Source: Maribacter algarum (ex Lu et al. 2025) (nom. illeg.)
Lineage (GTDB): Bacteria > Bacteroidota > Bacteroidia > Flavobacteriales > Flavobacteriaceae
Assembly: GCA_947495915.1 (NCBI GenBank)
Contig: CANMAW010000003.1
Span: 186,001-250,000 of the forward strand
Direction of reading: 5' to 3'
DNA length: 64,000 bases
Under the pieces are notes generated by a model. It saw nothing but the letters and a program-made list of their open reading frames with translations. It was not told the origin of the DNA and made no database searches. The stretch's first letter is position 1. Every line of letters starts with the position of its first letter. The position numbers and the translations under genes were made by a program. This document shows, piece by piece, positions 1-64,000 of the stretch.

Positions 1-797
1 TGATCTTTCATGCCATGATATTTGAGTAACTGGGTAAAAAAAGTATTTAATAAAGTAATGGTAACTACAAAAGGATTGTCTTTGGGGTTTTGAGCAAAAT
101 AATTTAAAATACGTGTAGCTTTGATCACGTTGCGTTCTCCAATAGCTTTTTTAAGTTCAAAATTATTGTAGTCTTTACTAATACCAATATTTTCTTCAAT
201 ATCCATCGGAGATATTTCTTTCTCTTTTGAAACCACTAACTGTAATTTCTCGAGCTCATTATTTATTTTACTAAGATCGGTACCTAAAAACTCAACTAAC
301 ATGCTGGCCGCCTTTGGAGCTATTTTATACCCTTTACCAGACAGCACCTTTCTAATCCAATCAGCTACTTTATTTTCGTACAGTTTTTTACTTTCGAAAC
401 AAACACCGGTTTTCTTAATTTCTTTATAGACCGCCTTTCGTTTATCAACTTTACCATATTTATAACATAAGACCAAAACAGTAGTAGGCTGTGGGTTTTT
501 AGCATAATCAACCAACTTATCTATTGTTCGAGCTAAATGCTGTGCTTCTTTGACAATAACAACCTGTTTATCGGCCATCATAGGGTACCTCTTGGCATTA
601 CTTACAATATCTTCAATAGTAACATCTTTACCATATAAAACCATTTGATTGAAACCTCTCTCAGCTTCAGACAAAACATTATCTTCAATAAATTCGGCAA
701 TTTTATCGATGTAATATGGTTCTTCACCAGTCAACAAATAAATCGGCTTTATTTGACCATTTTTAATATCGCTTACAATTTGTTTTACTTCATCCAT
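1..797 (-). CDS. holA: DNA polymerase III delta subunit (partial, 3' end outside window)
   Basis: Clamp-loader delta subunit, which opens the beta sliding clamp during replication. Translation from the ATG at 797 gives an unbroken frame to the window edge. It begins MDEVKQIVSDIKNGQ, followed by PIYLLTGEEPYYIDKIAEFI, the usual HolA N-terminus with its degenerate AAA+ nucleotide-binding region. Further on come FLGTDLSKINNELEKL and IEENIGISKDYNNFELKKAI, typical of HolA domains II and III. About 265 of some 335 residues are present and the C-terminus is missing. The gene is divergent from the HsdR_N-like gene with only 26 bp between the two start codons. Identity is from recognised family sequence; no search was run. 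Confidence 0.9.
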   Translation of the reverse strand, partial: MDEVKQIVSDIKNGQIKPIYLLTGEEPYYIDKIAEFIEDNVLSEAERGFNQMVLYGKDVTIEDIVSNAKRYPMMADKQVVIVKEAQHLARTIDKLVDYAKNPQPTTVLVLCYKYGKVDKRKAVYKEIKKTGVCFESKKLYENKVADWIRKVLSGKGYKIAPKAASMLVEFLGTDLSKINNELEKLQLVVSKEKEISPMDIEENIGISKDYNNFELKKAIGERNVIKATRILNYFAQNPKDNPFVVTITLLNTFFTQLLKYHGMKD

Positions 798-823
798 CCA
801 AAAAAAATCATCAAATTTGCGGT

Positions 824-1270
824 ATGACTACATTGAATTTTCCCGCTAGTAACTTTCGTTTCAAAAATAGCGAAAATAAAGTGCTAATTTTCGATGTTAT
901 TCGTAAAAAATTTGTGGTTTTACAACCAGAGGAATGGGTAAGACAGCATTTAGTACATTACCTTATTTCGATTAAAAAGTATCCAAAAAGTCTTATTAAT
1001 GTTGAAAAGCAACTCTCCGTAAACGGACTCAAAAAAAGATATGATGTTGTTATTTTTAAGCCAAATGGGGCTATAAATATACTTTGTGAATGTAAAGCAC
1101 CAAGCATTACCATTAACCAAAATACTTTTGATCAAATTGCGCAATACAACATGAATCTTGAAGCAGATTATCTTCTTGTTACTAATGGCTTAAACCATTA
1201 TTACTGTAAAATGGACTTTGACAAAGAAAAGTATTCGTTTCTAAGTGATATTCCTGATTTTAGCCGTTAA
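824..1270 (+). CDS. HsdR N-terminal domain-like protein (PD-(D/E)xK fold)
   Basis: A stand-alone 148-residue protein resembling the N-terminal nuclease domain of type I restriction enzymes (HSDR_N_2 type). A PD-(D/E)xK-like core is visible: Asp74 in RYDVVIF, then Glu89-x-Lys91 in CECKAP, with a following QIAQYN helix. There is no helicase, methylase or specificity gene nearby, so this is not a restriction system. The pairing with holA is, as I recall, common in flavobacteria, which suggests a housekeeping DNA-related role, but its function is not established. The ATG start lies 26 bp from the divergent holA start. Confidence 0.85.
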   Translation: MTTLNFPASNFRFKNSENKVLIFDVIRKKFVVLQPEEWVRQHLVHYLISIKKYPKSLINVEKQLSVNGLKKRYDVVIFKPNGAINILCECKAPSITINQNTFDQIAQYNMNLEADYLLVTNGLNHYYCKMDFDKEKYSFLSDIPDFSR

Positions 1271-1282
1271 TTTGCCTTCGAT

Positions 1283-2284
1283 TTGCGAATTGCTATAGTC
1301 ATATTAAACTGGAATGGAAAAGGTCTTTTAGAAAGCTACCTGCCTTCGGTTGTGCGTTATTCTGATGCAGCAGATATCTATGTTGCAGACAACGCTTCAA
1401 CCGATACTTCCATACAATTCGTAAAATCTAAATACCCGAACATTCAAATAATTGAGAATGAAATTAATGGAGGTTTTGCCAAAGGATATAATGACGCATT
1501 AAAGCATGTGAACGCTGATGTTTATTGCCTTTTAAACTCTGATGTAGAAGTAACAGAAGGTTGGCTAAAACCCATCGTTAAAACATTTCAAGAAATACCA
1601 GAAGCTGCAATAATACAGCCGAAAATACTAGATTTAAAAAGAAAGAACTATTTTGAATACGCCGGTGCAGCGGGCGGTTTCATTGACCAATTAGGATATC
1701 CTTTTTGCAGAGGCCGAGTATTTCAAGCTCTCGAAGAAGATAAAGGCCAATATGATGATATTTGCGAAATATTCTGGGCAACTGGTGCTTGTATGTTCAT
1801 TAAAAGTAAGTTATTTCATGATTTGGGTGGCTTTGATGAAGACTATTTTGCACATCAAGAAGAAATAGATTTATGTTGGCGCGCAAAAAATTCAAAACAT
1901 AAGGTTTTCTATGTAGGTACTTCAAAAATATATCATTTAGGAGGGTCAACATTAAGTAATATGAATCCTAAAAAGACCTTTCTTAATTTCAGAAACTCTC
2001 TTTTTTCTATCACTAAAAACCTCCCTAGAAAAAAAGCATTTAGCATTATTTTTCTCCGGCTTATTCTTGATGCAGTAGCTGCTATAAGATTTGTATTTCA
2101 ATGTCGCTTCAAGCACTGTTTTGCTATACTAAGAGCTCATCTGAGTTTTTACAAAAACTTCAGAAAAATGTATTTAAAGCGTGAAAAAGCTAATTTTTTA
2201 CTAAAATATTACGCTAAAAAGTCCATCGTATGGTCTCACTTCGTACATCAAGTGAAAGTTTTTAAAGGATTAGCAAAAGATTAA
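1283..2284 (+). CDS. Glycosyltransferase family 2 (WbbL-like)
   Basis: Predicted inverting GT-A glycosyltransferase that moves a sugar from a nucleotide sugar to a surface glycan or lipid acceptor at the cytoplasmic membrane face. Visible motifs are NWNG near the start, DNAST (nucleotide binding), NSDVEV (DxD-like metal site) and FDEDYFAHQEEIDLCWR, the acceptor and catalytic region of the rhamnosyltransferase-like subgroup. A hydrophobic stretch near residues 250-275 may associate with the membrane. An in-frame stop at 1268-1270 leaves TTG at 1283 as the only plausible start (MRIAIVILNWNG). It starts 12 bp after the upstream gene and is probably cotranscribed. The sugar substrate cannot be told. 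Confidence 0.9.
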   Translation: MRIAIVILNWNGKGLLESYLPSVVRYSDAADIYVADNASTDTSIQFVKSKYPNIQIIENEINGGFAKGYNDALKHVNADVYCLLNSDVEVTEGWLKPIVKTFQEIPEAAIIQPKILDLKRKNYFEYAGAAGGFIDQLGYPFCRGRVFQALEEDKGQYDDICEIFWATGACMFIKSKLFHDLGGFDEDYFAHQEEIDLCWRAKNSKHKVFYVGTSKIYHLGGSTLSNMNPKKTFLNFRNSLFSITKNLPRKKAFSIIFLRLILDAVAAIRFVFQCRFKHCFAILRAHLSFYKNFRKMYLKREKANFLLKYYAKKSIVWSHFVHQVKVFKGLAKD

Positions 2285-2319
2285 CTAATTTTAGAAAACC
2301 ATTCTAGCGCTATTTTATA

Positions 2320-2327
2320 TAATTTTG
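2320..2327 (+). promoter_or_regulatory. Candidate -7 promoter box for the OmpA-like lipoprotein
   Basis: TAATTTTG matches the Bacteroidota -7 consensus TAnnTTTG and lies 48 bp before the ATG, in the gap after the glycosyltransferase. No clear TTG -33 element is seen at the usual spacing, so this is inferred from one box only. Confidence 0.4.
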
Positions 2328-2375
2328 CGCGACGAAACCATTGAACAATAACAAATATTAATAAGCAACAGTACT

Positions 2376-3230
2376 ATGAAAAAAATCATTTTAGGTGTAT
2401 TAGGAGCAACATTTTTGCTTTCATCTTGTGTATCACAAAAGAAGTTTAAGGATATGGAATCTAAGGCTAAAGAAGCTCAAGATTTATTAAATTCTGCAAC
2501 AGTTAAATTAAATGATTGTTTAGAAGAGAAAGCTACGGCTTCATCAAGACTTCAAACGCTTGAAGATCAAAATGCGTTTTTAAAAGCTAACAATCAAGAG
2601 CTCATTAATAACATGGGTAATTTAACGACCTTAACTACTAAGGGTGCTGAAAACCTTGAAAAGTCATTAGAGAGCTTACAAGAAAAAGATTTAACCATAA
2701 GAAAATTAAACGACGCAATCACTCGCAGAGACTCAGTTAATTTGTCGTTGGTTCAAAGTTTAAAAGGTGTTCTAGGTAACTTAGATGATGAAGATATTGA
2801 AATCAGCGTTGAAAAGGGTGTAGTATTTGTTTCAATATCTGACAAATTGTTATTCAGCAGTGGAAGCTACAATATTACTAGTAAGGCTAAGACAGTTTTG
2901 GGTAAAGTAGCTCAAGTAGTAAATAACAAACCAGATTTCGAATTTATGGTGGAAGGACATACTGATGATGTACCATATAGAAAAGGTGGTATTTTACTTG
3001 ACAACTGGGATTTAAGTGTGAAACGAGCTACCGCGGTGGTTCGGGTATTACAGAATGATTATAAGGTTGATCCGAAAAGAATGACTGCTGCTGGTAGAGC
3101 AGAATATGTCCCTGTTTCTACAACACAAAAATCTAAAAACAGAAGAACGAGAATTGTAGTTCTTCCTAAAATTGATCAGTTCTATAGTATGATTGAAGAA
3201 GGAATGAAAGATCCTGCTATCAATAACTAA
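2376..3230 (+). CDS. OmpA family peptidoglycan-binding lipoprotein
   Basis: Predicted lipoprotein that ties the outer membrane to peptidoglycan. The signal peptide ends in a lipobox LSSC with Cys18. Residues about 25-130 are helical coiled coil, rich in Lys, Glu, Leu and Asn. The C-terminal OmpA domain (about 145-270) keeps the peptidoglycan-binding residues in EGHTDDVPY, NWDLSVKRATAVV and the closing NRRTRIVV. It has its own candidate promoter and a strong terminator. A weaker relative lies at 12112-12885 with a similar C-terminal tail (FYSMIEEGMKD here, FYTMVKDNMKN there), so the two are probably paralogues. Confidence 0.92.
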   Translation: MKKIILGVLGATFLLSSCVSQKKFKDMESKAKEAQDLLNSATVKLNDCLEEKATASSRLQTLEDQNAFLKANNQELINNMGNLTTLTTKGAENLEKSLESLQEKDLTIRKLNDAITRRDSVNLSLVQSLKGVLGNLDDEDIEISVEKGVVFVSISDKLLFSSGSYNITSKAKTVLGKVAQVVNNKPDFEFMVEGHTDDVPYRKGGILLDNWDLSVKRATAVVRVLQNDYKVDPKRMTAAGRAEYVPVSTTQKSKNRRTRIVVLPKIDQFYSMIEEGMKDPAINN

Positions 3231-3252
3231 GAACTAGTTACAATATGTAATG

Positions 3253-3280
3253 AAAAAGTGCGCCAAATGGCGCACTTTTT
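3253..3280. terminator. Bidirectional intrinsic terminator
   Basis: A perfect 12-bp hairpin (AAAAAGTGCGCC / GGCGCACTTTTT, loop AAAT) sits between the convergent OmpA-like gene and the yciO-like gene. A-runs and T-runs flank it on both sides, so it can stop transcription in both directions. Confidence 0.85.
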
Positions 3281-3296
3281 GTTTTTAAACTTTTCT

Positions 3297-3917
3297 TTAA
3301 AGAATATCTAAAGAACCTTTACCCTCTCTAATCACCTCTGGTTCTGATTGAGATAAGTCAATCACCGTGGAAGCTATATTACCTCCGTACCCCCCATCAA
3401 TGACCACATCAACAAGTTTAGACCACTTTTCTAAAATTAAACTTGGGTCAGTAGTATATTCCAATAACTCATCGTCATCTCTTATTGAAGTAGATACTAT
3501 TGGGTTTCCAAGTTCCTCAACCAAGGCCCGAGCAATAGCGTTATTGGGTACCCTAATACCAACAGTTTTTTTCTTTTTAAAAATCTTAGGCAAATTATTA
3601 TTTCCTGGAAGAACAAAAGTATATGGCCCGGGTAAGGCTCTTTTTAATATTTTGAAGGTAGCAGAATCAATTTGGCGTACATAGTCAGATAGATTGCTTA
3701 AATCAGCACAAATAAACGACCAATTAGACTTTTCTACTTTTATACCCTTTATACGAGCAATTTTCCCAAGAGCTTTAGTATTTGTAATATCACAACCTAG
3801 GCCATATACTGTGTCGGTAGGGTAAATAATAATACCACCTTTTCGCAAAACCTCGACAACCTTTCTAATTTCTTTAGAATTCGGATTTTCCTCATAAATT
3901 TTGATAAACTGCGCCAT
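3297..3917 (-). CDS. YciO/Sua5/YrdC family protein
   Basis: Member of the family that includes TsaC/Sua5, which make threonylcarbamoyl-AMP for the t6A modification of tRNAs reading ANN codons. The N-terminus (MAQFIKIYEENPN) and the 206-residue length match the E. coli YciO branch more closely than TsaC. The family core is visible as YPTDTVYGLGCDI, TVGIRVPNN and GNPIVSTSI. Flavobacterial members are often named L-threonylcarbamoyladenylate synthase. Whether this one makes t6A or has the poorly defined YciO role cannot be decided here. It is divergent from the histidine kinase and convergent with the OmpA-like gene. Confidence 0.88.
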   Translation of the reverse strand: MAQFIKIYEENPNSKEIRKVVEVLRKGGIIIYPTDTVYGLGCDITNTKALGKIARIKGIKVEKSNWSFICADLSNLSDYVRQIDSATFKILKRALPGPYTFVLPGNNNLPKIFKKKKTVGIRVPNNAIARALVEELGNPIVSTSIRDDDELLEYTTDPSLILEKWSKLVDVVIDGGYGGNIASTVIDLSQSEPEVIREGKGSLDIL

Positions 3918-3991
3918 TTTTAATAAGTTTTTTACTACAAAAAATACTAGATAAACATTACAAACGTTCTTTTCAAAACCCCATTTTTACC

Positions 3992-5818
3992 ATGAGTACC
4001 ATTAGAGGCAGAATTATTCTTGCATTTTTAGGATTAACCCTGTTGGTAAGTCCATTTTTAATTTTCTCATATACCTCCTTAAAAAAAGTAAGTGATTCTC
4101 GAAAGTTACGGGAACAAATTGCCTTTTTTAATGTTACACGTTTAAAATTATCAAATAAATTTTCTGAGATTCAAGATCATGACACTAAAGTAGCATCTTT
4201 TTATAGTAGTGAACCTTCAGACAATTTAAAACAACTTGATGAATATATACTGCTTGCCAATGATGCATTGATGTGTATTGACAAATCTGATGATGTTTTA
4301 GATCGAGTTATTCATAGTCGAGTAAAACTGATACAGAATGATCTAAAGATTCTTAATAGTACTATACACCGTGTATTGCAACTAGAACGCAACCGTGGCT
4401 TCAAAAACGATGGTTTAGAAGGAGAATTAAGAGAAAATGCACATCAACTGGAGAATGCTCCCGGAATATTATTAGAAGAAAACCTGTCTTTAAGAAGAAG
4501 AGAAAAAGACTACTTTTTACGTAAAGACATTAATTATGTACAACAACTTAATCAAGAAAGTGATTCTTTAAAGTCACGTTTAAATGCCAATTTAGAAGAG
4601 AACGTGTGCACCCTAGAATTACTGAGCGCGTATCAAGATAGTTTTAATGCAATTGTTGCTTTAGAAGAAGAAATTGGTGGCCCAGAAAATGGCCTTATAC
4701 AAGAAATACATAATGCAGATCAAGATATTGCTAAAGAAGTTGATATTTTATATACTGCTGTTAGTGCAAAAACCGAACTTTTAACCAGCAGCATAAGAGC
4801 CTATGTCATTTTGTTTTTTATTATCACGCTAATTTTTGCTGTCATTTTCATCATTGTATTTTCAAACTATATAGCGCTACCCATAAAGCGAATGATAAAA
4901 GACATGGCATATATATCAAGACAAAATTTTAAAGGTGAAAGTCAATTAAGTACTGATACCCCGTTAAAAGAAATAAAACTTTTAAAGACTGCTTATAATG
5001 CCTTAATTAATAAAATAAGGGTACAGGTTGAAGATCTAAGTCAAAACAACGTAGAACTTAGTCTTTTAAATGAGCGTTTAACAGAATCAGAGTCAGAACT
5101 AAAAGAAGCTTCAAAGCTAAAAGATAAATTCTTTTCAATTATTTCGCACGATTTAAGAGGTCATGCCCGAAATGTATTGTCGTTAGCAATAATGATGGAT
5201 GAAGAAACAGATATTTCTCAAGAAGAAAAAGCAGTTTTAAATCAATATATGGTTGATGCATCTCATAATTTACAATTGCTTTTAGACAACCTATTGAATT
5301 GGGCAAAGTCGCAAATGAACGATCATGAAATGGCTAAGAAAAGCTTCGATATTAACCAACTCATTGCAACCAACGTGAAACTATTTGAAGAAAATGCATA
5401 CAGAAAAGGTATAATAGTTACACATATTGAATCTGAGCTTTCAAAAGCATATGCTGATAAAGACATGGTTGATTTTATCATAAGAAATTTACTTTCCAAC
5501 GCCCTAAAATTTACATCAAAAGGAGATTCAATAACTTTAAGTGTAGTCGAAGAACAAGAATCATTAACAATTAAAGTTAAAGATACTGGAACAGGTATGA
5601 CACCCGCGCAAGTAAATATCCTTTTGAATTCGGAAGAAGGTGGTTTTACTACGATAGGAACAGATAATGAAGTAGGAACCGGACTTGGGTTTTCGATTAT
5701 AAAAGATTTTGTCAAAAGAAACAACGGAGAAATAGCAATAAATTCAGTAGCTGATGAGGGAAGTGAGTTTATTTTCACCCTACCAACTTCACTAACCGTT
5801 CAAATACTTTCTGCTTAA
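3992..5818 (+). CDS. Membrane sensor histidine kinase (orphan)
   Basis: A 608-residue two-component sensor. TM1 is about residues 8-28, followed by a periplasmic, mostly helical sensor region of some 240 residues. TM2 is about 269-293, then a HAMP-like linker and a short coiled coil. The HisKA domain has phospho-acceptor His386 in ISHDLRGH. The HATPase domain has an N box (NLLSNALKF), G1 (DTGTGM) and G2 (GTGLGFSI). All catalytic boxes look intact. No response regulator is adjacent, so its partner must be elsewhere. It is divergent from the yciO-like gene. The signal is unknown. Confidence 0.92.
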   Translation: MSTIRGRIILAFLGLTLLVSPFLIFSYTSLKKVSDSRKLREQIAFFNVTRLKLSNKFSEIQDHDTKVASFYSSEPSDNLKQLDEYILLANDALMCIDKSDDVLDRVIHSRVKLIQNDLKILNSTIHRVLQLERNRGFKNDGLEGELRENAHQLENAPGILLEENLSLRRREKDYFLRKDINYVQQLNQESDSLKSRLNANLEENVCTLELLSAYQDSFNAIVALEEEIGGPENGLIQEIHNADQDIAKEVDILYTAVSAKTELLTSSIRAYVILFFIITLIFAVIFIIVFSNYIALPIKRMIKDMAYISRQNFKGESQLSTDTPLKEIKLLKTAYNALINKIRVQVEDLSQNNVELSLLNERLTESESELKEASKLKDKFFSIISHDLRGHARNVLSLAIMMDEETDISQEEKAVLNQYMVDASHNLQLLLDNLLNWAKSQMNDHEMAKKSFDINQLIATNVKLFEENAYRKGIIVTHIESELSKAYADKDMVDFIIRNLLSNALKFTSKGDSITLSVVEEQESLTIKVKDTGTGMTPAQVNILLNSEEGGFTTIGTDNEVGTGLGFSIIKDFVKRNNGEIAINSVADEGSEFIFTLPTSLTVQILSA

Positions 5819-6109
5819 TGTATTATTTCCGCGCTCCTTATAATCAGATTTCAAAATGCCAAATTTCTTTAACCTCAAGATGCAATACAATCCATTAAAT
5901 TCGCATTAAATTCATTATTTACATCTTCACGATCATTTTAAGCAAGCAGCTATTCTATTTCTACTTTAGTGTTTTTTTAAATAATCCGTTATGGTGCGCT
6001 TTAAGAACACAACATGTTTTTAAATAAAATACTTCAGAAAAAATAATTTACTTTTTCATCTTGTTATATCATTGTAAAACTACAGGTGAGAAAACACCAG
6101 ATATTGTAG
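5819..6109. other. Intergenic region between convergent kinase and helicase genes
   Basis: A 291-bp AT-rich gap with no convincing small gene. Near its right end, 6079-6110 can fold as ACTACA-GGTG / CACC-TGTAGT with an internal bulge just downstream of the pcrA stop. It could mark the end of that transcript, but it lacks a good T-run. Confidence 0.4.
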
Positions 6110-8440
6110 TTAATCTATCACTTCTAATTTAGCAAAACGCAATAAAAGCTTTTTAATATCACCTTTATCAAACTGAATTTCTGCCTTTTTATCGTTTCCG
6201 ACACCTTCAATTTTTATTACTTTTCCACGTCCAAATCTAGTATGATTTACTAATGCGCCCGCTTCTAATTTAGGATCAATTGTATTGGTATTTCCAATAG
6301 GGGCTGCTAATTCAGGTTTAAGCTTACGAAGCTTACGCAGCTGGTTTTCGTTTGGCTTACCTACAATAGGTGGTGTACCTTTCTTAGGTTTAACTTGTCT
6401 TAATTTACTTTTATCAATTTCTCCAAAAATATCAGTATCGATCATTGGCTTATATCGATACTGAGCACTATCAATAGGTGTTAAGTTCTCAACATATTTT
6501 TCATCTATTTCTTCAAGAAAGCGGCTAGGTTCGGCATCGATCAATTTTCCCCAACGGTACCTATTCTGTGTATAGGTTAAATATGCTTGTTTTTCTGCTC
6601 TGGTCAACGCTACATAAAAAAGCCTTCGCTCTTCTTCAAGTTCACTTCTGGTATTCATGCTCATACCTGAAGGAAACAGGTCTTCTTCCATTCCTACGAT
6701 ATATACGTACGGAAATTCTAATCCTTTTGCTAAATGAATTGTCATCAATGCTACGCGATCATCATCACCAGTATCTTTATCTAAATCTGTAGCTAAAGCA
6801 ACATCTTCTAAGAACTCAGAAATACTTCCATCAGCACCATCAAGCTCTTTTTGTCCTTCAACAAAATCTTTAATTCCATTTAAAAGTTCTTCAATATTCT
6901 CCATTCGGGCAATTCCCTCTGGAGTACCATCCTTTTTAAACTCTAATAGAATTCCTGTTTTTTTAGAAACATGTTCGGCTAAGGTAAATGCATCAGCATC
7001 TTTACTCATAATTTGAAAACTTTGTATCATAGTAACAAAGTCTTGCAATTTTCTACGCGTACCGGCATTGATTTTCAAATCAATTTTGTCAATATTTTCG
7101 ATAACTTCAAAAATTGATCGCCCATAATGATTTGCAGCAACCACTAATTTATCAATAGTAGTATTACCTATTCCACGAGCAGGAAAATTAATCACGCGCT
7201 TTAAGGCTTCCTCATCTTTCGGATTAATAATTAACCGCAAGTACGAAAGCACATCTTTAATCTCTTTGCGCTGGTAAAATGAGAGTCCACCGTAAATACG
7301 ATATGGTATATCTCGTTTTCTAAGAGCATCTTCAATCGCCCTTGATTGTGAGTTTGTACGATATAAAACTGCAAAATTTCCATTAGGCAATTGTTGCTGC
7401 ATTCTATTTTCCCAAATGGAATTAGCCACATAGCGACCTTCTTCAGCATCAGTAGTACTTCTGTGTATGATTATTGGCGGACCGTCATCATTACTTGTCC
7501 AAACAACTTTTTCTAATTGATCTTTGTTGTTTGCAATTATCGAATTTGCTGCGTTTACAATGTTTTTGGTAGATCGATAATTTTGTTCTAAACGATACAT
7601 ACCAACATTATCATAATCTTTTTGAAAATTAAGAATGTTGCTAATATTGGCTCCGCGAAAAGAATAGATACTTTGTGCATCATCACCAACCACGCAAATG
7701 TTCTGATAACGATCTGAAAGTGCTTTAACGATTAAATATTGTGAGTGATTTGTATCTTGATACTCATCCACTAAAATATACCTAAAACGATCTTGATACT
7801 TAGCAAGCACTTCAGGAAAACGGTTTAATAATTCATTGGTACGTAGCAATAAATCATCAAAATCCATCGCACCAGCTTTAAAACAACGCTCTACATAATT
7901 GTGGTAAATATCACCCATTCGCGGTCGTTTAGCCATAGCATCAGCTTCCACTAATTCGGGATTATTCAAATAAGCCTTAACCGTAATTAAACTATTCTTA
8001 TAAGAAGATATTCTATTTTGAACTTGTTTGTATTTATAAATATCCTTATCAAGTCCCATTTCTTTTATGATAGAAGCAATTAATCGTTGTGAGTCTTGCG
8101 TATCATAAATAGTAAAATTACTTGGATACCCCAGTTTGTCACCATCATAACGTAATAACTTGGCAAACACTGAATGAAAGGTACCCATCCATAAATTCTT
8201 TGTTTCTGTAGCTCCTGCAATATCAGAAATCCTTTTTTTCATTTCACGCGCCGCTTTGTTGGTAAAGGTCAATGCCAATATATTAAAGGAATCAACACCT
8301 TGCGCCATTAAATGGGCTATACGAAAAGTAAGTACACGAGTTTTACCTGATCCTGCACCTGCGATAACCATCAATGGCCCATCTTTATGCAAAACCGGAG
8401 CCCTCTGGGCATCATTTAACTGATCTATAAAATTCTCCAA
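6110..8440 (-). CDS. pcrA: UvrD/PcrA-type ATP-dependent DNA helicase
   Basis: Superfamily 1A 3'-5' DNA helicase for nucleotide excision repair, replication restart and clearing of nucleoprotein. It starts ENFIDQLNDAQRAPV (Q motif), followed by Walker A GAGSGKT, TFTNKAA (Ia), DEYQDTN (Walker B), GDDAQSIYSFRGA (III), YRSTKNIVNAA (IV), MTIHLAKGLE (V) and VALTRAEKQAYL (VI). The C-terminal tail carries a Tudor-like RNA polymerase-binding region ending in VNHTRFGRGKV. I place the start at the TTG of 8440 because the family begins MENFLDQLN. An upstream in-frame ATG at 8500 would add 20 residues that do not look like family sequence. Confidence 0.92.
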   Translation of the reverse strand: MENFIDQLNDAQRAPVLHKDGPLMVIAGAGSGKTRVLTFRIAHLMAQGVDSFNILALTFTNKAAREMKKRISDIAGATETKNLWMGTFHSVFAKLLRYDGDKLGYPSNFTIYDTQDSQRLIASIIKEMGLDKDIYKYKQVQNRISSYKNSLITVKAYLNNPELVEADAMAKRPRMGDIYHNYVERCFKAGAMDFDDLLLRTNELLNRFPEVLAKYQDRFRYILVDEYQDTNHSQYLIVKALSDRYQNICVVGDDAQSIYSFRGANISNILNFQKDYDNVGMYRLEQNYRSTKNIVNAANSIIANNKDQLEKVVWTSNDDGPPIIIHRSTTDAEEGRYVANSIWENRMQQQLPNGNFAVLYRTNSQSRAIEDALRKRDIPYRIYGGLSFYQRKEIKDVLSYLRLIINPKDEEALKRVINFPARGIGNTTIDKLVVAANHYGRSIFEVIENIDKIDLKINAGTRRKLQDFVTMIQSFQIMSKDADAFTLAEHVSKKTGILLEFKKDGTPEGIARMENIEELLNGIKDFVEGQKELDGADGSISEFLEDVALATDLDKDTGDDDRVALMTIHLAKGLEFPYVYIVGMEEDLFPSGMSMNTRSELEEERRLFYVALTRAEKQAYLTYTQNRYRWGKLIDAEPSRFLEEIDEKYVENLTPIDSAQYRYKPMIDTDIFGEIDKSKLRQVKPKKGTPPIVGKPNENQLRKLRKLKPELAAPIGNTNTIDPKLEAGALVNHTRFGRGKVIKIEGVGNDKKAEIQFDKGDIKKLLLRFAKLEVID

Positions 8441-8581
8441 AAGCCGATATAATCTATTAAAAATTAGGTTGGTGAATTTAACGATAATAAGCCTTATCAT
8501 GAAAACTTCGTTTCATTAATTATGAACAATACGCCAAGGTTTTATCGAATTTGAATATATTTAAACATTGAACATAATAGA

Positions 8582-9124
8582 ATGAAAAATATATACGTCG
8601 TTATGCTCATAGCAAGTCTGCTTATGAGTTTTTTCTCAAATGCACAATCTAAAAATACCGGTCCAGTAATTAAAGAGTACGGCAAAGTATGGGCCATTGA
8701 AAATACTGATTTCAAGGTTGATACTACGATGGAGTTCAAAGCAGTATTTGATATCATGAACAGCCCTGAAAGTCATGAAGTTATAAATACTTCCATTGAA
8801 ACAGCTGCGAGGTTCTTAAACATGCATGCGCAAAGTGGGGTTCCTGCAGATCAACTTAAAGTTGCTCTTGTTGTTCATAATGCAGCCTCAAAAGATATTA
8901 TTTCAAATGTAGCATATAACAAACGATTTGGTACTGACAACCCAAATTCAAAATTGATTCAGGCTTTGTTAGACGCTGGTGCTAAAGTAATTTTTTGTGG
9001 TCAATCATCAATGTCGAGAAAGTTTCCAAAAGAAGATTTAATTGAAGGAGTGCAATTATCACTTTCAGCTATGACCGCTTTAATTCAATTACAGAACGAA
9101 AATTACAGACTAATTAAATTTTAA
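8582..9124 (+). CDS. Exported DsrE-like family protein
   Basis: A 180-residue protein with a cleavable signal peptide (MKNIYVVMLIASLLMSFFSNAQ). The mature part has a DsrE/DsrF-like Rossmann-type fold: LKVALVVHNAAS, a variable helix, then AGAKVIFCGQSS with one cysteine near residue 140 where family members carry a sulfur-relay cysteine. Family members are typically cytosolic persulfide carriers, so an exported member probably does something else. It lies 9 bp upstream of the exported M20 amidohydrolase, so the two are probably one operon. The function is not known. Confidence 0.83.
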   Translation: MKNIYVVMLIASLLMSFFSNAQSKNTGPVIKEYGKVWAIENTDFKVDTTMEFKAVFDIMNSPESHEVINTSIETAARFLNMHAQSGVPADQLKVALVVHNAASKDIISNVAYNKRFGTDNPNSKLIQALLDAGAKVIFCGQSSMSRKFPKEDLIEGVQLSLSAMTALIQLQNENYRLIKF

Positions 9125-9133
9125 CTACTCACT

Positions 9134-10411
9134 ATGAAAAAATTACTATTAGCAGTGATGCTATTTTCAGGATGTTTGGCGTTGGCCCAAGGTCCGAACT
9201 TACAAAAAGACTATGCTTCAATTGAAAGTAAAGTCATTGAATGGCGAAGAGATATTCACCAAAATCCTGAACTTGGCAATAGAGAATTCAAAACTGCTGC
9301 AAAAATTGCAAAACACCTGAAATCGCTTGGTATAGAAGTTCAAACCGAAGTGGCACATACAGGTGTGGTAGGCTTATTAAAGGGTGATTTACCAGGTAAA
9401 GTAGTTGCTTTAAGAGCTGACATTGATGCATTACCAGTTATTGAGCGTAATGATTTACCGTATAAATCTACCGTTACCTCAGAATTTTTAGGTGAAAAAG
9501 TTGGTGTTATGCATGCCTGCGGTCATGATACGCACACGGCTATTTTAATGGGTGTTGCAGAGGTATTATCGAAAAATAGAGATAAGATTAAAGGAACCGT
9601 GAAATTTATTTTTCAACCAGCAGAAGAAGGTCCGCCACCAGGAGAAGAAGGTGGTGCATTACTTATGGTTAAAGAAGGGGTCATGCAAAACCCTAAAGTA
9701 GATGCTATTTTCGGATTACATATCAATTCACAAACGCCAGTTGGTGTAATCAGATATAAATCAGGTGGTATTATGGCAGCGGCACAAAGTTTCACCATTA
9801 AGGTAAACGGAAAACAAAGTCATGGTTCTCAACCATGGTCAGGTGTTGACCCAATTTTAATTAGTGCAAAAATTATTGATGGCCTTCAAACCATTATTAG
9901 CCGTGAAACAAAATTAACTAATGAAGCAGCTGTGATTACTGTTGGAAAAATAAAAAGTGGTGTACGTTTCAATATCATACCAGAATCTGCAGAAATGATA
10001 GGTACCATTCGAACACTTGATTATGATATGAAAGATAAGCTCAATAAAAGAATGGTAGAGATGGTAGAAACCATTGCTAAAGCTTATGGAGGTACCGCCA
10101 CTTGTGAGATTAAAGATGCAACTGAAATAACCTATAACGAACCTGCATTAGTAGAACAAATGTTACCTACAATACAGCGCGTTGCAGGCACTACCAATGT
10201 ACAAACTCAGAAGGCTGTTACAGGGGCTGAAGATTTTTCATATTTTCAGAAAGAAGCTCCAGGATTTTTCTTTTTCTTGGGGGGTATGACTCCTGGAAAC
10301 ACAGAATCATTTCCGCACCACACACCAGATTTTAAAATTGATGATAGTGGATTAATTTTAGGAGTTAAAACCCTTACAGAACTTAGTTTAGATTATCTCA
10401 ATAACAACTAA
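9134..10411 (+). CDS. Exported M20D family amidohydrolase/aminoacylase
   Basis: Metal-dependent hydrolase of the M20D branch (hippurate hydrolase, N-acyl-amino-acid amidohydrolase, IAA-amino acid hydrolase type), removing acyl or amino acid groups from amide-linked substrates. It has a signal peptide (MKKLLLAVMLFSGCLALAQ), so it acts in the periplasm or outside. Metal ligands are visible in MHACGHDTHTA, FQPAEEG, FGLHIN and, near the C-terminus, FPHHTPDF. The dimerisation domain around residues 205-315 includes KQSHGSQPWSGVDPI. The length of 425 is normal for the family with a signal peptide. It follows the exported DsrE-like gene closely. The substrate is not predictable. Confidence 0.9.
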   Translation: MKKLLLAVMLFSGCLALAQGPNLQKDYASIESKVIEWRRDIHQNPELGNREFKTAAKIAKHLKSLGIEVQTEVAHTGVVGLLKGDLPGKVVALRADIDALPVIERNDLPYKSTVTSEFLGEKVGVMHACGHDTHTAILMGVAEVLSKNRDKIKGTVKFIFQPAEEGPPPGEEGGALLMVKEGVMQNPKVDAIFGLHINSQTPVGVIRYKSGGIMAAAQSFTIKVNGKQSHGSQPWSGVDPILISAKIIDGLQTIISRETKLTNEAAVITVGKIKSGVRFNIIPESAEMIGTIRTLDYDMKDKLNKRMVEMVETIAKAYGGTATCEIKDATEITYNEPALVEQMLPTIQRVAGTTNVQTQKAVTGAEDFSYFQKEAPGFFFFLGGMTPGNTESFPHHTPDFKIDDSGLILGVKTLTELSLDYLNNN

Positions 10412-10420
10412 AATATTAAG

Positions 10421-10462
10421 AATGAGCTATGAATATTGATGCATGTCATAGGTCATTTTTTT
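10421..10462 (+). terminator. Probable intrinsic terminator after the M20 amidohydrolase
   Basis: AATGAGCTATGA pairs with TCATAGGTCATT (11 pairs around a single G/G mismatch) across a 13-nt loop. A T-run follows directly, 10 bp after the stop codon. Confidence 0.6.
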
Positions 10463-10483
10463 AATCACCAAAAACCAGCATAA

Positions 10484-12055
10484 ATGCAAGCATTTTTAGA
10501 TCATCTTTCTTCATTCCCATGGTGGGGCTATGTATTGGTATTTTTAGGGTTAGTAGCTTTTCGTGATATTTTTGTTCAAAAGGCTCATACCATTTCTCAC
10601 AACTTTCCGGTGGTTGGTCATTTAAGATATTGGTTAGAGAGTATTGGGCCTGAAATGCGACAATATTTTGTAGCTAATAATAGAGAAGAACTTCCTTTTA
10701 ATCGAATTGAAAGAGGTTGGATTTATGCTTCTGCAAAAAAAGAAAACAACTACGAAGGTTTTGGTACTGATCGCGACATTTATGCACATCAACATATCTT
10801 TATCAAGAATCAAATGATGGCTTATAAAGTGCCTGTTGACCATCCTAATACCATCAACCCTGATTTTCTGCCTTGCGCAAAAATTATGGGAGCTTACCAC
10901 AAAAGAAGAAAACCCTACCGCCCAGCCTCGGCAATAAATGTTTCTGCAATGAGTTTTGGCTCGCTTTCAGCAGCGGCAGTAGAAGCAATGAATAAGGGAG
11001 TTGCAAAAGCAAATGCATATCATAATACTGGTGAAGGCGGACTGTCGCCTTACCATAAACAAGGTGGAGATGTGATTTTTCATTTTGGAACGGGTTATTT
11101 TGGAGTACGATCGGCCGAAGGAAACTTTTCAATTGATAAATTGGTTGCTTTGGTTGATCAAAACCCATGTATAAAAGCCATTGAGATAAAACTGTCTCAA
11201 GGAGCAAAACCTGGAAAAGGAGGCGTTTTACCAGGCGCGAAAATAACTGCTGAAATAGCCGAAATTCGCGGGGTTGAAATCGGAAAAGATGTTCTTTCTC
11301 CATCAACACATAAAGCGTTTGACAATGTTAAAGAGTTAATGGAGCTTATTGAAGAAATCGCTGACAAAACAGGGTTGCCAGTAGGAATCAAAGGGGCTAT
11401 AGGAAAAATTGATCAATGGAGAGCCTTAGCTGATATTATGGTAGAAACTGGCAAAGGCCCTGATTTCATTACGGTAGATGGTGGTGAAGGAGGTACCGGT
11501 GCTGCTCCCCCATCTTTCGCAGACCACGTTTCATTACCTTGGGTATATGGGTTTTCAAGCTTATATAAAGTTTTTCAAAAAAGAAATTTAGTCGATCGAA
11601 TCGTGTTTATAGGTAGTGGAAAACTAGGTTTTCCTGCAAAAGCTGCTATGGCATTTGCCATGGGTGTAGATTGTATTAATGTTGCTCGCGAGGCCATGAT
11701 GAGTATCGGCTGTATACAAGCACAAATTTGTCATACCAATAAATGTCCGGCAGGTATTGCCACACAAAGTAAATGGCGACAAAGTGGAATTAGCATTCCT
11801 TTAAAATCTGATCGTTTAGCACAATACTTCAAAACTTTTCGCAAAGAGTTGATTGAGATTACTCATGCGGCAGGTTATGAACATCCATGTCAATTTAATA
11901 TGCACGACATACAAGTTAATGTTGATGACAATGATTTAACCCGAAATCTTCGAACAACTTATGGGTATAACAAATCAGAAGTTGCATTTGAAAGCATGCA
12001 GCAATTAAACAATTGTGAGTACTTGGGAGGAAAGAATTTCTCTGAATCGGTATAA
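10484..12055 (+). CDS. FMN-binding glutamate synthase family protein (GltB-like, membrane-anchored)
   Basis: A 523-residue protein with one N-terminal transmembrane segment (about 12-32) and then the FMN/Fe-S synthase domain of glutamate synthase large subunit. Seen are FMN-barrel motifs (INVSAMSFGSLS, HNTGEGGLSPYH, FITVDGGEGGTGAAP) and the 3Fe-4S cysteine pattern in GCIQAQICHTNKCPAG. There is no glutaminase domain and no GltD partner nearby, so conversion of glutamine plus 2-oxoglutarate is not shown. Such stand-alone proteins may be oxidoreductases with another donor. It is flanked by a terminator upstream and has its own transcription context. Confidence 0.88.
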   Translation: MQAFLDHLSSFPWWGYVLVFLGLVAFRDIFVQKAHTISHNFPVVGHLRYWLESIGPEMRQYFVANNREELPFNRIERGWIYASAKKENNYEGFGTDRDIYAHQHIFIKNQMMAYKVPVDHPNTINPDFLPCAKIMGAYHKRRKPYRPASAINVSAMSFGSLSAAAVEAMNKGVAKANAYHNTGEGGLSPYHKQGGDVIFHFGTGYFGVRSAEGNFSIDKLVALVDQNPCIKAIEIKLSQGAKPGKGGVLPGAKITAEIAEIRGVEIGKDVLSPSTHKAFDNVKELMELIEEIADKTGLPVGIKGAIGKIDQWRALADIMVETGKGPDFITVDGGEGGTGAAPPSFADHVSLPWVYGFSSLYKVFQKRNLVDRIVFIGSGKLGFPAKAAMAFAMGVDCINVAREAMMSIGCIQAQICHTNKCPAGIATQSKWRQSGISIPLKSDRLAQYFKTFRKELIEITHAAGYEHPCQFNMHDIQVNVDDNDLTRNLRTTYGYNKSEVAFESMQQLNNCEYLGGKNFSESV

Positions 12056-12111
12056 TAATTTATTTTTGTTTTCGTAATTAACGTGTATTATCCCCGAATA
12101 AATCCATTTTT

Positions 12112-12885
12112 ATGAAAAGAATTTTACTTTGTTTAGGCTTTTTTTTAACCTTTAGTTTAGCCATGAATGCTCAAAAAAAGAGCGATTTAATAACAGAAAT
12201 AAATAGCTTAAAATCTCAACTTGATTCTGTTAACACCCAACTTGCCGAAGCTCAAAGAAATGAAAAAGCTAGCCTTGCTAAAGCAGAATCTTTTGAAGGT
12301 CAAGCATTGCAGTTACGCGATGCCAATAAAACTTTGATGAAAAATTTGAATAGTTTTTCAGAACTGTCAAGTCAAAATTCTACCAATATGAATAAGGCTA
12401 TGGAAAGCCTTAATGCTAAAGAAAAGCAATTGAAAGCTATTAACGATGCCATTGCAAGCAATGACTCTACTGCTTTAGTTGTATTAACCAATGCCAAACA
12501 AACATTAGGTGAAAATGCTAAAATAGGAGTTGCCAATGGTACGGTTATAATTTCTTCAGATCTAAATTCAATTTTTGGTAGCGACACGGCCAATACTATT
12601 GCCACGTCAGCTGAATCTTGGATAGAAAAGATCGGTCAAATCTTAATTGCCAACCCACAAATGGCTGTTACCATTGAAGGTTTAAGTATGACCGGCAATT
12701 TAGATCTACCAGCGCAACAAGCCTCAGCAATTAGCAGTGCCTTACAAAGGTTATCTATTGCTGCAGAGCGAATTACCGCTATTGGAAAAGATGGAAATTT
12801 AAAAGAAGGTATTCTTATTAAAATACATCCAAAGTTTGATGAGTTTTATACGATGGTAAAGGATAATATGAAGAATGCTAATTAA
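12112..12885 (+). CDS. Degenerate OmpA-like exported coiled-coil protein
   Basis: A 257-residue protein with a signal peptide (ending AMNAQ, no lipobox cysteine). A helical coiled coil covers about residues 25-125 and a C-terminal OmpA-like fold about 140-245. The overall plan and tail (FYTMVKDNMKN) match the intact OmpA lipoprotein at 2376-3230. Here the peptidoglycan-binding residues are gone: the GHTDD loop reads EGLSMTG and the final RR is absent (GILIKIHPK). It has probably kept the fold and lost cell-wall binding. It may share a transcript with the following small membrane protein. Confidence 0.8.
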   Translation: MKRILLCLGFFLTFSLAMNAQKKSDLITEINSLKSQLDSVNTQLAEAQRNEKASLAKAESFEGQALQLRDANKTLMKNLNSFSELSSQNSTNMNKAMESLNAKEKQLKAINDAIASNDSTALVVLTNAKQTLGENAKIGVANGTVIISSDLNSIFGSDTANTIATSAESWIEKIGQILIANPQMAVTIEGLSMTGNLDLPAQQASAISSALQRLSIAAERITAIGKDGNLKEGILIKIHPKFDEFYTMVKDNMKNAN

Positions 12886-12940
12886 ACATACTTTTTAAAA
12901 AAAAACGTCGTTTTGTTTTTAATAACTAAAACCAAAAATA

Positions 12941-13459
12941 ATGACGGGCGATCAAATTTTTCAACTTTTTGCGTACCTTTTACCTTCTGTTGTTACCGGA
13001 GCAATTGCATTTTATTTTTTTAGAATGCATACTAATAATGAAGAAGGTCGTAGACGATTCTTACTTCATAAAGATTCACAATCAAGCACTTTACCCATTA
13101 GACTACAGGCGTATGAACGCATGGCTCTTTTTTTAGAGCGTATTTCAATACCAAGTCTAGTTGTAAGAGTGGCCCCAAATAGCGCAGATAAGGCAGCCTA
13201 CGAAAATCTTTTGATCAAAAGCATTGAGAATGAATTTGAACATAATCTTTCTCAGCAAATTTATTTAACTGATGAATTATGGAATGTTATTAAAGCTGCC
13301 AAAACAGCTACCATTCAAATGATTAGGAAAGCGGGTATGAGCGAAACAGATTCAGCAGATAAACTAAGAGAAGATGTTTTAACTGAAACAATGGATAAGC
13401 AAAATCCATCAGCAACTGCACTTTCTTTTGTCAAAAAGGAAATCGCTGAACTTTGGTAA
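12941..13459 (+). CDS. Conserved flavobacterial membrane protein of unknown function (DUF7935-like)
   Basis: A 172-residue protein with one N-terminal transmembrane segment (about 7-28) and a cytosolic, mostly helical remainder. I recognise the pattern RRFLLHKDSQSSTLPIRLQA followed by YERMALFLERI and the C-terminal FVKKEIAELW as a family conserved in Flavobacteriia, probably the one named DUF7935. No catalytic motif is apparent. It starts 55 bp after the degenerate OmpA-like gene and is convergent with the patatin gene. Its function is unknown. Confidence 0.8.
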   Translation: MTGDQIFQLFAYLLPSVVTGAIAFYFFRMHTNNEEGRRRFLLHKDSQSSTLPIRLQAYERMALFLERISIPSLVVRVAPNSADKAAYENLLIKSIENEFEHNLSQQIYLTDELWNVIKAAKTATIQMIRKAGMSETDSADKLREDVLTETMDKQNPSATALSFVKKEIAELW

Positions 13460-13536
13460 TACATAAAGCTTAATAGCTTAACAATTTTAAAACTAAGAGA
13501 ACTTACGCCAATCCATAATAAAACGAGAACGATTTA

Positions 13537-14451
13537 CTATTCATGCTCATTTGGCTGAATCGGATTTGTTTCTTCGTTTTTATTCTTAGCATATAAATAG
13601 CCACGTTTCCACCAACGGGTCATTTTCTCTCTATTAAATATAAGTGAATTGGTCGTCAAAATGGTAGGTGTATAATAAAGGTTTATTATCGCATCTTTTT
13701 GATTTGCAACTAATTTTCCAATTCGAATGTTATGGTTTTCTATTCGATCAAGAATAAAACTTAACATGGTAGTTAGCAATTCAAATGGATTTCTCGAAGG
13801 CATTCGGTTAACATAACTTACTTCTGTATGCAAAACAACCACATCAACATCATTAGCACCTCTTAGTATTGCTTCTTCTATAGGTACAATACTACCCAAT
13901 CCTCCATCGGCATATTCACACCCATTTTTACGCACTAAACTCATAAAGGGCGTGTAATTCGCCGAAATCCATATCCAATCACAAAATTCATCGTATGAAT
14001 AATCATTTATAGACTTATACTCCACTTGATTTAAAGAAAGGTTCGATACAGTAACTACAACATCATTAGGACCGTTTTTAAGTTCATCAAACTCTTCAAC
14101 CGTAAGACTATTTTTTATGAGTTTTCTTAAATTTTCACTTTCGCCAAAGGTTTTCTTTCCTCTAATAAAATTTCGAACTACGTTCCAATGATTTATTGAA
14201 ATTTCATCAATACCGTGTTTCTTCTTAACTACAAATGGGCAACTATTAAAAATAGTGTGTTGATCAACATTGGAATAGATCTCCTTTATTTTGTCTAATT
14301 TACCCAATGCCAAATGGCAAATCAGTAAACTACCTGTTGACGTACCAACAAACAGATCATACTTATTACCTGATTCTTGAATAAGAAATTGTGCAACACC
14401 ACCAGCGAATGCACCTTTACTACCACCACCTGATATGACTAATGCTCGCAT
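13537..14451 (-). CDS. Patatin-like phospholipase
   Basis: Predicted serine lipid acyl hydrolase with a Ser-Asp dyad. The oxyanion loop is GGGSKGA at residues 8-14 and nucleophile Ser38 lies in GTSTGS. The dyad Asp lies in YADGGLGS near residue 180. No signal peptide is seen, so it is probably cytosolic or membrane-associated. The ATG overlaps the stop of the upstream M1 peptidase (TAATG), so translation is likely coupled. At 304 residues it is a single-domain bacterial patatin. The lipid substrate is unknown. Confidence 0.9.
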   Translation of the reverse strand: MRALVISGGGSKGAFAGGVAQFLIQESGNKYDLFVGTSTGSLLICHLALGKLDKIKEIYSNVDQHTIFNSCPFVVKKKHGIDEISINHWNVVRNFIRGKKTFGESENLRKLIKNSLTVEEFDELKNGPNDVVVTVSNLSLNQVEYKSINDYSYDEFCDWIWISANYTPFMSLVRKNGCEYADGGLGSIVPIEEAILRGANDVDVVVLHTEVSYVNRMPSRNPFELLTTMLSFILDRIENHNIRIGKLVANQKDAIINLYYTPTILTTNSLIFNREKMTRWWKRGYLYAKNKNEETNPIQPNEHE

Positions 14452-16538
14452 TATTCTTTTAGTTTCGTATTCATATAACGCTTTTCATCGTCTTTTAGTT
14501 CTTTTGTAATCAATACAAGTCGCTCTCTATAATCATCATCTTTCAGCAACTCACCCATCAAATTACGAGCAAATTTTTTGAATTGCCAACTGTGATGCAC
14601 ACAGGCTTCTATTAGGTTTTGTAAACTCTTGTCATTTAGACCTACCGCCTGATTTAAATACTGAAATGCACCCATGCGCACCTCCCAATTATGCGTTGCA
14701 GCGGTATAACTACTTAATTCATTAAAGTATGCCTGGGTATTTCTATTGTTATAATTGTTAGTTACTATTGCTAAAGTCAACCAGAGCAATCTTACGTTCT
14801 TATTAGGCAAACCGATAATGTTTTTGGTTTTATCTAAATACTTAGATTGGTTTTCTGGGTAGGCCGCCCACAACTTATAAAGCGCATTTTCGGTAGTGAC
14901 ATAACTTTTATCAACCAACAATGATTCTGCAGCTGGTTGTAACATTTCTAAATAGCTTCCATCTTTTGAGTTATCATCAAACAAAGCCATTCCTTTTTGT
15001 CTAAGTTTTATATCAGAACTTTTTAACATCGCCCACAAATCTGCTACTTCGACATTTTTTTGAAAATGCTCAATAATGTTTAATTTATAATCTATGGGAT
15101 GATCTGACACAATTAAATCACCTAATGCTGCAGAAGGCTCCGCATGCTTCATCACATAAAACATTCGAATAGATTCATTTTTTGTCATTAAGTAAGTCTT
15201 AACTTCTTCCGTAGGAAATAGTTCAGATGTCAGCCAGTTTTTTTTAAACCCTTGAAGATTTTGCTTTGAAGCTATTTCCATTTCGGTTAGAAAATCATCA
15301 ATTGTAACATTCTGAAATTGGTGTTTTTTTAAATATGAACGAACACCCTTCTTAAAGGCCTTGTCTCCAACTTGATTTCGGAGCACGACCAATGCCCAAG
15401 CACCTTTTTCATAAAATGTTGCACTACTAGCCTTCGGATTTGTAAGCGCCTGACCTGAACTATTTTCTGCTAATTGTTGTAAATCTTTGGCACTATCAAA
15501 TAACTTCCAGTAATAATAATCATCACCGAAAATCTCTTTTTCGGCCAATTGAGCGTAGTAGGTTGCAAAACCTTCATGTAACCAATGATGGTGCCCATCT
15601 TCTTCTGTGACCAGATTACCAAACCATTGATGGGCCATTTCATGGGCATTGACATTCACATAATTCTTATCAACAAAAGCCGTAGAATCAATCACATACT
15701 GATCAGAAAAAACAGTTGCTGTAGTATTCTCCATACCGGCATACAAAAAGTCATGAACCGGAATTTGTTTATAATTCTGCCAAGGATATGGAAAACCAAT
15801 CTCCTCTTCAAGAAAATCAAATATTTCTTTAGTGTACCGAAATGTCGGCTCCACTTTTAAACTGTCTTCGGGGTAATAATAGTTCTCAATTGGTATACCA
15901 CTGTTTGAACTAAGCTCCTGTTTGTCATAGCTACCAATAGCAAAAGCCAACAAATAACTACTCATGGGCTTTTCCATATTAAAATGCCGTGTGATATGAT
16001 CATTCTTTACATAGGGTTCGATAAGCTGCTCTCCATTCGATATGGCTACTACATCCTTCGGTGTTTTAATCATTAAATCAAATTCCACCTTCTCTTGCAT
16101 ATCATCAAAACTTGGCAACCAATGACTCGTATACTTCCCTTGCCCTTGTGTCCAAATTTGTTCATTTCCAACAATTGCATCATCCCATCCTAAAAAGTAA
16201 ACGGTTTGTTTTGGAGTCGCTATATAAAATAGCTCTAGCTTGTGATCACTCCCTTTCTTAAAGGCGTTATGAATAGTTATCGTCTTTTCAGAGTTGTTCA
16301 GTTTAACAGATTTATCATTAAGATAGCTATCTTCAAAAACCATGTTTTTAGCATCAAGAAAAACAGAATCTACATCTTGTTTCACTCTAAACCAATAGGT
16401 CACTCCACCCTTTATTTTTTTCTCCGAAGGAATAGGTTCAATCGCTATTTCAGCTCTAATAAAATCGACTTTTTCTTGATGTTGAGCAGAAACCAGCAAT
16501 CCGAAGAAAAATAAAGTAAGAAGTAAATATTTCGTCAT
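14451..16538 (-). CDS. Exported M1 family aminopeptidase
   Basis: Zinc aminopeptidase of the gluzincin type. The signal peptide ends near VSAQ. The N-terminal beta domain is followed by an exopeptidase motif of GAMEN type (AGMENTTATVF) and the catalytic HExxH-x18-E: His299, Glu300, His303 and Glu322 in HEMAHQWFGN...LHEGFATYY. A C-terminal HEAT-like helical region fills the last 200 residues. The length of 695 is in the normal range. It is coupled to the patatin gene downstream. It probably trims peptides in the periplasm or at the cell surface. Confidence 0.92.
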   Translation of the reverse strand: MTKYLLLTLFFFGLLVSAQHQEKVDFIRAEIAIEPIPSEKKIKGGVTYWFRVKQDVDSVFLDAKNMVFEDSYLNDKSVKLNNSEKTITIHNAFKKGSDHKLELFYIATPKQTVYFLGWDDAIVGNEQIWTQGQGKYTSHWLPSFDDMQEKVEFDLMIKTPKDVVAISNGEQLIEPYVKNDHITRHFNMEKPMSSYLLAFAIGSYDKQELSSNSGIPIENYYYPEDSLKVEPTFRYTKEIFDFLEEEIGFPYPWQNYKQIPVHDFLYAGMENTTATVFSDQYVIDSTAFVDKNYVNVNAHEMAHQWFGNLVTEEDGHHHWLHEGFATYYAQLAEKEIFGDDYYYWKLFDSAKDLQQLAENSSGQALTNPKASSATFYEKGAWALVVLRNQVGDKAFKKGVRSYLKKHQFQNVTIDDFLTEMEIASKQNLQGFKKNWLTSELFPTEEVKTYLMTKNESIRMFYVMKHAEPSAALGDLIVSDHPIDYKLNIIEHFQKNVEVADLWAMLKSSDIKLRQKGMALFDDNSKDGSYLEMLQPAAESLLVDKSYVTTENALYKLWAAYPENQSKYLDKTKNIIGLPNKNVRLLWLTLAIVTNNYNNRNTQAYFNELSSYTAATHNWEVRMGAFQYLNQAVGLNDKSLQNLIEACVHHSWQFKKFARNLMGELLKDDDYRERLVLITKELKDDEKRYMNTKLKE

Positions 16539-16617
16539 AAGTACGTACGCTACAAAGTATAGACCAAATTTAACACTTTCAATTGCAGTTGATCAATTGA
16601 ACCCCTAATTTAGTGCT

Positions 16618-18723
16618 GTGAATTCAAATTTTCTACAAACACCTATCACCTATCTTAAAGGAGTTGGCCCCAATAGGGCTGAAACCCTACAAGGTGAACT
16701 AGGTATTCACACCTATCAAGATCTGTTAAATCTTTTTCCGAATCGTTATTTAGACAAAACTCAGTATTATAAAATAGCACACCTACAACGCAGTAATGCA
16801 GATGTTCAAATTGTCGGTAAAATTATTAACATTAAAACTGTAGAGCAAAAAAGAGGCAAGCGATTGGTGGCTACGTTTATTGATGAAACCGGAAAGATGG
16901 AACTGGTATGGTTTCGTGGACAAAAATGGATTCGTGAAAATTTAAAAGTGAATACGCCATATGTAATATTCGGAAAATGCAATTGGTATAATGGCGTATT
17001 TTCGATGCCACACCCTGAAATGGAATTGCTCGATGATCATAAAAAGGGACTCAAAGTATCGATGCAACCCATTTATCCTTCTACGGAAAAATTGAGTAAT
17101 CGCGGCATCACCAATAAAGTAATCAGTAAAATGATACAGCAGGTTTTTCTTGAAACCAAAGGCAACTTTATCGAAACGCTGTCTCTCTCCATTTTACAAG
17201 AGTTAAAACTGTTACCTAAAAGCGAATCTTTATTAAACATTCATTTTCCGAAGAATCAAGAATTATTGGCAAAAGCTCAGTTTCGATTGAAGTTCGAAGA
17301 GCTCTTTTATATTCAGATGCAGTTGATTGCCAAGAAAATGCTGCGAAAACAAAAGATTAAGGGTTTTAATTTCGATCAAGTTGGCGAATTATTCAACGAA
17401 TTTTATCAAGAACATTTGCCTTTTGAACTAACTGGTGCTCAAAAAAGAGTGATCAAAGAAATACGTGCTGATTTAGGTAGTAATGCACAAATGAATCGTT
17501 TGCTTCAGGGCGATGTAGGCTCAGGAAAAACTATTGTTGCCGTCATGACGATGCTGCTTGCAATAGACAATGGATACCAAGCCTGTTTGATGGCACCCAC
17601 TGAAATTTTGGCAAACCAACATTATGCAGGGGTTAGTGAATTATTGACTAAAATTGGAGTCACCTGCGCCCTACTCACTGGTTCCGTTAAAAAGTCGGCG
17701 CGCAAGCCTATTCATGAGCAATTGGAAAGCGGCGAACTACAAATTCTAATTGGCACACATGCCTTATTAGAAGATAAAGTAAAATATAAAAATTTAGGTC
17801 TTGCTATTATTGATGAACAACATCGATTTGGAGTGGCTCAGCGGGCCAAGCTCTGGCATAAGAATGAGTTTCCGCCTCATATTTTGGTTATGACAGCAAC
17901 ACCTATACCTCGAACCTTAGCCATGAGTTTATATGGTGACTTAGATATTTCTATAATTGATGAACTACCACCAGGTCGCAAACCCATTAAAACAGTGCAT
18001 CGGTATGATTCAAATCGACTAAAGGTTTTTCAATTCATTAGAGATGAAATTAAAAAGGGGCGGCAAATCTATGTAGTTTATCCGCTCATACAAGAATCAG
18101 AAGCGCTAGATTATAAAGATTTGATGGATGGTTATGAGAGTATAGCTCGCGATTTTCCGCTACCCGATTATCAGATTTCCATTGTACATGGCAAAATGAA
18201 ACCAGCAGACAAAGACTACGAAATGGAGCGTTTTGTGAAAGGAGAAACGCAAATAATGGTTGCCACAACCGTAATAGAGGTTGGTGTGAATGTACCTAAC
18301 GCATCAGTAATGATTATTGAAAGTGCCGAACGTTTCGGCCTTTCACAACTGCATCAATTACGAGGTCGTGTTGGAAGGGGCGCTGACCAAAGCTTCTGTA
18401 TTTTAATGACAAGTCATAAGTTATCAACCGAGGCAAAAACAAGACTCGAAACTATGGTAAAGACTAATGATGGTTTTGAAATTGCTGAGGTAGACCTGAA
18501 ATTAAGAGGCCCAGGAGATATAATGGGTACTCAACAAAGTGGTGTTTTAAATCTCAAAATTGCAGACATCGTAAAAGACAACGATATTTTAAAAACGGCT
18601 CGTTATCATGCAATTCAGTTGCTAAAAGAAGATCCTGCTTTAGAGAAATCAGAAAATTTAGTGATTCGCCATGCCTATGCACAGCTGGTGAAATTTAAAA
18701 ACATTTGGAATTATATTAGTTAA
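16618..18723 (+). CDS. recG: ATP-dependent DNA helicase RecG
   Basis: Superfamily 2 helicase that reverses stalled forks and branch-migrates Holliday junctions. The N-terminal wedge/OB domain is followed by Walker A GDVGSGKT, DEQHRFG (motif II), TATPIPRT (III), then the C-terminal helicase motifs TTVIEVGVNVPNA and QLRGRVGRG. The C-terminal TRG-type region includes LRGPGDIMGTQQSG. The 701-residue length is normal. The start is a GTG at 16618 (MNSNFLQTPITYLKGVG); there is no better ATG. It is divergent from the M1 peptidase and 96 bp upstream of leuC. Confidence 0.96.
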   Translation: MNSNFLQTPITYLKGVGPNRAETLQGELGIHTYQDLLNLFPNRYLDKTQYYKIAHLQRSNADVQIVGKIINIKTVEQKRGKRLVATFIDETGKMELVWFRGQKWIRENLKVNTPYVIFGKCNWYNGVFSMPHPEMELLDDHKKGLKVSMQPIYPSTEKLSNRGITNKVISKMIQQVFLETKGNFIETLSLSILQELKLLPKSESLLNIHFPKNQELLAKAQFRLKFEELFYIQMQLIAKKMLRKQKIKGFNFDQVGELFNEFYQEHLPFELTGAQKRVIKEIRADLGSNAQMNRLLQGDVGSGKTIVAVMTMLLAIDNGYQACLMAPTEILANQHYAGVSELLTKIGVTCALLTGSVKKSARKPIHEQLESGELQILIGTHALLEDKVKYKNLGLAIIDEQHRFGVAQRAKLWHKNEFPPHILVMTATPIPRTLAMSLYGDLDISIIDELPPGRKPIKTVHRYDSNRLKVFQFIRDEIKKGRQIYVVYPLIQESEALDYKDLMDGYESIARDFPLPDYQISIVHGKMKPADKDYEMERFVKGETQIMVATTVIEVGVNVPNASVMIIESAERFGLSQLHQLRGRVGRGADQSFCILMTSHKLSTEAKTRLETMVKTNDGFEIAEVDLKLRGPGDIMGTQQSGVLNLKIADIVKDNDILKTARYHAIQLLKEDPALEKSENLVIRHAYAQLVKFKNIWNYIS

Positions 18724-18789
18724 TGCTAAAATCTTTTTGAACATCGTAATTTTAAACTGATAGAATTTCTTTAAAAGACCATGTTTCAT

Positions 18790-18797
18790 TAGATTTG
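18790..18797 (+). promoter_or_regulatory. Candidate -7 box for the leu operon
   Basis: TAGATTTG fits TAnnTTTG and lies 22 bp before the leuC ATG, which would give a 5' leader of under 20 nt. There is no clear TTG at -33, and no Leu-rich leader peptide or attenuator is seen in the 96-bp recG-leuC gap. Confidence 0.35.
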
Positions 18798-18819
18798 TTG
18801 GCTTAGAATTGAAAGAATT

Positions 18820-20235
18820 ATGAGTGCTAAAAAGACACTATTTGACAAAGTATGGGACTCTCATGTAGTCCACCAAATTGAAAACGGACCTGATGTATTG
18901 TTCATTGACCGTCACATGGTTCATGAAGTAACGAGTCCCGTTGCATTTTTAGGTTTAAAAAATAGAGGCATTGGTGTAATGCACTCTGAAAAAACTTTTG
19001 CAACTGCAGACCACAACACGCCAACAATCAACCAACATCTTCCTGTTGCTGATCCGCTTTCGGCGAATCAATTAAAAATGCTAGAAGAAAATGCCAATGA
19101 ACATGGTATTTCTTATTGGGGATTAGGGCATGAGAAAAACGGAATTGTACACGTAGTTGGTCCTGAATATGGTATTACAGTACCAGGGGCAACTATTGTT
19201 TGCGGTGATTCTCACACATCTACCCATGGAGCTTTTGGGGCTATTGCTTTTGGTATTGGCACTTCAGAAGTTGAAATGGTTTTAGCTACTCAATGCATAA
19301 TGCAGCCTAAACCTAAAAGAATGCGCATTAACATTACGGGTGATTTGCAATACGGAGTTACCCCTAAAGATGTTGCTTTGTTTATTATTTCTCAATTGAC
19401 CACCTCTGGCGCTACAGGATATTTCGTAGAATATGCTGGTGATGTATTTAAAAATATGACCATGGAAGGTCGAATGACCGTTTGTAACCTCAGTATTGAA
19501 ATGGGTGCTCGTGGTGGTATGATTGCCCCAGATGAAACTACATTTCACTACATAAAAGGTCGTGAATTTACACCGAAAGGTGAAGCTTGGGATACTGCAA
19601 TGAATTACTGGCAAACTCTTTATACTGATCCAGATGCCATTTTTGATAAAGAATTAACTTTTGATGGTTCATTAATTGAGCCAATGATAACCTATGGAAC
19701 TAACCCAGGTATGGGTATGGGTATTTCTAATGATATTCCTACTTCTGATATGGTTCAAGGTGGCGCTTCTACCTACAAGAAATCATTGCAATATATGAAG
19801 TTCGACGAAGGAGATTCTATGATTGGAAAACCTATTGATTTTGTTTTCTTAGGAAGTTGTACCAATGGGCGAATTGAAGATTTTAGAGCATTCGCTTCTA
19901 TAGTAAAAGGAAAGAAAAAAGCAGATAATGTTACCGCATGGTTGGTACCAGGAAGCCATAAAGTTGAAGCTGCTATTAAAGATGAAGGAATTTTAGCCAT
20001 TTTAACAGAAGCTGGTTTTGAGCTACGTGAACCTGGTTGTTCTGCTTGTTTAGCAATGAATGATGATAAAGTACCGCCTGGTAAATTAGCGGTAAGTACA
20101 TCAAACAGAAATTTTGAAGGTAGACAAGGTCCGGGTTCTAGAACTTTATTGGCTAGTCCGTTAGTAGCTGCCGCTGCTGCCGTTACCGGAAAAGTAACTG
20201 ATCCTAGAGAATTGATGAAGCTTGAAACTGCTTAA
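18820..20235 (+). CDS. leuC: 3-isopropylmalate dehydratase large subunit
   Basis: Aconitase-family 4Fe-4S subunit that, with LeuD, isomerises 2-isopropylmalate to 3-isopropylmalate. With citramalate as substrate the same LeuCD pair gives 3-methylmalate. The family core is seen in [20 protein letters not shown], and cluster cysteines in [10 protein letters not shown] and GCSACLAMN. The 471-residue length is standard. It is the first gene of a leuC-leuD-synthase-leuB operon with very tight spacing. Confidence 0.97.
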
Positions 20236-20287
20236 CACGTTAGCTTTTTTTTTAAAATCTAACACAAAATTATTAACGAGAATTACA

Positions 20288-20884
20288 ATGGCATACGATA
20301 AATTTACAACACTTACATCATCTGCGGTTCCGCTACCAATAGAAAACGTAGATACTGATCAAATTATACCTGCACGATTTTTAAAGGCAACTGAGCGTAA
20401 AGGATTTGGAGACAATCTTTTCAGAGATTGGCGGTATAATCAAGATGATACTCCTAAGACTGATTTTGTTTTAAATGATAGCACTTACAGTGGTAAGATT
20501 TTGGTTGGAGGTAAAAACTTCGGTTCAGGATCATCGCGTGAACATGCTGCATGGGCTGTTTATGATTACGGATTTCGTTGTGTAATTTCTAGTTTCTTTG
20601 CTGACATTTTTCGTGGTAACTGTTTGAATATTGGGGTTTTACCGGTTCAAGTAAGTGCTGAATTTCTTCAAAAAATATTCGTTGAAATTGAAAAAGATCC
20701 AAATACTAAATTAGAGGTTAGCCTAATAGATCAAAAAGTAACCCTATTGGCTACCGGCGAAAGCGAATCATTTGATATCAATGATTACAAAAAAGGTAAT
20801 ATGACGAATGGCTTTGATGATATTGACTATTTATTAAACATCAAAGAAGATATTCAAGAATTTGCCAAATCAAGGCCTTTCTAA
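20288..20884 (+). CDS. leuD: 3-isopropylmalate dehydratase small subunit
   Basis: Swivel-domain partner of LeuC. It begins MAYDKFTTLTSSAVPLP, then NVDTDQIIPARFLKA and GSGSSREHAAW, all standard LeuD features. The 198-residue length is normal. I chose the ATG at 20288. An upstream in-frame ATG at 20222, overlapping the leuC end, would add 22 residues with no counterpart in the family. It ends 1 bp before the next start codon (TAA-A-ATG), so translation of the next gene is probably coupled. Confidence 0.95.
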   Translation: MAYDKFTTLTSSAVPLPIENVDTDQIIPARFLKATERKGFGDNLFRDWRYNQDDTPKTDFVLNDSTYSGKILVGGKNFGSGSSREHAAWAVYDYGFRCVISSFFADIFRGNCLNIGVLPVQVSAEFLQKIFVEIEKDPNTKLEVSLIDQKVTLLATGESESFDINDYKKGNMTNGFDDIDYLLNIKEDIQEFAKSRPF

Positions 20885-20885
20885 A

Positions 20886-22400
20886 ATGAAAAAAAGGCAT
20901 CTTGAAATAATGGATACCACCCTGCGTGATGGCGAACAAACATCAGGGGTATCATTTTCTGCTTCTGAAAAATTAACACTAGCCAAACTGCTCTTAGATG
21001 AACTAAAAGTTGATCGAATAGAAGTAGCCTCTGCACGTGTATCAGAAGGAGAATTGTTGGCGGTGCAGCAAATAACAGAATGGGCTGCCAATAAAGAGCT
21101 TTTAGATAAAGTAGAAGTTTTGACTTTTACCGATGGAGGCGTTTCATTAAAATGGATGGAACAAGCGGGTGCTATTTCTCAGAATTTGCTGACCAAAGGC
21201 TCAATGAACCATTTAAAGTATCAGTTAAAAAGAACGCCGAAAGAACATTTTAATGATATTAGCAAGATTTTTAAATCTGCTCAGGAAAAAGGGTTTATTA
21301 ATAATATATATCTAGAAGATTGGAGTAACGGAATGAGAAACTCTAAAGCCTACGTTTTTGACTTTCTTGATTTTCTAGTTGGCCAACCTGTTAAACGGGT
21401 ATTATTACCAGATACTTTAGGAATTTTAACACATACAGAAACAGCAGATTATCTCTCAGAAATTGTAGAGCGTCACCCTGATATGCATTTTGATTTTCAT
21501 GGTCATAATGACTATGATTTAGGAGTAGCTAACATCATGGAAGCAGTAAAAGCTGGTTGCCATGGGTTACACCTCACGGTAAACGGAATGGGAGAACGTG
21601 CTGGTAATGCACCTATGGCAAGTGCCATTGCGGTTATTAACGATTTTCTTTCTGAAGTTGAAATCAATGTTAATGAAAAAGCACTTTTTAAAGTAAGTAA
21701 ACTTGTATCAGCTTTTACGGGTGTTGGTATACCCGCTAACAAACCAATTGTTGGAGACAGCGTTTTTACACAAACTGCTGGTATTCATGCCGATGGAGAC
21801 AATAAAAAGAATTTATACTTCAGCAACTTAATGCCTGAACGTTTTGGCAGAAAACGTAAATATGCTTTAGGAAAATTATCTGGTAAAGCGAATATTCAAA
21901 AGAATTTACAAGAATTAGGCTTAACCTTGAATGATGATGAGTTAAAAAAGGTAACTGCACGAATTATTGAATTGGGTGATAAGAAAGAACGGGTAACCAA
22001 AGATGATTTGCCGTATATCATATCAGATGTTTTAGACACCGACTATCAGCAAAAAGTTTTTGTAAAATCGTATGTATTAACTCATGCCAAAGGCCTACAA
22101 CCTTCTACTACCTTATCGTTAGAGATTAATGGCAAAATATATGAAGAAAATGCCTCCGGAGATGGTCAATATGACGCCTTTGTTAACGCATTACGTAAAA
22201 TTTATCAAGCGCAAAAACTAGCTTTGCCAAAGCTTGTTGACTATGCTGTTCGAATACCCCCAGGTAGTAATTCTGACGCACTCTGCGAAACCATAATTAC
22301 TTGGAATGCTGATGGAAAAGAATTTACATCAAGAGGCTTAGATTCTGACCAAACAGTTAGTGCAATCAAAGCAACAGAAAAAATGCTTAACATAATTTAA
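20886..22400 (+). CDS. LeuA-family synthase, probable (R)-citramalate synthase
   Basis: DRE-TIM metallolyase with a C-terminal allosteric domain, 504 residues. Catalytic Arg14-Asp15 lie in TTLRDGEQT and the metal-binding His205-x-His207 with Asn208 in HGHND. The last 120 residues form the regulatory domain (LSLEINGK, VRIPPGS, HTEKML-like end ATEKMLNII). From memory it matches the Leptospira citramalate synthase closely, at a constant offset of two residues. The three residues that set pyruvate specificity there (Leu81, Leu104, Tyr144) appear here as Leu79, Leu102 and Tyr142. It is therefore more likely to join acetyl-CoA to pyruvate than to 2-oxoisovalerate. Many annotations call this family 2-isopropylmalate synthase. 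The start is the ATG at 20886; an earlier in-frame TTG or similar codon at 20862 lies inside leuD. Confidence 0.85.
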   Translation: MKKRHLEIMDTTLRDGEQTSGVSFSASEKLTLAKLLLDELKVDRIEVASARVSEGELLAVQQITEWAANKELLDKVEVLTFTDGGVSLKWMEQAGAISQNLLTKGSMNHLKYQLKRTPKEHFNDISKIFKSAQEKGFINNIYLEDWSNGMRNSKAYVFDFLDFLVGQPVKRVLLPDTLGILTHTETADYLSEIVERHPDMHFDFHGHNDYDLGVANIMEAVKAGCHGLHLTVNGMGERAGNAPMASAIAVINDFLSEVEINVNEKALFKVSKLVSAFTGVGIPANKPIVGDSVFTQTAGIHADGDNKKNLYFSNLMPERFGRKRKYALGKLSGKANIQKNLQELGLTLNDDELKKVTARIIELGDKKERVTKDDLPYIISDVLDTDYQQKVFVKSYVLTHAKGLQPSTTLSLEINGKIYEENASGDGQYDAFVNALRKIYQAQKLALPKLVDYAVRIPPGSNSDALCETIITWNADGKEFTSRGLDSDQTVSAIKATEKMLNII

Positions 22401-22445
22401 ATACTAGTCAAGCATATTTATTAAAGAACACCAACGAATAAAAAA

Positions 22446-23501
22446 ATGAAATTAAACATTGCCCTATTAGCCGGTGACGGTATCGGACCAGAAGTAATTG
22501 ATCAAGCTGTAAAGGTTTGCGATGCGGTTGCAACTAAATTTAATCATGAAATCACTTGGAAACCAGCACTAACAGGTGCAGCAGCCATCGATGCGGTAGG
22601 CGAGCCTTACCCAGATGATACTCATGAAGTTTGTTCAAACGCAGATGCTGTATTGTTTGGTGCAATTGGCCATCCTAGATTCGACAATGATCCGTCTGCA
22701 AAAGTTAGACCAGAGCAGGGTTTGTTGAAAATGAGACAAAAACTAGGCTTGTTTGCAAACGTTAGACCAACCTTTACCTTTCCATCACTTATTGATAAAT
22801 CACCTTTAAAAAGAGAGCGTATTGAAGGAACTGACTTGATTATTCTTCGCGAATTAACTGGTGGTATATATTTTGGTGAACGTGGCAGAAAAGATAGTGG
22901 TGATACTGCATTCGACACGATGACTTACGAACGCCATGAAATTAAGCGTTTGGCACAAAAAGGTTTTGAAATGGCCATGAAACGCTCTAAAAAATTATGC
23001 TGTGTTGATAAGGCCAATGTTTTAGAGTCTTCAAGATTATGGAGAGAAACTGTTCAAGCAATGGAGAAAGATTATCCTGAGGTTGAAGTATCTTACGAAT
23101 TTGTTGATGCAGTAGCCATGCGTCTGGTACAATGGCCAAGTGCATACGATGTAATGATTACGGCAAATCTATTCGGTGATATTTTAACTGATGAAGCTTC
23201 TGTTATTTCAGGGTCTATGGGATTAATGCCATCTTCTTCTGTAGGAAGCAAGGTTTCTTTATACGAACCAATTCATGGTTCATACCCACAAGCTGCTGGA
23301 AAAGATATAGCCAACCCATTAGCCACTGTGCTTTCAGCCGCGATGCTTTTTGAAGACATGAATTTAACAGAAGAGGCAAAAGTAATTCGCGATGTAGTTA
23401 ATAAATCACTGGCGGAAGGCATTGTTACTGAAGACCTTTCTGAAGATGGTAAAGCCTATAAAACCAGCGAAGTTGGTGACTGGCTCGCAAAAAACATATA
23501 A
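22446..23501 (+). CDS. leuB: 3-isopropylmalate dehydrogenase
   Basis: NAD-dependent oxidative decarboxylase giving 2-oxoisocaproate in leucine synthesis, or 2-oxobutyrate from 3-methylmalate in the citramalate route. Family marks: ALLAGDGIGPEV at the start, the substrate and metal region RELTGGIYFGERG, VDAVAMRLVQWP, and the NAD-binding end EPIHGSYPQAAGKDIANP. The 351-residue length is standard. It is the last gene of the leu operon, 45 bp after the synthase, and is followed by a strong terminator. Confidence 0.97.
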   Translation: MKLNIALLAGDGIGPEVIDQAVKVCDAVATKFNHEITWKPALTGAAAIDAVGEPYPDDTHEVCSNADAVLFGAIGHPRFDNDPSAKVRPEQGLLKMRQKLGLFANVRPTFTFPSLIDKSPLKRERIEGTDLIILRELTGGIYFGERGRKDSGDTAFDTMTYERHEIKRLAQKGFEMAMKRSKKLCCVDKANVLESSRLWRETVQAMEKDYPEVEVSYEFVDAVAMRLVQWPSAYDVMITANLFGDILTDEASVISGSMGLMPSSSVGSKVSLYEPIHGSYPQAAGKDIANPLATVLSAAMLFEDMNLTEEAKVIRDVVNKSLAEGIVTEDLSEDGKAYKTSEVGDWLAKNI

Positions 23502-23505
23502 ATAT

Positions 23506-23543
23506 AAAAAAGTCCTTATGATTGAAAACATAAGGACTTTTTT
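23506..23543. terminator. Bidirectional terminator between leuB and ppsA
   Basis: A perfect 15-bp hairpin (AAAAAAGTCCTTATG / CATAAGGACTTTTTT, 8-nt loop) starts 4 bp after the leuB stop. With A-runs and T-runs on the two sides it serves both convergent genes. Confidence 0.9.
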
Positions 23544-23560
23544 AATACCTGTATTTTAAA

Positions 23561-26032
23561 TTATTCTTCTAATAATTTCTTTACCTTTAAGGTAGCACTA
23601 TCTTTCTTCTCTACTTCTTTGATTACTTTTAAAGTTTTCAGCATAGAATCAGGGGTCACCGAAATAGTATCAATTCCCTCTTCTACTAAAAAGGCAGAGA
23701 AATCAGGAAAATCAGAAGGACCTTGACCACAAATACCAACTTTAGTATTGTGCTTTTTAGCTGCAGTTATTAAATTTCTAATCATTCCTTTAACGGCTTC
23801 ATTTCGCTCATCATACAAATGAGCCACCAAATTAGAATCTCTATCAAGACCCAAGGTAAGTTGTGTTAAATCGTTTGAGCCAATTGAAAAACCATCAATC
23901 ATTGGTGCAAATTGCTCAGCAAGCATTACGTTTGATGGCAATTCAGCCATTAAGTAAACTTCCAATCCTTTTTCACCTCGTTTAAGTCCGTTTTCTTCCA
24001 TGATCTCTAAAACTTTTTCAAGCTCTTGTGGTGTTCTACAAAATGGCACCATAATGGTTGTATTTTCTAGTCCATATTCATCTCTCACCTTTTTCAGTGC
24101 TTTACATTCTAAAACAAAAGCTTCTTTAAAGGTTTCTGAATAGTAACGAGAAGCACCTCGCCATCCTATCATTGGGTTTTCTTCTTTAGGCTCAAAATAT
24201 TTTCCTCCTAAGAGATTAAAATATTCATTCGATTTAAAATCAGAAAGACGCGTTATCACTCTATTTGGGTAAAATGACGCTGCTATTTTTGCTATACCCT
24301 GTGCCAGTTTGTTGATAAAAAACTCTTCTTCAGAATCATAACCTTCCATTAAGGTTGCTATGGAATCAGACAATTCTTGATCATTCAATTCGCGATGTTT
24401 CAATAAGGCTAAAGGGTGTACTTTAATATAGTTGTTGATGATAAACTCTTCACGTGCTAAACCAACTCCAGCATTTGGAATCTTTCTATACTGAAACGCC
24501 AATTCAGGCGAACCAATATTCATCATAATAGGCGTCTTAGTTTTCGGAAAAGCATCATACTTGGTTTCATGTAATGTATAATTGACTTTACCTTCATACA
24601 CTTTACCTACACTTCCTTCAGCGCAAGAAACTGTAATTTCTTGACCATTTTCTAAAACTGTGGTCGCATTTGCGGTTCCTACCAAGGCAGGTACACCAAT
24701 TTCTCGAGCTACAATTGCAGCATGACAAGTACGGCCACCTTTTTCAGTAATAATCGCTGACGCCTTTTTCATCAATGGCTCCCAATCAGGATCGGTCATT
24801 TCCGTTACCAGCACCTCTCCCTCTTTAAAATCGGTTTCATCTGAACTACCATCACGACCGTCAAGCGTTAAAATTCGTCTTACTTTACCTGTACCTATTT
24901 TATCACCGACAGCAACACCTTCTAAAATAAGTTTATCAGCAAGATTATTTGAATCTTTAATTTCATATTCTTTAATAGATTCTGTTTGTTCTTGAGAATG
25001 AATAGTTTCTGGTCTTGCCTGAACAATAAACAATTCATTGGTGAGTCCGTCAATTGCCCATTCCACATCCATCGGACACCAAGAACCACGCACCTTACTA
25101 TAATAATCTTCAATTTGTTGCACCCACTTTGCCAACTGTACTATTTGGTTATCTTCCAAACAAAATTGTTTCTGCTTGTTTTTTTCTACTGGAACCTGCT
25201 TTACAGTTTCAAAAGGTTTGTTTCCATATATCATTTTATGGGTCTTTTTACCCAATTTTTTATCAATAATCGCTGGAAACCCTTTTTTCAAAGTAGGTTT
25301 AAATACTAAAAATTCATCTGGAGATATTTCACCTCCCACCACAAGTTCTCCCAATCCGAAAGCTCCGTTAATCAATACAATATCTTTAAAACCACTTTCA
25401 GTATCTAATGAAAAAGCGACTCCTGAAACCCCTAAATCGGAACGGACCATTTTTTGAACACAAACAGACAGTTTTACCGCAAAGTGATCAAAACCTCTAG
25501 AGGCTCTATACGAAATGGCTCGGTCGGTATACAAGGAAGCAAAACAACTGCGAATTGCCGTTAATAGCATTTCTCCCCCCCGAATATTTAAATATGTTGA
25601 TTGTTGACCGGCAAAAGAAGCATCTGGTAAATCTTCGGCGGTTGCAGAAGATCTTACTGCGATATCGGTAGCTTCTTGACCGTAATCTTCAGATAAATTA
25701 TAATATGATTCTAAAATTGCTTTTTCTACTGAAATAGGAAACTTACCATTTGAAATTAATTTCCTGATTTGCGAACCGGTTTTTCGCAATTGTACGATGT
25801 TTGTTTCATCAAGACCTTCTAAGGCTTTATCAATGGCTTCTTTTAAATTATTTTCTTCAATAAAAGCATCAAAAGCTGCTACGGTAACAGCAAATCCCAT
25901 AGGAACTTTTATTTGCTGCGCGCTTAGATTTTGAATCATTTCACCGAGAGAGGCGTTTTTACCTCCAACTTTTGGCAGGTCTTGCATACCCACTTCGTTT
26001 AAAAACAAAATGTAATCTGAAGTATTTTTCAT
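23561..26032 (-). CDS. ppsA: Phosphoenolpyruvate synthase
   Basis: Converts pyruvate plus ATP and water to phosphoenolpyruvate, AMP and phosphate, the entry step of gluconeogenesis from pyruvate. The N-terminal ATP-grasp domain begins with VGGKNASLGEM. The central swivel domain has phospho-His437 in GGRTCHAAIVARE. The C-terminal TIM barrel holds GIGSNDLTQL-like FSIGSNDLTQLTLG and the catalytic cysteine region KVGICGQGPSD. The length of 823 is normal. The upstream region holds a candidate -7 box and a 14-bp LacI-type palindrome, so it may be controlled by carbon source. Confidence 0.96.
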   Translation of the reverse strand: MKNTSDYILFLNEVGMQDLPKVGGKNASLGEMIQNLSAQQIKVPMGFAVTVAAFDAFIEENNLKEAIDKALEGLDETNIVQLRKTGSQIRKLISNGKFPISVEKAILESYYNLSEDYGQEATDIAVRSSATAEDLPDASFAGQQSTYLNIRGGEMLLTAIRSCFASLYTDRAISYRASRGFDHFAVKLSVCVQKMVRSDLGVSGVAFSLDTESGFKDIVLINGAFGLGELVVGGEISPDEFLVFKPTLKKGFPAIIDKKLGKKTHKMIYGNKPFETVKQVPVEKNKQKQFCLEDNQIVQLAKWVQQIEDYYSKVRGSWCPMDVEWAIDGLTNELFIVQARPETIHSQEQTESIKEYEIKDSNNLADKLILEGVAVGDKIGTGKVRRILTLDGRDGSSDETDFKEGEVLVTEMTDPDWEPLMKKASAIITEKGGRTCHAAIVAREIGVPALVGTANATTVLENGQEITVSCAEGSVGKVYEGKVNYTLHETKYDAFPKTKTPIMMNIGSPELAFQYRKIPNAGVGLAREEFIINNYIKVHPLALLKHRELNDQELSDSIATLMEGYDSEEEFFINKLAQGIAKIAASFYPNRVITRLSDFKSNEYFNLLGGKYFEPKEENPMIGWRGASRYYSETFKEAFVLECKALKKVRDEYGLENTTIMVPFCRTPQELEKVLEIMEENGLKRGEKGLEVYLMAELPSNVMLAEQFAPMIDGFSIGSNDLTQLTLGLDRDSNLVAHLYDERNEAVKGMIRNLITAAKKHNTKVGICGQGPSDFPDFSAFLVEEGIDTISVTPDSMLKTLKVIKEVEKKDSATLKVKKLLEE

Positions 26033-26058
26033 AGGGACTTAATGGTTAAAAAGGGTTA

Positions 26059-26072
26059 CGAAAACGTTTTCG
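26059..26072. promoter_or_regulatory. 14-bp palindrome in the ppsA leader, LacI/GalR-type operator candidate
   Basis: CGAAAACGTTTTCG is a perfect palindrome with a central CG, the form typical of LacI/GalR family operators. It lies 27 bp before the ppsA ATG and about 30 bp downstream of the candidate -7 box, a position that would block transcription or early elongation. The regulator is not in the window. Confidence 0.5.
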
Positions 26073-26101
26073 CAAAGAAGCGGTAAAAGCTTCGTGTTTT
26101 T

Positions 26102-26134
26102 CAAACTTATTGGGTGATCTGCTAAAAAATCACC
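26102..26134 (-). promoter_or_regulatory. Candidate ppsA promoter with adjacent inverted repeat
   Basis: TAAGTTTG at 26109-26102 fits the TAnnTTTG -7 consensus. Just upstream, GGTGAT-N10-ATCACC (26113-26134) is a perfect 6-bp-arm inverted repeat spanning the region where RNA polymerase and activators bind. No TTG -33 box is evident, which would suit an activator-dependent promoter. Confidence 0.4.
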
Positions 26135-26277
26135 TTAAAAACAGTCTTTTTAAACAATTCTAAACCTAGAAAATATTAATTTTTACATATCATCGATAAA
26201 GTGAAATTTACTGTTGTCGAACACACTTCAAATAACTTATAATCAGTATCGAGAATATGGATCAGAAATTATAAATT

Positions 26278-27534
26278 TTATTTTGATGTGGTGTTGAAAA
26301 TTTCAGCGACAAGATTGTAAATTTCTGGTATGACAGTTTTGGCTACACTGGTATTACCATTAAAAAGAACACAAATACCCAAATCTTCTTGTGGATATAT
26401 TGCAATTTCGTTGCGATAATTATTTACACTACCTCCATGATGCCACATCTTTCTTAAAGGTGCAGAATCATTTTTTTGAAGTGTATGAATGCGCCATCCT
26501 GAAGCGTATTGTGAAGAAACATGCTCTGGCCATCTTTGATAATATTTGTTATTATAGTTTAACCCAATTGATGGCTTAAAGGCTTTTGATATCGCTTCTG
26601 ATGTAGCAACTTTTGGTCTATTACCTAGTAAAAACCGCATCCATTTTGCCATATCTAAAGCACTCGCATTTATACCCCCTGCTACTACAGCATTATAATA
26701 CTTATTCGTCAACTTTCTACTCCTCCACCCTTTGCCGCTTCTAACGTGTGGTAATGCCACATTTTTATTCGCTAATAAGGATTTATGGTTCATAGAAACC
26801 GTATGCATATTTAACGGGGTGAAAAATCTGTTCTGTAAACTTGTTTTCACATCTTTACCTTCCGTTTTTAAAATCACCTCTTGAATAAGGGCAAACATAG
26901 CATTCTGATAACTATATTGAATACCCGGTTCACTTTGGGGTGTAACTTCATCAAATCTTGTGGCTATTTTAGCAATTGGAATATTTGCTTCCACTAGGTT
27001 CGTAAAACTGTGATATGGCGTACCTGAACTATGTGACAGAATATGGCTTATCTTGATTTTGTTTGTATTCATTTCATCCCCTAAACTAAACTCAGGAATA
27101 TATTTTGTCACTTTGTCGTCCCAGCTGAATTGTCCCTCATGAGCTAAAGTTGCTGCTAATACTCCTGCAAATCCTTTAGATAAAGACCCTAGACGAAATA
27201 CGGTTTCTCCATCTACCTTTGTTTTTTTATCAACAATTCGTTTTCCAAAACCAGTAGCAATTAAAATAGAGTCACCTTGTGTTATACTAACACCAGCACC
27301 TACAATTTTCCCAGTAGCAATTGCCCCTTCAAAATAGTTCTGTAATAATTTGGTTAATTTTTGTTGTTTAGCAACATAACGGCTGTACGCTACCTTATCG
27401 AATGATTTTTTTTTTGTAGAATCGATTAATTCATGTTGCTTTTCTTTATCGCTATCATTCGCTATGCCTGTAATTACAACAGTCAATAAAACCACTGCGA
27501 GCGCAGCAGCAATTACAAATTTTATTTTCCCCAC
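26278..27534 (-). CDS. Serine hydrolase of the class C beta-lactamase/PBP family
   Basis: A 418-residue membrane-anchored or exported hydrolase with an N-terminal hydrophobic segment (about 5-25). Nucleophile Ser117 and Lys120 form the SxxK motif in GSLSK, the YxN motif is in YSYQN, and a C-terminal HxG-type motif appears as HHGGSVNNY. These are shared by D-aminopeptidases, esterases and beta-lactamase-like enzymes, so the substrate cannot be assigned. The start is a GTG at 27534. It is on the same strand as gapN and ppsA but separated from both by over 140 bp. Confidence 0.88.
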   Translation of the reverse strand: MGKIKFVIAAALAVVLLTVVITGIANDSDKEKQHELIDSTKKKSFDKVAYSRYVAKQQKLTKLLQNYFEGAIATGKIVGAGVSITQGDSILIATGFGKRIVDKKTKVDGETVFRLGSLSKGFAGVLAATLAHEGQFSWDDKVTKYIPEFSLGDEMNTNKIKISHILSHSSGTPYHSFTNLVEANIPIAKIATRFDEVTPQSEPGIQYSYQNAMFALIQEVILKTEGKDVKTSLQNRFFTPLNMHTVSMNHKSLLANKNVALPHVRSGKGWRSRKLTNKYYNAVVAGGINASALDMAKWMRFLLGNRPKVATSEAISKAFKPSIGLNYNNKYYQRWPEHVSSQYASGWRIHTLQKNDSAPLRKMWHHGGSVNNYRNEIAIYPQEDLGICVLFNGNTSVAKTVIPEIYNLVAEIFNTTSK

Positions 27535-27552
27535 AATGCTGTTTTAAACAAT

Positions 27553-27582
27553 CAAGCCATGTCTAATATTAACCATGGCTTG
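27553..27582. repeat. Inverted repeat between gapN and the serine hydrolase gene
   Basis: CAAGCCATG and CATGGCTTG form perfect 9-bp arms around a 12-nt loop, 18 bp upstream of the hydrolase start. The following T-run is poor on both strands, so it may be a weak gapN terminator or a 5' leader hairpin. Confidence 0.4.
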
Positions 27583-27678
27583 TTATTCATAACTAGGAAA
27601 TGATCAAATTTATTGTTTTGTAAATCGGGTATATCAATTGCATTTCGCGATTTGCATGTTTCATACCCATTAGAGTTG

Positions 27679-29271
27679 CTACAAAATGTAATCTGTACTT
27701 ATAAAATTGCTCAGTTTAGTATCTAACAATTGTTCGATTACTTCATTATTTAATTCATTGTCTTTAAAGGCAACAAAGGTTCGAATTGAAAAAGAACGCA
27801 ATGCATCATGAACACTTAAAGTCGCCTGCGCAGAATCTTTTCTTCCGGTAAACGGGTATACATCAGGGCCTCTCTGACACGAACTGTTTAAATTTACCCG
27901 ACAAACTAGATTTACTAAAGCATCAATTAATGGCGCTAAAGCGTACACGTCTTTACCAAATAAGCTCACTTGCTGGCCATAATTACTTTCGGCCATATCA
28001 TCAAGTGGTTCCTCAATGTTAGAAAAAGGAACTAACGGAATAATAGGTCCAAATTGCTCCTCTTGATAAACGCGCATTTCTTTAGTTACTGGGTAAAGTA
28101 CCGCTGGCCAGATATAATTATCAAAGCGCTTGCCTCCTTTTTTGTTCAAAATTTTAGCTCCTTTAGCGAGGGCATCATCAATTAACTCTTGAATATAATC
28201 TGGTTTTTGAGGCTCAGGTAACGGGGTGAGGTTTACCCCCTCATCCCACGGATTACCAAATTTTAATGCATCTACGGTTTCAGCAAATTTAGTATTGAAT
28301 TTATCTTTAATATCATCATGAACATAGACCACTTTTAAAGCGGTACATCGTTGTCCGTTAAAGGAAAGTGTTCCAGCGATGACTTCATTCAAGGTCAAGT
28401 CTAAATCAGCATCAGGAAGAATAATTGCCGGATTTTTGGCTTCTAAACCTAAAACCAATCGTAATCTATTACTTTTTGGATGTTGTTCTTGCAAGGCGTT
28501 AGCTGATTTACTATTTCCGATCAAAGCCAGAACATCAACCTTACCAGTTTGCATAATTGGTGCGGCCACTGCTCTACCTCTACCAAAAATAATATTCACC
28601 ACACCTTTTGGAAAGCTATCTCTGAAAGCCTCTAACAACGGAGTAATTAAGAGTACGCCATGTTTCGCCGGTTTAAAAATGGTGGTATTCCCCATAATAA
28701 TTGCAGGAATCAACAAGGCGAATGTTTCATTTAAAGGATAATTATAAGGGCCTAAACATAAAACCACGCCTAACGGACCTCTTTTTATATGGGCATAAAC
28801 TCCAGCATGTTTTTGAAATTTAGCCGCATCACGATCTAAATTTTTATAATCTTCAATGGTGTCATTGATATAATCTACAGTTCTATCAAACTCTTTTTCT
28901 GAATCTGGAAGTGATTTTCCTATTTCCCACATCAATAATTTGACAACCTCTTGCCTCTTGGTTTTCATTTTCTCAACAAAAACCTCCATACATGCTATTC
29001 TATCTTTTACATGCATTGTTGGCCATGCACCCTGCCCTTTTCCATATGCTTTAACAGCGGCATTTAAAGCCTCTAATGCTTCAGGCTCACCCATATCAGG
29101 AGTACTACCAAGCAGGGTTGGCGCATATTCGTCAGTTGAAGATATTGTGGAGTAAACTTCGGTTATTTTTCCCGTCCATTTTTTCAATTCCCCACCTACT
29201 AAATACGCTTCTTGCTGAAGCGTTTCTTTAATTTGAAATGCTTCTGGAATTGTTTTTTGATTTTTGCTCAT
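27679..29271 (-). CDS. gapN: NADP-dependent non-phosphorylating glyceraldehyde-3-phosphate dehydrogenase
   Basis: Aldehyde dehydrogenase superfamily enzyme that oxidises glyceraldehyde-3-phosphate directly to 3-phosphoglycerate, yielding NADPH and no ATP. Catalytic Cys309 is in [10 protein letters not shown] and general base Glu277 in GLEAKNP. The cofactor region includes [10 protein letters not shown] and FKPAKHG, and substrate-site residues fall in [13 protein letters not shown]. The 530 residues match the flavobacterial GapN form. It lies 53 bp downstream of ilvC behind a terminator. Since ketol-acid reductoisomerase uses NADPH, it may help supply it, but that link is only inferred. Confidence 0.9.
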
Positions 29272-29292
29272 AATTAGAAAATTATAGAAAAT

Positions 29293-29319
29293 AAAAAATC
29301 CCCAATTGCTCAGGGATTT
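29293..29319 (-). terminator. Intrinsic terminator after ilvC
   Basis: On the minus strand AAATCCC pairs with GGGATTT around a 10-nt loop and runs into a T-rich tail, directly after the ilvC stop and before gapN. It marks the end of the ilv operon. Confidence 0.65.
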
Positions 29320-29324
29320 AGTAG

Positions 29325-30794
29325 TTATACAATTGGTTTCATTGCAGTCATTGATTCTCTTAGACGAGCTCCTACAATTTCGACAGGATGCTCTCTAAGT
29401 GCCTTGTTAACCATAATGAGTTTGGCATTATCTACACCACTACCTTCTTCGTAACCTTTGCCAATAACATTGGTCTCTACCTTCTTCATAAAGTCAGTTA
29501 ATAAAGGCTTACATGCATGATCGAATAAATAGCAACCATATTCAGCGGTATCAGAAATTACACGATTCATTTCAAACAACTTCTTTCTTGCAATAGTGTT
29601 TGCAATTAATGGTGTTTCATGTAAAGACTCGTAATAAGCAGATTCGCCGATAATACCTGATTCGGTCATACTCTCGTATGCTAACTCAACTCCCGCTCTT
29701 ACCATGGCAACCATTAGAACACCATGATCATAGTATTCTTGTTCTGAAATTTCGACATCTGCAGCAGCAGTTTTTTCAAAAGCCGTTTCACCGGTAGCTG
29801 CTCTCCACCCTAATAAATTCTTATCATCATTGGCCCAATCTTCCATCATTGTTTTTGAGAAATGACCCGTCATAATATCATCCATATGCTTTTGAAATAA
29901 TGGTCTCATGATATCTTTCAACTCTTCTGATAATTCAAAAGCTTTAATTTTTGCAGGATTTGACAAGCGATCCATCATGTTGGTAATACCGCCATACTTC
30001 ATTCCTTCTGTGATAGTTTCCCAACCATATTGAATTAATTTTGAAGCATACCCCGCATCAATCCCTTTTTCGACCATTTTATCAAAACAAAGAATACTAC
30101 CGGTTTGCAGTAAGCCACAAAGAATGGTCTGCTCTCCCATTAAATCTGATTTCACCTCAGCAACAAAAGAAGATTCTAAAACACCTGCACGATGACCACC
30201 GGTACCTGCAGCATAGGCTTTAGCTTGTTCTAAACCTTTTCCTTCAGGGTCATTCTCTGGATGCACAGCAATAAGTGTTGGCACACCAAAACCTCTTTTG
30301 TATTCTTCACGTACTTCAGAACCTGGACTTTTAGGTGCCACCATAATTACGGTAAGATCTTCTCTAACTTGTGTTCCTTCTTCAACAATATTAAACCCGT
30401 GCGAGTACGAAAGTGTTGCGCCTTTTTTCATTAATGGAATTACAGCTGTAACTACTGCTGTATGTTGTTTATCTGGTGTCAAATTGATAACCAAATCGGC
30501 TGAAGGTATTAACTCGTCATACGTACCAACCGTAAATCCATTTTCAGTGGCATTTACAAAAGATTGTCTTTTCTCTTTAATAGCTGCATCACGTAAGGTG
30601 TAAGCTATATCTAAGCCTGAATCGCGCATGTTTAAACCTTGATTTAAACCTTGAGCACCACACCCTATGATTACAATCTTTTTTCCTTTTAAAACAGATA
30701 CACCATCAGAGAATTCACTTGCATCCATAAAACGACACTTACCCAACTGGGTCAATTGATCTCGTAAGGATAGTGTATTAAAATAATTTGCCAT
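29325..30794 (-). CDS. ilvC: Ketol-acid reductoisomerase (class II)
   Basis: NADPH- and Mg-dependent enzyme converting 2-acetolactate or 2-aceto-2-hydroxybutyrate to the dihydroxy acids of valine, leucine and isoleucine synthesis. The Rossmann motif is [10 protein letters not shown] near residue 45. The 489-residue length with duplicated C-terminal knotted domain marks class II (E. coli-like), distinct from the ~330-residue class I. Acid metal ligands fall in [13 protein letters not shown]. It is the last gene of ilvD-ilvB-methyltransferase-ilvN-ilvC. The 63-bp gap from ilvN contains a small hairpin. Confidence 0.97.
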
Positions 30795-30815
30795 GAAATA
30801 AAATTTTTAATTTTC

Positions 30816-30835
30816 ATTCCTGAAAAAACAGGAAT
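30816..30835. repeat. Hairpin in the ilvN-ilvC gap
   Basis: ATTCCTG and CAGGAAT (7-bp arms, loop of six identical bases) lie 22 bp upstream of ilvC. It could be an mRNA processing or stabilising element. On the minus strand the T-run is in the loop, not after the stem, so it is not a terminator. Confidence 0.35.
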
Positions 30836-30857
30836 TAGTTTATATTGGTTCTATTAA

Positions 30858-31382
30858 TTATACTTTTAATTCTTTTAAAAGAGCTGAAATTTGCATTTCA
30901 TCTTTAGTAACTGAAATTCGACCAGAACGAACGAATTGCATAATTCCATAAGGTTTAAGCTGCTCATACATCTCATCAATTTCAGGTCTTCTACCCGATT
31001 TTGCTAACACGAAAAATTCACGCGACACGGTTACAATTTGAGAATTACTCTCTTTAATAATATTTTGTATTTGACGCTCATCAAAAAGCAAAGCTGAGTC
31101 AATTTTAAATAATGCAGATTCTTGATATATAGTCTCATCATCTTTGTGGTAAAAAGCTTTGATAACTTCAATCTGCTTTTCAATTTGACCAACTATATTA
31201 TGTACCCATTGTTCTGTTGTATAAACAACAATAGTAAATTTTGAAACTTCATCAATCTCTGATTTAGAAACATTTAAACTCTCTATATTAATATGTCGTT
31301 TTAAAAATATACCAGAAATTCTGTTTAGAAGTCCGACATTATTTTCAGAATATACTGAAATTGTAAACCATTGATTTTTCAT
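30858..31382 (-). CDS. ilvN: Acetolactate synthase small (regulatory) subunit
   Basis: Regulatory subunit that binds valine through an ACT domain and activates the catalytic IlvB subunit. The ACT domain is visible from residue 4 onward (WFTISVYSENNVGLLNRISG, FLKRHINIESLNVS), followed by the C-terminal ALS small-subunit domain. I place the start at the ATG of 31382 (MKNQWFTISVY), which fits the family. A TTG at 31409 would add nine residues. It is 174 residues long. It is separated from ilvB by a methyltransferase gene, which is unusual. Confidence 0.94.
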   Translation of the reverse strand: MKNQWFTISVYSENNVGLLNRISGIFLKRHINIESLNVSKSEIDEVSKFTIVVYTTEQWVHNIVGQIEKQIEVIKAFYHKDDETIYQESALFKIDSALLFDERQIQNIIKESNSQIVTVSREFFVLAKSGRRPEIDEMYEQLKPYGIMQFVRSGRISVTKDEMQISALLKELKV

Positions 31383-31460
31383 TAGCTCTGATTCTATTTT
31401 CTTTATCAACTTAAGTATGTAGTTTGGCTATCATACTTAATTTTATCTCAAAGATTTTTT

Positions 31461-32042
31461 TTATTTAATTCTAACTGCAATAATTACCCCAGTAGACCAT
31501 TTCATTTTGGTTACATTAAAATCATCATGAGACTCTAGGTATGTTACTAAATTAATTACATTTTCATGATGTCCTGCTGGCCAATTAAATTGCTTTGTCA
31601 TATCATCAACAACATAAAACCCGCCAACATTTATCATATTAAGTACTACATCTAAATGGCTATACTTACCTGGCCAAGCATCGGCGAAAACAAGATCATA
31701 TTTTGCTGTGTCATTTAATTTAATCCATTTCGAAGCATCTTCACATACTAAGGTCAAACGTTCATCACTACCAAAATACTGATTGGCTATTTCTATTAAT
31801 TGAATATCATTATCTACAGATACTAATTTGGATTTTGAATCCATTCCATCTAACATCCAAGATAGTGACAAGCCAATACCTGTACCAAGCTCTAAAAAGT
31901 TACCTGCTGGCTTACTAGAAATTAAGGTTTTAAGTAAAGTACCAATATATTTATCAGATGGCATCGTAAATCCGATTTCAACGGATTTCCTTTCCAACTC
32001 CTCCCAAATTAATGGCATATCTGAAATGATAGATTCATTCAT
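31461..32042 (-). CDS. Class I SAM-dependent methyltransferase inside the ilv operon
   Basis: A 193-residue Rossmann-fold methyltransferase. Motif I is FLELGTGIGLSLSWM, the acidic ribose-binding residue lies in VSVDND, motif IV is YDLVFADAWPGKYSHLD, and GGFYVVDDMTKQ follows. It resembles small-molecule O-methyltransferases with MPSDKYIG before motif I. It starts 10 bp after ilvB and ends 78 bp before ilvN, all on one strand, so it is almost surely cotranscribed with the ilv genes. Valine and isoleucine synthesis has no methylation step, so its role is unknown. Confidence 0.85.
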   Translation of the reverse strand: MNESIISDMPLIWEELERKSVEIGFTMPSDKYIGTLLKTLISSKPAGNFLELGTGIGLSLSWMLDGMDSKSKLVSVDNDIQLIEIANQYFGSDERLTLVCEDASKWIKLNDTAKYDLVFADAWPGKYSHLDVVLNMINVGGFYVVDDMTKQFNWPAGHHENVINLVTYLESHDDFNVTKMKWSTGVIIAVRIK

Positions 32043-32052
32043 ATTTTCTAAC

Positions 32053-33786
32053 CTATTTCAATCGAATATCAGAAACTGATGCCCCTGAAGGAATCATTGG
32101 AAATACATTATCTTCTTTCTCTACCTTTACTTCTAAGAAATAAGGCTTATCTGAAGCTATCATTGTTTCAATAGTGGCTTTCAAATCTTCACGTTTTGAT
32201 ACCCGTTTTGCCTCAATATGATATCCTTCCGCAATTTTTACAAAATCAGGATTTACCATTACCGTTGACGCATAACGTTTATCAAAAAACAATTCTTGCC
32301 ATTGTCGAACCATGCCCAAATGATCATTATTCAATACCACAATTTTAACTGGAATCTGGTGCTGAAAAATTACACCTAATTCTTGAATAGTCATTTGGTA
32401 ACCACCATCACCTATAATTGCCACAACTTCGCGATCCATTGCACCTTGTTTTGCTCCTATTGCAGCAGGCAAGCCAAACCCCATAGTGCCAAGTCCGCCA
32501 GAGGTAATATTACTTTTTGACTGTGCAAATTTCGCATATCTACATGCAATCATTTGATGTTGACCAACATCAGAAACAATAACCGCTTTATTCTTCGAAG
32601 CTATATTGATTTGTTCAATAACTTCGCCCATGGTTAAGCCTTCTTTGGTAGGGTGAATATCATTTTTAATTACCTGTTCAAATTCAATATCTCTTTTTTT
32701 CTTAAACTCATTATTCCAATCTTCATGCGAACTCTTTTCAAGTTTAGGAAGTAGTAAGGCTAGTGTTTCTTTAGAGTTTCCTAACACCGCTACATCTGCA
32801 GGTACATTTTTATTAATCTCTGCAGGATCTATCTCAAAATGAACCACCTTTGCTTGTTTAGCATAAGTATCTAAACTTCCGGTAACACGATCATCGAATC
32901 GCATACCTACCGCTATGAGTACATCGCATTCATTGGTTAATATATTTGGCCCATAATTACCATGCATTCCGACCATACCAACGTTTAACGGGTGATTGGT
33001 GGGTATGGCAGATTCTCCCATAATCGTCCATGCAGCTGGTATTCCTGCTTTTTCAATTACTGCTTTTAGTTCTTCTTCAGCTTCTCCAAGAATAACCCCT
33101 TGACCCCAAACAATGAATGGTTTTTTTGCTTTATTTATAAGCGCTGCTGCCGCATCTATTGCACCCATATTAGGCTTAGGAGCCGGATTATAACTTCGAA
33201 CACCCTTGCATTTTTCGTATGAAAATTCAAATTCATCGAACTGAGCATTTTTGGTAATATCAACTAATACAGGGCCTGGTCTACCAGACTTTGCTATAAA
33301 AAATGCTTTTGCTAAAATTTCAGGAATTTCTGAAGCCTTAGTTATTTGATAATTCCATTTCGTAACGGGTGTAGAAATGCCAATTATATCGGTTTCTTGA
33401 AAGGCATCAGACCCCAACAAATGTCTTGGTACTTGGCCTGTAATACAAACCATAGGAGTAGAATCAATTTGTGCATCAGCTAGACCAGTAACCAAATTTG
33501 TAGCACCAGGGCCAGATGTAGCCATTGCGACACCTACTCTACCAGAAACTCTTGCGTACCCTTGTGCTGCATGTGTTGCACCTTGTTCATGCCTGGTTAA
33601 AATATGCGTCAATTTATCTTGAAACTTATACAACTCATCATAAACAGGCATAATTGCACCACCTGGGTAACCATACAATAAGTCGACTCCTTCTGCTAAT
33701 AAACAATGTATAATAGCCTCAGCACCAGATATTTTAATGGTTGACTTTGGTTTCGATGAACTTTGTTTTTCCTTTATTGTTTCCAT
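32053..33786 (-). CDS. ilvB: Acetolactate synthase large (catalytic) subunit
   Basis: Thiamine-diphosphate and FAD enzyme condensing two pyruvates to 2-acetolactate, or pyruvate with 2-oxobutyrate for isoleucine. Visible are the catalytic Glu region in RHEQGATHAAQGYAR, the FAD-domain segment GMHGNYGPN, and the TPP/Mg motif from GDGGYQM to NNDHLGMV. The 577-residue length is standard. It lies 80 bp downstream of ilvD and 10 bp upstream of the methyltransferase gene. Confidence 0.97.
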   Translation of the reverse strand: METIKEKQSSSKPKSTIKISGAEAIIHCLLAEGVDLLYGYPGGAIMPVYDELYKFQDKLTHILTRHEQGATHAAQGYARVSGRVGVAMATSGPGATNLVTGLADAQIDSTPMVCITGQVPRHLLGSDAFQETDIIGISTPVTKWNYQITKASEIPEILAKAFFIAKSGRPGPVLVDITKNAQFDEFEFSYEKCKGVRSYNPAPKPNMGAIDAAAALINKAKKPFIVWGQGVILGEAEEELKAVIEKAGIPAAWTIMGESAIPTNHPLNVGMVGMHGNYGPNILTNECDVLIAVGMRFDDRVTGSLDTYAKQAKVVHFEIDPAEINKNVPADVAVLGNSKETLALLLPKLEKSSHEDWNNEFKKKRDIEFEQVIKNDIHPTKEGLTMGEVIEQINIASKNKAVIVSDVGQHQMIACRYAKFAQSKSNITSGGLGTMGFGLPAAIGAKQGAMDREVVAIIGDGGYQMTIQELGVIFQHQIPVKIVVLNNDHLGMVRQWQELFFDKRYASTVMVNPDFVKIAEGYHIEAKRVSKREDLKATIETMIASDKPYFLEVKVEKEDNVFPMIPSGASVSDIRLK

Positions 33787-33866
33787 ACTTCAAATTCAAT
33801 ACTAATCATCATTAGAAAATTGCATTCCTTTTGAGATTAAACTACCTTTTGTAAACTTCTTACTTT

Positions 33867-35543
33867 TTAAAACTCATCAGTTACACAACCTTGAGCTGCT
33901 GATGATACTGACCGTGCATATTTATATAGCACTCCTTTTTTAAATTTTAATTCTGGTTGCACCCAAGATTCTTTTCTTTTTGCTAATTCTTCTGGTGAAA
34001 CATCAACGGTGATAGAATTAGTTTCAGCATCAATCGTAATAACATCGCCATCTTCAAGTAATCCTATTGTACCACCTTCTTGCGCTTCAGGAGAAATATG
34101 ACCTACTACAAAACCGTGTGTACCTCCTGAGAATCTGCCGTCTGTTATAAGTGCAACGTCTTTACCAAGCCCTGCTCCCATAATTGCAGCGGTTGGTTTA
34201 AGCATTTCTGGCATACCCGGGCCTCCTTTAGGTCCTTCATAACGAATAACCACAACATCTCCTTTTTTTACTAGTCCGGTACGTATACCATCATTGGCAT
34301 CATATTCACTATTAAAGACTTTTGCTGTTCCTTTAAACAACAGCCCTTCCTTACCTGTAATTTTTGCTACAGACCCATTTTCAGCAAGGTTGCCGTAGAG
34401 CATTCTCAAATGCCCGGTTGCCTTTATAGGCTTATCTAAGGGCATTATCACATCTTGACCTTCTTCTAAATCTGGTACATTCTCTAGATTCTCTGCTAAG
34501 GTTTTTCCTGTTACCGTTAAACAGTCTCCATGAAGTAACCCATTTTTTAATAAATACTTTAGTAAGGCTGGTATACCTCCCACACGATGAACATCTTCCA
34601 TCAAGTATTTTCCACTAGGTTTTAAATCTGCAATGAAAGGAGTAGTATCACTAATTCTTTGAAAATCTTGCAATGTAAAATCAATATCTGCTGCTCTAGC
34701 AATTGCTAAGAAATGTAGTACGGCATTTGTTGAACCTCCTGTAATTGTAACTAATCTAATAGCATTTTCTAAAGATTTTCTAGTAACAATATCTAAAGGT
34801 TTTATGTCTTTTTCAATTAGAACACGCATTTGTTTTCCTGCAGCAATACATTCTGCTTCTTTGTTTTCGCTTATTGCAGGATTTGAGGAGTTATATGGTA
34901 AAGACATTCCTAAGGCTTCAATTGCCGATGCCATGGTATTTGCCGTATACATACCACCACATGCGCCTGCACCCGGAATAGATTTTTTAATAATACTTTT
35001 AAATTCAGATTCTTGCATAGTACCTGCCACTTTCTCTCCCCATGCTTCAAAAGCAGAAACGATATCTAGTTTTTTATCATTGTGACAACCAGATGCTATG
35101 GTACCTCCATAAACCAAAATTGAAGGACGATTAAGTCGTAACATAGCCATTAATGCTCCTGGCATATTTTTATCACAACCAACTACGGTAACTAGTCCGT
35201 CATATGACATTCCTTGAACCACTGCTTCCATAGAGTCTGCTATGATATCTCTAGAAGGAAGTGAAAAACGCATTCCTGGTGTACCCATCGAAATACCATC
35301 ACTAATACCAATCGTGTTAAATATTAAACCAACCGTTTCTTTAGAATTAACACCCTCTTTCACCAACTTTGCCAAATCATTCAAATGCATGTTACAAGGG
35401 TTACCTTCGTAGCCAGTACTTGCGATACCTACTAGGGGTTTGTCAAAATCTTCATCTTTAAAACCAATAGCATAAAGCATTGCCTGTGCTGCTGGTTGGG
35501 TAGGATCTTGAGTTACATTCTTACTGTATTTATTTAGTTCCAT
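33867..35543 (-). CDS. ilvD: Dihydroxy-acid dehydratase
   Basis: Fe-S dehydratase giving 2-oxoisovalerate and 2-oxo-3-methylvalerate. Cluster cysteines are in GCDKNMPGA and [12 protein letters not shown], with another in [12 protein letters not shown]. The C-terminal domain holds [21 protein letters not shown]. The 558-residue length is normal. It is the first structural gene of the ilv operon and is preceded by a 440-bp leader that carries a BCAA-rich leader peptide and an attenuator-like terminator. Confidence 0.97.
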
Positions 35544-35589
35544 GTATCGGTATAATATTTTCTAATAATTTTTTTTCATACTGAACTTA

Positions 35590-35597
35590 CAAATATA
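35590..35597 (-). promoter_or_regulatory. Possible secondary -7 box close to ilvD
   Basis: TATATTTG on the minus strand fits TAnnTTTG and lies 46 bp before ilvD, downstream of the attenuator. No TTG is found at the usual -33 distance (the nearest is 27 bp away). If active, it would give basal transcription that bypasses attenuation. Confidence 0.3.
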
Positions 35598-35790
35598 TAA
35601 GTTTAGCTTTCTCCTATTCTTTAACAAAAGTTTTCGGTACAAATTCATTTGAATAATAAATCAACTAACTTATTGTTAATCAGATTTTTAAAATCAGTTA
35701 TTGTACCATATTCAATAGTTTGGTCTTGCTTCTAAATTGCATAAAAAATACTACCAATTTAAAGACCGTAAATTCGAATTCAATTAAAAA

Positions 35791-35826
35791 AAAAGCCTGT
35801 ATCATTTTTTAATGATACAGGCTTTT
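35791..35826 (-). terminator. Attenuator terminator of the ilv operon
   Basis: On the minus strand a perfect 16-bp hairpin (AAAAGCCTGTATCATT / AATGATACAGGCTTTT, loop AAAA) is followed by more T for a run of nine. It lies 20 nt after the stop of the BCAA-rich leader peptide and about 250 nt before ilvD. Upstream AATGATATAG (35851-35842) can pair with CTGTATCATT (35820-35811) over ten bases with one G-U pair, forming an alternative antiterminator. It may also end the pxp transcript. Confidence 0.8.
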
Positions 35827-35846
35827 CTAGTCCATAGAAATCTATA

Positions 35847-35903
35847 TCATTCCTGAATAGGAATAACAAGAGAAACACAGACCAAAATATAATTCGTTTT
35901 CAT
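35847..35903 (-). CDS. ilv operon leader peptide (18 residues, Ile/Leu/Val-rich)
   Basis: Short frame from ATG at 35903 to TGA at 35847 encoding MKTNYILVCVSLVIPIQE. Eight of 18 residues are Ile, Leu or Val, packed between positions 6 and 16. It sits directly upstream of a strong intrinsic terminator and the ilvDB-x-NC operon. TTATTCC (35866-35860, within the Val-Ile-Pro codons) can pair with GGAATGA (35853-35847, over the stop codon), and that segment overlaps the antiterminator strand. This is the layout of ribosome-mediated attenuation: stalling at control codons would free the antiterminator, while a ribosome reaching the stop would cover it. Expression was not shown. Confidence 0.75.
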   Translation of the reverse strand: MKTNYILVCVSLVIPIQE

Positions 35904-35908
35904 GCTTT

Positions 35909-35936
35909 CAAAATTATATAAAAAAGTTAATATCAA
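35909..35936 (-). promoter_or_regulatory. Promoter of the ilv leader
   Basis: TTG at 35936-35934 and TAATTTTG at 35916-35909 are separated by 17 bp, matching the Bacteroidota TTG/TAnnTTTG promoter. The expected transcription start is within a few bases of the leader ATG (35903), so the leader transcript may have almost no 5' UTR. Confidence 0.6.
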
Positions 35937-35982
35937 GAGGAAATTGAGAAAAAATAAAAGATTTTTCTTAAAACGTTACGAA

Positions 35983-36822
35983 TTACACAAGTTTAAAAGA
36001 CACCTCATCTTTATATTTCTTTTGCGCTAAGATAGATATTGCCTTATCTGACAATTGCAAAATTCGAGGATAACCACCTGTGGTTTGACCATCTTTCATT
36101 AATATTATTAATTTACCCGATGGTGTTAGTTGTATCGTACCCGGTAAAGTTGCGGAAGTTAACATATTATACTTGTGCTGTTCTATCATTTCCTCCAATT
36201 GATACGCCATTCTGTTGTACTCTTTAGCGATGGTAAATTTTTTCGAAAATAAACGCTCTAGCTGTCTGTCACTCAAAAGTTGAAATTCCGGCCCTTTAGA
36301 TACTTCCAATTTACTTTCCGCTAAAAAAGATCCGATCTGTAACGCTGTTAACTTTGGACTATAATTTTCGCAAACATCAATTTCTATTTCAACTCCATCT
36401 TTTAATTGGCTTTGTTCGGTTATAGGATAAAAATAAGAACGACTATCAAGAATAGCAGGTACTTGAAACCCGCCTTTAACCGCCAAATAGTTTCGAAAGC
36501 CTTTAACCAATTTACCATAAGATAATATATCGCCTTTTTGAACCTGATATACCTTAAAATGCTGAATAGGGTTATTATTCAAGGTCATTAGAATATCTGC
36601 TCCGCCAGCACAGAAAAAGGTAGGCTTTAGAAATTCTATAGTTGGCCCTGTCATGGTAATTTCCATAACAGCAGCATTGGTTTCGTTTTCTAATAGTTTA
36701 TTTAATCTAGTTGCAGAAAAACTATCCATAACACCAGCAACCGGAACTCCTTTATTCAACAAACCAAAACGACCATTATCTTGAATAGTACTAAAAAAAC
36801 CAGCCTTTAGAACTCTAAGCAT
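35983..36822 (-). CDS. pxpC: 5-oxoprolinase subunit C (KipA/PxpC, biotin-dependent carboxyltransferase-like)
   Basis: Third subunit of the prokaryotic ATP-dependent 5-oxoprolinase PxpABC, which opens 5-oxoproline to glutamate. The CT_A_B-type domain is seen in IQDNGRFGLLNKGVPVAGVMD, AGGADI, FRNYLAVKGGF and the end PSGKLIILMKDGQTTGGYPRI. At 279 residues it is a single-domain form, short beside KipA proteins of about 310-330 residues. It overlaps pxpB by 8 bp, and the operon has no other terminator before the ilv leader. Confidence 0.92.
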   Translation of the reverse strand: MLRVLKAGFFSTIQDNGRFGLLNKGVPVAGVMDSFSATRLNKLLENETNAAVMEITMTGPTIEFLKPTFFCAGGADILMTLNNNPIQHFKVYQVQKGDILSYGKLVKGFRNYLAVKGGFQVPAILDSRSYFYPITEQSQLKDGVEIEIDVCENYSPKLTALQIGSFLAESKLEVSKGPEFQLLSDRQLERLFSKKFTIAKEYNRMAYQLEEMIEQHKYNMLTSATLPGTIQLTPSGKLIILMKDGQTTGGYPRILQLSDKAISILAQKKYKDEVSFKLV

Positions 36823-37552
36823 TCCATTCTTTTTTTTCTAGTTTATAAATACCAACTTCCCCTTCAATGATATGCAAATCATGTTCTGCTCTACTTATAG
36901 GGTAAAACTGCACTTTATCACCAACACTTACAAAACAAGGGTTTTCACTTTTCGGGTTAAACATGGGCACAGCACAATGGCCTATAATATTCCAACCACC
37001 TGGAGACTCTTGAGGGTATATACCCGTTTGTTTACTTGCTAAACCTACGGCTCCTTTGGCGACTTTTAACCGTGGTGTTTTTTTTCGAGGAATCTCCAAG
37101 GCTTCAGGCAATCCTCCGAGGTACATGAAACCAGGTAAAAATCCTATTCCAAAAACAGTATATACGTTTTCAGAATGTTTTTTTATAAGGTCTTCTACAG
37201 TTATTCCGAGCTTGCTGGCGACTTCTTCCAAATCAATCCCAAATTCTGAATCATAGCAAACAGGAAGTCGCCAATAGTATTTCGTTGGAGCTTTAGAAGT
37301 ATCACGTTCAGCATACCATTTCTCTAACCGCTGTTTTAATTTTACGAAATCAATAGGTTCTTCGCGTAGAATTAACGTCAGAGAGTTATAGGCTGGAACC
37401 ATCTCCCATTTTTCCACATTCAAACAATTGGTTTTCAAATGTTTTGAAAACCGCAAAATATCTTCTAAAATTACTTCTTTAACCTCATTCGGCCATTCAA
37501 TTAAAATCGCGTGTACGCCAAAAGAACGTATGGAAAGGGGAAAGTTAGGCAT
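36815..37552 (-). CDS. pxpB: 5-oxoprolinase subunit B (KipI/PxpB)
   Basis: CT_C_D-type subunit that works with PxpC; its B. subtilis relative KipI also inhibits kinase KinA. Recognised by VFGIGFLPGFMYLGGLP near residue 135, PRLKVAKGAVGLA, and PGGWNIIGHC. The 245-residue length is typical. It overlaps pxpA at the start and pxpC at the end, 8 bp each, so translation is coupled. No sporulation genes are near, so the metabolic role is the likely one. Confidence 0.93.
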   Translation of the reverse strand: MPNFPLSIRSFGVHAILIEWPNEVKEVILEDILRFSKHLKTNCLNVEKWEMVPAYNSLTLILREEPIDFVKLKQRLEKWYAERDTSKAPTKYYWRLPVCYDSEFGIDLEEVASKLGITVEDLIKKHSENVYTVFGIGFLPGFMYLGGLPEALEIPRKKTPRLKVAKGAVGLASKQTGIYPQESPGGWNIIGHCAVPMFNPKSENPCFVSVGDKVQFYPISRAEHDLHIIEGEVGIYKLEKKEWNA

Positions 37553-38288
37553 TCGAAATTTCGATATTATGGTTTGGTAATTCCTTAGAAAGATACGCTA
37601 AAATTTGTAAAGCATTGCTGGTATCGCCATGTATGCAAAAAGTATCTGCACTTAAGGAAACTACAGGGCCACCCAAAGGTTCAACTTCATTTTTTTGAAT
37701 GATTGACAACAATTGCTGCAATACCTCTTCAGGACTTTTAATTACAGCCCTAGGAAGCTTTCTTGAAACTAAGGTCAAGTCAGAGTTGTATTTTCTATCT
37801 CCAAAAGCTTCATACTTTATTTTAAAGTTTTGTTCTATTGCTTTTGAAGCAATTTGAGAAGCGTATGGAACATAAAGAAACACTTCTTTCTTATACGCCT
37901 TTATAGTCTCTAAGAAAAAGACGGCCAAATCATCATTAGTAGCTAAATCATTATACAAAGCGCCATGAGGTTTAATATGATTGAGCTTTAATCTGTTTTC
38001 ATATAATATGGATGAGAATACCTTCAATTGATCTCTTAAACTTTCTTTCAAAGCCAACAACTCAATGTTCATTGATTGTCTTCCAAAATTCGCTTTATCA
38101 GGATAGGAAGGATGTGCGCCAATTTTGACGTTATTTTCTTTAGCTAACAATGCTACATTCGTCATACTTTCCACGGTTCCGGCATGACCTCCACAGGCTA
38201 TATTGCAAGAAGAAATCAATGGCAGTAACGCTGCTTCATTACCAACTCCCTCGCCAACATCACAGTTTATGTCTATTTTAAAATCCAT
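37545..38288 (-). CDS. pxpA: 5-oxoprolinase subunit A (LamB/YcsF, PxpA)
   Basis: LamB/YcsF family subunit of 5-oxoprolinase. The family start DINCDVGEG is followed by ISSCNIACGGHAGT, VKIGAHPSYPDKANFGR, HIKPHGALYN and FGDRKYNSDLTL, all conserved metal- or substrate-site regions. Length 247 is normal. The start codon lies directly after the end of the Nramp-like gene (1 bp apart), so the four genes form one transcript. This repeats the B. subtilis ycsF-ycsG-kipI-kipA grouping. Confidence 0.95.
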   Translation of the reverse strand: MDFKIDINCDVGEGVGNEAALLPLISSCNIACGGHAGTVESMTNVALLAKENNVKIGAHPSYPDKANFGRQSMNIELLALKESLRDQLKVFSSILYENRLKLNHIKPHGALYNDLATNDDLAVFFLETIKAYKKEVFLYVPYASQIASKAIEQNFKIKYEAFGDRKYNSDLTLVSRKLPRAVIKSPEEVLQQLLSIIQKNEVEPLGGPVVSLSADTFCIHGDTSNALQILAYLSKELPNHNIEISNA

Positions 38289-39482
38289 CTAAAACAGTCC
38301 AATTACCTTTAAAATACTTTTAGCCCCTAAGACAACGGCTAGTAGAATAATTGCTACACCAATAATATTTTGAATAAGGGTATTCTTATATTTTCCCATA
38401 ACGGGGGCTTTATTTACTACCCAAACTAAAAATACGGCAATTACCGGCAGTAAAATACCATTAGCTATCTGTGCAAATTCTATGACCTTAACTGGTTTTA
38501 TTCCAAGGGACATGAAAAGCACTCCTAGGCCCAAAATTAGCATCCATACTATTTTGAATTTCAAATGTTTTAGTCCAATATTCCACCCGAAACAACTATT
38601 TGCTACATATGCAGCTGCCAATGGAGCTGTAATAGCTGAAGTAACACCAGCCGCAAACAATCCGATTCCCATAAAATATTTAGCAGCTGAACCATACAAT
38701 GGCTCTAAACTTTTAGCCAAGTCCATCACACTACTCACCTGATCACTTTTTATAGTTGTTGCCGCTATCATTATTGACATAGAGACCAACCCACCCAAAG
38801 CAATGGCTATCACCGTATCTCGCCTAACGGCTTTTAAGTCATTCTTAGATTTCCATTTTTCACTAACCAACGAAGCGTGTAAAAACAAATTATATGGTAC
38901 CACGGTAGTACCGACTAAGGCTACAATGGTTAAAAGTCCTCCATCTGGAATCGACGGAACAAACAATCCCTTAAGAATTTCAAAAACATCTGGTTTGGTA
39001 ATTAAAGCCGTTACTAAAAACGAAATACTCATTACCAAAACCAGTGAAACTAGTACTTTTTCTATAACCTTATAACTACCTATATATAGTAGAGTGAAGG
39101 CACATACACCAATAATAAGCGGGTAATAACCTAAATATTCTGTTCCGAAGAGGGCTTCAAGACCTAAAGTAGCTCCACCGATATTACCAGCCTCATAAGC
39201 GGCGTTACCAATCACAATCGCTCCAAATATAATACCGATAACGCTAGTTCTAATCCACGGAATATTTAATTCTTGTTTAATTACATCAGCAAGCCCTTTT
39301 TGGGTTATAATTCCAAGACGAGCTGCCATTTCTTGTAATACTATTGTTGCTATTATTGATAATAACATAGCCCATAATAAGGCGTAACCAAAGGCAACTC
39401 CAGCCAAAGTACATGTGGTTACCGTACCTGGACCAATAAAAGCAGCCGCTATCAAAACACCAGGACCAATCTTTTTAAACAT
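38289..39482 (-). CDS. Nramp-like transporter without canonical metal motifs (YcsG-like)
   Basis: A 397-residue LeuT-fold membrane protein with about eleven transmembrane helices. The overall match is to Nramp, but the metal-binding motif DPGN in helix 1 reads GPGT (FIGPGTVTT) and the helix 6 MPH motif reads VPYN (VVPYNLFLH). The Asp and Met that bind Mn or Fe in true MntH are therefore absent. It leads an operon with pxpABC, as YcsG does in B. subtilis. I infer that it imports 5-oxoproline or a related organic acid, not metal; this is untested. Confidence 0.88.
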   Translation of the reverse strand: MFKKIGPGVLIAAAFIGPGTVTTCTLAGVAFGYALLWAMLLSIIATIVLQEMAARLGIITQKGLADVIKQELNIPWIRTSVIGIIFGAIVIGNAAYEAGNIGGATLGLEALFGTEYLGYYPLIIGVCAFTLLYIGSYKVIEKVLVSLVLVMSISFLVTALITKPDVFEILKGLFVPSIPDGGLLTIVALVGTTVVPYNLFLHASLVSEKWKSKNDLKAVRRDTVIAIALGGLVSMSIMIAATTIKSDQVSSVMDLAKSLEPLYGSAAKYFMGIGLFAAGVTSAITAPLAAAYVANSCFGWNIGLKHLKFKIVWMLILGLGVLFMSLGIKPVKVIEFAQIANGILLPVIAVFLVWVVNKAPVMGKYKNTLIQNIIGVAIILLAVVLGAKSILKVIGLF

Positions 39483-39583
39483 ACCTTTTAAATTCTTCTC
39501 TATTCCTGTAAATATATACTGTTCTTAACAATTAGAACTATGGAATGAATATTAAATTGGCAACTTTTTTTTAACAAAAAACG

Positions 39584-39618
39584 TGCAGTTCATCTAAAAA
39601 AATGCAGTTCATCTAAAA
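39584..39618. repeat. Tandem direct repeat in a divergent promoter region
   Basis: TGCAGTTCATCTAAAA occurs exactly twice (39584-39599 and 39603-39618), 19 bp apart start to start, in the 219-bp gap between the Nramp-like operon and the next gene. Spacing near two helical turns would suit tandem binding by a regulator, but it could also be a chance slippage duplication. Confidence 0.6.
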
Positions 39619-39701
39619 GTGGGGTGTCATATGTCGAATGAACATAATATTTCAAAAATGTAGCGGTTATACTTATCCCAAACAAAAATTAACCTACTTG
39701 A

Positions 39702-40145
39702 ATGACCTGTTTAGAATGTAACATAGAACTCGGTTATGTTGACCACAAAAATTCCATGGATTCTCTTGGAATTGAGCTATGCGAGCAGCATAGATCGCGA
39801 ATGGAAAAGTTAATCGATCAAAACGGCACCCCCCTAGAAGCCGTTCAGTTGTACTATGGACTGAAGGAGGAGGGTGTAAACGCCATGTTAGAATGGTGGG
39901 ACGGAAAAAAATCAGTTGACATTGCAATTTCTCGTGTAAAACTGAATATAGAAATTGATTGTGAATATCACATGTTAACACATGAACAAGCAATTAACGA
40001 TTTAGAAGAAGCGATGCACTCTTTTAAAAATGGATTTACCACCATTCGTATTCCTCATGTTCTAATCAAACATTATTTAAAAGAAACCGTTTTTAACATC
40101 ATTGGAATTATGGAAGGACTACGCGCCAACATAAAAGCCATTTAA
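39702..40145 (+). CDS. Zinc-ribbon protein with Vsr/DUF559-like C-terminal domain (hypothetical)
   Basis: A 147-residue protein. The N-terminus has Cys3-x2-Cys6 and then Cys28-x2-His31 (LCEQH), a likely zinc-binding knuckle. The C-terminal part, LNIEIDCEYHMLTHEQAIND followed by FTTIRIPHVLIK and a final helix, resembles the pattern of Vsr/DUF559 nuclease-like domains (E-x-D...H, D, then G-x-T-x-R-I). If right it would be a small nucleic-acid-binding or nuclease protein. I do not recognise it with certainty. It is 14 bp upstream of a membrane protein gene. Confidence 0.7.
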   Translation: MTCLECNIELGYVDHKNSMDSLGIELCEQHRSRMEKLIDQNGTPLEAVQLYYGLKEEGVNAMLEWWDGKKSVDIAISRVKLNIEIDCEYHMLTHEQAINDLEEAMHSFKNGFTTIRIPHVLIKHYLKETVFNIIGIMEGLRANIKAI

Positions 40146-40159
40146 TAAAACATAATACG

Positions 40160-40723
40160 ATGTCAGCATACAAGAAAATTTTGAAATTACCACTGCGTGT
40201 TTCATTAGCAATACTACTTTTAGGCATATTAGCTAAGATGTTTGAATGGCCCTATGCTAAAGATGTCATTTTATATAGTTTTTCAATTATTGGTATTCTT
40301 TATGTTATTCGATTCTTTTATAAAAAGCAAAAACAGTTCATCGATTATACCAAGTTAGTCTTGGTATCTTTTTGGTCGATTTATGGCGTACTTACGATTC
40401 TTGACTTCTCATATACTTTATTTTTTCTAATCATTATCGCTATTACATTTATTATGTGGTTTATAATGGAAGGAACAGCATATTTTCTTGATGAAGATCG
40501 CAAAACCAAAAACACTTCTTATCAAATTCTATGGAATTTTGCCTTAGTATTTGGAACGCTTGGAATTATTTCTGGAAGCTTGCTTAGAATATTACATTGG
40601 GAGTATTCTATTCACCTCTTATCTTTGGGAATTACTGTGGTAGCAGCCTATATTTTAAAAGATGTATTCGTACCTGAAAATTCAAGTGGAGATCATCATA
40701 GTAACGAAGAGTATCAACTTTAA
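40160..40723 (+). CDS. GldL-like polytopic membrane protein
   Basis: A 187-residue protein with five or six transmembrane segments. Two related short motifs occur, LAKMFEWPYA near residue 26 and LLRILHWEYS near residue 150. They resemble the repeated MHWPGA-type motif of gliding protein GldL, which suggests an internal duplication. It lacks the long cytoplasmic domain of GldL and is not beside gldKLMN. It probably shares a transcript with the preceding gene. The function is unknown. Confidence 0.75.
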   Translation: MSAYKKILKLPLRVSLAILLLGILAKMFEWPYAKDVILYSFSIIGILYVIRFFYKKQKQFIDYTKLVLVSFWSIYGVLTILDFSYTLFFLIIIAITFIMWFIMEGTAYFLDEDRKTKNTSYQILWNFALVFGTLGIISGSLLRILHWEYSIHLLSLGITVVAAYILKDVFVPENSSGDHHSNEEYQL

Positions 40724-40852
40724 GACTTATGTTGATTTTTTCGATTATTCTCGAAATATAATCGCTCAAAGCTTACCGTGAATATTGTGAATAATGAAAG
40801 GTAATTCTATCTTTACTATTGATATGAAAAACCCAAATTACGTCATATTATT

Positions 40853-41257
40853 ATGAAAAATTTTCATGCTTTTCTTCTCATTATATTGTTCTCTTTTTCA
40901 AGTTTTTGTAGTGCTCAGAACATTACTAAAATGAGCCAAGTTATGGCAACTCATGATGAAATTATGGAGAAAATGCCCGAAATAGTACAATTAGTTAACC
41001 AACTAAAACAAAATGCTGATACTTCCAACTCTAGTCAACAGCATCAAAAAGCAATTGATGATTTAAAAGCAAGTAATCAAGCCATGATGACCTGGATGCA
41101 AGGCTTTGGCGAACGTTTCACGGCTGATGAAATGATGAAGAATAAAGCCCTAACTGAAGAGAAAAAGCAATGGCTTCTTGAAGAAGAAGAAAAAGTAAAC
41201 TCACTTCGCGACCAAATAAATACTAGCATAAAAAGAGCTCAAAAATTAGTGCAATAG
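40853..41257 (+). CDS. Exported helical protein of unknown function
   Basis: A 134-residue protein with a signal peptide (MKNFHAFLLIILFSFSSFCSAQ). The mature part is all-helical and charged. Segments such as MATHDEIMEKMPEI, MMTWMQGFGERF and EEKKQWLLEEEEKVNSL match a small flavobacterial family sometimes mislabelled viral A-type inclusion protein. There is a Cys just before the likely cleavage site but no clear lipobox. No enzymatic motif is seen. Confidence 0.75.
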   Translation: MKNFHAFLLIILFSFSSFCSAQNITKMSQVMATHDEIMEKMPEIVQLVNQLKQNADTSNSSQQHQKAIDDLKASNQAMMTWMQGFGERFTADEMMKNKALTEEKKQWLLEEEEKVNSLRDQINTSIKRAQKLVQ

Positions 41258-41541
41258 TGCTTACCGTAGTTTGCTATTATTTATCTTCATTAAAATTTTA
41301 AAAGTGTCATTAAAAAATTAATAACGGTTTTTTACGCTCTTATCAAAGACCTAACCCTATTGTATTGACATAAAACTCTTCATATACCATAAAGCCATAA
41401 ACAAAGACAATTATGGCTATATTGATGATGCAAGGTATCTAAAAATCATTAATCGACTTTATTTTGTATTAAACACAAAGCGCTTTTTATAATCATCTTT
41501 ATAGGTTTGTTTGTATCTTTCTAAGTATAAACTTGTATCTA
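41258..41541. other. Intergenic region upstream of the aminotransferase
   Basis: A 284-bp AT-rich gap. It holds TAGGTTTG at 41502-41509, a TAnnTTTG match 33 bp before the aminotransferase ATG, with no clear -33 TTG. No small gene or hairpin stands out. Confidence 0.4.
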
Positions 41542-42660
41542 ATGAAAAATATTGACCGTCGTAAATGGCTGCGAACCGTAGGTTTGTCTGGAGGATTTGC
41601 GGTTTTAGGAGGATTTGAAACTCTTGCCGCAGAAAGTTATATTTCTAAAACCTTAAATAAAAAAGACAGTTTAGTTCGATTAAGCTCGAATGAAAACCCG
41701 TTTGGTCCTTCCAATAAAGTTCGTGAAGTCATATCAAATAGCTATGATGTAGCCTGTAGATACCCCTTCAGCAAATTATCTGATTTAGTTCTAATGATTG
41801 CTGAAAAAGAAGGCGTTAGTAAAGATCATGTTGTAATTAGCGGTGGATCTGGAGAAGGGTTATGTGCTGCAGGTTTAACGTATGCTATGCGTGGTGGCGA
41901 GATTATTGCAGCAGACCCAACTTTTAATCAGCTCATGAGGTATGCTGAAAATTTTGGGGCATATATTCACCGAGTTCCTGTTGACAAATCAATGAACCAT
42001 GATTTAGATGCAATGGCCAATAGAATAACTGGAAAAACAGGTTTAATTTATATTTGTAACCCCAACAATCCAACCGGTACGATAATTGACAAAACTAAAC
42101 TTAAAAATTTTATAACTGCTGTAGATGATCAAGCCATGATTTTTAGCGATGAAGCCTATTATGACTTCATCACAGTACCAGAGTACCCTTCAATGGTAGA
42201 ACTTGTTAAAGAAGGTAGAAACGTAATTGTTTCTAAAACTTTTTCTAAGGTTTACGGTATGGCAGGTATGCGTATTGGTTATATGATCGCCAGACCTGAT
42301 ATAGCTTCCCGTCTAAAGAAAAGTATTATGGCGAATACCAATATTCTGGCAATCGAAGCCGCTAAAACTGCCATGGCTGATGATGATTTCTATAAGTTCA
42401 GCCTGCAAAAAAATGAAGAAGGTAAAAGTTTGATTTATGATACCCTGCAGACATTAGGCCTTGAATATATTAAATCACATACCAATTTTGTTTTCTTTAA
42501 ATCAGGTAGACATATTGATGCTTTAATTGCTGCCATGCTCAAAGAAAACGTTCAAATTGGAAGGCCATTTCCTCCATTTTACAACTGGGCCCGTATTAGT
42601 ACGGGACGAATAGAAGAAGTAGAACAATTTAACAAAGCTCTTAAAAAAGTGATGAGTTAA
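41542..42660 (+). CDS. Tat-exported PLP-dependent aminotransferase (HisC-like)
   Basis: Fold-type I aminotransferase related to histidinol-phosphate aminotransferase. PLP lysine Lys236 lies in SKTFSKVYGMAG, followed by MRIGY. NPNNPTG and FSDEAYYDF carry the usual Asn and Asp/Tyr ligands. Substrate recognition near the N-terminus includes LSSNENPFGPS. The N-terminus IDRRKWLRTVGLSGGFAVLG is a twin-arginine signal, so folded enzyme with PLP is expected in the periplasm. No his genes are nearby and the substrate is unknown. The start is the ATG at 41542; a TTG at 41533 is less likely. Confidence 0.87.
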   Translation: MKNIDRRKWLRTVGLSGGFAVLGGFETLAAESYISKTLNKKDSLVRLSSNENPFGPSNKVREVISNSYDVACRYPFSKLSDLVLMIAEKEGVSKDHVVISGGSGEGLCAAGLTYAMRGGEIIAADPTFNQLMRYAENFGAYIHRVPVDKSMNHDLDAMANRITGKTGLIYICNPNNPTGTIIDKTKLKNFITAVDDQAMIFSDEAYYDFITVPEYPSMVELVKEGRNVIVSKTFSKVYGMAGMRIGYMIARPDIASRLKKSIMANTNILAIEAAKTAMADDDFYKFSLQKNEEGKSLIYDTLQTLGLEYIKSHTNFVFFKSGRHIDALIAAMLKENVQIGRPFPPFYNWARISTGRIEEVEQFNKALKKVMS

Positions 42661-42772
42661 AACTAGTTTAGCACTTCATGGCCTAGTTTTTGTTTACAAT
42701 ATGATGATTGATTTAACGTTAAATTCATAGTTTGATATGGCGTTGTATGTGAGACCATTAAATCTAATTGTA

Positions 42773-43627
42773 ATGAAAAATCTTAGCCTTTTTGTTTTAA
42801 TTCTTATTGTTTTACCTACTCAACTTTGTTTCTCAAGTACTAGAAAGACTATTGCAAACGAAGACCAGAGCTATTTAAAAACTGCCATCGAAATAACCTA
42901 TCCGAAAAGTTCTACGGTTTGGACAGCGCCTGGCAATGTGAAATTAGAATGGACTACCAAAAATATACCCGCAAATAAAACCATTAAATTCTATTTATCT
43001 AAAGATGATATGGTTGTACAAGAACTTGGTATTTTTGAAAACTCACAGTTTAAATATGATATTCCTCTAGATCGTGGGTTACCTAATGGTAATAATTATC
43101 GAGTTATTGGTATCGAGTTATTTCCTGATGACAAATACAATATTGCAAAATTCGCAACGGCATTGTTTACTATAAACAAAGCTCCAAGACCACAAAAAAA
43201 AGTAATTGCTTCCGTTTCAGAAACATCAACCGAGCAACCTGCAACAGCTGAAACTCATGCTGAACCAAAAGTTCGTGAAAGTTTTGATGGTAGAAATATT
43301 AACTATGTCAACGAGTTAACTGTTGGTGGTGAAGAAATTACTATAAGCCTATGGGATCACGGTCGAAAAGATGGTGATGTCGTTTCTATTTACCTAAACG
43401 GAGAGGCCATAGTATCAAAATATCTACTGGAATATCAAAAAAAGGTTTTTGAGTTAAAACTAGATCCTTCTAAAGCGAATGATCTTTTCTTGTATGCGCA
43501 TAACCTTGGTAAATTTCCACCTAATACCGTATCTATTGAAATTACTGATGGCACCGTATCAGAGAACATTGTACTCAATTCTGATTTAAAAAGCTGTGAG
43601 GCGGTTTTAATCAATGTGAACAAGTAG
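42773..43627 (+). CDS. Exported protein with N-terminal Ig-like (Kre9/KNH-type) domain
   Basis: A 284-residue exported protein. The signal peptide is MKNLSLFVLILIVLPTQLCFS. Residues about 35-130 look like a Kre9/KNH-type Ig-like domain (ITYPKSSTVWTAPGNVKLEW, KFYLSKDD). After a short Thr/Glu/Pro linker, a second beta domain follows (ISLWDHGRKDGDVVSIYLNG...VSIEITDG), a pattern I have seen in other secreted flavobacterial proteins. It probably acts outside the cell, perhaps in binding. An upstream in-frame ATG at 42737 would precede the signal peptide by 12 residues and is less likely. Confidence 0.75.
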   Translation: MKNLSLFVLILIVLPTQLCFSSTRKTIANEDQSYLKTAIEITYPKSSTVWTAPGNVKLEWTTKNIPANKTIKFYLSKDDMVVQELGIFENSQFKYDIPLDRGLPNGNNYRVIGIELFPDDKYNIAKFATALFTINKAPRPQKKVIASVSETSTEQPATAETHAEPKVRESFDGRNINYVNELTVGGEEITISLWDHGRKDGDVVSIYLNGEAIVSKYLLEYQKKVFELKLDPSKANDLFLYAHNLGKFPPNTVSIEITDGTVSENIVLNSDLKSCEAVLINVNK

Positions 43628-43841
43628 TATTCACGTTGTAAGCTGTACTTCAATTTGTTATTATTATTTTTTTAGTTGTCTTTGCCCAAGCAATACACTC
43701 GCTAAAAGGTTGTATTTAAGGGATTTAAGGTGATGTCGCCTTTTCCATTCATAGAAGAAAATAGCCGCTTACCGAACTTTTCACCTTCTATCGAATTAAT
43801 AGCACTTTGCTCGAATGAGAACTTCTGAAAGACCTTTGTAG

Positions 43842-43860
43842 CCGTTTTATTATAAAACGG
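43842..43860. repeat. Hairpin just upstream of a small membrane-peptide ORF
   Basis: CCGTTTTA and TAAAACGG form perfect 8-bp arms around a 3-nt loop, ending 6 bp before the ATG of the 32-residue ORF. The position suggests translational or mRNA-stability control rather than termination. Confidence 0.5.
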
Positions 43861-43866
43861 TATCAT

Positions 43867-43965
43867 ATGGAAAAAGAAACTACTTTAAAAGATTTTTTAG
43901 TAAATGGTTACTTCGTCTTTTGTTTTTTATGGGCGATGTATGTTTTAATCTTTGCTGACTTATAA
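43867..43965 (+). CDS. Possible 32-residue single-pass membrane peptide
   Basis: ATG at 43867 to TAA at 43965 encodes a short acidic/basic head (MEKETTLKDF) followed by one strong transmembrane helix (NGYFVFCFLWAMYVLIFADL). It lies alone between a hairpin and a strong terminator (43996), as a small independent gene would. Many short membrane peptides act as accessory subunits. Codon content alone cannot prove it is real. Confidence 0.4.
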   Translation: MEKETTLKDFLVNGYFVFCFLWAMYVLIFADL

Positions 43966-43995
43966 AGACAAGTGAAGGTATTATGCAAAAACTAC

Positions 43996-44030
43996 AGGCC
44001 GAATAGCATTAACTTGCTATTCGGCCTTTT
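43996..44030 (+). terminator. Strong intrinsic terminator
   Basis: AGGCCGAATAGCA and TGCTATTCGGCCT form a perfect 13-bp stem with a 6-nt loop and then TTTT. It is 30 bp after the 32-residue ORF and supports a transcript ending there. Confidence 0.8.
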
Positions 44031-44053
44031 CTATAAGAAACCATTAAAAATTA

Positions 44054-44081
44054 AAAAGCCCCACTTTTCAGTAGGGCTTTT
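44054..44081. terminator. Second terminator, usable from both sides
   Basis: AAAAGCCC and GGGCTTTT (8-bp arms, 12-nt loop) with A/T tracts on each side. On the minus strand it follows the 27-residue ORF. Confidence 0.7.
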
Positions 44082-44104
44082 AATTTTTATAAATCAATAA
44101 TGTT

Positions 44105-44188
44105 TTAACGTTCAATATCTTTCATGATTCGAATGAATAGTTGACGCTCTTCTTCTAATTGTTTTAATTTTTGTAGGACAAATTTCAT
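44105..44188 (-). CDS. Possible 27-residue charged helical peptide
   Basis: ATG at 44188 to TAA at 44105 encodes a highly charged amphipathic helix (MKFVLQKLKQLEEERQLFIR then IMKDIER). It is followed 24 bp later by an intrinsic terminator in the right direction. No clear promoter is seen upstream. It may be a genuine small gene or a chance frame. Confidence 0.3.
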   Translation of the reverse strand: MKFVLQKLKQLEEERQLFIRIMKDIER

Positions 44189-44299
44189 GAGATTTAGTTT
44201 TTTTATAATAACGTCACCTATCAAGGTCTTATTGTATAGTAAAAAAGTAAATTTCCCCATTTCGACCAAGTGTCTAAAATACCTTTAAATAGTATCATT

Positions 44300-45946
44300 T
44301 TATCGATTAAAATCACGAATTGCTCTTACTCTAAATTTTCTATAGTCTACTAATTTATTATAATGATACGAAGTATTTCCGTTTTCAAATTTTAATAACC
44401 GTGCTTGCGACCTATCATATGCTGTAGCACTCCAATACAATTCATCTTTAAAACCTCCTGAATTAGAACCTCCATGGCCAATCGTCTTATACATCACAAC
44501 AAGTTCATCAATTGTAGGCAAGCGCCACCCTGCACCTAATTGCGCTTCTATATTATTAGCATTTGACCAAGACATTGGTCCCGCATCGTTTTGGTGGGCA
44601 ATTTTACCAGAAGTTCCATCTGTATTTAAAACAATTACAATTCCACCTTCATAACTATCTCCAATCTTCAATTCCTGCTTCGTAGTATCAACCACTTCTG
44701 TGATAACGGTTTCTTCTTCGTCTAATTGATTCTCGATTTCATCTGTCGTTTCTTTAGTGGTAATTTCAATTGGTGCAACTTCTTCATCGTCATTAACCGT
44801 ACTGTTTTTTTCAGAATCATAAAAAACATAAACACTTATCGCGGCCAGTGCAAGTAGTAATAAGCCCAACATCTTTCTGTAATTTGGTTTTGATGCTTCG
44901 TTCGGCTCTACCGTTTCATGTGTTTCTAAATCATCTTTTGAGATCTTTTCTTTTTCATCTGCCAACAATAAAGTTGCTCTTTGTGCTGCTGCTTCTTTTT
45001 CTTTTTCTTGTTGTAATAAAGCCTTGTTCTGCTTTTGCTCTGCTACTCTTTTTGCTTCCTCGGCAGCAGCTTTTTGAATACGAAGTTCTTCGGCAAGTTG
45101 TTGTTCTTCAATTTCTTGTTTGCGAAGTAATTCCAATTCTTCCTCCTTCTGCAGTTCAGCTTCTTTTTGTAGCCGTTGCTGCTCTTCTTTTTCTTCCTTC
45201 TTCTGTAATTCTAAAGCTTCAACTCGTTTTAATTCAGCTTCTTTATGCTGTTGCAAACGTAATTCTTGCTCCTTAATTTTTTCTAACTCAGCCGCCTCTG
45301 TTAAAGTTTTTGTTTCTAATTCTTGCTTTGCTGCTTTGATTTTAGCCTTCGCTTCTACCTCTGCCGAAGTATCAAGCACTTCAGAAAAATCAATGGCCGT
45401 TTGATTTTCTTTAGAAACTGTAGCGCCTTCTACTTTTATTGCTGGTTTTGATTCCGGGCTTGATTTCGTTCGAACCAACTTACTTGCAATAATGGCATCT
45501 ATATTTTTTTCAATAGCCTCAAATGCAGGTTCGCTTTCTTTCCAGTTTTTTATGGGATTTTGGTTTTCAGGTAACACCTGAAGTTCTTTCATATTAAAAC
45601 TATAATCATCAGAATTAAAGTCTATATCCCACGGACAATCGTCGATTAAAATCGGAACCACAAGAGCGTTATTCGCTTTATAACGGTCTATGATATGCTT
45701 AAACTCAATTTGATTTATAAATGTTGAGTGCATAAATACATTACTTACAAAAAGTAAGAACACATCAGTTTCTGACAACTGAGACGTATGGCCAGGAACC
45801 CAGTTTTCACCAGCAGGAATGGGAGTTTCCATCCAATTAATTCCTGAAAACTCTTTATTTAAAGATTGCTTTCTAGTTAAAAAATGATCTACCAAAGGAG
45901 CATCTTCGGCAGTATAAATTGATAAAATATTTAATTGTTGATCCAT
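44300..45946 (-). CDS. TIR domain - coiled coil - transmembrane - DUF1566 protein
   Basis: A 548-residue protein of unusual layout. Residues about 5-150 form a TIR-like domain: ILSIYTAEDAPLVDHFL, a BB-loop region ETPIPAGENWV, then LLFVSNVFMHSTFINQIEF with a Glu at the position of the TIR NADase catalytic Glu. Residues about 180-345 are a Gln/Glu/Lys/Ala-rich coiled coil. One transmembrane helix lies at about 358-376. After an acidic Thr/Glu linker comes a C-terminal DUF1566/Lcl-type domain (IGDSYEGGIVI...GWRLPTIDEL...YWSATAYD...RVRAIRDF) predicted in the periplasm. The start is the ATG at 45946; GTG at 45994 is possible. It follows yifB on the same strand. Confidence 0.85.
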   Translation of the reverse strand: MDQQLNILSIYTAEDAPLVDHFLTRKQSLNKEFSGINWMETPIPAGENWVPGHTSQLSETDVFLLFVSNVFMHSTFINQIEFKHIIDRYKANNALVVPILIDDCPWDIDFNSDDYSFNMKELQVLPENQNPIKNWKESEPAFEAIEKNIDAIIASKLVRTKSSPESKPAIKVEGATVSKENQTAIDFSEVLDTSAEVEAKAKIKAAKQELETKTLTEAAELEKIKEQELRLQQHKEAELKRVEALELQKKEEKEEQQRLQKEAELQKEEELELLRKQEIEEQQLAEELRIQKAAAEEAKRVAEQKQNKALLQQEKEKEAAAQRATLLLADEKEKISKDDLETHETVEPNEASKPNYRKMLGLLLLALAAISVYVFYDSEKNSTVNDDEEVAPIEITTKETTDEIENQLDEEETVITEVVDTTKQELKIGDSYEGGIVIVLNTDGTSGKIAHQNDAGPMSWSNANNIEAQLGAGWRLPTIDELVVMYKTIGHGGSNSGGFKDELYWSATAYDRSQARLLKFENGNTSYHYNKLVDYRKFRVRAIRDFNR

Positions 45947-46035
45947 TGGCTGCACAAAATAGTGAATATCCACAAAAATTTTAGCATTTTTCACCTAATG
46001 ATTTAACCCTCACATTAGTACACATAAAAAATAGA

Positions 46036-47571
46036 TTACCCCAACCAACCTTCGCGATCTAAACTTCGGTATTGAATGGCCTCACCGATATGACTACCGT
46101 TAACATGTTCTGAATGTTCTAAATCTGCAATGGTACGGGCTACTTTTAAAATGCGATCATAGGCTCTGGCTGAAAGGTTTAAACGCTCCATCGCATTTTT
46201 CAATAACTCTTTTGAAGCCTTGTCTAACTTACAGTATTCTCTGATTTGTTTCGTATTCATTTGTGCGTTGTAGTGCACATTGTCTAAGTCAGCAAATCGT
46301 ACAGTTTGCAATTCACGGGCTGCAGTTACCCGCTTCCGAATTTCAACACTTCCCTCACCTTTTCGTTCTTCACTAAGTTTTTCAAAAGGCACAGGCGTCA
46401 CCTCAATATGAATATCAATACGATCTAAAAGCGGACCAGATATTTTACTCAAATAACGTTGCATTTCTGCGGGAGAAGATGTTACCGGAGCATTCGGATC
46501 ATTAAAATAGCCCCCCGGACTAGGGTTCATACTTGCCACTAACATGAAACTGCTGGGGTACGTTACAGTAAAGCGAGCACGAGAAATAGTTACTTCTCGA
46601 TCTTCAAGAGGCTGGCGCAACACTTCAAGTACCCCGCGTTTAAACTCTGGTAATTCATCTAAAAACAAAACACCATTATGTGAAAGTGAAATCTCTCCCG
46701 GTTGTGGGTAAGACCCCCCTCCTACCAAAGCAACATCTGAAATCGTATGATGAGGACTACGAAATGGCCTTTGATTTAACAATCCACTATTTTTTATACG
46801 GCCTACCACACTATGAATTTTAGTAGTTTCAAGCGCTTCGTGTAAGGTCATCGGTGGTAATATAGAAGGTAATCGTTTGGCGAGCATGGTTTTTCCTGCA
46901 CCTGGCGGCCCAATTAAAATAACATTATGACCGCCTGCCGCAGCTATTTCCATACACCGTTTTATACTCTCTTGCCCTTTAACATCTGAAAAGTCAAATT
47001 CTGGAAAATCTAAACTTTTGTAAAACTCGGCACGGGTATCTATTATCGTTTGCTCTAGGGGTTTATCTTTATCAAAAAATTCAATAACCTCGCTAATATT
47101 ATCGATGCCATAAATTTTCAGGTCGCCAACTATGGCCGCTTCTTTGGCGTTTTCTTTGGGCAATATAAAACCTTTAAACCCTTCTTCTTGTGCCTTTATA
47201 GCAATAGGTAAAGCACCTTTTATGGGGTGTAAACTTCCGTCTAAAGAAAGTTCTCCCATTATGATATACTTCTCTAAATCTGGCGCATTTATTTGTGCCG
47301 ACGCCGCTAAAATACCTAAGGCTAAAGTGAGATCGTAGGCTGAACCTTCTTTTCTTAAATCGGCCGGAGCTAAATTAAGGGTGATTTTCTTACCCGGAAT
47401 TTTATAACCATTATTCAATAAAGCAGCTGCAATACGATAATTACTCTCTTTTATTGCATTATCTGGTAAACCAACCAAATGGTAGCCTACACCAGTATCT
47501 ACATTAACCTCACATGTAATTGTTTGGGCTTCTACACCAAAAACGGCACTACCATAAACTTTTGAAAGCAT
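46036..47571 (-). CDS. YifB family Mg-chelatase-like AAA+ ATPase (ComM homologue)
   Basis: AAA+ helicase-like ATPase. The N-terminal Lon-type S5 fold domain ([23 protein letters not shown]) is followed by the Mg-chelatase-like AAA+ core with Walker A GPPGAGKT and Walker [11 protein letters not shown], and a C-terminal domain ([19 protein letters not shown]). ComM drives branch migration during natural transformation in other bacteria. The 511-residue length is typical. No other competence genes are nearby. Confidence 0.93.
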
Positions 47572-47635
47572 AAATATTTGTTATGCTTAAATGTAAGTAA
47601 AGATTTTTATTTATGAAGTATTAACCTACAAAGCC

Positions 47636-49390
47636 TTATTCAACTTTAAAGAATTGTTTTACTGTAACGGGTCTTCCATAGATTGAAAAACCTTCTAAAA
47701 GTATTTCATAATCGCCAGAAACTTGTGAGGTAAAGAACGAGAGTTCCATTTCAGTACCTTCAAACTTAAAATTTGGTTGCCATAACAACTGATCTCTAAA
47801 ATCTGGAATTCTACTGTCACTTGTTGCTGTATAGGCTTGTTTAAAGTACCTTTTGTTAGGTTTTGTTCGTACTAAATTAACTTTGATAGCATCAGCATTT
47901 CTAATATTATTGAAATAGTCACCGTTAATAGTTTCAATATTTACCATTCCGAAATAAGTTTGTCCTCCCAATCGATACTTTTCTCGAACAGTATTTATCT
48001 TCGCAACGGTTCTTGTATCAAAGTCTAAAATCTCATTTGGGTTCGGAATCAATACTCCATCAATATAAACTATAGCATCGAACTCAGACTCTTCATAAGT
48101 TTCATCAAAAGACCGAACCTTGAAAACAGACACTCCATCTTTATTTTTCTTTGTCCATACATTTGGCACCAGTTCTACCACGGTCTCCTCTAAGGTCTTA
48201 AAACGTGTATATTCATCTAAGTTTACGGTTTCAATATATGCCCCACCGTACGGATCATTAAGCAAATCTAATCGTACTGTATCGGGTTTAACTTCATAAA
48301 ATCCGTTTTCAATTTGATTTTTAACACTACGGCTGACAATAGCATCTTCCATTGCAGCATTGATGTAGAACTCCTTAAATTTCAAAAAGCTGTAATCTAT
48401 TTTTTGGTCTTGCTCCATAACAATACTATAGGCGTTCTTAGGTTCATCTAATACCTGAATTATGGCAACCGCTTCGGTATAATCTTTATTGATACTCACA
48501 TGAAATACTCCAGAACTATCAGTGCCAACTACTTTTAATTGATAGTCTTTTCCTGGTATTGAAAGTCCTATTTTCTTTCCAATCACCGAACGCTTATCAT
48601 CAATTGCGACTAAGCGCCCTTTTAATAGTTCTCCTTCTATTTCAGGCCCATACGTTATTTCATCATAAAATATGGTGTTATTGGCCAATGCCTTATGTAA
48701 TTTCAGATATGCTTCCGGGGTGTACTTTCCGGCATTTTCTAGTGTTTCTCTTTTTCTAATAGAGATATTATAATCTCCGTAACCTGATGCTCCTCTAAAA
48801 TTTTTAACCTTCAATTGTACTTTTGATTGCTTCGGATAATTTTCTTTATCTGTAACTAAAACAAAACGTTTATCTTCTATATATTCTTGGGTTTTTATCA
48901 TATTATTAGTCACCTCAGTACTATTGGAAGCTACCTTCAATATTGTATCTTGATCGGTTTGATATGGATTAATAATGCTGACATCTTCCTGAAAAAAGAG
49001 TTCTTTTCTTCCATTTTTCATCCATCGTGTATAAGCCACAAGTTTATAATTTCCTGAAGGAACAGAGGTAGGAACAAAATAGTCACCCTGGCCCTGACTA
49101 TTTTCGAGTCTAATTTTATGACTAAAAACAAGTTGATAATTTTCATCAACTAAATCTATATATGCGATTTGACTATTATCACTGGGTTGTTTCGTTTTAT
49201 CATTTATACAATACACTTTGTAAAATAGGTATTCACCAGTAAGTAATACATTGGTATTCATACTCACATAGACCTTTTCAGCCGGAAGTACTTTAAAACG
49301 ATCATAAACCCCTCCTTTTTTATCTTGCCCGAAAAGCGAAACTGAGCTTAACAAAATAAAACCTAAAACTATCTTAATGCCTACTTTCAT
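47636..49390 (-). CDS. Exported MG2-like protein linked to DUF4249 genes
   Basis: A 584-residue exported protein with a signal peptide ending near SLFGQ. The first 130 residues resemble the MG2 macroglobulin-type fold: EKVYVSMNTNVLLTGEYLFYKV, PSGNYKLVAYTRWM. The remainder is beta-rich with a plug-like segment (DAIVYIDGVLIPNPNEIL and INTVREKYRLGGQTYFGMVNI) resembling TonB-receptor-associated modules. It is 17 bp downstream of three tandem DUF4249 genes and completes their operon with the TonB receptor. The function is unknown; it probably works with them at the outer membrane. Confidence 0.8.
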   Translation of the reverse strand: MKVGIKIVLGFILLSSVSLFGQDKKGGVYDRFKVLPAEKVYVSMNTNVLLTGEYLFYKVYCINDKTKQPSDNSQIAYIDLVDENYQLVFSHKIRLENSQGQGDYFVPTSVPSGNYKLVAYTRWMKNGRKELFFQEDVSIINPYQTDQDTILKVASNSTEVTNNMIKTQEYIEDKRFVLVTDKENYPKQSKVQLKVKNFRGASGYGDYNISIRKRETLENAGKYTPEAYLKLHKALANNTIFYDEITYGPEIEGELLKGRLVAIDDKRSVIGKKIGLSIPGKDYQLKVVGTDSSGVFHVSINKDYTEAVAIIQVLDEPKNAYSIVMEQDQKIDYSFLKFKEFYINAAMEDAIVSRSVKNQIENGFYEVKPDTVRLDLLNDPYGGAYIETVNLDEYTRFKTLEETVVELVPNVWTKKNKDGVSVFKVRSFDETYEESEFDAIVYIDGVLIPNPNEILDFDTRTVAKINTVREKYRLGGQTYFGMVNIETINGDYFNNIRNADAIKVNLVRTKPNKRYFKQAYTATSDSRIPDFRDQLLWQPNFKFEGTEMELSFFTSQVSGDYEILLEGFSIYGRPVTVKQFFKVE

Positions 49391-49407
49391 AATCTATTTA
49401 TTATTCC

Positions 49408-50658
49408 TTATTCAACCCAAAAATCTGGCACCACATTACTACCCAAAACTGTACAATCACCACATTCTCTAGCCACTACTAAATACGGACCCGCACATTC
49501 TTCACCAAGCTCATTTTGGTCAACATATGATATCAAATTTATATTCATTCTTTCAATTAATGACTGCGCACAAGGGTTACCCCCTGAAGGTCCTGAAAAA
49601 CAATAAGACACATGTTCTAATGGAGCTGTAAACGGTACACATTTATTAACATAGAGTGGTAATGGTTCTGTAGGATAAAAATCACGATAATCAAAAAACA
49701 ATCGTTTTTCAGAAACTGATGCCACTTCGAAATAACCCAATACTTTTTTTTCGTCACCAACATCTGAAGTGATATTACCGTTTAGAAAACCAGGTTGAAT
49801 ATCAGTAAACACACTACCAGAAGAAGAGAAATTCTCTAAGCTTTGGTAGTAAGAAAACGCATCTACCGACTGAACATACTGCTTTACTAAAATGCTGTAT
49901 CGATGAGATAAAATAAAATCTTCACCACTTATAAAACGAACTCCAAACCGATCAACCGCACTGGCGGAAAGGTTTGCTGTACTGTTTTGAATAATATTTT
50001 GAGAACTCAAGGTTTTGTAACAAACCTGCTGCTCTTCCTCTCGAGATACTACTTCTAAATCATAAATAATAGATGGATCTGTATTGTCTGGATTACAAGG
50101 TTCATAATTTGTTAACTTAAAGTCGACTGATGTCCAGTTTGGAGCAATAATTTTGTAGGTTTCATCATATTCATAACGGTAGTAATTCGCATTTCCTGTA
50201 GGGTCAACTCCATCTACATATATATTTATTCCTTCGTCGCCAACGTCGTTGGTTCCTCGCTCTGCATATACATTGGTTACTTCAGAAACTGCTTCAAAAC
50301 TTTCAGGTGCTGAAGTATATGTTACACCATCAGTTGTAATTACCTCAAGGAGGTACTTCACGCCCCTTTCAGCTGCAAATACAGTTATTGACTCATAGGT
50401 GCCAGCTTCGGTTTCTTGAAATAAGAATTCGTTTTGTGAATCATCACGGACGACCACCTGCGCATTTCTTTCGGGTGCACTAATAGAATCTTCAAAAGGT
50501 ACTGCTCTTGACAATAAAACTTGATGATTTATATTTTCATTGGTTAGCGATGCTTGAATTACCAAAGCATTTTCAAAAGACTCCGTTTCAAATTCAAAAG
50601 GGTCTATACATGAAACCAAGCTGAAAGAAAACAATACAATTATTAAAACTCTTCTCAT
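49408..50658 (-). CDS. DUF4249 lipoprotein (third of three)
   Basis: A 416-residue lipoprotein with lipobox VSCIDPFEFET after a short signal. DUF4249 hallmarks: ALVIQASLTNE, then YLLEVITTDG, the block YRYEYDETYKIIAPNWTSVD, LSHRYSILVKQYVQSVDAFSY, IQPGFLNGNI and the C-terminal CGDCTVLGSNVVPDFW. The start is the ATG at 50658, 8 bp after the preceding paralogue. With the TonB receptor upstream it is presumably a surface lipoprotein for substrate capture, but no ligand is known for this family. Confidence 0.88.
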   Translation of the reverse strand: MRRVLIIVLFSFSLVSCIDPFEFETESFENALVIQASLTNENINHQVLLSRAVPFEDSISAPERNAQVVVRDDSQNEFLFQETEAGTYESITVFAAERGVKYLLEVITTDGVTYTSAPESFEAVSEVTNVYAERGTNDVGDEGINIYVDGVDPTGNANYYRYEYDETYKIIAPNWTSVDFKLTNYEPCNPDNTDPSIIYDLEVVSREEEQQVCYKTLSSQNIIQNSTANLSASAVDRFGVRFISGEDFILSHRYSILVKQYVQSVDAFSYYQSLENFSSSGSVFTDIQPGFLNGNITSDVGDEKKVLGYFEVASVSEKRLFFDYRDFYPTEPLPLYVNKCVPFTAPLEHVSYCFSGPSGGNPCAQSLIERMNINLISYVDQNELGEECAGPYLVVARECGDCTVLGSNVVPDFWVE

Positions 50659-50666
50659 TATAACTA

Positions 50667-51980
50667 TTATTCTACCCAAAAATCGGGTTTAACATTACTA
50701 CCTATTACTGTACAATCTCCACAAATACTTGGTGTAACCCAATAGGGGCCTTCACAGGTATCAGGGTCACTATTCACGCTCACATGAGTTACCAAACCCA
50801 ACCTAATTTGAGGCACCAAAGGCTGCGGACAAGCCCCTGGCGGTGGCGGTGGTGGACCATCTAATTCTGGATCACCGATTTGGGGACTTGTTAATCGATC
50901 GCAATTGACATTGAAAAAATATCTAGGTGGTAAATCTTCACCTAAGAAAAAATCGTCATAACTAAAAAAGAATCGCTTTTCTGCTACACTTGCTACTTCA
51001 AAGTAACCTACAACAGGCGTATCAACATTAATTGCTTTAATATTACCTTCTAAGAAACCCGGTTGAATTTCACTAAATACACTTTCACTTTTGGTGAAAT
51101 TATCAAGGTTTTGATAATACAAATTCGATGTAACACTTTGCAAATATTGCCGAACAAGAATACTATATCGGTGTGATAATATATGATCATTGCGATCAAT
51201 GAACCGTACTAAATTACGTACTACTTTAGGTTTATCTAAAACCGTAGTATTTACTAAATTGATATTGTTTGACTTATCTGTTTTATAACACACTTGCTGT
51301 TCTTCCGTTCTTTCGACTAAGTTCACTGCGGGGTACAATACCATACCATCTTCCGTAAATTCCTGCTCTTCCCTAATAATTTCGTATTCTCTAGAGGTCC
51401 AGTTGGGCGCTACAATCTTGTATGTCTCTTCATAGGTATATCTAAAATGATTCGTGATTTCCTGTACATCTGAGCCATCAACATAAATCGAAATTCCATC
51501 ATCACCCGAAGCATTTGGAGAACGTTCAGCATATATACTGTCAATTTTAGAAATTCCAGATGTTCCTATTCTTTCCGATTCATAGCTTTCGTTTGTTACT
51601 GTTGTAATCTTTAATTGATAATTTTCTTCTTGTGTGGCAGCAAACTCATTATCAGAATGATACACACCATCTTTAACTTCAGTAAACGAATAAATATTAC
51701 CTCGTTGATCTGCAACGGTAACGACAGCATCGCTTTCAGGATTAACCAACATTTTCTCTACTGATTCAAAAGGTAGACCTACGAAATATTCATTCACAAA
51801 TGTTATCACTTCTTCTAAATTAGAAGCCCTACTTAATATCACTTGTTGTCGTTTAATCTCGTTGGTGATTATTGCCTCAACTACCAATACATTTTCTGTC
51901 GTTCGCGTCTCAAAATCAAATGGTTCTACACAACTTGCTACGCTAATAAATATCGATATGTACCCTGCTAACTGTTTCAT
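50667..51980 (-). CDS. DUF4249 lipoprotein (second of three)
   Basis: A 437-residue paralogue with lipobox VASCVEPFDFET, YTYEETYKIVAPNWTSREYE, LSHRYSILVRQYLQSVTSNLYY, IQPGFLEGNIKA and the same C-terminal CGDCTVIGSNVKPDFW. A Pro/Gly-rich insert (DGPPPPPPGACPQP) near residue 385 is not in the other copies. The start is the ATG at 51980, 1 bp after the stop of the first copy (TGA-T-ATG), so translation is coupled. Confidence 0.88.
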   Translation of the reverse strand: MKQLAGYISIFISVASCVEPFDFETRTTENVLVVEAIITNEIKRQQVILSRASNLEEVITFVNEYFVGLPFESVEKMLVNPESDAVVTVADQRGNIYSFTEVKDGVYHSDNEFAATQEENYQLKITTVTNESYESERIGTSGISKIDSIYAERSPNASGDDGISIYVDGSDVQEITNHFRYTYEETYKIVAPNWTSREYEIIREEQEFTEDGMVLYPAVNLVERTEEQQVCYKTDKSNNINLVNTTVLDKPKVVRNLVRFIDRNDHILSHRYSILVRQYLQSVTSNLYYQNLDNFTKSESVFSEIQPGFLEGNIKAINVDTPVVGYFEVASVAEKRFFFSYDDFFLGEDLPPRYFFNVNCDRLTSPQIGDPELDGPPPPPPGACPQPLVPQIRLGLVTHVSVNSDPDTCEGPYWVTPSICGDCTVIGSNVKPDFWVE

Positions 51981-51981
51981 A

Positions 51982-53250
51982 TCAATCAATCCAAAATTCA
52001 GGTTTTACACTACTTCCTAAAACAGTACAATCACCACATGCTTTAGGCAAAGTATAGTACGGTGCAAGAAAATCAGTTGGTTCTTTTACTGCAGCAAACA
52101 CTATCTGATTCGCTTGAATCTGACCAATCAACGGAGACTCGCAATTACCATCACAAACACCACTTGCCCCCATGGTACAATGGTAACCCCTAGGAATAAG
52201 TCTTGGATTTCCCAAGCCTGAACAACTAAACGGAAACTCTGGTAAATTTTCATCAGGAAAAAGGTCTTGATAATTAAAGAAAATGCGTTCCGAACTTACG
52301 GCGGCCGTTTCGAAATATCCTATTACATTCTCATCACTATTGGTTTCAGAATAAATATTGCCGGCTAAAAACCCAGGTTGAACTTCAGAAAAAACACTCT
52401 CAGAAGTACTAAATGCCAATAAACTTTGATAGTAAGAATGTGCATCAACTGATTGACTATACTGAGTTACTAAAATACTATAGCGATGTGTCAGTATATA
52501 ATTTTCACGATTTATAAAATGAACTTCGAAATCAGAAATAGTGTTCTCATTTAAGTTCGCTGTTGAAGCTAGTATTATATTCTTTGACAAGTTTTCTCCA
52601 TAACAAATTCGGCCCCGCTCTGAGTTTTTCGGCTTAATATCGACCTCAAAAGCATCACCATCTAAGCACGCAATAGAATCAATGATATCAAAGGTAAAAG
52701 GATCCCAGTTGGGGGCTTTTATTTCATAATTCTCTTGATAATCATACCTGAAATATCGGGGTTGAGAACCCAAACTATTATTGTTTAAAATTACTGCAAC
52801 CCCATCTTCTCCAAAATCATTGGTTTTTCGCTTCACAGTTAGATCAGCAATAGGGGTGTTCTCGGGCATTGTTTCATTCGTAGACACGTATGATCTGCCA
52901 TCTGAATTTATAATTCTTAATTGATAAGTCTGATTTGTTTTTGCACCAAAAGCTATTGTCGAAACATAGTGGCCCGGACTAATCTCTTCAAAAGAGTAAA
53001 TGGTATCTGCATTTTCTACAATTGATACCTGTGCATTACTAACATGTTGTATGTCTTCTTGTTCAAACGAACGTGCATTTGAAAGTAAAATATGATGCTT
53101 TTTCACTTCATTTGTCAACCTGGCATCGACAACTAACGCAGTTTGTAATCCTAATGTTTCTGCCTCAAATGCTTCAATACAACTACTGATAGCCAAAATT
53201 ATAGTAATTCCGGTTAGTGAAAATATGATATGTATATAGTAGCCTTTCAA
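51982..53250 (-). CDS. DUF4249 lipoprotein (first of three)
   Basis: A 422-residue paralogue with lipobox ISSCIEAFEAET. It shares the family blocks: ALVVDARLTNEVKKHHILLS, YDYQENYEIKAPNWDPFTF, LTHRYSILVTQYSQSVDAHSY, VQPGFLAGNIYS, and the closing CGDCTVLGSSVKPEFW. No ATG precedes the signal sequence, so TTG at 53250 is the start. A Cys-rich segment (CTMGASGVCDGNCE) near residue 365 is peculiar to this copy. It lies 20 bp downstream of the TonB receptor gene. Confidence 0.86.
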   Translation of the reverse strand: MKGYYIHIIFSLTGITIILAISSCIEAFEAETLGLQTALVVDARLTNEVKKHHILLSNARSFEQEDIQHVSNAQVSIVENADTIYSFEEISPGHYVSTIAFGAKTNQTYQLRIINSDGRSYVSTNETMPENTPIADLTVKRKTNDFGEDGVAVILNNNSLGSQPRYFRYDYQENYEIKAPNWDPFTFDIIDSIACLDGDAFEVDIKPKNSERGRICYGENLSKNIILASTANLNENTISDFEVHFINRENYILTHRYSILVTQYSQSVDAHSYYQSLLAFSTSESVFSEVQPGFLAGNIYSETNSDENVIGYFETAAVSSERIFFNYQDLFPDENLPEFPFSCSGLGNPRLIPRGYHCTMGASGVCDGNCESPLIGQIQANQIVFAAVKEPTDFLAPYYTLPKACGDCTVLGSSVKPEFWID

Positions 53251-53270
53251 TTATATACTAAATAATAAAT

Positions 53271-56048
53271 TTAAAACTTGAAATTATAAGTTATAGATGG
53301 AATTGGAATTGCAAAAATTGAGCTTTTGTAAGCCTTCACTTCTCCAGCTTCAGAGACAAAAAATACAGAATAAGGGTTCGCTCTACCGAGTACATTATAA
53401 ACCGAAATATTCCAAAAACTATGGGCAAACTTTTTGATTTTATGATTACCTTCTATGTTAATTCCGATGTCTAAACGGTAATAATCTGGAATTCTAAATT
53501 CATTTCTATTACTATAGAAAACATACTCTGAATTGTTAAAACTATATTGACCGATTGGATAAGTCACTGGTCGCCCTGTTTGATATGCAAAATTCATTGA
53601 GGCGCTATAACGTCTGGTGAATTTGTAATTAGCAACTAAACTTAAATCGTGTGGTTTATCATAATTGGCCGGAAAATAATTACCACCATTAATGCGTTCT
53701 TCTGAAAACTCACTATCAAATTTTATGCGTGAACGTGAATAGGTATAACCTAACCAACCATTCAATCTTCCAGAATTTTTACGCAGTAAAAACTCTACAC
53801 CGTAAGCCTGACCTTCACCTTGAAGAACTTCTTGTTCTATATCATCGTTTAATAATAATTGTGCTCCTGTTTTAAAATCTAAGATATCATCAGAAGTCTT
53901 ATAATACCCTTCAACACTAATCTCATACAAATCATCTTCAAAGTTTTTAAAGAAGCCTAAACTAACTTGATTTGAACGCTGTGGTTTAATATTAGAGTCT
54001 GAAAGTTTCCAAGTATCAATGGGTGAAACTGTGGTTGTATTAGATAAGGTATGAATGTACTGATACATACTGTTAAAACCTGCTTTAATTGAAAAACTAT
54101 CAGAAAATGAATATCGCCCTGAAACCCTAAATTCTGGGCCTCCATAAGTTTCAATTACTTCATTATCATCATAAGAAACTTGTTCGATCAGAGTTGCTTG
54201 ATTTCTTGGTTGCCCTTCAGCATACACACCTTGAACAGAAGCCCCTAAAGCAGCATAAAAGGAATACCGAATTCCGGCTTCTATACCGACTTTATCTCCG
54301 ATTTTAATATTATCGCTTAAAAAAATAGCACTTTCTAAGGCACGATCTTCATCGATACTGAAAGGAGTTATAATAGATTCCGGTCCTCTAGGATTAATAA
54401 AACCAGGTTTCACCCTATATAACTTACTTGAAATGCCATAATCGATTGTATGGGCATCATTCCATAAATATTTAAACTTAAGTTTCAATTCGGTTTCATC
54501 AATACCATAGCCTAAATCAAAATCAGTATTCGACTGGCCGTCAAATTCAATATCAAATTTATAGGCACTATTTGTAAGAATTAAAGAACCGTTATGACGA
54601 TCATTAAACTTATGATTCCAATTAAAAGTTGCCAACCTATTGCTATAGCCGTAAAGAGAATCGGAAGTAATGCTAAATTCATCTTTACTGTAATACCCTG
54701 TCGCTTTTATGGTATTATTCTCATTAACCTTATGGGTGTAGTTCGCAACCAAATCGTAAAAAGAGGCCGAACTATTTTGAAGGTTTTCGTCATCTAGAGA
54801 TTTTAAAATCCAATCAGAATAAGCACCTCGACCACCTAAAACTAAAGAAGATTTATCTTTAACAATTGGCACTTCTAACATTAGATTTCCCGTAACCGGA
54901 CCAATGGAAGCTTCCCCAGAAAATTTTTCAGTATTGCCTTCGATAGTAGTAATATCAAATACTGAAGACAAGCGCCCACCAAATTCTGCAGGTACGTTTC
55001 CTTTGTAGATATCAACACCTTTGGTTGCAAAAGGATTTAAAGCTTGAAAAATTCCAAAAAAATGGGTTGGATTATATACCACTCCATCATCTAATAAAAT
55101 TAAATTCTGATCGGTTTTACCGCCACGTACATTGATACCTGAAGCCCCCTCACCTGCATTTGATATTCCTGGTAATGTAGTTGCTACGGAAAGAATATTA
55201 CGTTCGCCTAAAACCATAGGAATATCCTTTGTCTCTTCAGACTCAATAGAGGTTGACCCCGTAATTTCTTCTTCTACATTACTCGCTTTATCTGCAGCTA
55301 CCACCACCTCATCTAACTGCTCAATACTCTCATTTAAATTGAAATCTAACTGGCCTTCATTATAAACAAGAACACGTTTGGTCTGAGATTCTATTCCTAA
55401 AGCTTTGGTGGCTATTACATTTTCTCCTACTGGCACAATTATTTCATAATATCCATTTTCGTCAGTCACCGTGCCAATATTTCTATTTTTCACTACTAAT
55501 GACAAATCAGGAATTGCATTCCCATTCCTAGCATTTTTAATATAGCCTGATAATTTATACGAATTTTGTTGTCCGCTTAATGACTCTTTACCAATTCTAA
55601 CGGTTTCTATGCTGCGGGTTTGTGGAAGGTGCTCATCAGCAAAAAACACCGGATTCAAAGATTTTGTTGGTCTTTTATTCTCTTCAACGGTCGTAGTTAC
55701 AGCATCTGTTCTCGTGAAAAAACCATTGGGCAGCTTATCATATATAATATTGTTTTGAGTCAAAATTATCTTATCAGACTCATAGACATAATAATTTAGA
55801 ATTGTATTCTCGAACAGTTTTTCTAAAACACTTTTTATAGGCTCATTTTGAAAAGATGCAGTAACCTTCTTTTCTTTTAACCATTCATCGACATAATAAA
55901 ATTGAAAAGACGTTTGCTCTTCAATTTTTTTTAAAACATTTTCGAGAGGAGTATCTGTAACTGAAAGAGAAACAACTGTGGAGTCGTTTTGCGCAAACAA
56001 AAAATTACAGATAAAAAATGCGATTACAACAAACCTGGTATATTTCAT
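53271..56048 (-). CDS. TonB-dependent receptor with STN and carboxypeptidase-like domains
   Basis: Outer-membrane 22-stranded barrel for energised uptake. After the signal peptide (ending FLFAQ) comes an STN domain (PLENVLKKIEEQTSFQFYYV) of FecA type. Next is a CarboxypepD_reg-like repeat (LSGYIKNARNGNAIPDL...VTDENGYYEI), then the plug (RNILSVATTLPGISNAGEGA, INVRGGKTDQNLILLDDG). The barrel ends with aromatic Phe at the C-terminus (TYNFKF). STN domains normally signal to an anti-sigma factor, but no FecI/FecR pair lies in the window. The start is the ATG at 56048; the TTG at 56054 is an alternative. DUF4249 genes follow. Confidence 0.93.
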   Translation of the reverse strand: MKYTRFVVIAFFICNFLFAQNDSTVVSLSVTDTPLENVLKKIEEQTSFQFYYVDEWLKEKKVTASFQNEPIKSVLEKLFENTILNYYVYESDKIILTQNNIIYDKLPNGFFTRTDAVTTTVEENKRPTKSLNPVFFADEHLPQTRSIETVRIGKESLSGQQNSYKLSGYIKNARNGNAIPDLSLVVKNRNIGTVTDENGYYEIIVPVGENVIATKALGIESQTKRVLVYNEGQLDFNLNESIEQLDEVVVAADKASNVEEEITGSTSIESEETKDIPMVLGERNILSVATTLPGISNAGEGASGINVRGGKTDQNLILLDDGVVYNPTHFFGIFQALNPFATKGVDIYKGNVPAEFGGRLSSVFDITTIEGNTEKFSGEASIGPVTGNLMLEVPIVKDKSSLVLGGRGAYSDWILKSLDDENLQNSSASFYDLVANYTHKVNENNTIKATGYYSKDEFSITSDSLYGYSNRLATFNWNHKFNDRHNGSLILTNSAYKFDIEFDGQSNTDFDLGYGIDETELKLKFKYLWNDAHTIDYGISSKLYRVKPGFINPRGPESIITPFSIDEDRALESAIFLSDNIKIGDKVGIEAGIRYSFYAALGASVQGVYAEGQPRNQATLIEQVSYDDNEVIETYGGPEFRVSGRYSFSDSFSIKAGFNSMYQYIHTLSNTTTVSPIDTWKLSDSNIKPQRSNQVSLGFFKNFEDDLYEISVEGYYKTSDDILDFKTGAQLLLNDDIEQEVLQGEGQAYGVEFLLRKNSGRLNGWLGYTYSRSRIKFDSEFSEERINGGNYFPANYDKPHDLSLVANYKFTRRYSASMNFAYQTGRPVTYPIGQYSFNNSEYVFYSNRNEFRIPDYYRLDIGINIEGNHKIKKFAHSFWNISVYNVLGRANPYSVFFVSEAGEVKAYKSSIFAIPIPSITYNFKF

Positions 56049-56066
56049 TTTCAATAAATTATAGAG

Positions 56067-56103
56067 ACCAATTTACATATCAAATTATCAATATGAAATT
56101 GGT
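56067..56103. repeat. Imperfect inverted repeat upstream of the TonB receptor gene
   Basis: ACCAATTTACATAT and ATATGAAATTGGT are near-complementary arms (one bulged base) around a 10-nt loop, 19 bp before the receptor start. It could be a regulator site or a 5' leader hairpin that affects translation. Confidence 0.5.
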
Positions 56104-56258
56104 CAATCTGCTTGGTTGGCTTAATTTAGACTGAAAATATAAAACAATTCTTCAATCTTTTGTGGAATTTTCCACTAGAAACTTACTACATTTTTAAAAA
56201 ATACACGAAGAAATTCTCAGATAAGTCAAAAATTTAATTACTTCAAAAAAAATGAATA

Positions 56259-58661
56259 CTATAAGTTCTTTTTTAATAATAAATAACCATCTGCATTATC
56301 TATAATTTCTTCTTTATTCATCATCATCTTTCGAAACTTTCCTTTATTATATAACTCTGCTTGATTCTTATAATACTTACTAAAAGGATTTCCTGATTGG
56401 CCCGTTGGTAAAATACTCGTGCTATTTTCTATATCTGAAAAGTCAATAACTCGACGCGTAGAAGGCCCTGAGCTCACTTTATAAAAACCATCTGAGGTAT
56501 ACGGAAAATATAAATTATTGATAACCTCTCTTGACCCATTAATTGAAAAAGGTCCTACATTGAAAAACGAACGCAATGCGGCCACCTTACCAATAGGGTG
56601 CTCGTGTTCTAGCGTATGTACTTTATTCCATGTCCAATTGCTAAAATCATCTCCAAAATCATTTCGCAATGATTTTATCGCTTCGTTAAAAGCAAGTTGC
56701 ACAATTTCAGTTTGTGTTTCTTTCAAATTTGGGGTATTAATATCATCCCACCAGACAGAGTTTGAATTTTCAGAAATGGGTGCGATAGTACGCTTGCTCA
56801 AATGTGTATTTATAAAACCTGGAAAATCTTCAGCACCCATTTCATCTAAAAAAGTTCTTCTAATTACTTCAAATTCCCAACGATGAAAAATAGTTGCTTC
56901 AACACTTTCTGGTATATGGTCACCTTGCCATAATCTTAGTCTATCTAAAATTTCAGAGTCTTTTTCGTCAATCTCATCTAGATTTAAGGCCAGTATAAAA
57001 TTATTCAATACCGCAGGGTCAACCGCAGATGTAACATCGGTTATCATTGCTTCAACAGCATTTCTATCCCAATCATTTTTAGGCGCTAAAAGCGCTGTAA
57101 TTCTCTTTGCCCTATTCTCAGGTAAATAATAGCCAGGGTATAGCTTACCGTTAATTGAATCAGGTTGATTATTTGCTGAATACACAAAATTCCAACTTGG
57201 GTTTATCGCCTGAGGATTTTCAGAAAAAGGCAAGTACTTTCGATCTACCGGAAAATTAGATGCATTTTCTATTACAAATTTGGTATGAACGCTATCAGGA
57301 GCATTATATAACTTAGCCGTTGCCCACCAAGCGATATTGCCTTTGGCGTCACCATACATTATGTTCAAACCTGGAGCGTGAATTTTTGGCAGTGCTTTTT
57401 GAAAACTGGTAATATCAGTTGCGTTTGCCATATCAAATAAGGCTTCAATCACTTCATTTTTATTTCGGGTATATGCCCACCACATCGCAATAGGGCGTTC
57501 ATCAATAATTTGATTCGCAATTCCGTTTAAAACAGGACCTCTTTTGGATTTATTAAAAGTAAAATCAACATCGTTCTCGTCTTTTACTTTGATTTTCTTA
57601 GTAATGGTTTCAAAACTTTTCCAACCTTCAATTGTTTTGTATTGGGTACTGTCTTCTGGGTTTACCTCTTCATAGTAAAAATCAACATCATCATTTTGAA
57701 ACATCGTCATACCATAAGCCAAATTGCGATCATGGGCTAGTAACGGAAATGGCACACCCGCCAAGTGATAACCGTATCTTTCGTAAGTTGGTGTTTCTAA
57801 ATGTGCTTCATACCAAACCGAAGGTTGTGCAAAACCTATATGTGGGTCATTTGCAAAAATCACTTCTCCATTTTTTGTTTTTTCCGGTCCTAATACCCAA
57901 CTATTACTACCTTCAAACAAAGGAATATGAATAGATTGTAACGACTTTGAAACCTCAGTAATCAATAGATTGGAAGAAAGTTCATCTACGTTAGTTTTAT
58001 GGTTTTTAATAAAAACAGTAGCAGTGTCAATGTCAACAGGTAGATCTTTTAAATACTCCTTTCCTAATTTATCTTTTAATCGTGTTAATAAAGGGTCGGT
58101 TTTATGAGCTTGTGCAAAACTGAATGCCATATAACCCAAAGTATTGTGAATATCGGTTACCGTAAAATGTGTTTTATCAATGCCTGTAAGATAAAATTCA
58201 ATGGGTGTTGGGCCATTATCAATAAACTGATTGATACCTTCTAAATACGCTTTAGATAACAAAACGGCATCAGAATTCATATCTAACTGTGCTACGGTTT
58301 GTTTAGAAGCCTCATCAATACCAAGGGAAAGAAAAAATTTATCAGTTGTTAAAAGGTCTTTACCAAAAACTTCTGACAACTTACCTGTTGCGATTCGGCG
58401 CAAAAGCTCCATTTGCCACAAACGATCTTGTGCATGAACATAACCTAAAGCGCGAAAAGCATCAGCATTTGAAGTACCGTAAATATGAGGTATACCGTAA
58501 GCGTCATAATATACTTCTACATTTTCAGAAAGATGATGTAGTTGTTTTTCACCTTCATAGGTTGGTTTTAAGGTATAAGTGAAAATTCCAATAGCCGTAG
58601 CGATGATTGCAACTAATACCATAAGAATAACACCAATCTTTTTTATTTTTTTCAAGCTCAA
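56259..58661 (-). CDS. Penicillin acylase family protein (Ntn hydrolase)
   Basis: An 800-residue Ntn hydrolase that matures by self-cleavage to alpha and beta chains. The beta chain should start at Ser252 in GSNSWVLGPEKT, matching the G-SN-x-WV motif of penicillin acylases. VEVYYDAYGIPHIYG and ALGYVHAQDRLWQMELLRR are typical of the alpha chain, and PHIGFAQPSVWYE of the beta chain. A membrane/signal segment lies at about residues 8-28. Natural substrates are probably amide-linked, such as acyl-homoserine lactones, but none is shown. The start is TTG at 58661 (or 58655); no ATG precedes the signal segment. Confidence 0.9.
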   Translation of the reverse strand: MSLKKIKKIGVILMVLVAIIATAIGIFTYTLKPTYEGEKQLHHLSENVEVYYDAYGIPHIYGTSNADAFRALGYVHAQDRLWQMELLRRIATGKLSEVFGKDLLTTDKFFLSLGIDEASKQTVAQLDMNSDAVLLSKAYLEGINQFIDNGPTPIEFYLTGIDKTHFTVTDIHNTLGYMAFSFAQAHKTDPLLTRLKDKLGKEYLKDLPVDIDTATVFIKNHKTNVDELSSNLLITEVSKSLQSIHIPLFEGSNSWVLGPEKTKNGEVIFANDPHIGFAQPSVWYEAHLETPTYERYGYHLAGVPFPLLAHDRNLAYGMTMFQNDDVDFYYEEVNPEDSTQYKTIEGWKSFETITKKIKVKDENDVDFTFNKSKRGPVLNGIANQIIDERPIAMWWAYTRNKNEVIEALFDMANATDITSFQKALPKIHAPGLNIMYGDAKGNIAWWATAKLYNAPDSVHTKFVIENASNFPVDRKYLPFSENPQAINPSWNFVYSANNQPDSINGKLYPGYYLPENRAKRITALLAPKNDWDRNAVEAMITDVTSAVDPAVLNNFILALNLDEIDEKDSEILDRLRLWQGDHIPESVEATIFHRWEFEVIRRTFLDEMGAEDFPGFINTHLSKRTIAPISENSNSVWWDDINTPNLKETQTEIVQLAFNEAIKSLRNDFGDDFSNWTWNKVHTLEHEHPIGKVAALRSFFNVGPFSINGSREVINNLYFPYTSDGFYKVSSGPSTRRVIDFSDIENSTSILPTGQSGNPFSKYYKNQAELYNKGKFRKMMMNKEEIIDNADGYLLLKKNL

Positions 58662-58695
58662 AGGTTTAATGTGAAAGATAGCTCAATATAAGAAA

Positions 58696-58723
58696 TAAAA
58701 AAGCTCCCAATTCTTTGGGAGCT
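58696..58723 (-). terminator. Intrinsic terminator after the DsbD-like gene
   Basis: On the minus strand AGCTCCCAA and TTGGGAGCT (9-bp arms, 4-nt loop) lead into a T-run. It lies 25 bp after the dsbD stop and ends the pabB-hydrolase-tilS-dsbD set. Confidence 0.8.
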
Positions 58724-58747
58724 CTGTATATTATTAAAAGAGTAAGA

Positions 58748-60727
58748 CTATTCGTTAATTCTTGAATGAAATTTTTTAAGTCCCGATTCTAACCAAGCTT
58801 TATAGGTATCTCTATCGGTATACTGAATAGCACTATTTAAGACCTCTAAATCAGGTGAAAGCAATACGTAATACGGTTGTGAAGCAGCATTAAAATTAAG
58901 AGTCTGAAAGGTACCCCACTTTGCACCTACCGTTTTTATTTCTTTTACGGCACCTGTGTCGTATTGAAATGAAAACTGTTCTTCCTCTGGTAATTTTTTC
59001 TCATGATCATCAACATATAATGAAATTAATACATACTCCTCTTTTAGTAAAGGATAGATATCAGATTCACTCCATACTTTCTCTTCCATTTTTCTACAAT
59101 TTGCACAAGCCCATCCCGTAAAATCTAGTAAAATAGGTTTATTAACTGTCTTTGCATACGCAAGGCCTTCTTCAAAATCTTTGAAACAATTTAACCCTAA
59201 AGGACAATCATTTTCGGTTTCGTAAATGCTATAAAACTCAGGAGGCAAAATTCCACTTAAAAGTTTTAAATCTATAACTTTTGCTAATCCTAATGACAGG
59301 TACACGGTAAACACCAAACTTAATATGCCAATTAATTTTCGGCCTGAAGAAAGCTTTTGTTTTGGCCCGTCATGTGGAAACCTAAAAAATCCAAAAAGAT
59401 ACAGTGCCATCAACAGGAAAAGAACAATCCAAATACCAATAAAAATTTCTCTTTTTAAAACTCCCCAATGACCTACTAAATCAGAGTTTGATAAGAACTT
59501 TAATGCTAAAGCTAATTCTAGAAAACCTAAAACCACTTTAACGGTAGTCATCCACCCCCCTGATTTTGGAAGTGAATTCAACCAAGATGGAAAAAATGCA
59601 AAAAGTGTAAAAGGAAGAGCCAATGCCGCACCGAAGCCAATCATACCCGCAGAAAGGTTGGTAGCAATATCGCCTTCAGACAAGGCCGTACCGCCAAGTA
59701 AACCACCTAAAATCGGACCTGTACATGAAAAGGAAACAATAGCTAGGGTAACGGCCATAAAAAAGATTCCGAAAACACCACCAATCTTCGAAGAAGCTTC
59801 ATCCATTTTGTTTGCCCAAGAACTAGGTAAGGTTAATTCATAATAACCAAAAAAGGAAAATGCAAAAAATATGAAAAGAACAAAGAACAGCAAGTTCAGC
59901 CAAATATTAGTGGCGATGGTATTTAAAATTTGAGAATCTACCGAATCAAATACATGAAAAGGAATACTTAACAAGAAATATATCAAAATGATAAAGAATC
60001 CATAAAGCACTGCATTCGCTATGCCCTTGCTTTTATTTTTCGATTGTTTTGTAAAAAAGGATACGGTTAACGGTATCATTGGAAAAACACATGGCGTCAA
60101 TAGGGCTATTAAACCACCTAAAAAACCTAAACCAAAAATGCCCCAAATTCCCGAGTTAATTTTTACTGTATTCTCAGCAGATTCAAGAAGTTCTATATTC
60201 TTCAAATCTAAGTTTAAAGCTTTCGTCATTGCTATACTTCTAGCGTCAACCGTAAGGTTAGAAACTTCGGCTTCACCGCCATCTAGAACAAACTTAAAAT
60301 CATATTCTTGTTGAATACAAACCTCTTTACAGACTTGATACCAAATATTCACATTAATTTGGCGAGTATTGGTATTTAAAAGCTTTACTTTTTGTTTGAA
60401 AATTGCTTGTTTTAAAAAAAACACCTCCTCAATACCAAAGGCCTCTTCAAACTTACTTGTTGTTTCGCTTTCAGAAGTGCTACCTATAAGTTCATAGTCA
60501 TCTCCAACCCCCTTATAAGTAAACGAACTAGGAAAAGAACCACCTTCGGGAGTATGCTGTGAGAAAATATGCCATTCATCAGCAATGGCAGCTTTCATCA
60601 CCAACTCGTATTCTGAATCAGAAATCTGATGCAATTCTTGCGTCCATAATACAGGATCATCATCACTTTGCGCAGTCACCAAAAATGTAGTAAAAAATAC
60701 CAGAATGAGGGCAGTTAATTGCTTCAT
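58748..60727 (-). CDS. DsbD-like thiol:disulfide interchange protein
   Basis: Membrane reductase passing electrons from cytosolic thioredoxin to periplasmic thiols. The signal peptide ends LVTAQ. An N-terminal DsbD-alpha-like domain (about 25-150) with a Cys pair in CKEVCIQQ is followed by about eight transmembrane helices with family cysteines in LLTPCVFPMIPLTV and SFSCTGPILGG. The C-terminal thioredoxin domain has Cys541-x2-Cys544 in WACANC. The 659-residue length is normal. It overlaps tilS by 4 bp (ATGA), so translation is coupled. Confidence 0.92.
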   Translation of the reverse strand: MKQLTALILVFFTTFLVTAQSDDDPVLWTQELHQISDSEYELVMKAAIADEWHIFSQHTPEGGSFPSSFTYKGVGDDYELIGSTSESETTSKFEEAFGIEEVFFLKQAIFKQKVKLLNTNTRQINVNIWYQVCKEVCIQQEYDFKFVLDGGEAEVSNLTVDARSIAMTKALNLDLKNIELLESAENTVKINSGIWGIFGLGFLGGLIALLTPCVFPMIPLTVSFFTKQSKNKSKGIANAVLYGFFIILIYFLLSIPFHVFDSVDSQILNTIATNIWLNLLFFVLFIFFAFSFFGYYELTLPSSWANKMDEASSKIGGVFGIFFMAVTLAIVSFSCTGPILGGLLGGTALSEGDIATNLSAGMIGFGAALALPFTLFAFFPSWLNSLPKSGGWMTTVKVVLGFLELALALKFLSNSDLVGHWGVLKREIFIGIWIVLFLLMALYLFGFFRFPHDGPKQKLSSGRKLIGILSLVFTVYLSLGLAKVIDLKLLSGILPPEFYSIYETENDCPLGLNCFKDFEEGLAYAKTVNKPILLDFTGWACANCRKMEEKVWSESDIYPLLKEEYVLISLYVDDHEKKLPEEEQFSFQYDTGAVKEIKTVGAKWGTFQTLNFNAASQPYYVLLSPDLEVLNSAIQYTDRDTYKAWLESGLKKFHSRINE

Positions 60728-62031
60728 GTAGTTAGTTCAAATTTTATTATTTCCTTGGTTCGCTCTGTTACTGCAAATCGCTGATCTCCCCTTTTTCCAA
60801 TCACCCAAACAATTTCGTTTCCTGAACATAAGAGCCATTGTTTTTCTTTAGACAGAACATTCATTTTTTCATCTTTGAAAAATTTAGATACTTTTTTCTT
60901 TCCAACCATTCCGAAGGGATAAAAATAGTCGCCATTTTTCCATTTCCTAACGACCAGAGGGTATTTTAACGCATCTTTATCGCAATAACATATATTCACA
61001 GCAGTATTCTCTATTGTTTTGACAATATTCCACCTCATAGCAACCGGATCTGTTATTTGATTCTGACCTTGATGAATTAAAAATACTTCATTCAATTTAT
61101 TTTTCAATACGGTCAGTAAGAGGTATTCTCTATCACGAATTAAACGATGCGTTTTTGAGCGTACTTCCTTACCACTCATGCCTTGCAATAGCTGAATTAT
61201 GTCGTTATAAGCGGTAAATCCGTAGGCTTTAAAAAGTGCTCTAATATATGATTTCTGAGGATTTAGATCTTCAAGCTCACTAATTGAAATTCGAAATCCT
61301 TCAGTTATTGGTTCAAAAAAATTTGCAGCCAATTCTTTTACATGATTATCAAAAATCAAGGACGTATCAGAGAGATTTGCCAATGTGTTTTTAAAGTTAT
61401 CTAAAAATGTTGGATGTAACTCTTTCAATATAGGAACCACCTCATGTCTTATCTTGTTACGCAAATACTTCTTCTCAATATTACTACTATCTTCTCTCCA
61501 TTTTAGGTTTGCTGATTTGGCATATTCTAAAATTTGCTCTCTAGAAAAAGGCAACAAAGGTCTTGAAATAACATCTGTTTTTTCTGGAATTCCTGTCAAG
61601 CCATCAATACCAGTACCACGCGAAAGGTTAATTATAAACGTTTCTAAATTATCATCGGCGTGGTGTGCAGTTACCAATGTCGCTATTTGATTTTCATGCA
61701 TTAATTCGGCAAACCAAGCATATCGTAATTCACGTGCTGCCACTTGAACATTTGCACCACTTTTATTCATATAACCTACGGTATCAAAATGAGTTACATG
61801 AAATTTTAAATCGAAATCTGAAGCCGTTTTTTTTACAAATTTTTCATCGCCATCACTCGCTTCACCTCTTAATCTGAAATTACAATGCGCTAACTGAAAA
61901 TTTAGACCTAAACCATAACATAGGTGTGCTAAAACAATACTATCTAAACCGCCACTACAGGCAAGTATAAATGGAGCTTCCAGTAGGTTTGAAAAATTAA
62001 GTGTAATATGTTTTTTAAATTCCGATAGCAC
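60724..62031 (-). CDS. tilS: tRNA(Ile)-lysidine synthase
   Basis: Ligates lysine to C34 of the CAU-anticodon tRNA-Ile so it reads AUA. The PP-loop motif SGGLDS is at residues 26-31, with TAHHADDNLETF and ISRPLLPFSREQI typical of TilS. The C-terminal domain (YPLVVRKWKNGDYFYPFG, KKVSKFFKDEK) is also present. The start is GTG at 62031. It overlaps dsbD by 4 bp and starts 12 bp after the upstream hydrolase gene. Confidence 0.96.
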   Translation of the reverse strand: MLSEFKKHITLNFSNLLEAPFILACSGGLDSIVLAHLCYGLGLNFQLAHCNFRLRGEASDGDEKFVKKTASDFDLKFHVTHFDTVGYMNKSGANVQVAARELRYAWFAELMHENQIATLVTAHHADDNLETFIINLSRGTGIDGLTGIPEKTDVISRPLLPFSREQILEYAKSANLKWREDSSNIEKKYLRNKIRHEVVPILKELHPTFLDNFKNTLANLSDTSLIFDNHVKELAANFFEPITEGFRISISELEDLNPQKSYIRALFKAYGFTAYNDIIQLLQGMSGKEVRSKTHRLIRDREYLLLTVLKNKLNEVFLIHQGQNQITDPVAMRWNIVKTIENTAVNICYCDKDALKYPLVVRKWKNGDYFYPFGMVGKKKVSKFFKDEKMNVLSKEKQWLLCSGNEIVWVIGKRGDQRFAVTERTKEIIKFELTT

Positions 62032-62043
62032 TGCACAAAGGTA

Positions 62044-62871
62044 TCAAAGAATTTGATCATCAAGCCATGTAGAAATCGTTTCAAACATTTTCACTTTATC
62101 AATATCGTTATGCAATTCATGATAACCACCTTCAAACAAATGTAGTGATGTCAAATTCGACTGCTCATGAAATTCTTCGGTTCCTTTAAAATCAATAATA
62201 GGATCAGCCGTACCATGAATTAAAAGGGAGTTGATTTTTAATTTGTCTGCATTCGTAATGGCCCATTCACCGGCATGCATTATCGGAAAAGAAAACATCG
62301 GGCTCACCCTATCGTGTACTAAAGGGTCATTTTTATATTTTTCAATTTCCTCCGGTATTCTAGATATACCATTAGGGTCTAGGCCTGAAGGCATCGTGAT
62401 CGATGGTAATCTATTTAACATCCATTTGCCAATAACCATTTTCCATTTGGGCGGTTGAAATGCTAATCGTAGATAAGGACTAGTTGCAATAATAGCTGCG
62501 ATATCATTTTCTCTTCTTAAAGCATAATTGAGTACCAAGTTTCCGCCCATACTATGACCATATAACAATACAGGAATTTCAGGATAATAGCCTTTTGCCC
62601 TATCGATTATAGCTTGCAATATATCTAACAAGGCATCGAAACTTGGGCAATGCCCTCTCTTTCCACTTGATTTACCGTGCCCTACATTATCATAGGTGAC
62701 CACTGCAAAATCATTTTTTATCAGCATTGGCAACACATTTTGAAGATATCTTCCAGAATGTTCTCCAAAACCATGCACCAGCACCACTACCCCTTTAAAA
62801 CTAAGAGGGGAAACATGCGCTCCATAAATTTCGCTACCATTGGTATGTATTTTGAACTCTTGAATATCCAT
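62044..62871 (-). CDS. Alpha/beta hydrolase, monoacylglycerol lipase/lysophospholipase type
   Basis: Serine hydrolase of 275 residues with the Hydrolase_4 pattern. The oxyanion region is VHGFGEHSGRY, nucleophile Ser108 lies in GHSMGG, acid Asp in GTADPIID near residue 225, and His in GGYHELHND near residue 252. No signal peptide is seen, so it is cytosolic. It probably cleaves monoacylglycerols or lysophospholipids. It sits between tilS and the pabB-like gene with 12-13 bp gaps and is likely cotranscribed. Confidence 0.9.
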   Translation of the reverse strand: MDIQEFKIHTNGSEIYGAHVSPLSFKGVVVLVHGFGEHSGRYLQNVLPMLIKNDFAVVTYDNVGHGKSSGKRGHCPSFDALLDILQAIIDRAKGYYPEIPVLLYGHSMGGNLVLNYALRRENDIAAIIATSPYLRLAFQPPKWKMVIGKWMLNRLPSITMPSGLDPNGISRIPEEIEKYKNDPLVHDRVSPMFSFPIMHAGEWAITNADKLKINSLLIHGTADPIIDFKGTEEFHEQSNLTSLHLFEGGYHELHNDIDKVKMFETISTWLDDQIL

Positions 62872-62884
62872 TCTGTTTGATCTA

Positions 62885-64000
62885 TTAACCTTCTAATACT
62901 TGCCGCATTGCCTTAGCCTTGAGTAAACATTCTTCGTATTCTTTCTCAGGAATAGCCTTAGCAGTAATTGCACTTCCAACGGAAAAAGAAACATACTTTT
63001 CAGAGGCGTTATACAGAATACTACGAATCACCACGTTAAAATCAAAATCTCCATCAGGGGTAAAATATCCAACTGCACCGCTGTAAAGCCCACGACGAAA
63101 TGATTCAAGTTCTTCAATTATTTTCATAGCTGAAATTTTTGGCGCACCAGTCATGCTACCCATCGGAAACGTCTCTTTAATAATCTCCACTGGGTTTTTA
63201 TCCTTATCGACTGTAGCAACAACAGTTGATATCATTTGGTGTACCTGATCAAAAGAATAAACTTTACAAAGTTCTTCAACTACTACAGTACCTTTTAAAG
63301 CACTTTTAGATAAATCATTACGTACCAAATCAACAATCATGATATTTTCGGCTCGTTCTTTTTCATCGTTAGCCAAAGTCTTGCGTAAGATATTGTCTTG
63401 TTTCTTATTTTTTGATCTTTTGGCGGTACCCTTAATGGGTTGCGAAATTACTTTGTTGTGTACCTTTTTTAAATAGCGTTCAGGTGTCGCCGAGAGTAAA
63501 TATTGATTACCTAACTTTAAATAGGTAGCAAATGGGGCTTTAGAAATTTCATTTAGTTTTTTATAAGTTTCTAAAGGTTCTAACGAGGTATTTTCAGCAT
63601 AAAACTCTTGGCAAAAATTAGCTTCATAAATATCTCCACGATGAATGTGAGAAAGCATACGATTTACTTTTCTAAAGTACTCATCTTTAAAAATGCGCAT
63701 TTTGATATGAACGGTACTTGTTGTTGGTTTTTGATCTGCATGATTTAGTTCTCCATTTAAAATCAAATTATAATCTTCTTGAATCTCATCTGCAGACATA
63801 TTCAAATAATTAAAAGTGACTTCAGATCCTGCTATACTTATTATTTTTTTTGGTTGAAAGAAGAATAAGTCTGCAAACTTTAAACCATCGCAATTATTTG
63901 ACTCAAGGTCTTCAACATCGTTTTTTAAATCATAAGACAAATAACCAAACAACCAATCATTGGTTTGTTCTTGATATTCTTTTAAGTCCTCAAAGGCATT
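62885..64000 (-). CDS. pabB: Aminodeoxychorismate synthase component I / anthranilate synthase I family (partial, 5' end outside window)
   Basis: Chorismate-binding enzyme, most like PabB, which makes 4-amino-4-deoxychorismate for folate. The frame stays open to the window edge; the sixteen codons upstream of the internal TTG at 63952 continue it (AFEDLKEYQEQTNDW). Visible core: FRKVNRMLSHIHRGDIYEANF, SQPIKGTAKRS, MIVDLVRNDLSK, and PMGSMTGAPKISAMKIIEEL. It is not beside pabA or trp genes here, so anthranilate synthase is less likely but not excluded. Confidence 0.88.
   Translation of the reverse strand, partial: NAFEDLKEYQEQTNDWLFGYLSYDLKNDVEDLESNNCDGLKFADLFFFQPKKIISIAGSEVTFNYLNMSADEIQEDYNLILNGELNHADQKPTTSTVHIKMRIFKDEYFRKVNRMLSHIHRGDIYEANFCQEFYAENTSLEPLETYKKLNEISKAPFATYLKLGNQYLLSATPERYLKKVHNKVISQPIKGTAKRSKNKKQDNILRKTLANDEKERAENIMIVDLVRNDLSKSALKGTVVVEELCKVYSFDQVHQMISTVVATVDKDKNPVEIIKETFPMGSMTGAPKISAMKIIEELESFRRGLYSGAVGYFTPDGDFDFNVVIRSILYNASEKYVSFSVGSAITAKAIPEKEYEECLLKAKAMRQVLEG

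What the first reader, a model, noticed from the sequence alone, without database searches (positions are those of the whole stretch)
35786..35936. Ribosome-mediated attenuator with BCAA-rich leader peptide ahead of the ilv operon
An 18-codon frame with eight Ile/Leu/Val codons is followed by a 16-bp hairpin with a nine-T tail, then ilvD. Three mutually exclusive pairings can be drawn on the minus strand. 1:2 is TTATTCC (35866-35860) with GGAATGA (35853-35847). 2:3 is AATGATATAG (35851-35842) with CTGTATCATT (35820-35811), ten pairs with one G-U. 3:4 is the terminator. The leader stop codon lies inside segment 2, so a ribosome finishing the peptide would block 2:3 and favour termination, while stalling at BCAA codons would allow 2:3. 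This mirrors enteric ilv and leu attenuators, here in a flavobacterium. The bare terminator could also serve the upstream pxp operon, but the leader and 2:3 pairing are not needed for that.
Basis: partly seen in the sequence, partly recalled or inferred. Interest (0 to 1): 0.82.

Follow-up and report, generated by a model that had tools for sequence, protein, structure and literature searches.

The report
Leaderless BCAA attenuator before ilvD
A flavobacterium related to Maribacter appears to switch its isoleucine/valine synthesis genes on and off by letting a ribosome read a tiny test peptide rich in those amino acids, and relatives carry the same kind of device, sometimes two or three in a row.

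Summary
Window 35903-35786 (minus) carries an 18-codon BCAA-rich frame, a two-tier 1:2 hairpin larger than described, a 2:3 antiterminator and a terminator, ahead of ilvD-ilvB-x-ilvN-ilvC. It is kept in 11 of 13 genus loci; 62 leaders were aligned. Ile/Leu/Val fill 77% of codons -12 to -5 before segment 2, against 36% and 3% in other frames. 1:2 and 3:4 covary; 2:3 pairs in 97.4% of cells, 23-43% when slid, without compensation beyond shuffles. Simulated stalls at codons 4-15 free the antiterminator; no ribosome, or one at the stop, does not. Relatives carry a second type; 17 of 80 named loci hold two in tandem. No Rfam match at gathering score. A new member of a known kind; same-signal tandem arrays in relatives are the novel part. 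No expression data.

The parts
35934..35936 (-). possible -33 TTG element of promoter P1 (weak)
   Evidence: read by eye; 17 nt before the -7 box; not tested
35909..35916 (-). P1 -7 box TAATTTTG (Bacteroidota sigma-A TAnnTTTG), ends 5 nt before the leader AUG
   Evidence: similar box in 40 of 48 single copies, shuffle mean 3.7, 0 of 14 tandem second copies (shuffle mean 0.8); placement -12 to -5 from PMC9723704
35847..35903 (-). leader ORF MKTNYILVCVSLVIPIQE*
   Evidence: 62 aligned leaders, frame-specific ILV enrichment
35859..35884 (-). segment 1 (outer arm 35884-35876, inner arm 35871-35859), inside the leader codons
   Evidence: folds; covariation
35828..35854 (-). segment 2 side of the 1:2 hairpin (inner arm 35854-35841, outer arm 35836-35828); antiterminator half 35851-35842 holds the leader stop
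35811..35820 (-). segment 3: pairs with segment 2 (antiterminator) or segment 4 (terminator)
35786..35828 (-). intrinsic terminator 3:4 with nine-T tail
   Evidence: covariation
35703..35715 (-). conserved block TTGAATATGGTAC between terminator and P2, possibly an operator (unknown)
   Evidence: similar block seen by eye in genus loci and in loci lacking the attenuator
35590..35597 (-). P2 -7 box TATATTTG, 46 nt before ilvD
   Evidence: TAnnTTTG in the tested interval in 12 of 13 genus loci (shuffle mean 1.5) and 39 of 80 named loci (7.6)
33867..35543 (-). ilvD, dihydroxy-acid dehydratase
   Evidence: NCBIfam above cut-off
32053..33786 (-). ilvB, acetolactate synthase large subunit
   Evidence: TIGR00118 above cut-off
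31461..32042 (-). 193-aa ORF inside the operon, methyltransferase-like by eye
   Evidence: no NCBIfam match at E<=1e-20
30858..31409 (-). ilvN, acetolactate synthase small subunit
   Evidence: TIGR00119 above cut-off
29325..30794 (-). ilvC, ketol-acid reductoisomerase
   Evidence: NF003557 and TIGR00465 above cut-off

Best explanation
A ribosome-mediated transcription attenuator of the ilv operon. Inferred: RNA polymerase starts at P1 within about one nucleotide of the leader AUG, so a ribosome loads on a leaderless 5' end. With enough charged Ile-, Leu- and Val-tRNA it reaches the stop codon, which lies in segment 2, covers segment 2, and the terminator 3:4 forms. With BCAA-tRNA short it stalls in the run of Ile/Leu/Val codons, covers segment 1, segment 2 is free to pair with segment 3 before segment 4 is made, and polymerase reads on into ilvD-ilvB-x-ilvN-ilvC. 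With no translation 1:2 forms and termination is the default. P2, just before ilvD, probably gives a second, attenuator-independent input. Shown here: the sequence features, their conservation, covariation of 1:2 and 3:4, and the stall energetics in silico. Not shown: transcription start, termination, translation, response to BCAA.
For: Leader and terminator in 11 of the 13 genus genomes that have a full-length ilvD, and in 27 of 27 fetched out-of-genus top hits of a model built from those 11, all upstream of ilvD on its strand. ILV at codons -12 to -5 is 0.63, 0.79, 0.47, 0.81, 0.89, 0.85, 0.95, 0.81, then 0.13 at -4; frame 0 77%, other frames 36% and 3%, shuffled 32%. In 48 of 62 the stop's first base is segment 2's first base (the script prints this as -1). 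1:2: 141 compensatory cells against 53.7 shuffled; 3:4: 40 against 8.3. 2:3 97.4% paired, slid 23-43%. Window simulation: P(2:3) 0.74-1.0 for stalls at codons 4-15, about 0 with no ribosome or at the stop. All 62: best stall at an ILV codon gives P(2:3)>0.5 in 62, ribosome at stop <0.1 in 58, P(3:4)>0.9 in 60. -7 box in 40 of 48 single copies, 0 of 14 tandem second copies.
Against: No expression, termination or ribosome data. At equilibrium the full-length window RNA always folds as terminator, so antitermination must be kinetic. Segment 3 is nearly invariant, so 2:3 has a single double change and does not beat shuffles (165 of 500; paired cells 212 of 500). In 17 of 62 sequences (not the window) 2:3 forms without any ribosome, so default termination is not general, and 35 of 62 pass every simulated criterion. 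2 of 13 genus loci lack it and 21 of 80 named loci have no model hit at E<=1e-6 (one of them, L148, holds only 294 nt upstream). P2 could bypass the attenuator. The -7 box pattern was chosen after seeing the sequences, and type B leaders mostly fail it (4 of 24, shuffle mean 1.9).
Confidence: 0.9

Rival explanations
1. The hairpin is simply the transcription terminator of the upstream pxp operon and the short frame is chance.
For: In the window the pxpC-like gene ends 79 nt before the leader and no other terminator-like site was found before it.
Against: Frame, 1:2 and 2:3 are conserved and the ILV content is frame-specific. In 6 of 11 genus members another gene with its own terminator lies upstream (by eye). 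All 27 fetched out-of-genus top model hits sit upstream of ilvD, two of them with ilvE between.
Confidence: 0.03
2. It is an attenuator by descent, but P2 carries nearly all ilv transcription in this organism, so the attenuator has little effect on enzyme levels.
For: TAnnTTTG before ilvD in 12 of 13 genus loci; loci without the attenuator keep a similar P2 region (by eye).
Against: Covariation and stop placement show the attenuator is under selection in the family.
Confidence: 0.2
3. The leader responds to general translation slow-down or to one amino acid only (for example Val) rather than to all three.
For: In the window, codons permitting 2:3 include N, Y, C and S positions as well as ILV.
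Against: 439 of 494 ILV codons in 62 leaders fall in the permissive interval, and the ILV run is a conserved feature.
Confidence: 0.2
4. The short leader transcript acts in trans as a small RNA.
For: It would be about 118 nt long and stable.
Against: No Rfam match at gathering score (only weak ones); the strong copies I read lie in cis before ilv genes.
Confidence: 0.03

Closest known systems
ilvBNC attenuator (ilvL) of Corynebacterium glutamicum
   Same: BCAA-rich leader of 15 codons, transcription start one nucleotide from the leader start codon, no ribosome binding site, terminator hairpin, three promoters in the operon (PMC11857589, passages read)
   Different: Different phylum; no sequence relation tested; gene order differs; here a conserved promoter-like box lies between terminator and first gene; relatives of the window carry tandem copies
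Enteric ilvGMEDA, ivbL and leu attenuators (recalled, no call)
   Same: Segments 1-4, BCAA codon run, stop codon near segment 2, rho-independent terminator
   Different: Enteric leaders are translated from a Shine-Dalgarno site (recalled); here the AUG is predicted at the 5' end
Leader-peptide attenuation clues in Flavobacterium psychrophilum
   Same: Same family; the paper reports strong clues for leader peptide attenuation upstream of amino-acid biosynthesis operons (PMC9723704, passages read)
   Different: The main text has 0 occurrences of ilv; its Table S7 could not be read here, so overlap is possible
Tandem attenuators of Salmonella mgtCBR
   Same: Two leader ORFs with tandem attenuators in one leader (PMC3641672, abstract read)
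   Different: There the two sense different signals (ATP, proline); in the flavobacterial relatives both leaders are BCAA-rich. The window has only one

Membership tests
Ribosome-mediated (leader-peptide) transcription attenuator | Short ORF enriched in codons of the operon's product, conserved as a frame | tested here: met
   8 of 18 codons; 62 leaders, frame 0 77% ILV against 36% and 3%
Ribosome-mediated (leader-peptide) transcription attenuator | Rho-independent terminator before the first structural gene | tested here: met
Ribosome-mediated (leader-peptide) transcription attenuator | Alternative antiterminator 2:3 excluding the terminator | tested here: met
   97.4% of cells paired, slid 23-43%; no compensatory support because segment 3 is nearly invariant
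Ribosome-mediated (leader-peptide) transcription attenuator | 1:2 hairpin that sequesters segment 2 without a ribosome | tested here: met
   Window P(2:3) 0.001 without ribosome; covariation; P(2:3) above 0.5 without ribosome in 17 of 62
Ribosome-mediated (leader-peptide) transcription attenuator | Control codons placed so that stalling frees segment 2 and the stop covers it | tested here: met
Ribosome-mediated (leader-peptide) transcription attenuator | Polymerase pause at the 1:2 hairpin | not tested
   needs in vitro transcription
Ribosome-mediated (leader-peptide) transcription attenuator | Read-through rises when the cognate charged tRNA is short | not testable with these tools
   needs experiment
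Leaderless leader peptide (Actinobacteria type) | Transcription start at or next to the leader start codon | tested here: inconclusive
   Predicted from the -7 box position only; no TSS data
Rfam release 15 RNA families, leaders and T-box included | Covariance-model match at gathering score | tested here: not met
   0 matches in the window; with relaxed threshold the only amino-acid leader family listed is Thr_leader, 22 bits against 55
Tandem attenuator (mgtCBR type) | Two leader ORF-attenuator units in one leader | tested here: not met
   Window has one unit; two units in 17 of 80 named relatives

The most novel reading that the evidence does not exclude
Flavobacteriaceae use a modular family of BCAA attenuators before ilvD, ilvE-ilvD and other ilv genes. 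Single type A copies start on leaderless mRNA; many relatives stack two (type B then A, or B then B) and one locus has three, all with BCAA-rich leaders, and second type A leaders show no promoter box of their own. Stacking would multiply the terminator response and sharpen the switch, and would need the second leader to be initiated internally or by reinitiation. Types A and B seem to place the antiterminator in different halves of an apparently homologous segment 2 (by eye).
Probability: 0.5. Interest if true: 0.72.

Novelty: new member of a known kind. Interest (0 to 1): 0.52.

Why it matters
[quoted passage not shown] A leader whose AUG is predicted at the 5' end, kept in single copies across a family, gives a clean system for asking how transcription-translation coupling works there. 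The tandem relatives allow a direct test of whether stacking same-signal attenuators steepens the response. The covariance models give a way to annotate such sites: the window and the eight relative loci that I tested have no Rfam match at gathering score.

Tried and rejected
Rejected: a plain pxp terminator (different upstream genes with their own terminators in 6 of 11 genus members, by eye); a known Rfam RNA; chance frame. Weak model hits L032 and L033 have no ilvD in the locus, L084 has no leader or ilvD, and L250, L251 and L254 look unrelated; none of these was put into an alignment. L132 (a type A site) was seen but left out of A2 because I did not place its ends. Of the hits below L067 I fetched the next 20, skipping one antisense hit and one of 77 nt. 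In one search single and tandem copies were split by a regular expression; L083 was filed as single although a type B hit lies 172 nt upstream. The reverse-strand control of the leader-plus-terminator scan gave 14 of 80 against 58 of 80, so the model-based count, 59 of 80 at E<=1e-6 (35 with type A, 24 more with type B only), is preferred. The 80 named loci are the best of a capped scan for the window's ilvD, not a random sample. Short hits (below about 95 nt) look like bare terminators and were not counted.

Literature: searches; several lists were capped. No listed title or abstract describes an ilv attenuator in Bacteroidota or tandem same-signal attenuators; only open-licence PMC papers were searched, and Vitreschak et al. 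2004 was seen only as a citation.

Full report
Observation. The leader frame is 35903-35847, MKTNYILVCVSLVIPIQE*, eight of 18 codons Ile/Leu/Val. The terminator is the only such site found in 35400-36100 (0.1 expected). The 133-nt RNA folds with z -6.7 and no shuffle of 200 as good. Hairpins 1:2 and 3:4 coexist; 2:3 excludes both.

Genus. Fourteen genomes of the genus were searched; 13 have a full-length ilvD, one only a fragment at a contig end. Reading 700 nt upstream showed the leader and terminator in 11 of 13; L009 and L013 lack them. In 6 of the 11 (L005-L008, L011, L012; by eye) the upstream gene is not pxpC-like and has its own terminator before the leader. The window's upstream gene scores below NCBIfam's PxpC cut-off, so I call it pxpC-like. 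The genus includes Maribacter algarum, inferred from equal contig length of G001:C12 and L157. A covariance model R1 was built from these 11; that it finds the same 11 at E<=1e-17 is by construction. What that search adds is that the window's genome has no comparable second copy (next hit 5.2e-5, the antisense of the same site).

Family. R1 was run on 395 family genomes. The 27 best hits outside the genus were fetched: all 27 lie upstream of ilvD on its strand, 25 within 172-250 nt and two (L053, L061) about 1.04 kb away with one gene between, ilvE by NCBIfam in L061. All 27 have a frame of 15-19 codons with 5-10 Ile/Leu/Val, starting at the model's first position in 26 and 6 nt before it in L061. 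Of the 20 next hits fetched, 19 have such a frame, 16 have ilvD in the fetched stretch, and three more have ilvD 1.05-1.13 kb downstream. With the 11 genus copies and five second copies from tandem loci this gives 62 sequences (alignment A2). The window leader is 55-76% identical to the others.

Coding. In the 62 leaders, 77% of codons -12 to -5 before segment 2 are I, L or V in frame 0, 36% and 3% in the other frames, and 32% in shuffled sequence. Per codon the values run 0.63, 0.79, 0.47, 0.81, 0.89, 0.85, 0.95, 0.81 from -12 to -5 and drop to 0.13 at -4. In 48 of 62 the first base of the stop codon is the first base of segment 2.

Structure. On A2, 1:2 has 141 compensatory cells (53.7 in shuffles) and 75.6% paired cells (40-45% when slid). 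3:4 has 40 (8.3) and 97.2%. 2:3 pairs in 97.4% of cells (23-43% slid); segment 2 changes mostly by pair-keeping transitions, but segment 3 hardly varies, so there is one double change and shuffles equal it in 165 of 500. 2:3 therefore rests on complementarity kept, not on compensation.

Mechanism in silico. With RNA made up to just before segment 4 and the RNA free from 13 nt after the first base of the A-site codon, the window gives P(2:3) 0.74-1.0 for A-site codons 4 to 15, 0.37 at 16, and about 0 at 1-3, at 17-19 and without a ribosome. Over 62 sequences the best ILV stall gives >0.5 in 62 and >0.9 in 49; a ribosome at the stop gives <0.1 in 58; P(3:4) >0.9 in 60; no ribosome gives <0.1 in 38 but >0.5 in 17; all criteria together hold in 35. 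The complete window RNA prefers the terminator in every case, so the choice must be made while segment 4 is still unmade.

Start of the leader. In Flavobacterium psychrophilum the sigma-A box TAnnTTTG lies at -12 to -5, and 5.5% of mRNAs are leaderless (PMC9723704, passages). In the window TAATTTTG ends 5 nt before the AUG, predicting a 5' UTR of about one nucleotide. A box of this kind ends within 12 nt of the start codon in 40 of 48 single type A copies (35 at 4 or 5 nt; shuffles 3.7), in 0 of 14 second copies of tandem arrays (shuffles 0.8) and in 4 of 24 type B leaders, at 9-10 nt (shuffles 1.9). The pattern was set after seeing type A sequences; the tandem copies serve as an internal contrast, and type B may use a variant box that I did not test. 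Corynebacterium glutamicum ilvL also starts one nucleotide from its AUG (PMC11857589, passages), and several Streptomyces lividans leaders are leaderless (PMC8079986, passages).

Second promoter. Between terminator and ilvD a TATATTTG box lies 46 nt before the ilvD AUG. TAnnTTTG occurs in the tested interval in 12 of 13 genus loci (shuffle mean 1.5) and in 39 of 80 named loci (7.6), mostly 40-59 nt before ilvD; 41 of 80 lack it. Upstream of it a block like TTGAATATGGTA is kept in loci where the attenuator is missing (by eye). The attenuator probably gates one of two inputs.

Second type and tandem arrays. Sixty further ilvD upstream regions of the family, chosen mostly among genomes without a strong R1 hit, were fetched and scanned by script; 26 were printed and read. 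In 24 of 60 the scan found another attenuator, type B: leader like MKKQILNIISIIVIVIISQG and usually a GCCTTCC/GGAAGGC terminator. Alignment A3 has 25. Its terminator has 9 compensatory cells against 1.5 in shuffles, though slid by one it still pairs 80% of cells. Stalls open an antiterminator (>0.5) in 25 of 25 and a ribosome at the stop closes it (<0.25) in 24 of 25, but without a ribosome it is closed in only 6 of 25. Comparing listed coordinates by hand, a type B hit precedes a type A hit on the same strand within 300 nt in 23 of 395 genomes; the lists are truncated, so this is a lower bound. In 80 named loci (the best of a capped scan) the two models find a copy in 59 at E<=1e-6, and two copies in 17: eight B-A (five Tenacibaculum and three others) and nine B-B (all Aquimarina); a separate frame-plus-terminator scan gives the same 17. 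L249 has three units in a row before ilvE, the first with a TTG start read by eye, the last two nearly identical. In 246 genomes of the order two hits lie in other families; one (L248) is a leader before ilvD, the other (L250) is not.

Place among known systems. Each sequence-level feature of a leader-peptide transcription attenuator that I list was tested and met; pausing and the response to charged tRNA were not. No Rfam family matches at gathering score (weak matches only). The flavobacterial transcriptome paper already reports clues for leader-peptide attenuation at amino-acid operons, without naming ilv in its main text. I file the window element as a new member of a known kind. Tandem use of same-signal units is what I did not find among the papers listed by the searches named above; [quoted passage not shown]

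Noticed in passing
L228-L235: A poly-asparagine leader (MKNNNNNNNFNNPKF type) with a GCCTTCC-type terminator lies before an 88-aa gatC-like ORF in 8 of 8 loci from 8 flavobacterial genomes; in the 4 loci examined further gatA-like follows, and gatB-like where the stretch reaches it. NCBIfam names them gatC, gatA and gatB, all below cut-off, gatB as fragments. A likely attenuator sensing charged Asn-tRNA at the enzyme that makes it. No such paper was listed. The window's genome has no close GatA (best 33%).
   Followed up: partly
L241, L244, L245: Histidine-rich leader (MNTQLHHHHSHICSQANRK type) and terminator before hisG (hisG above cut-off in L241; the other two by eye).
   Followed up: partly
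L242: Met/Cys-containing leader MKKQTTNMACMMCKEIYAKAIIV and terminator before an O-acetylhomoserine sulfhydrylase gene (TIGR01326 above cut-off).
   Followed up: partly
L239, L240, L243, L247, L252, L253: Ile-rich leaders with terminators before ilvA (L239 above cut-off), ilvB (L243 above cut-off) and ilvN-like genes (by eye; L247 had no NCBIfam match at E<=1e-20) in other genomes.
   Followed up: partly
L249: Three attenuator units in a row before ilvE; the last two are nearly identical, suggesting recent duplication.
   Followed up: partly
window 35703-35715: Conserved block between terminator and P2, kept where the attenuator is missing; possible regulator site.
   Followed up: no
window 31461-32042: A 193-aa methyltransferase-like ORF (by eye) sits between ilvB and ilvN; no NCBIfam match at E<=1e-20.
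   Followed up: partly
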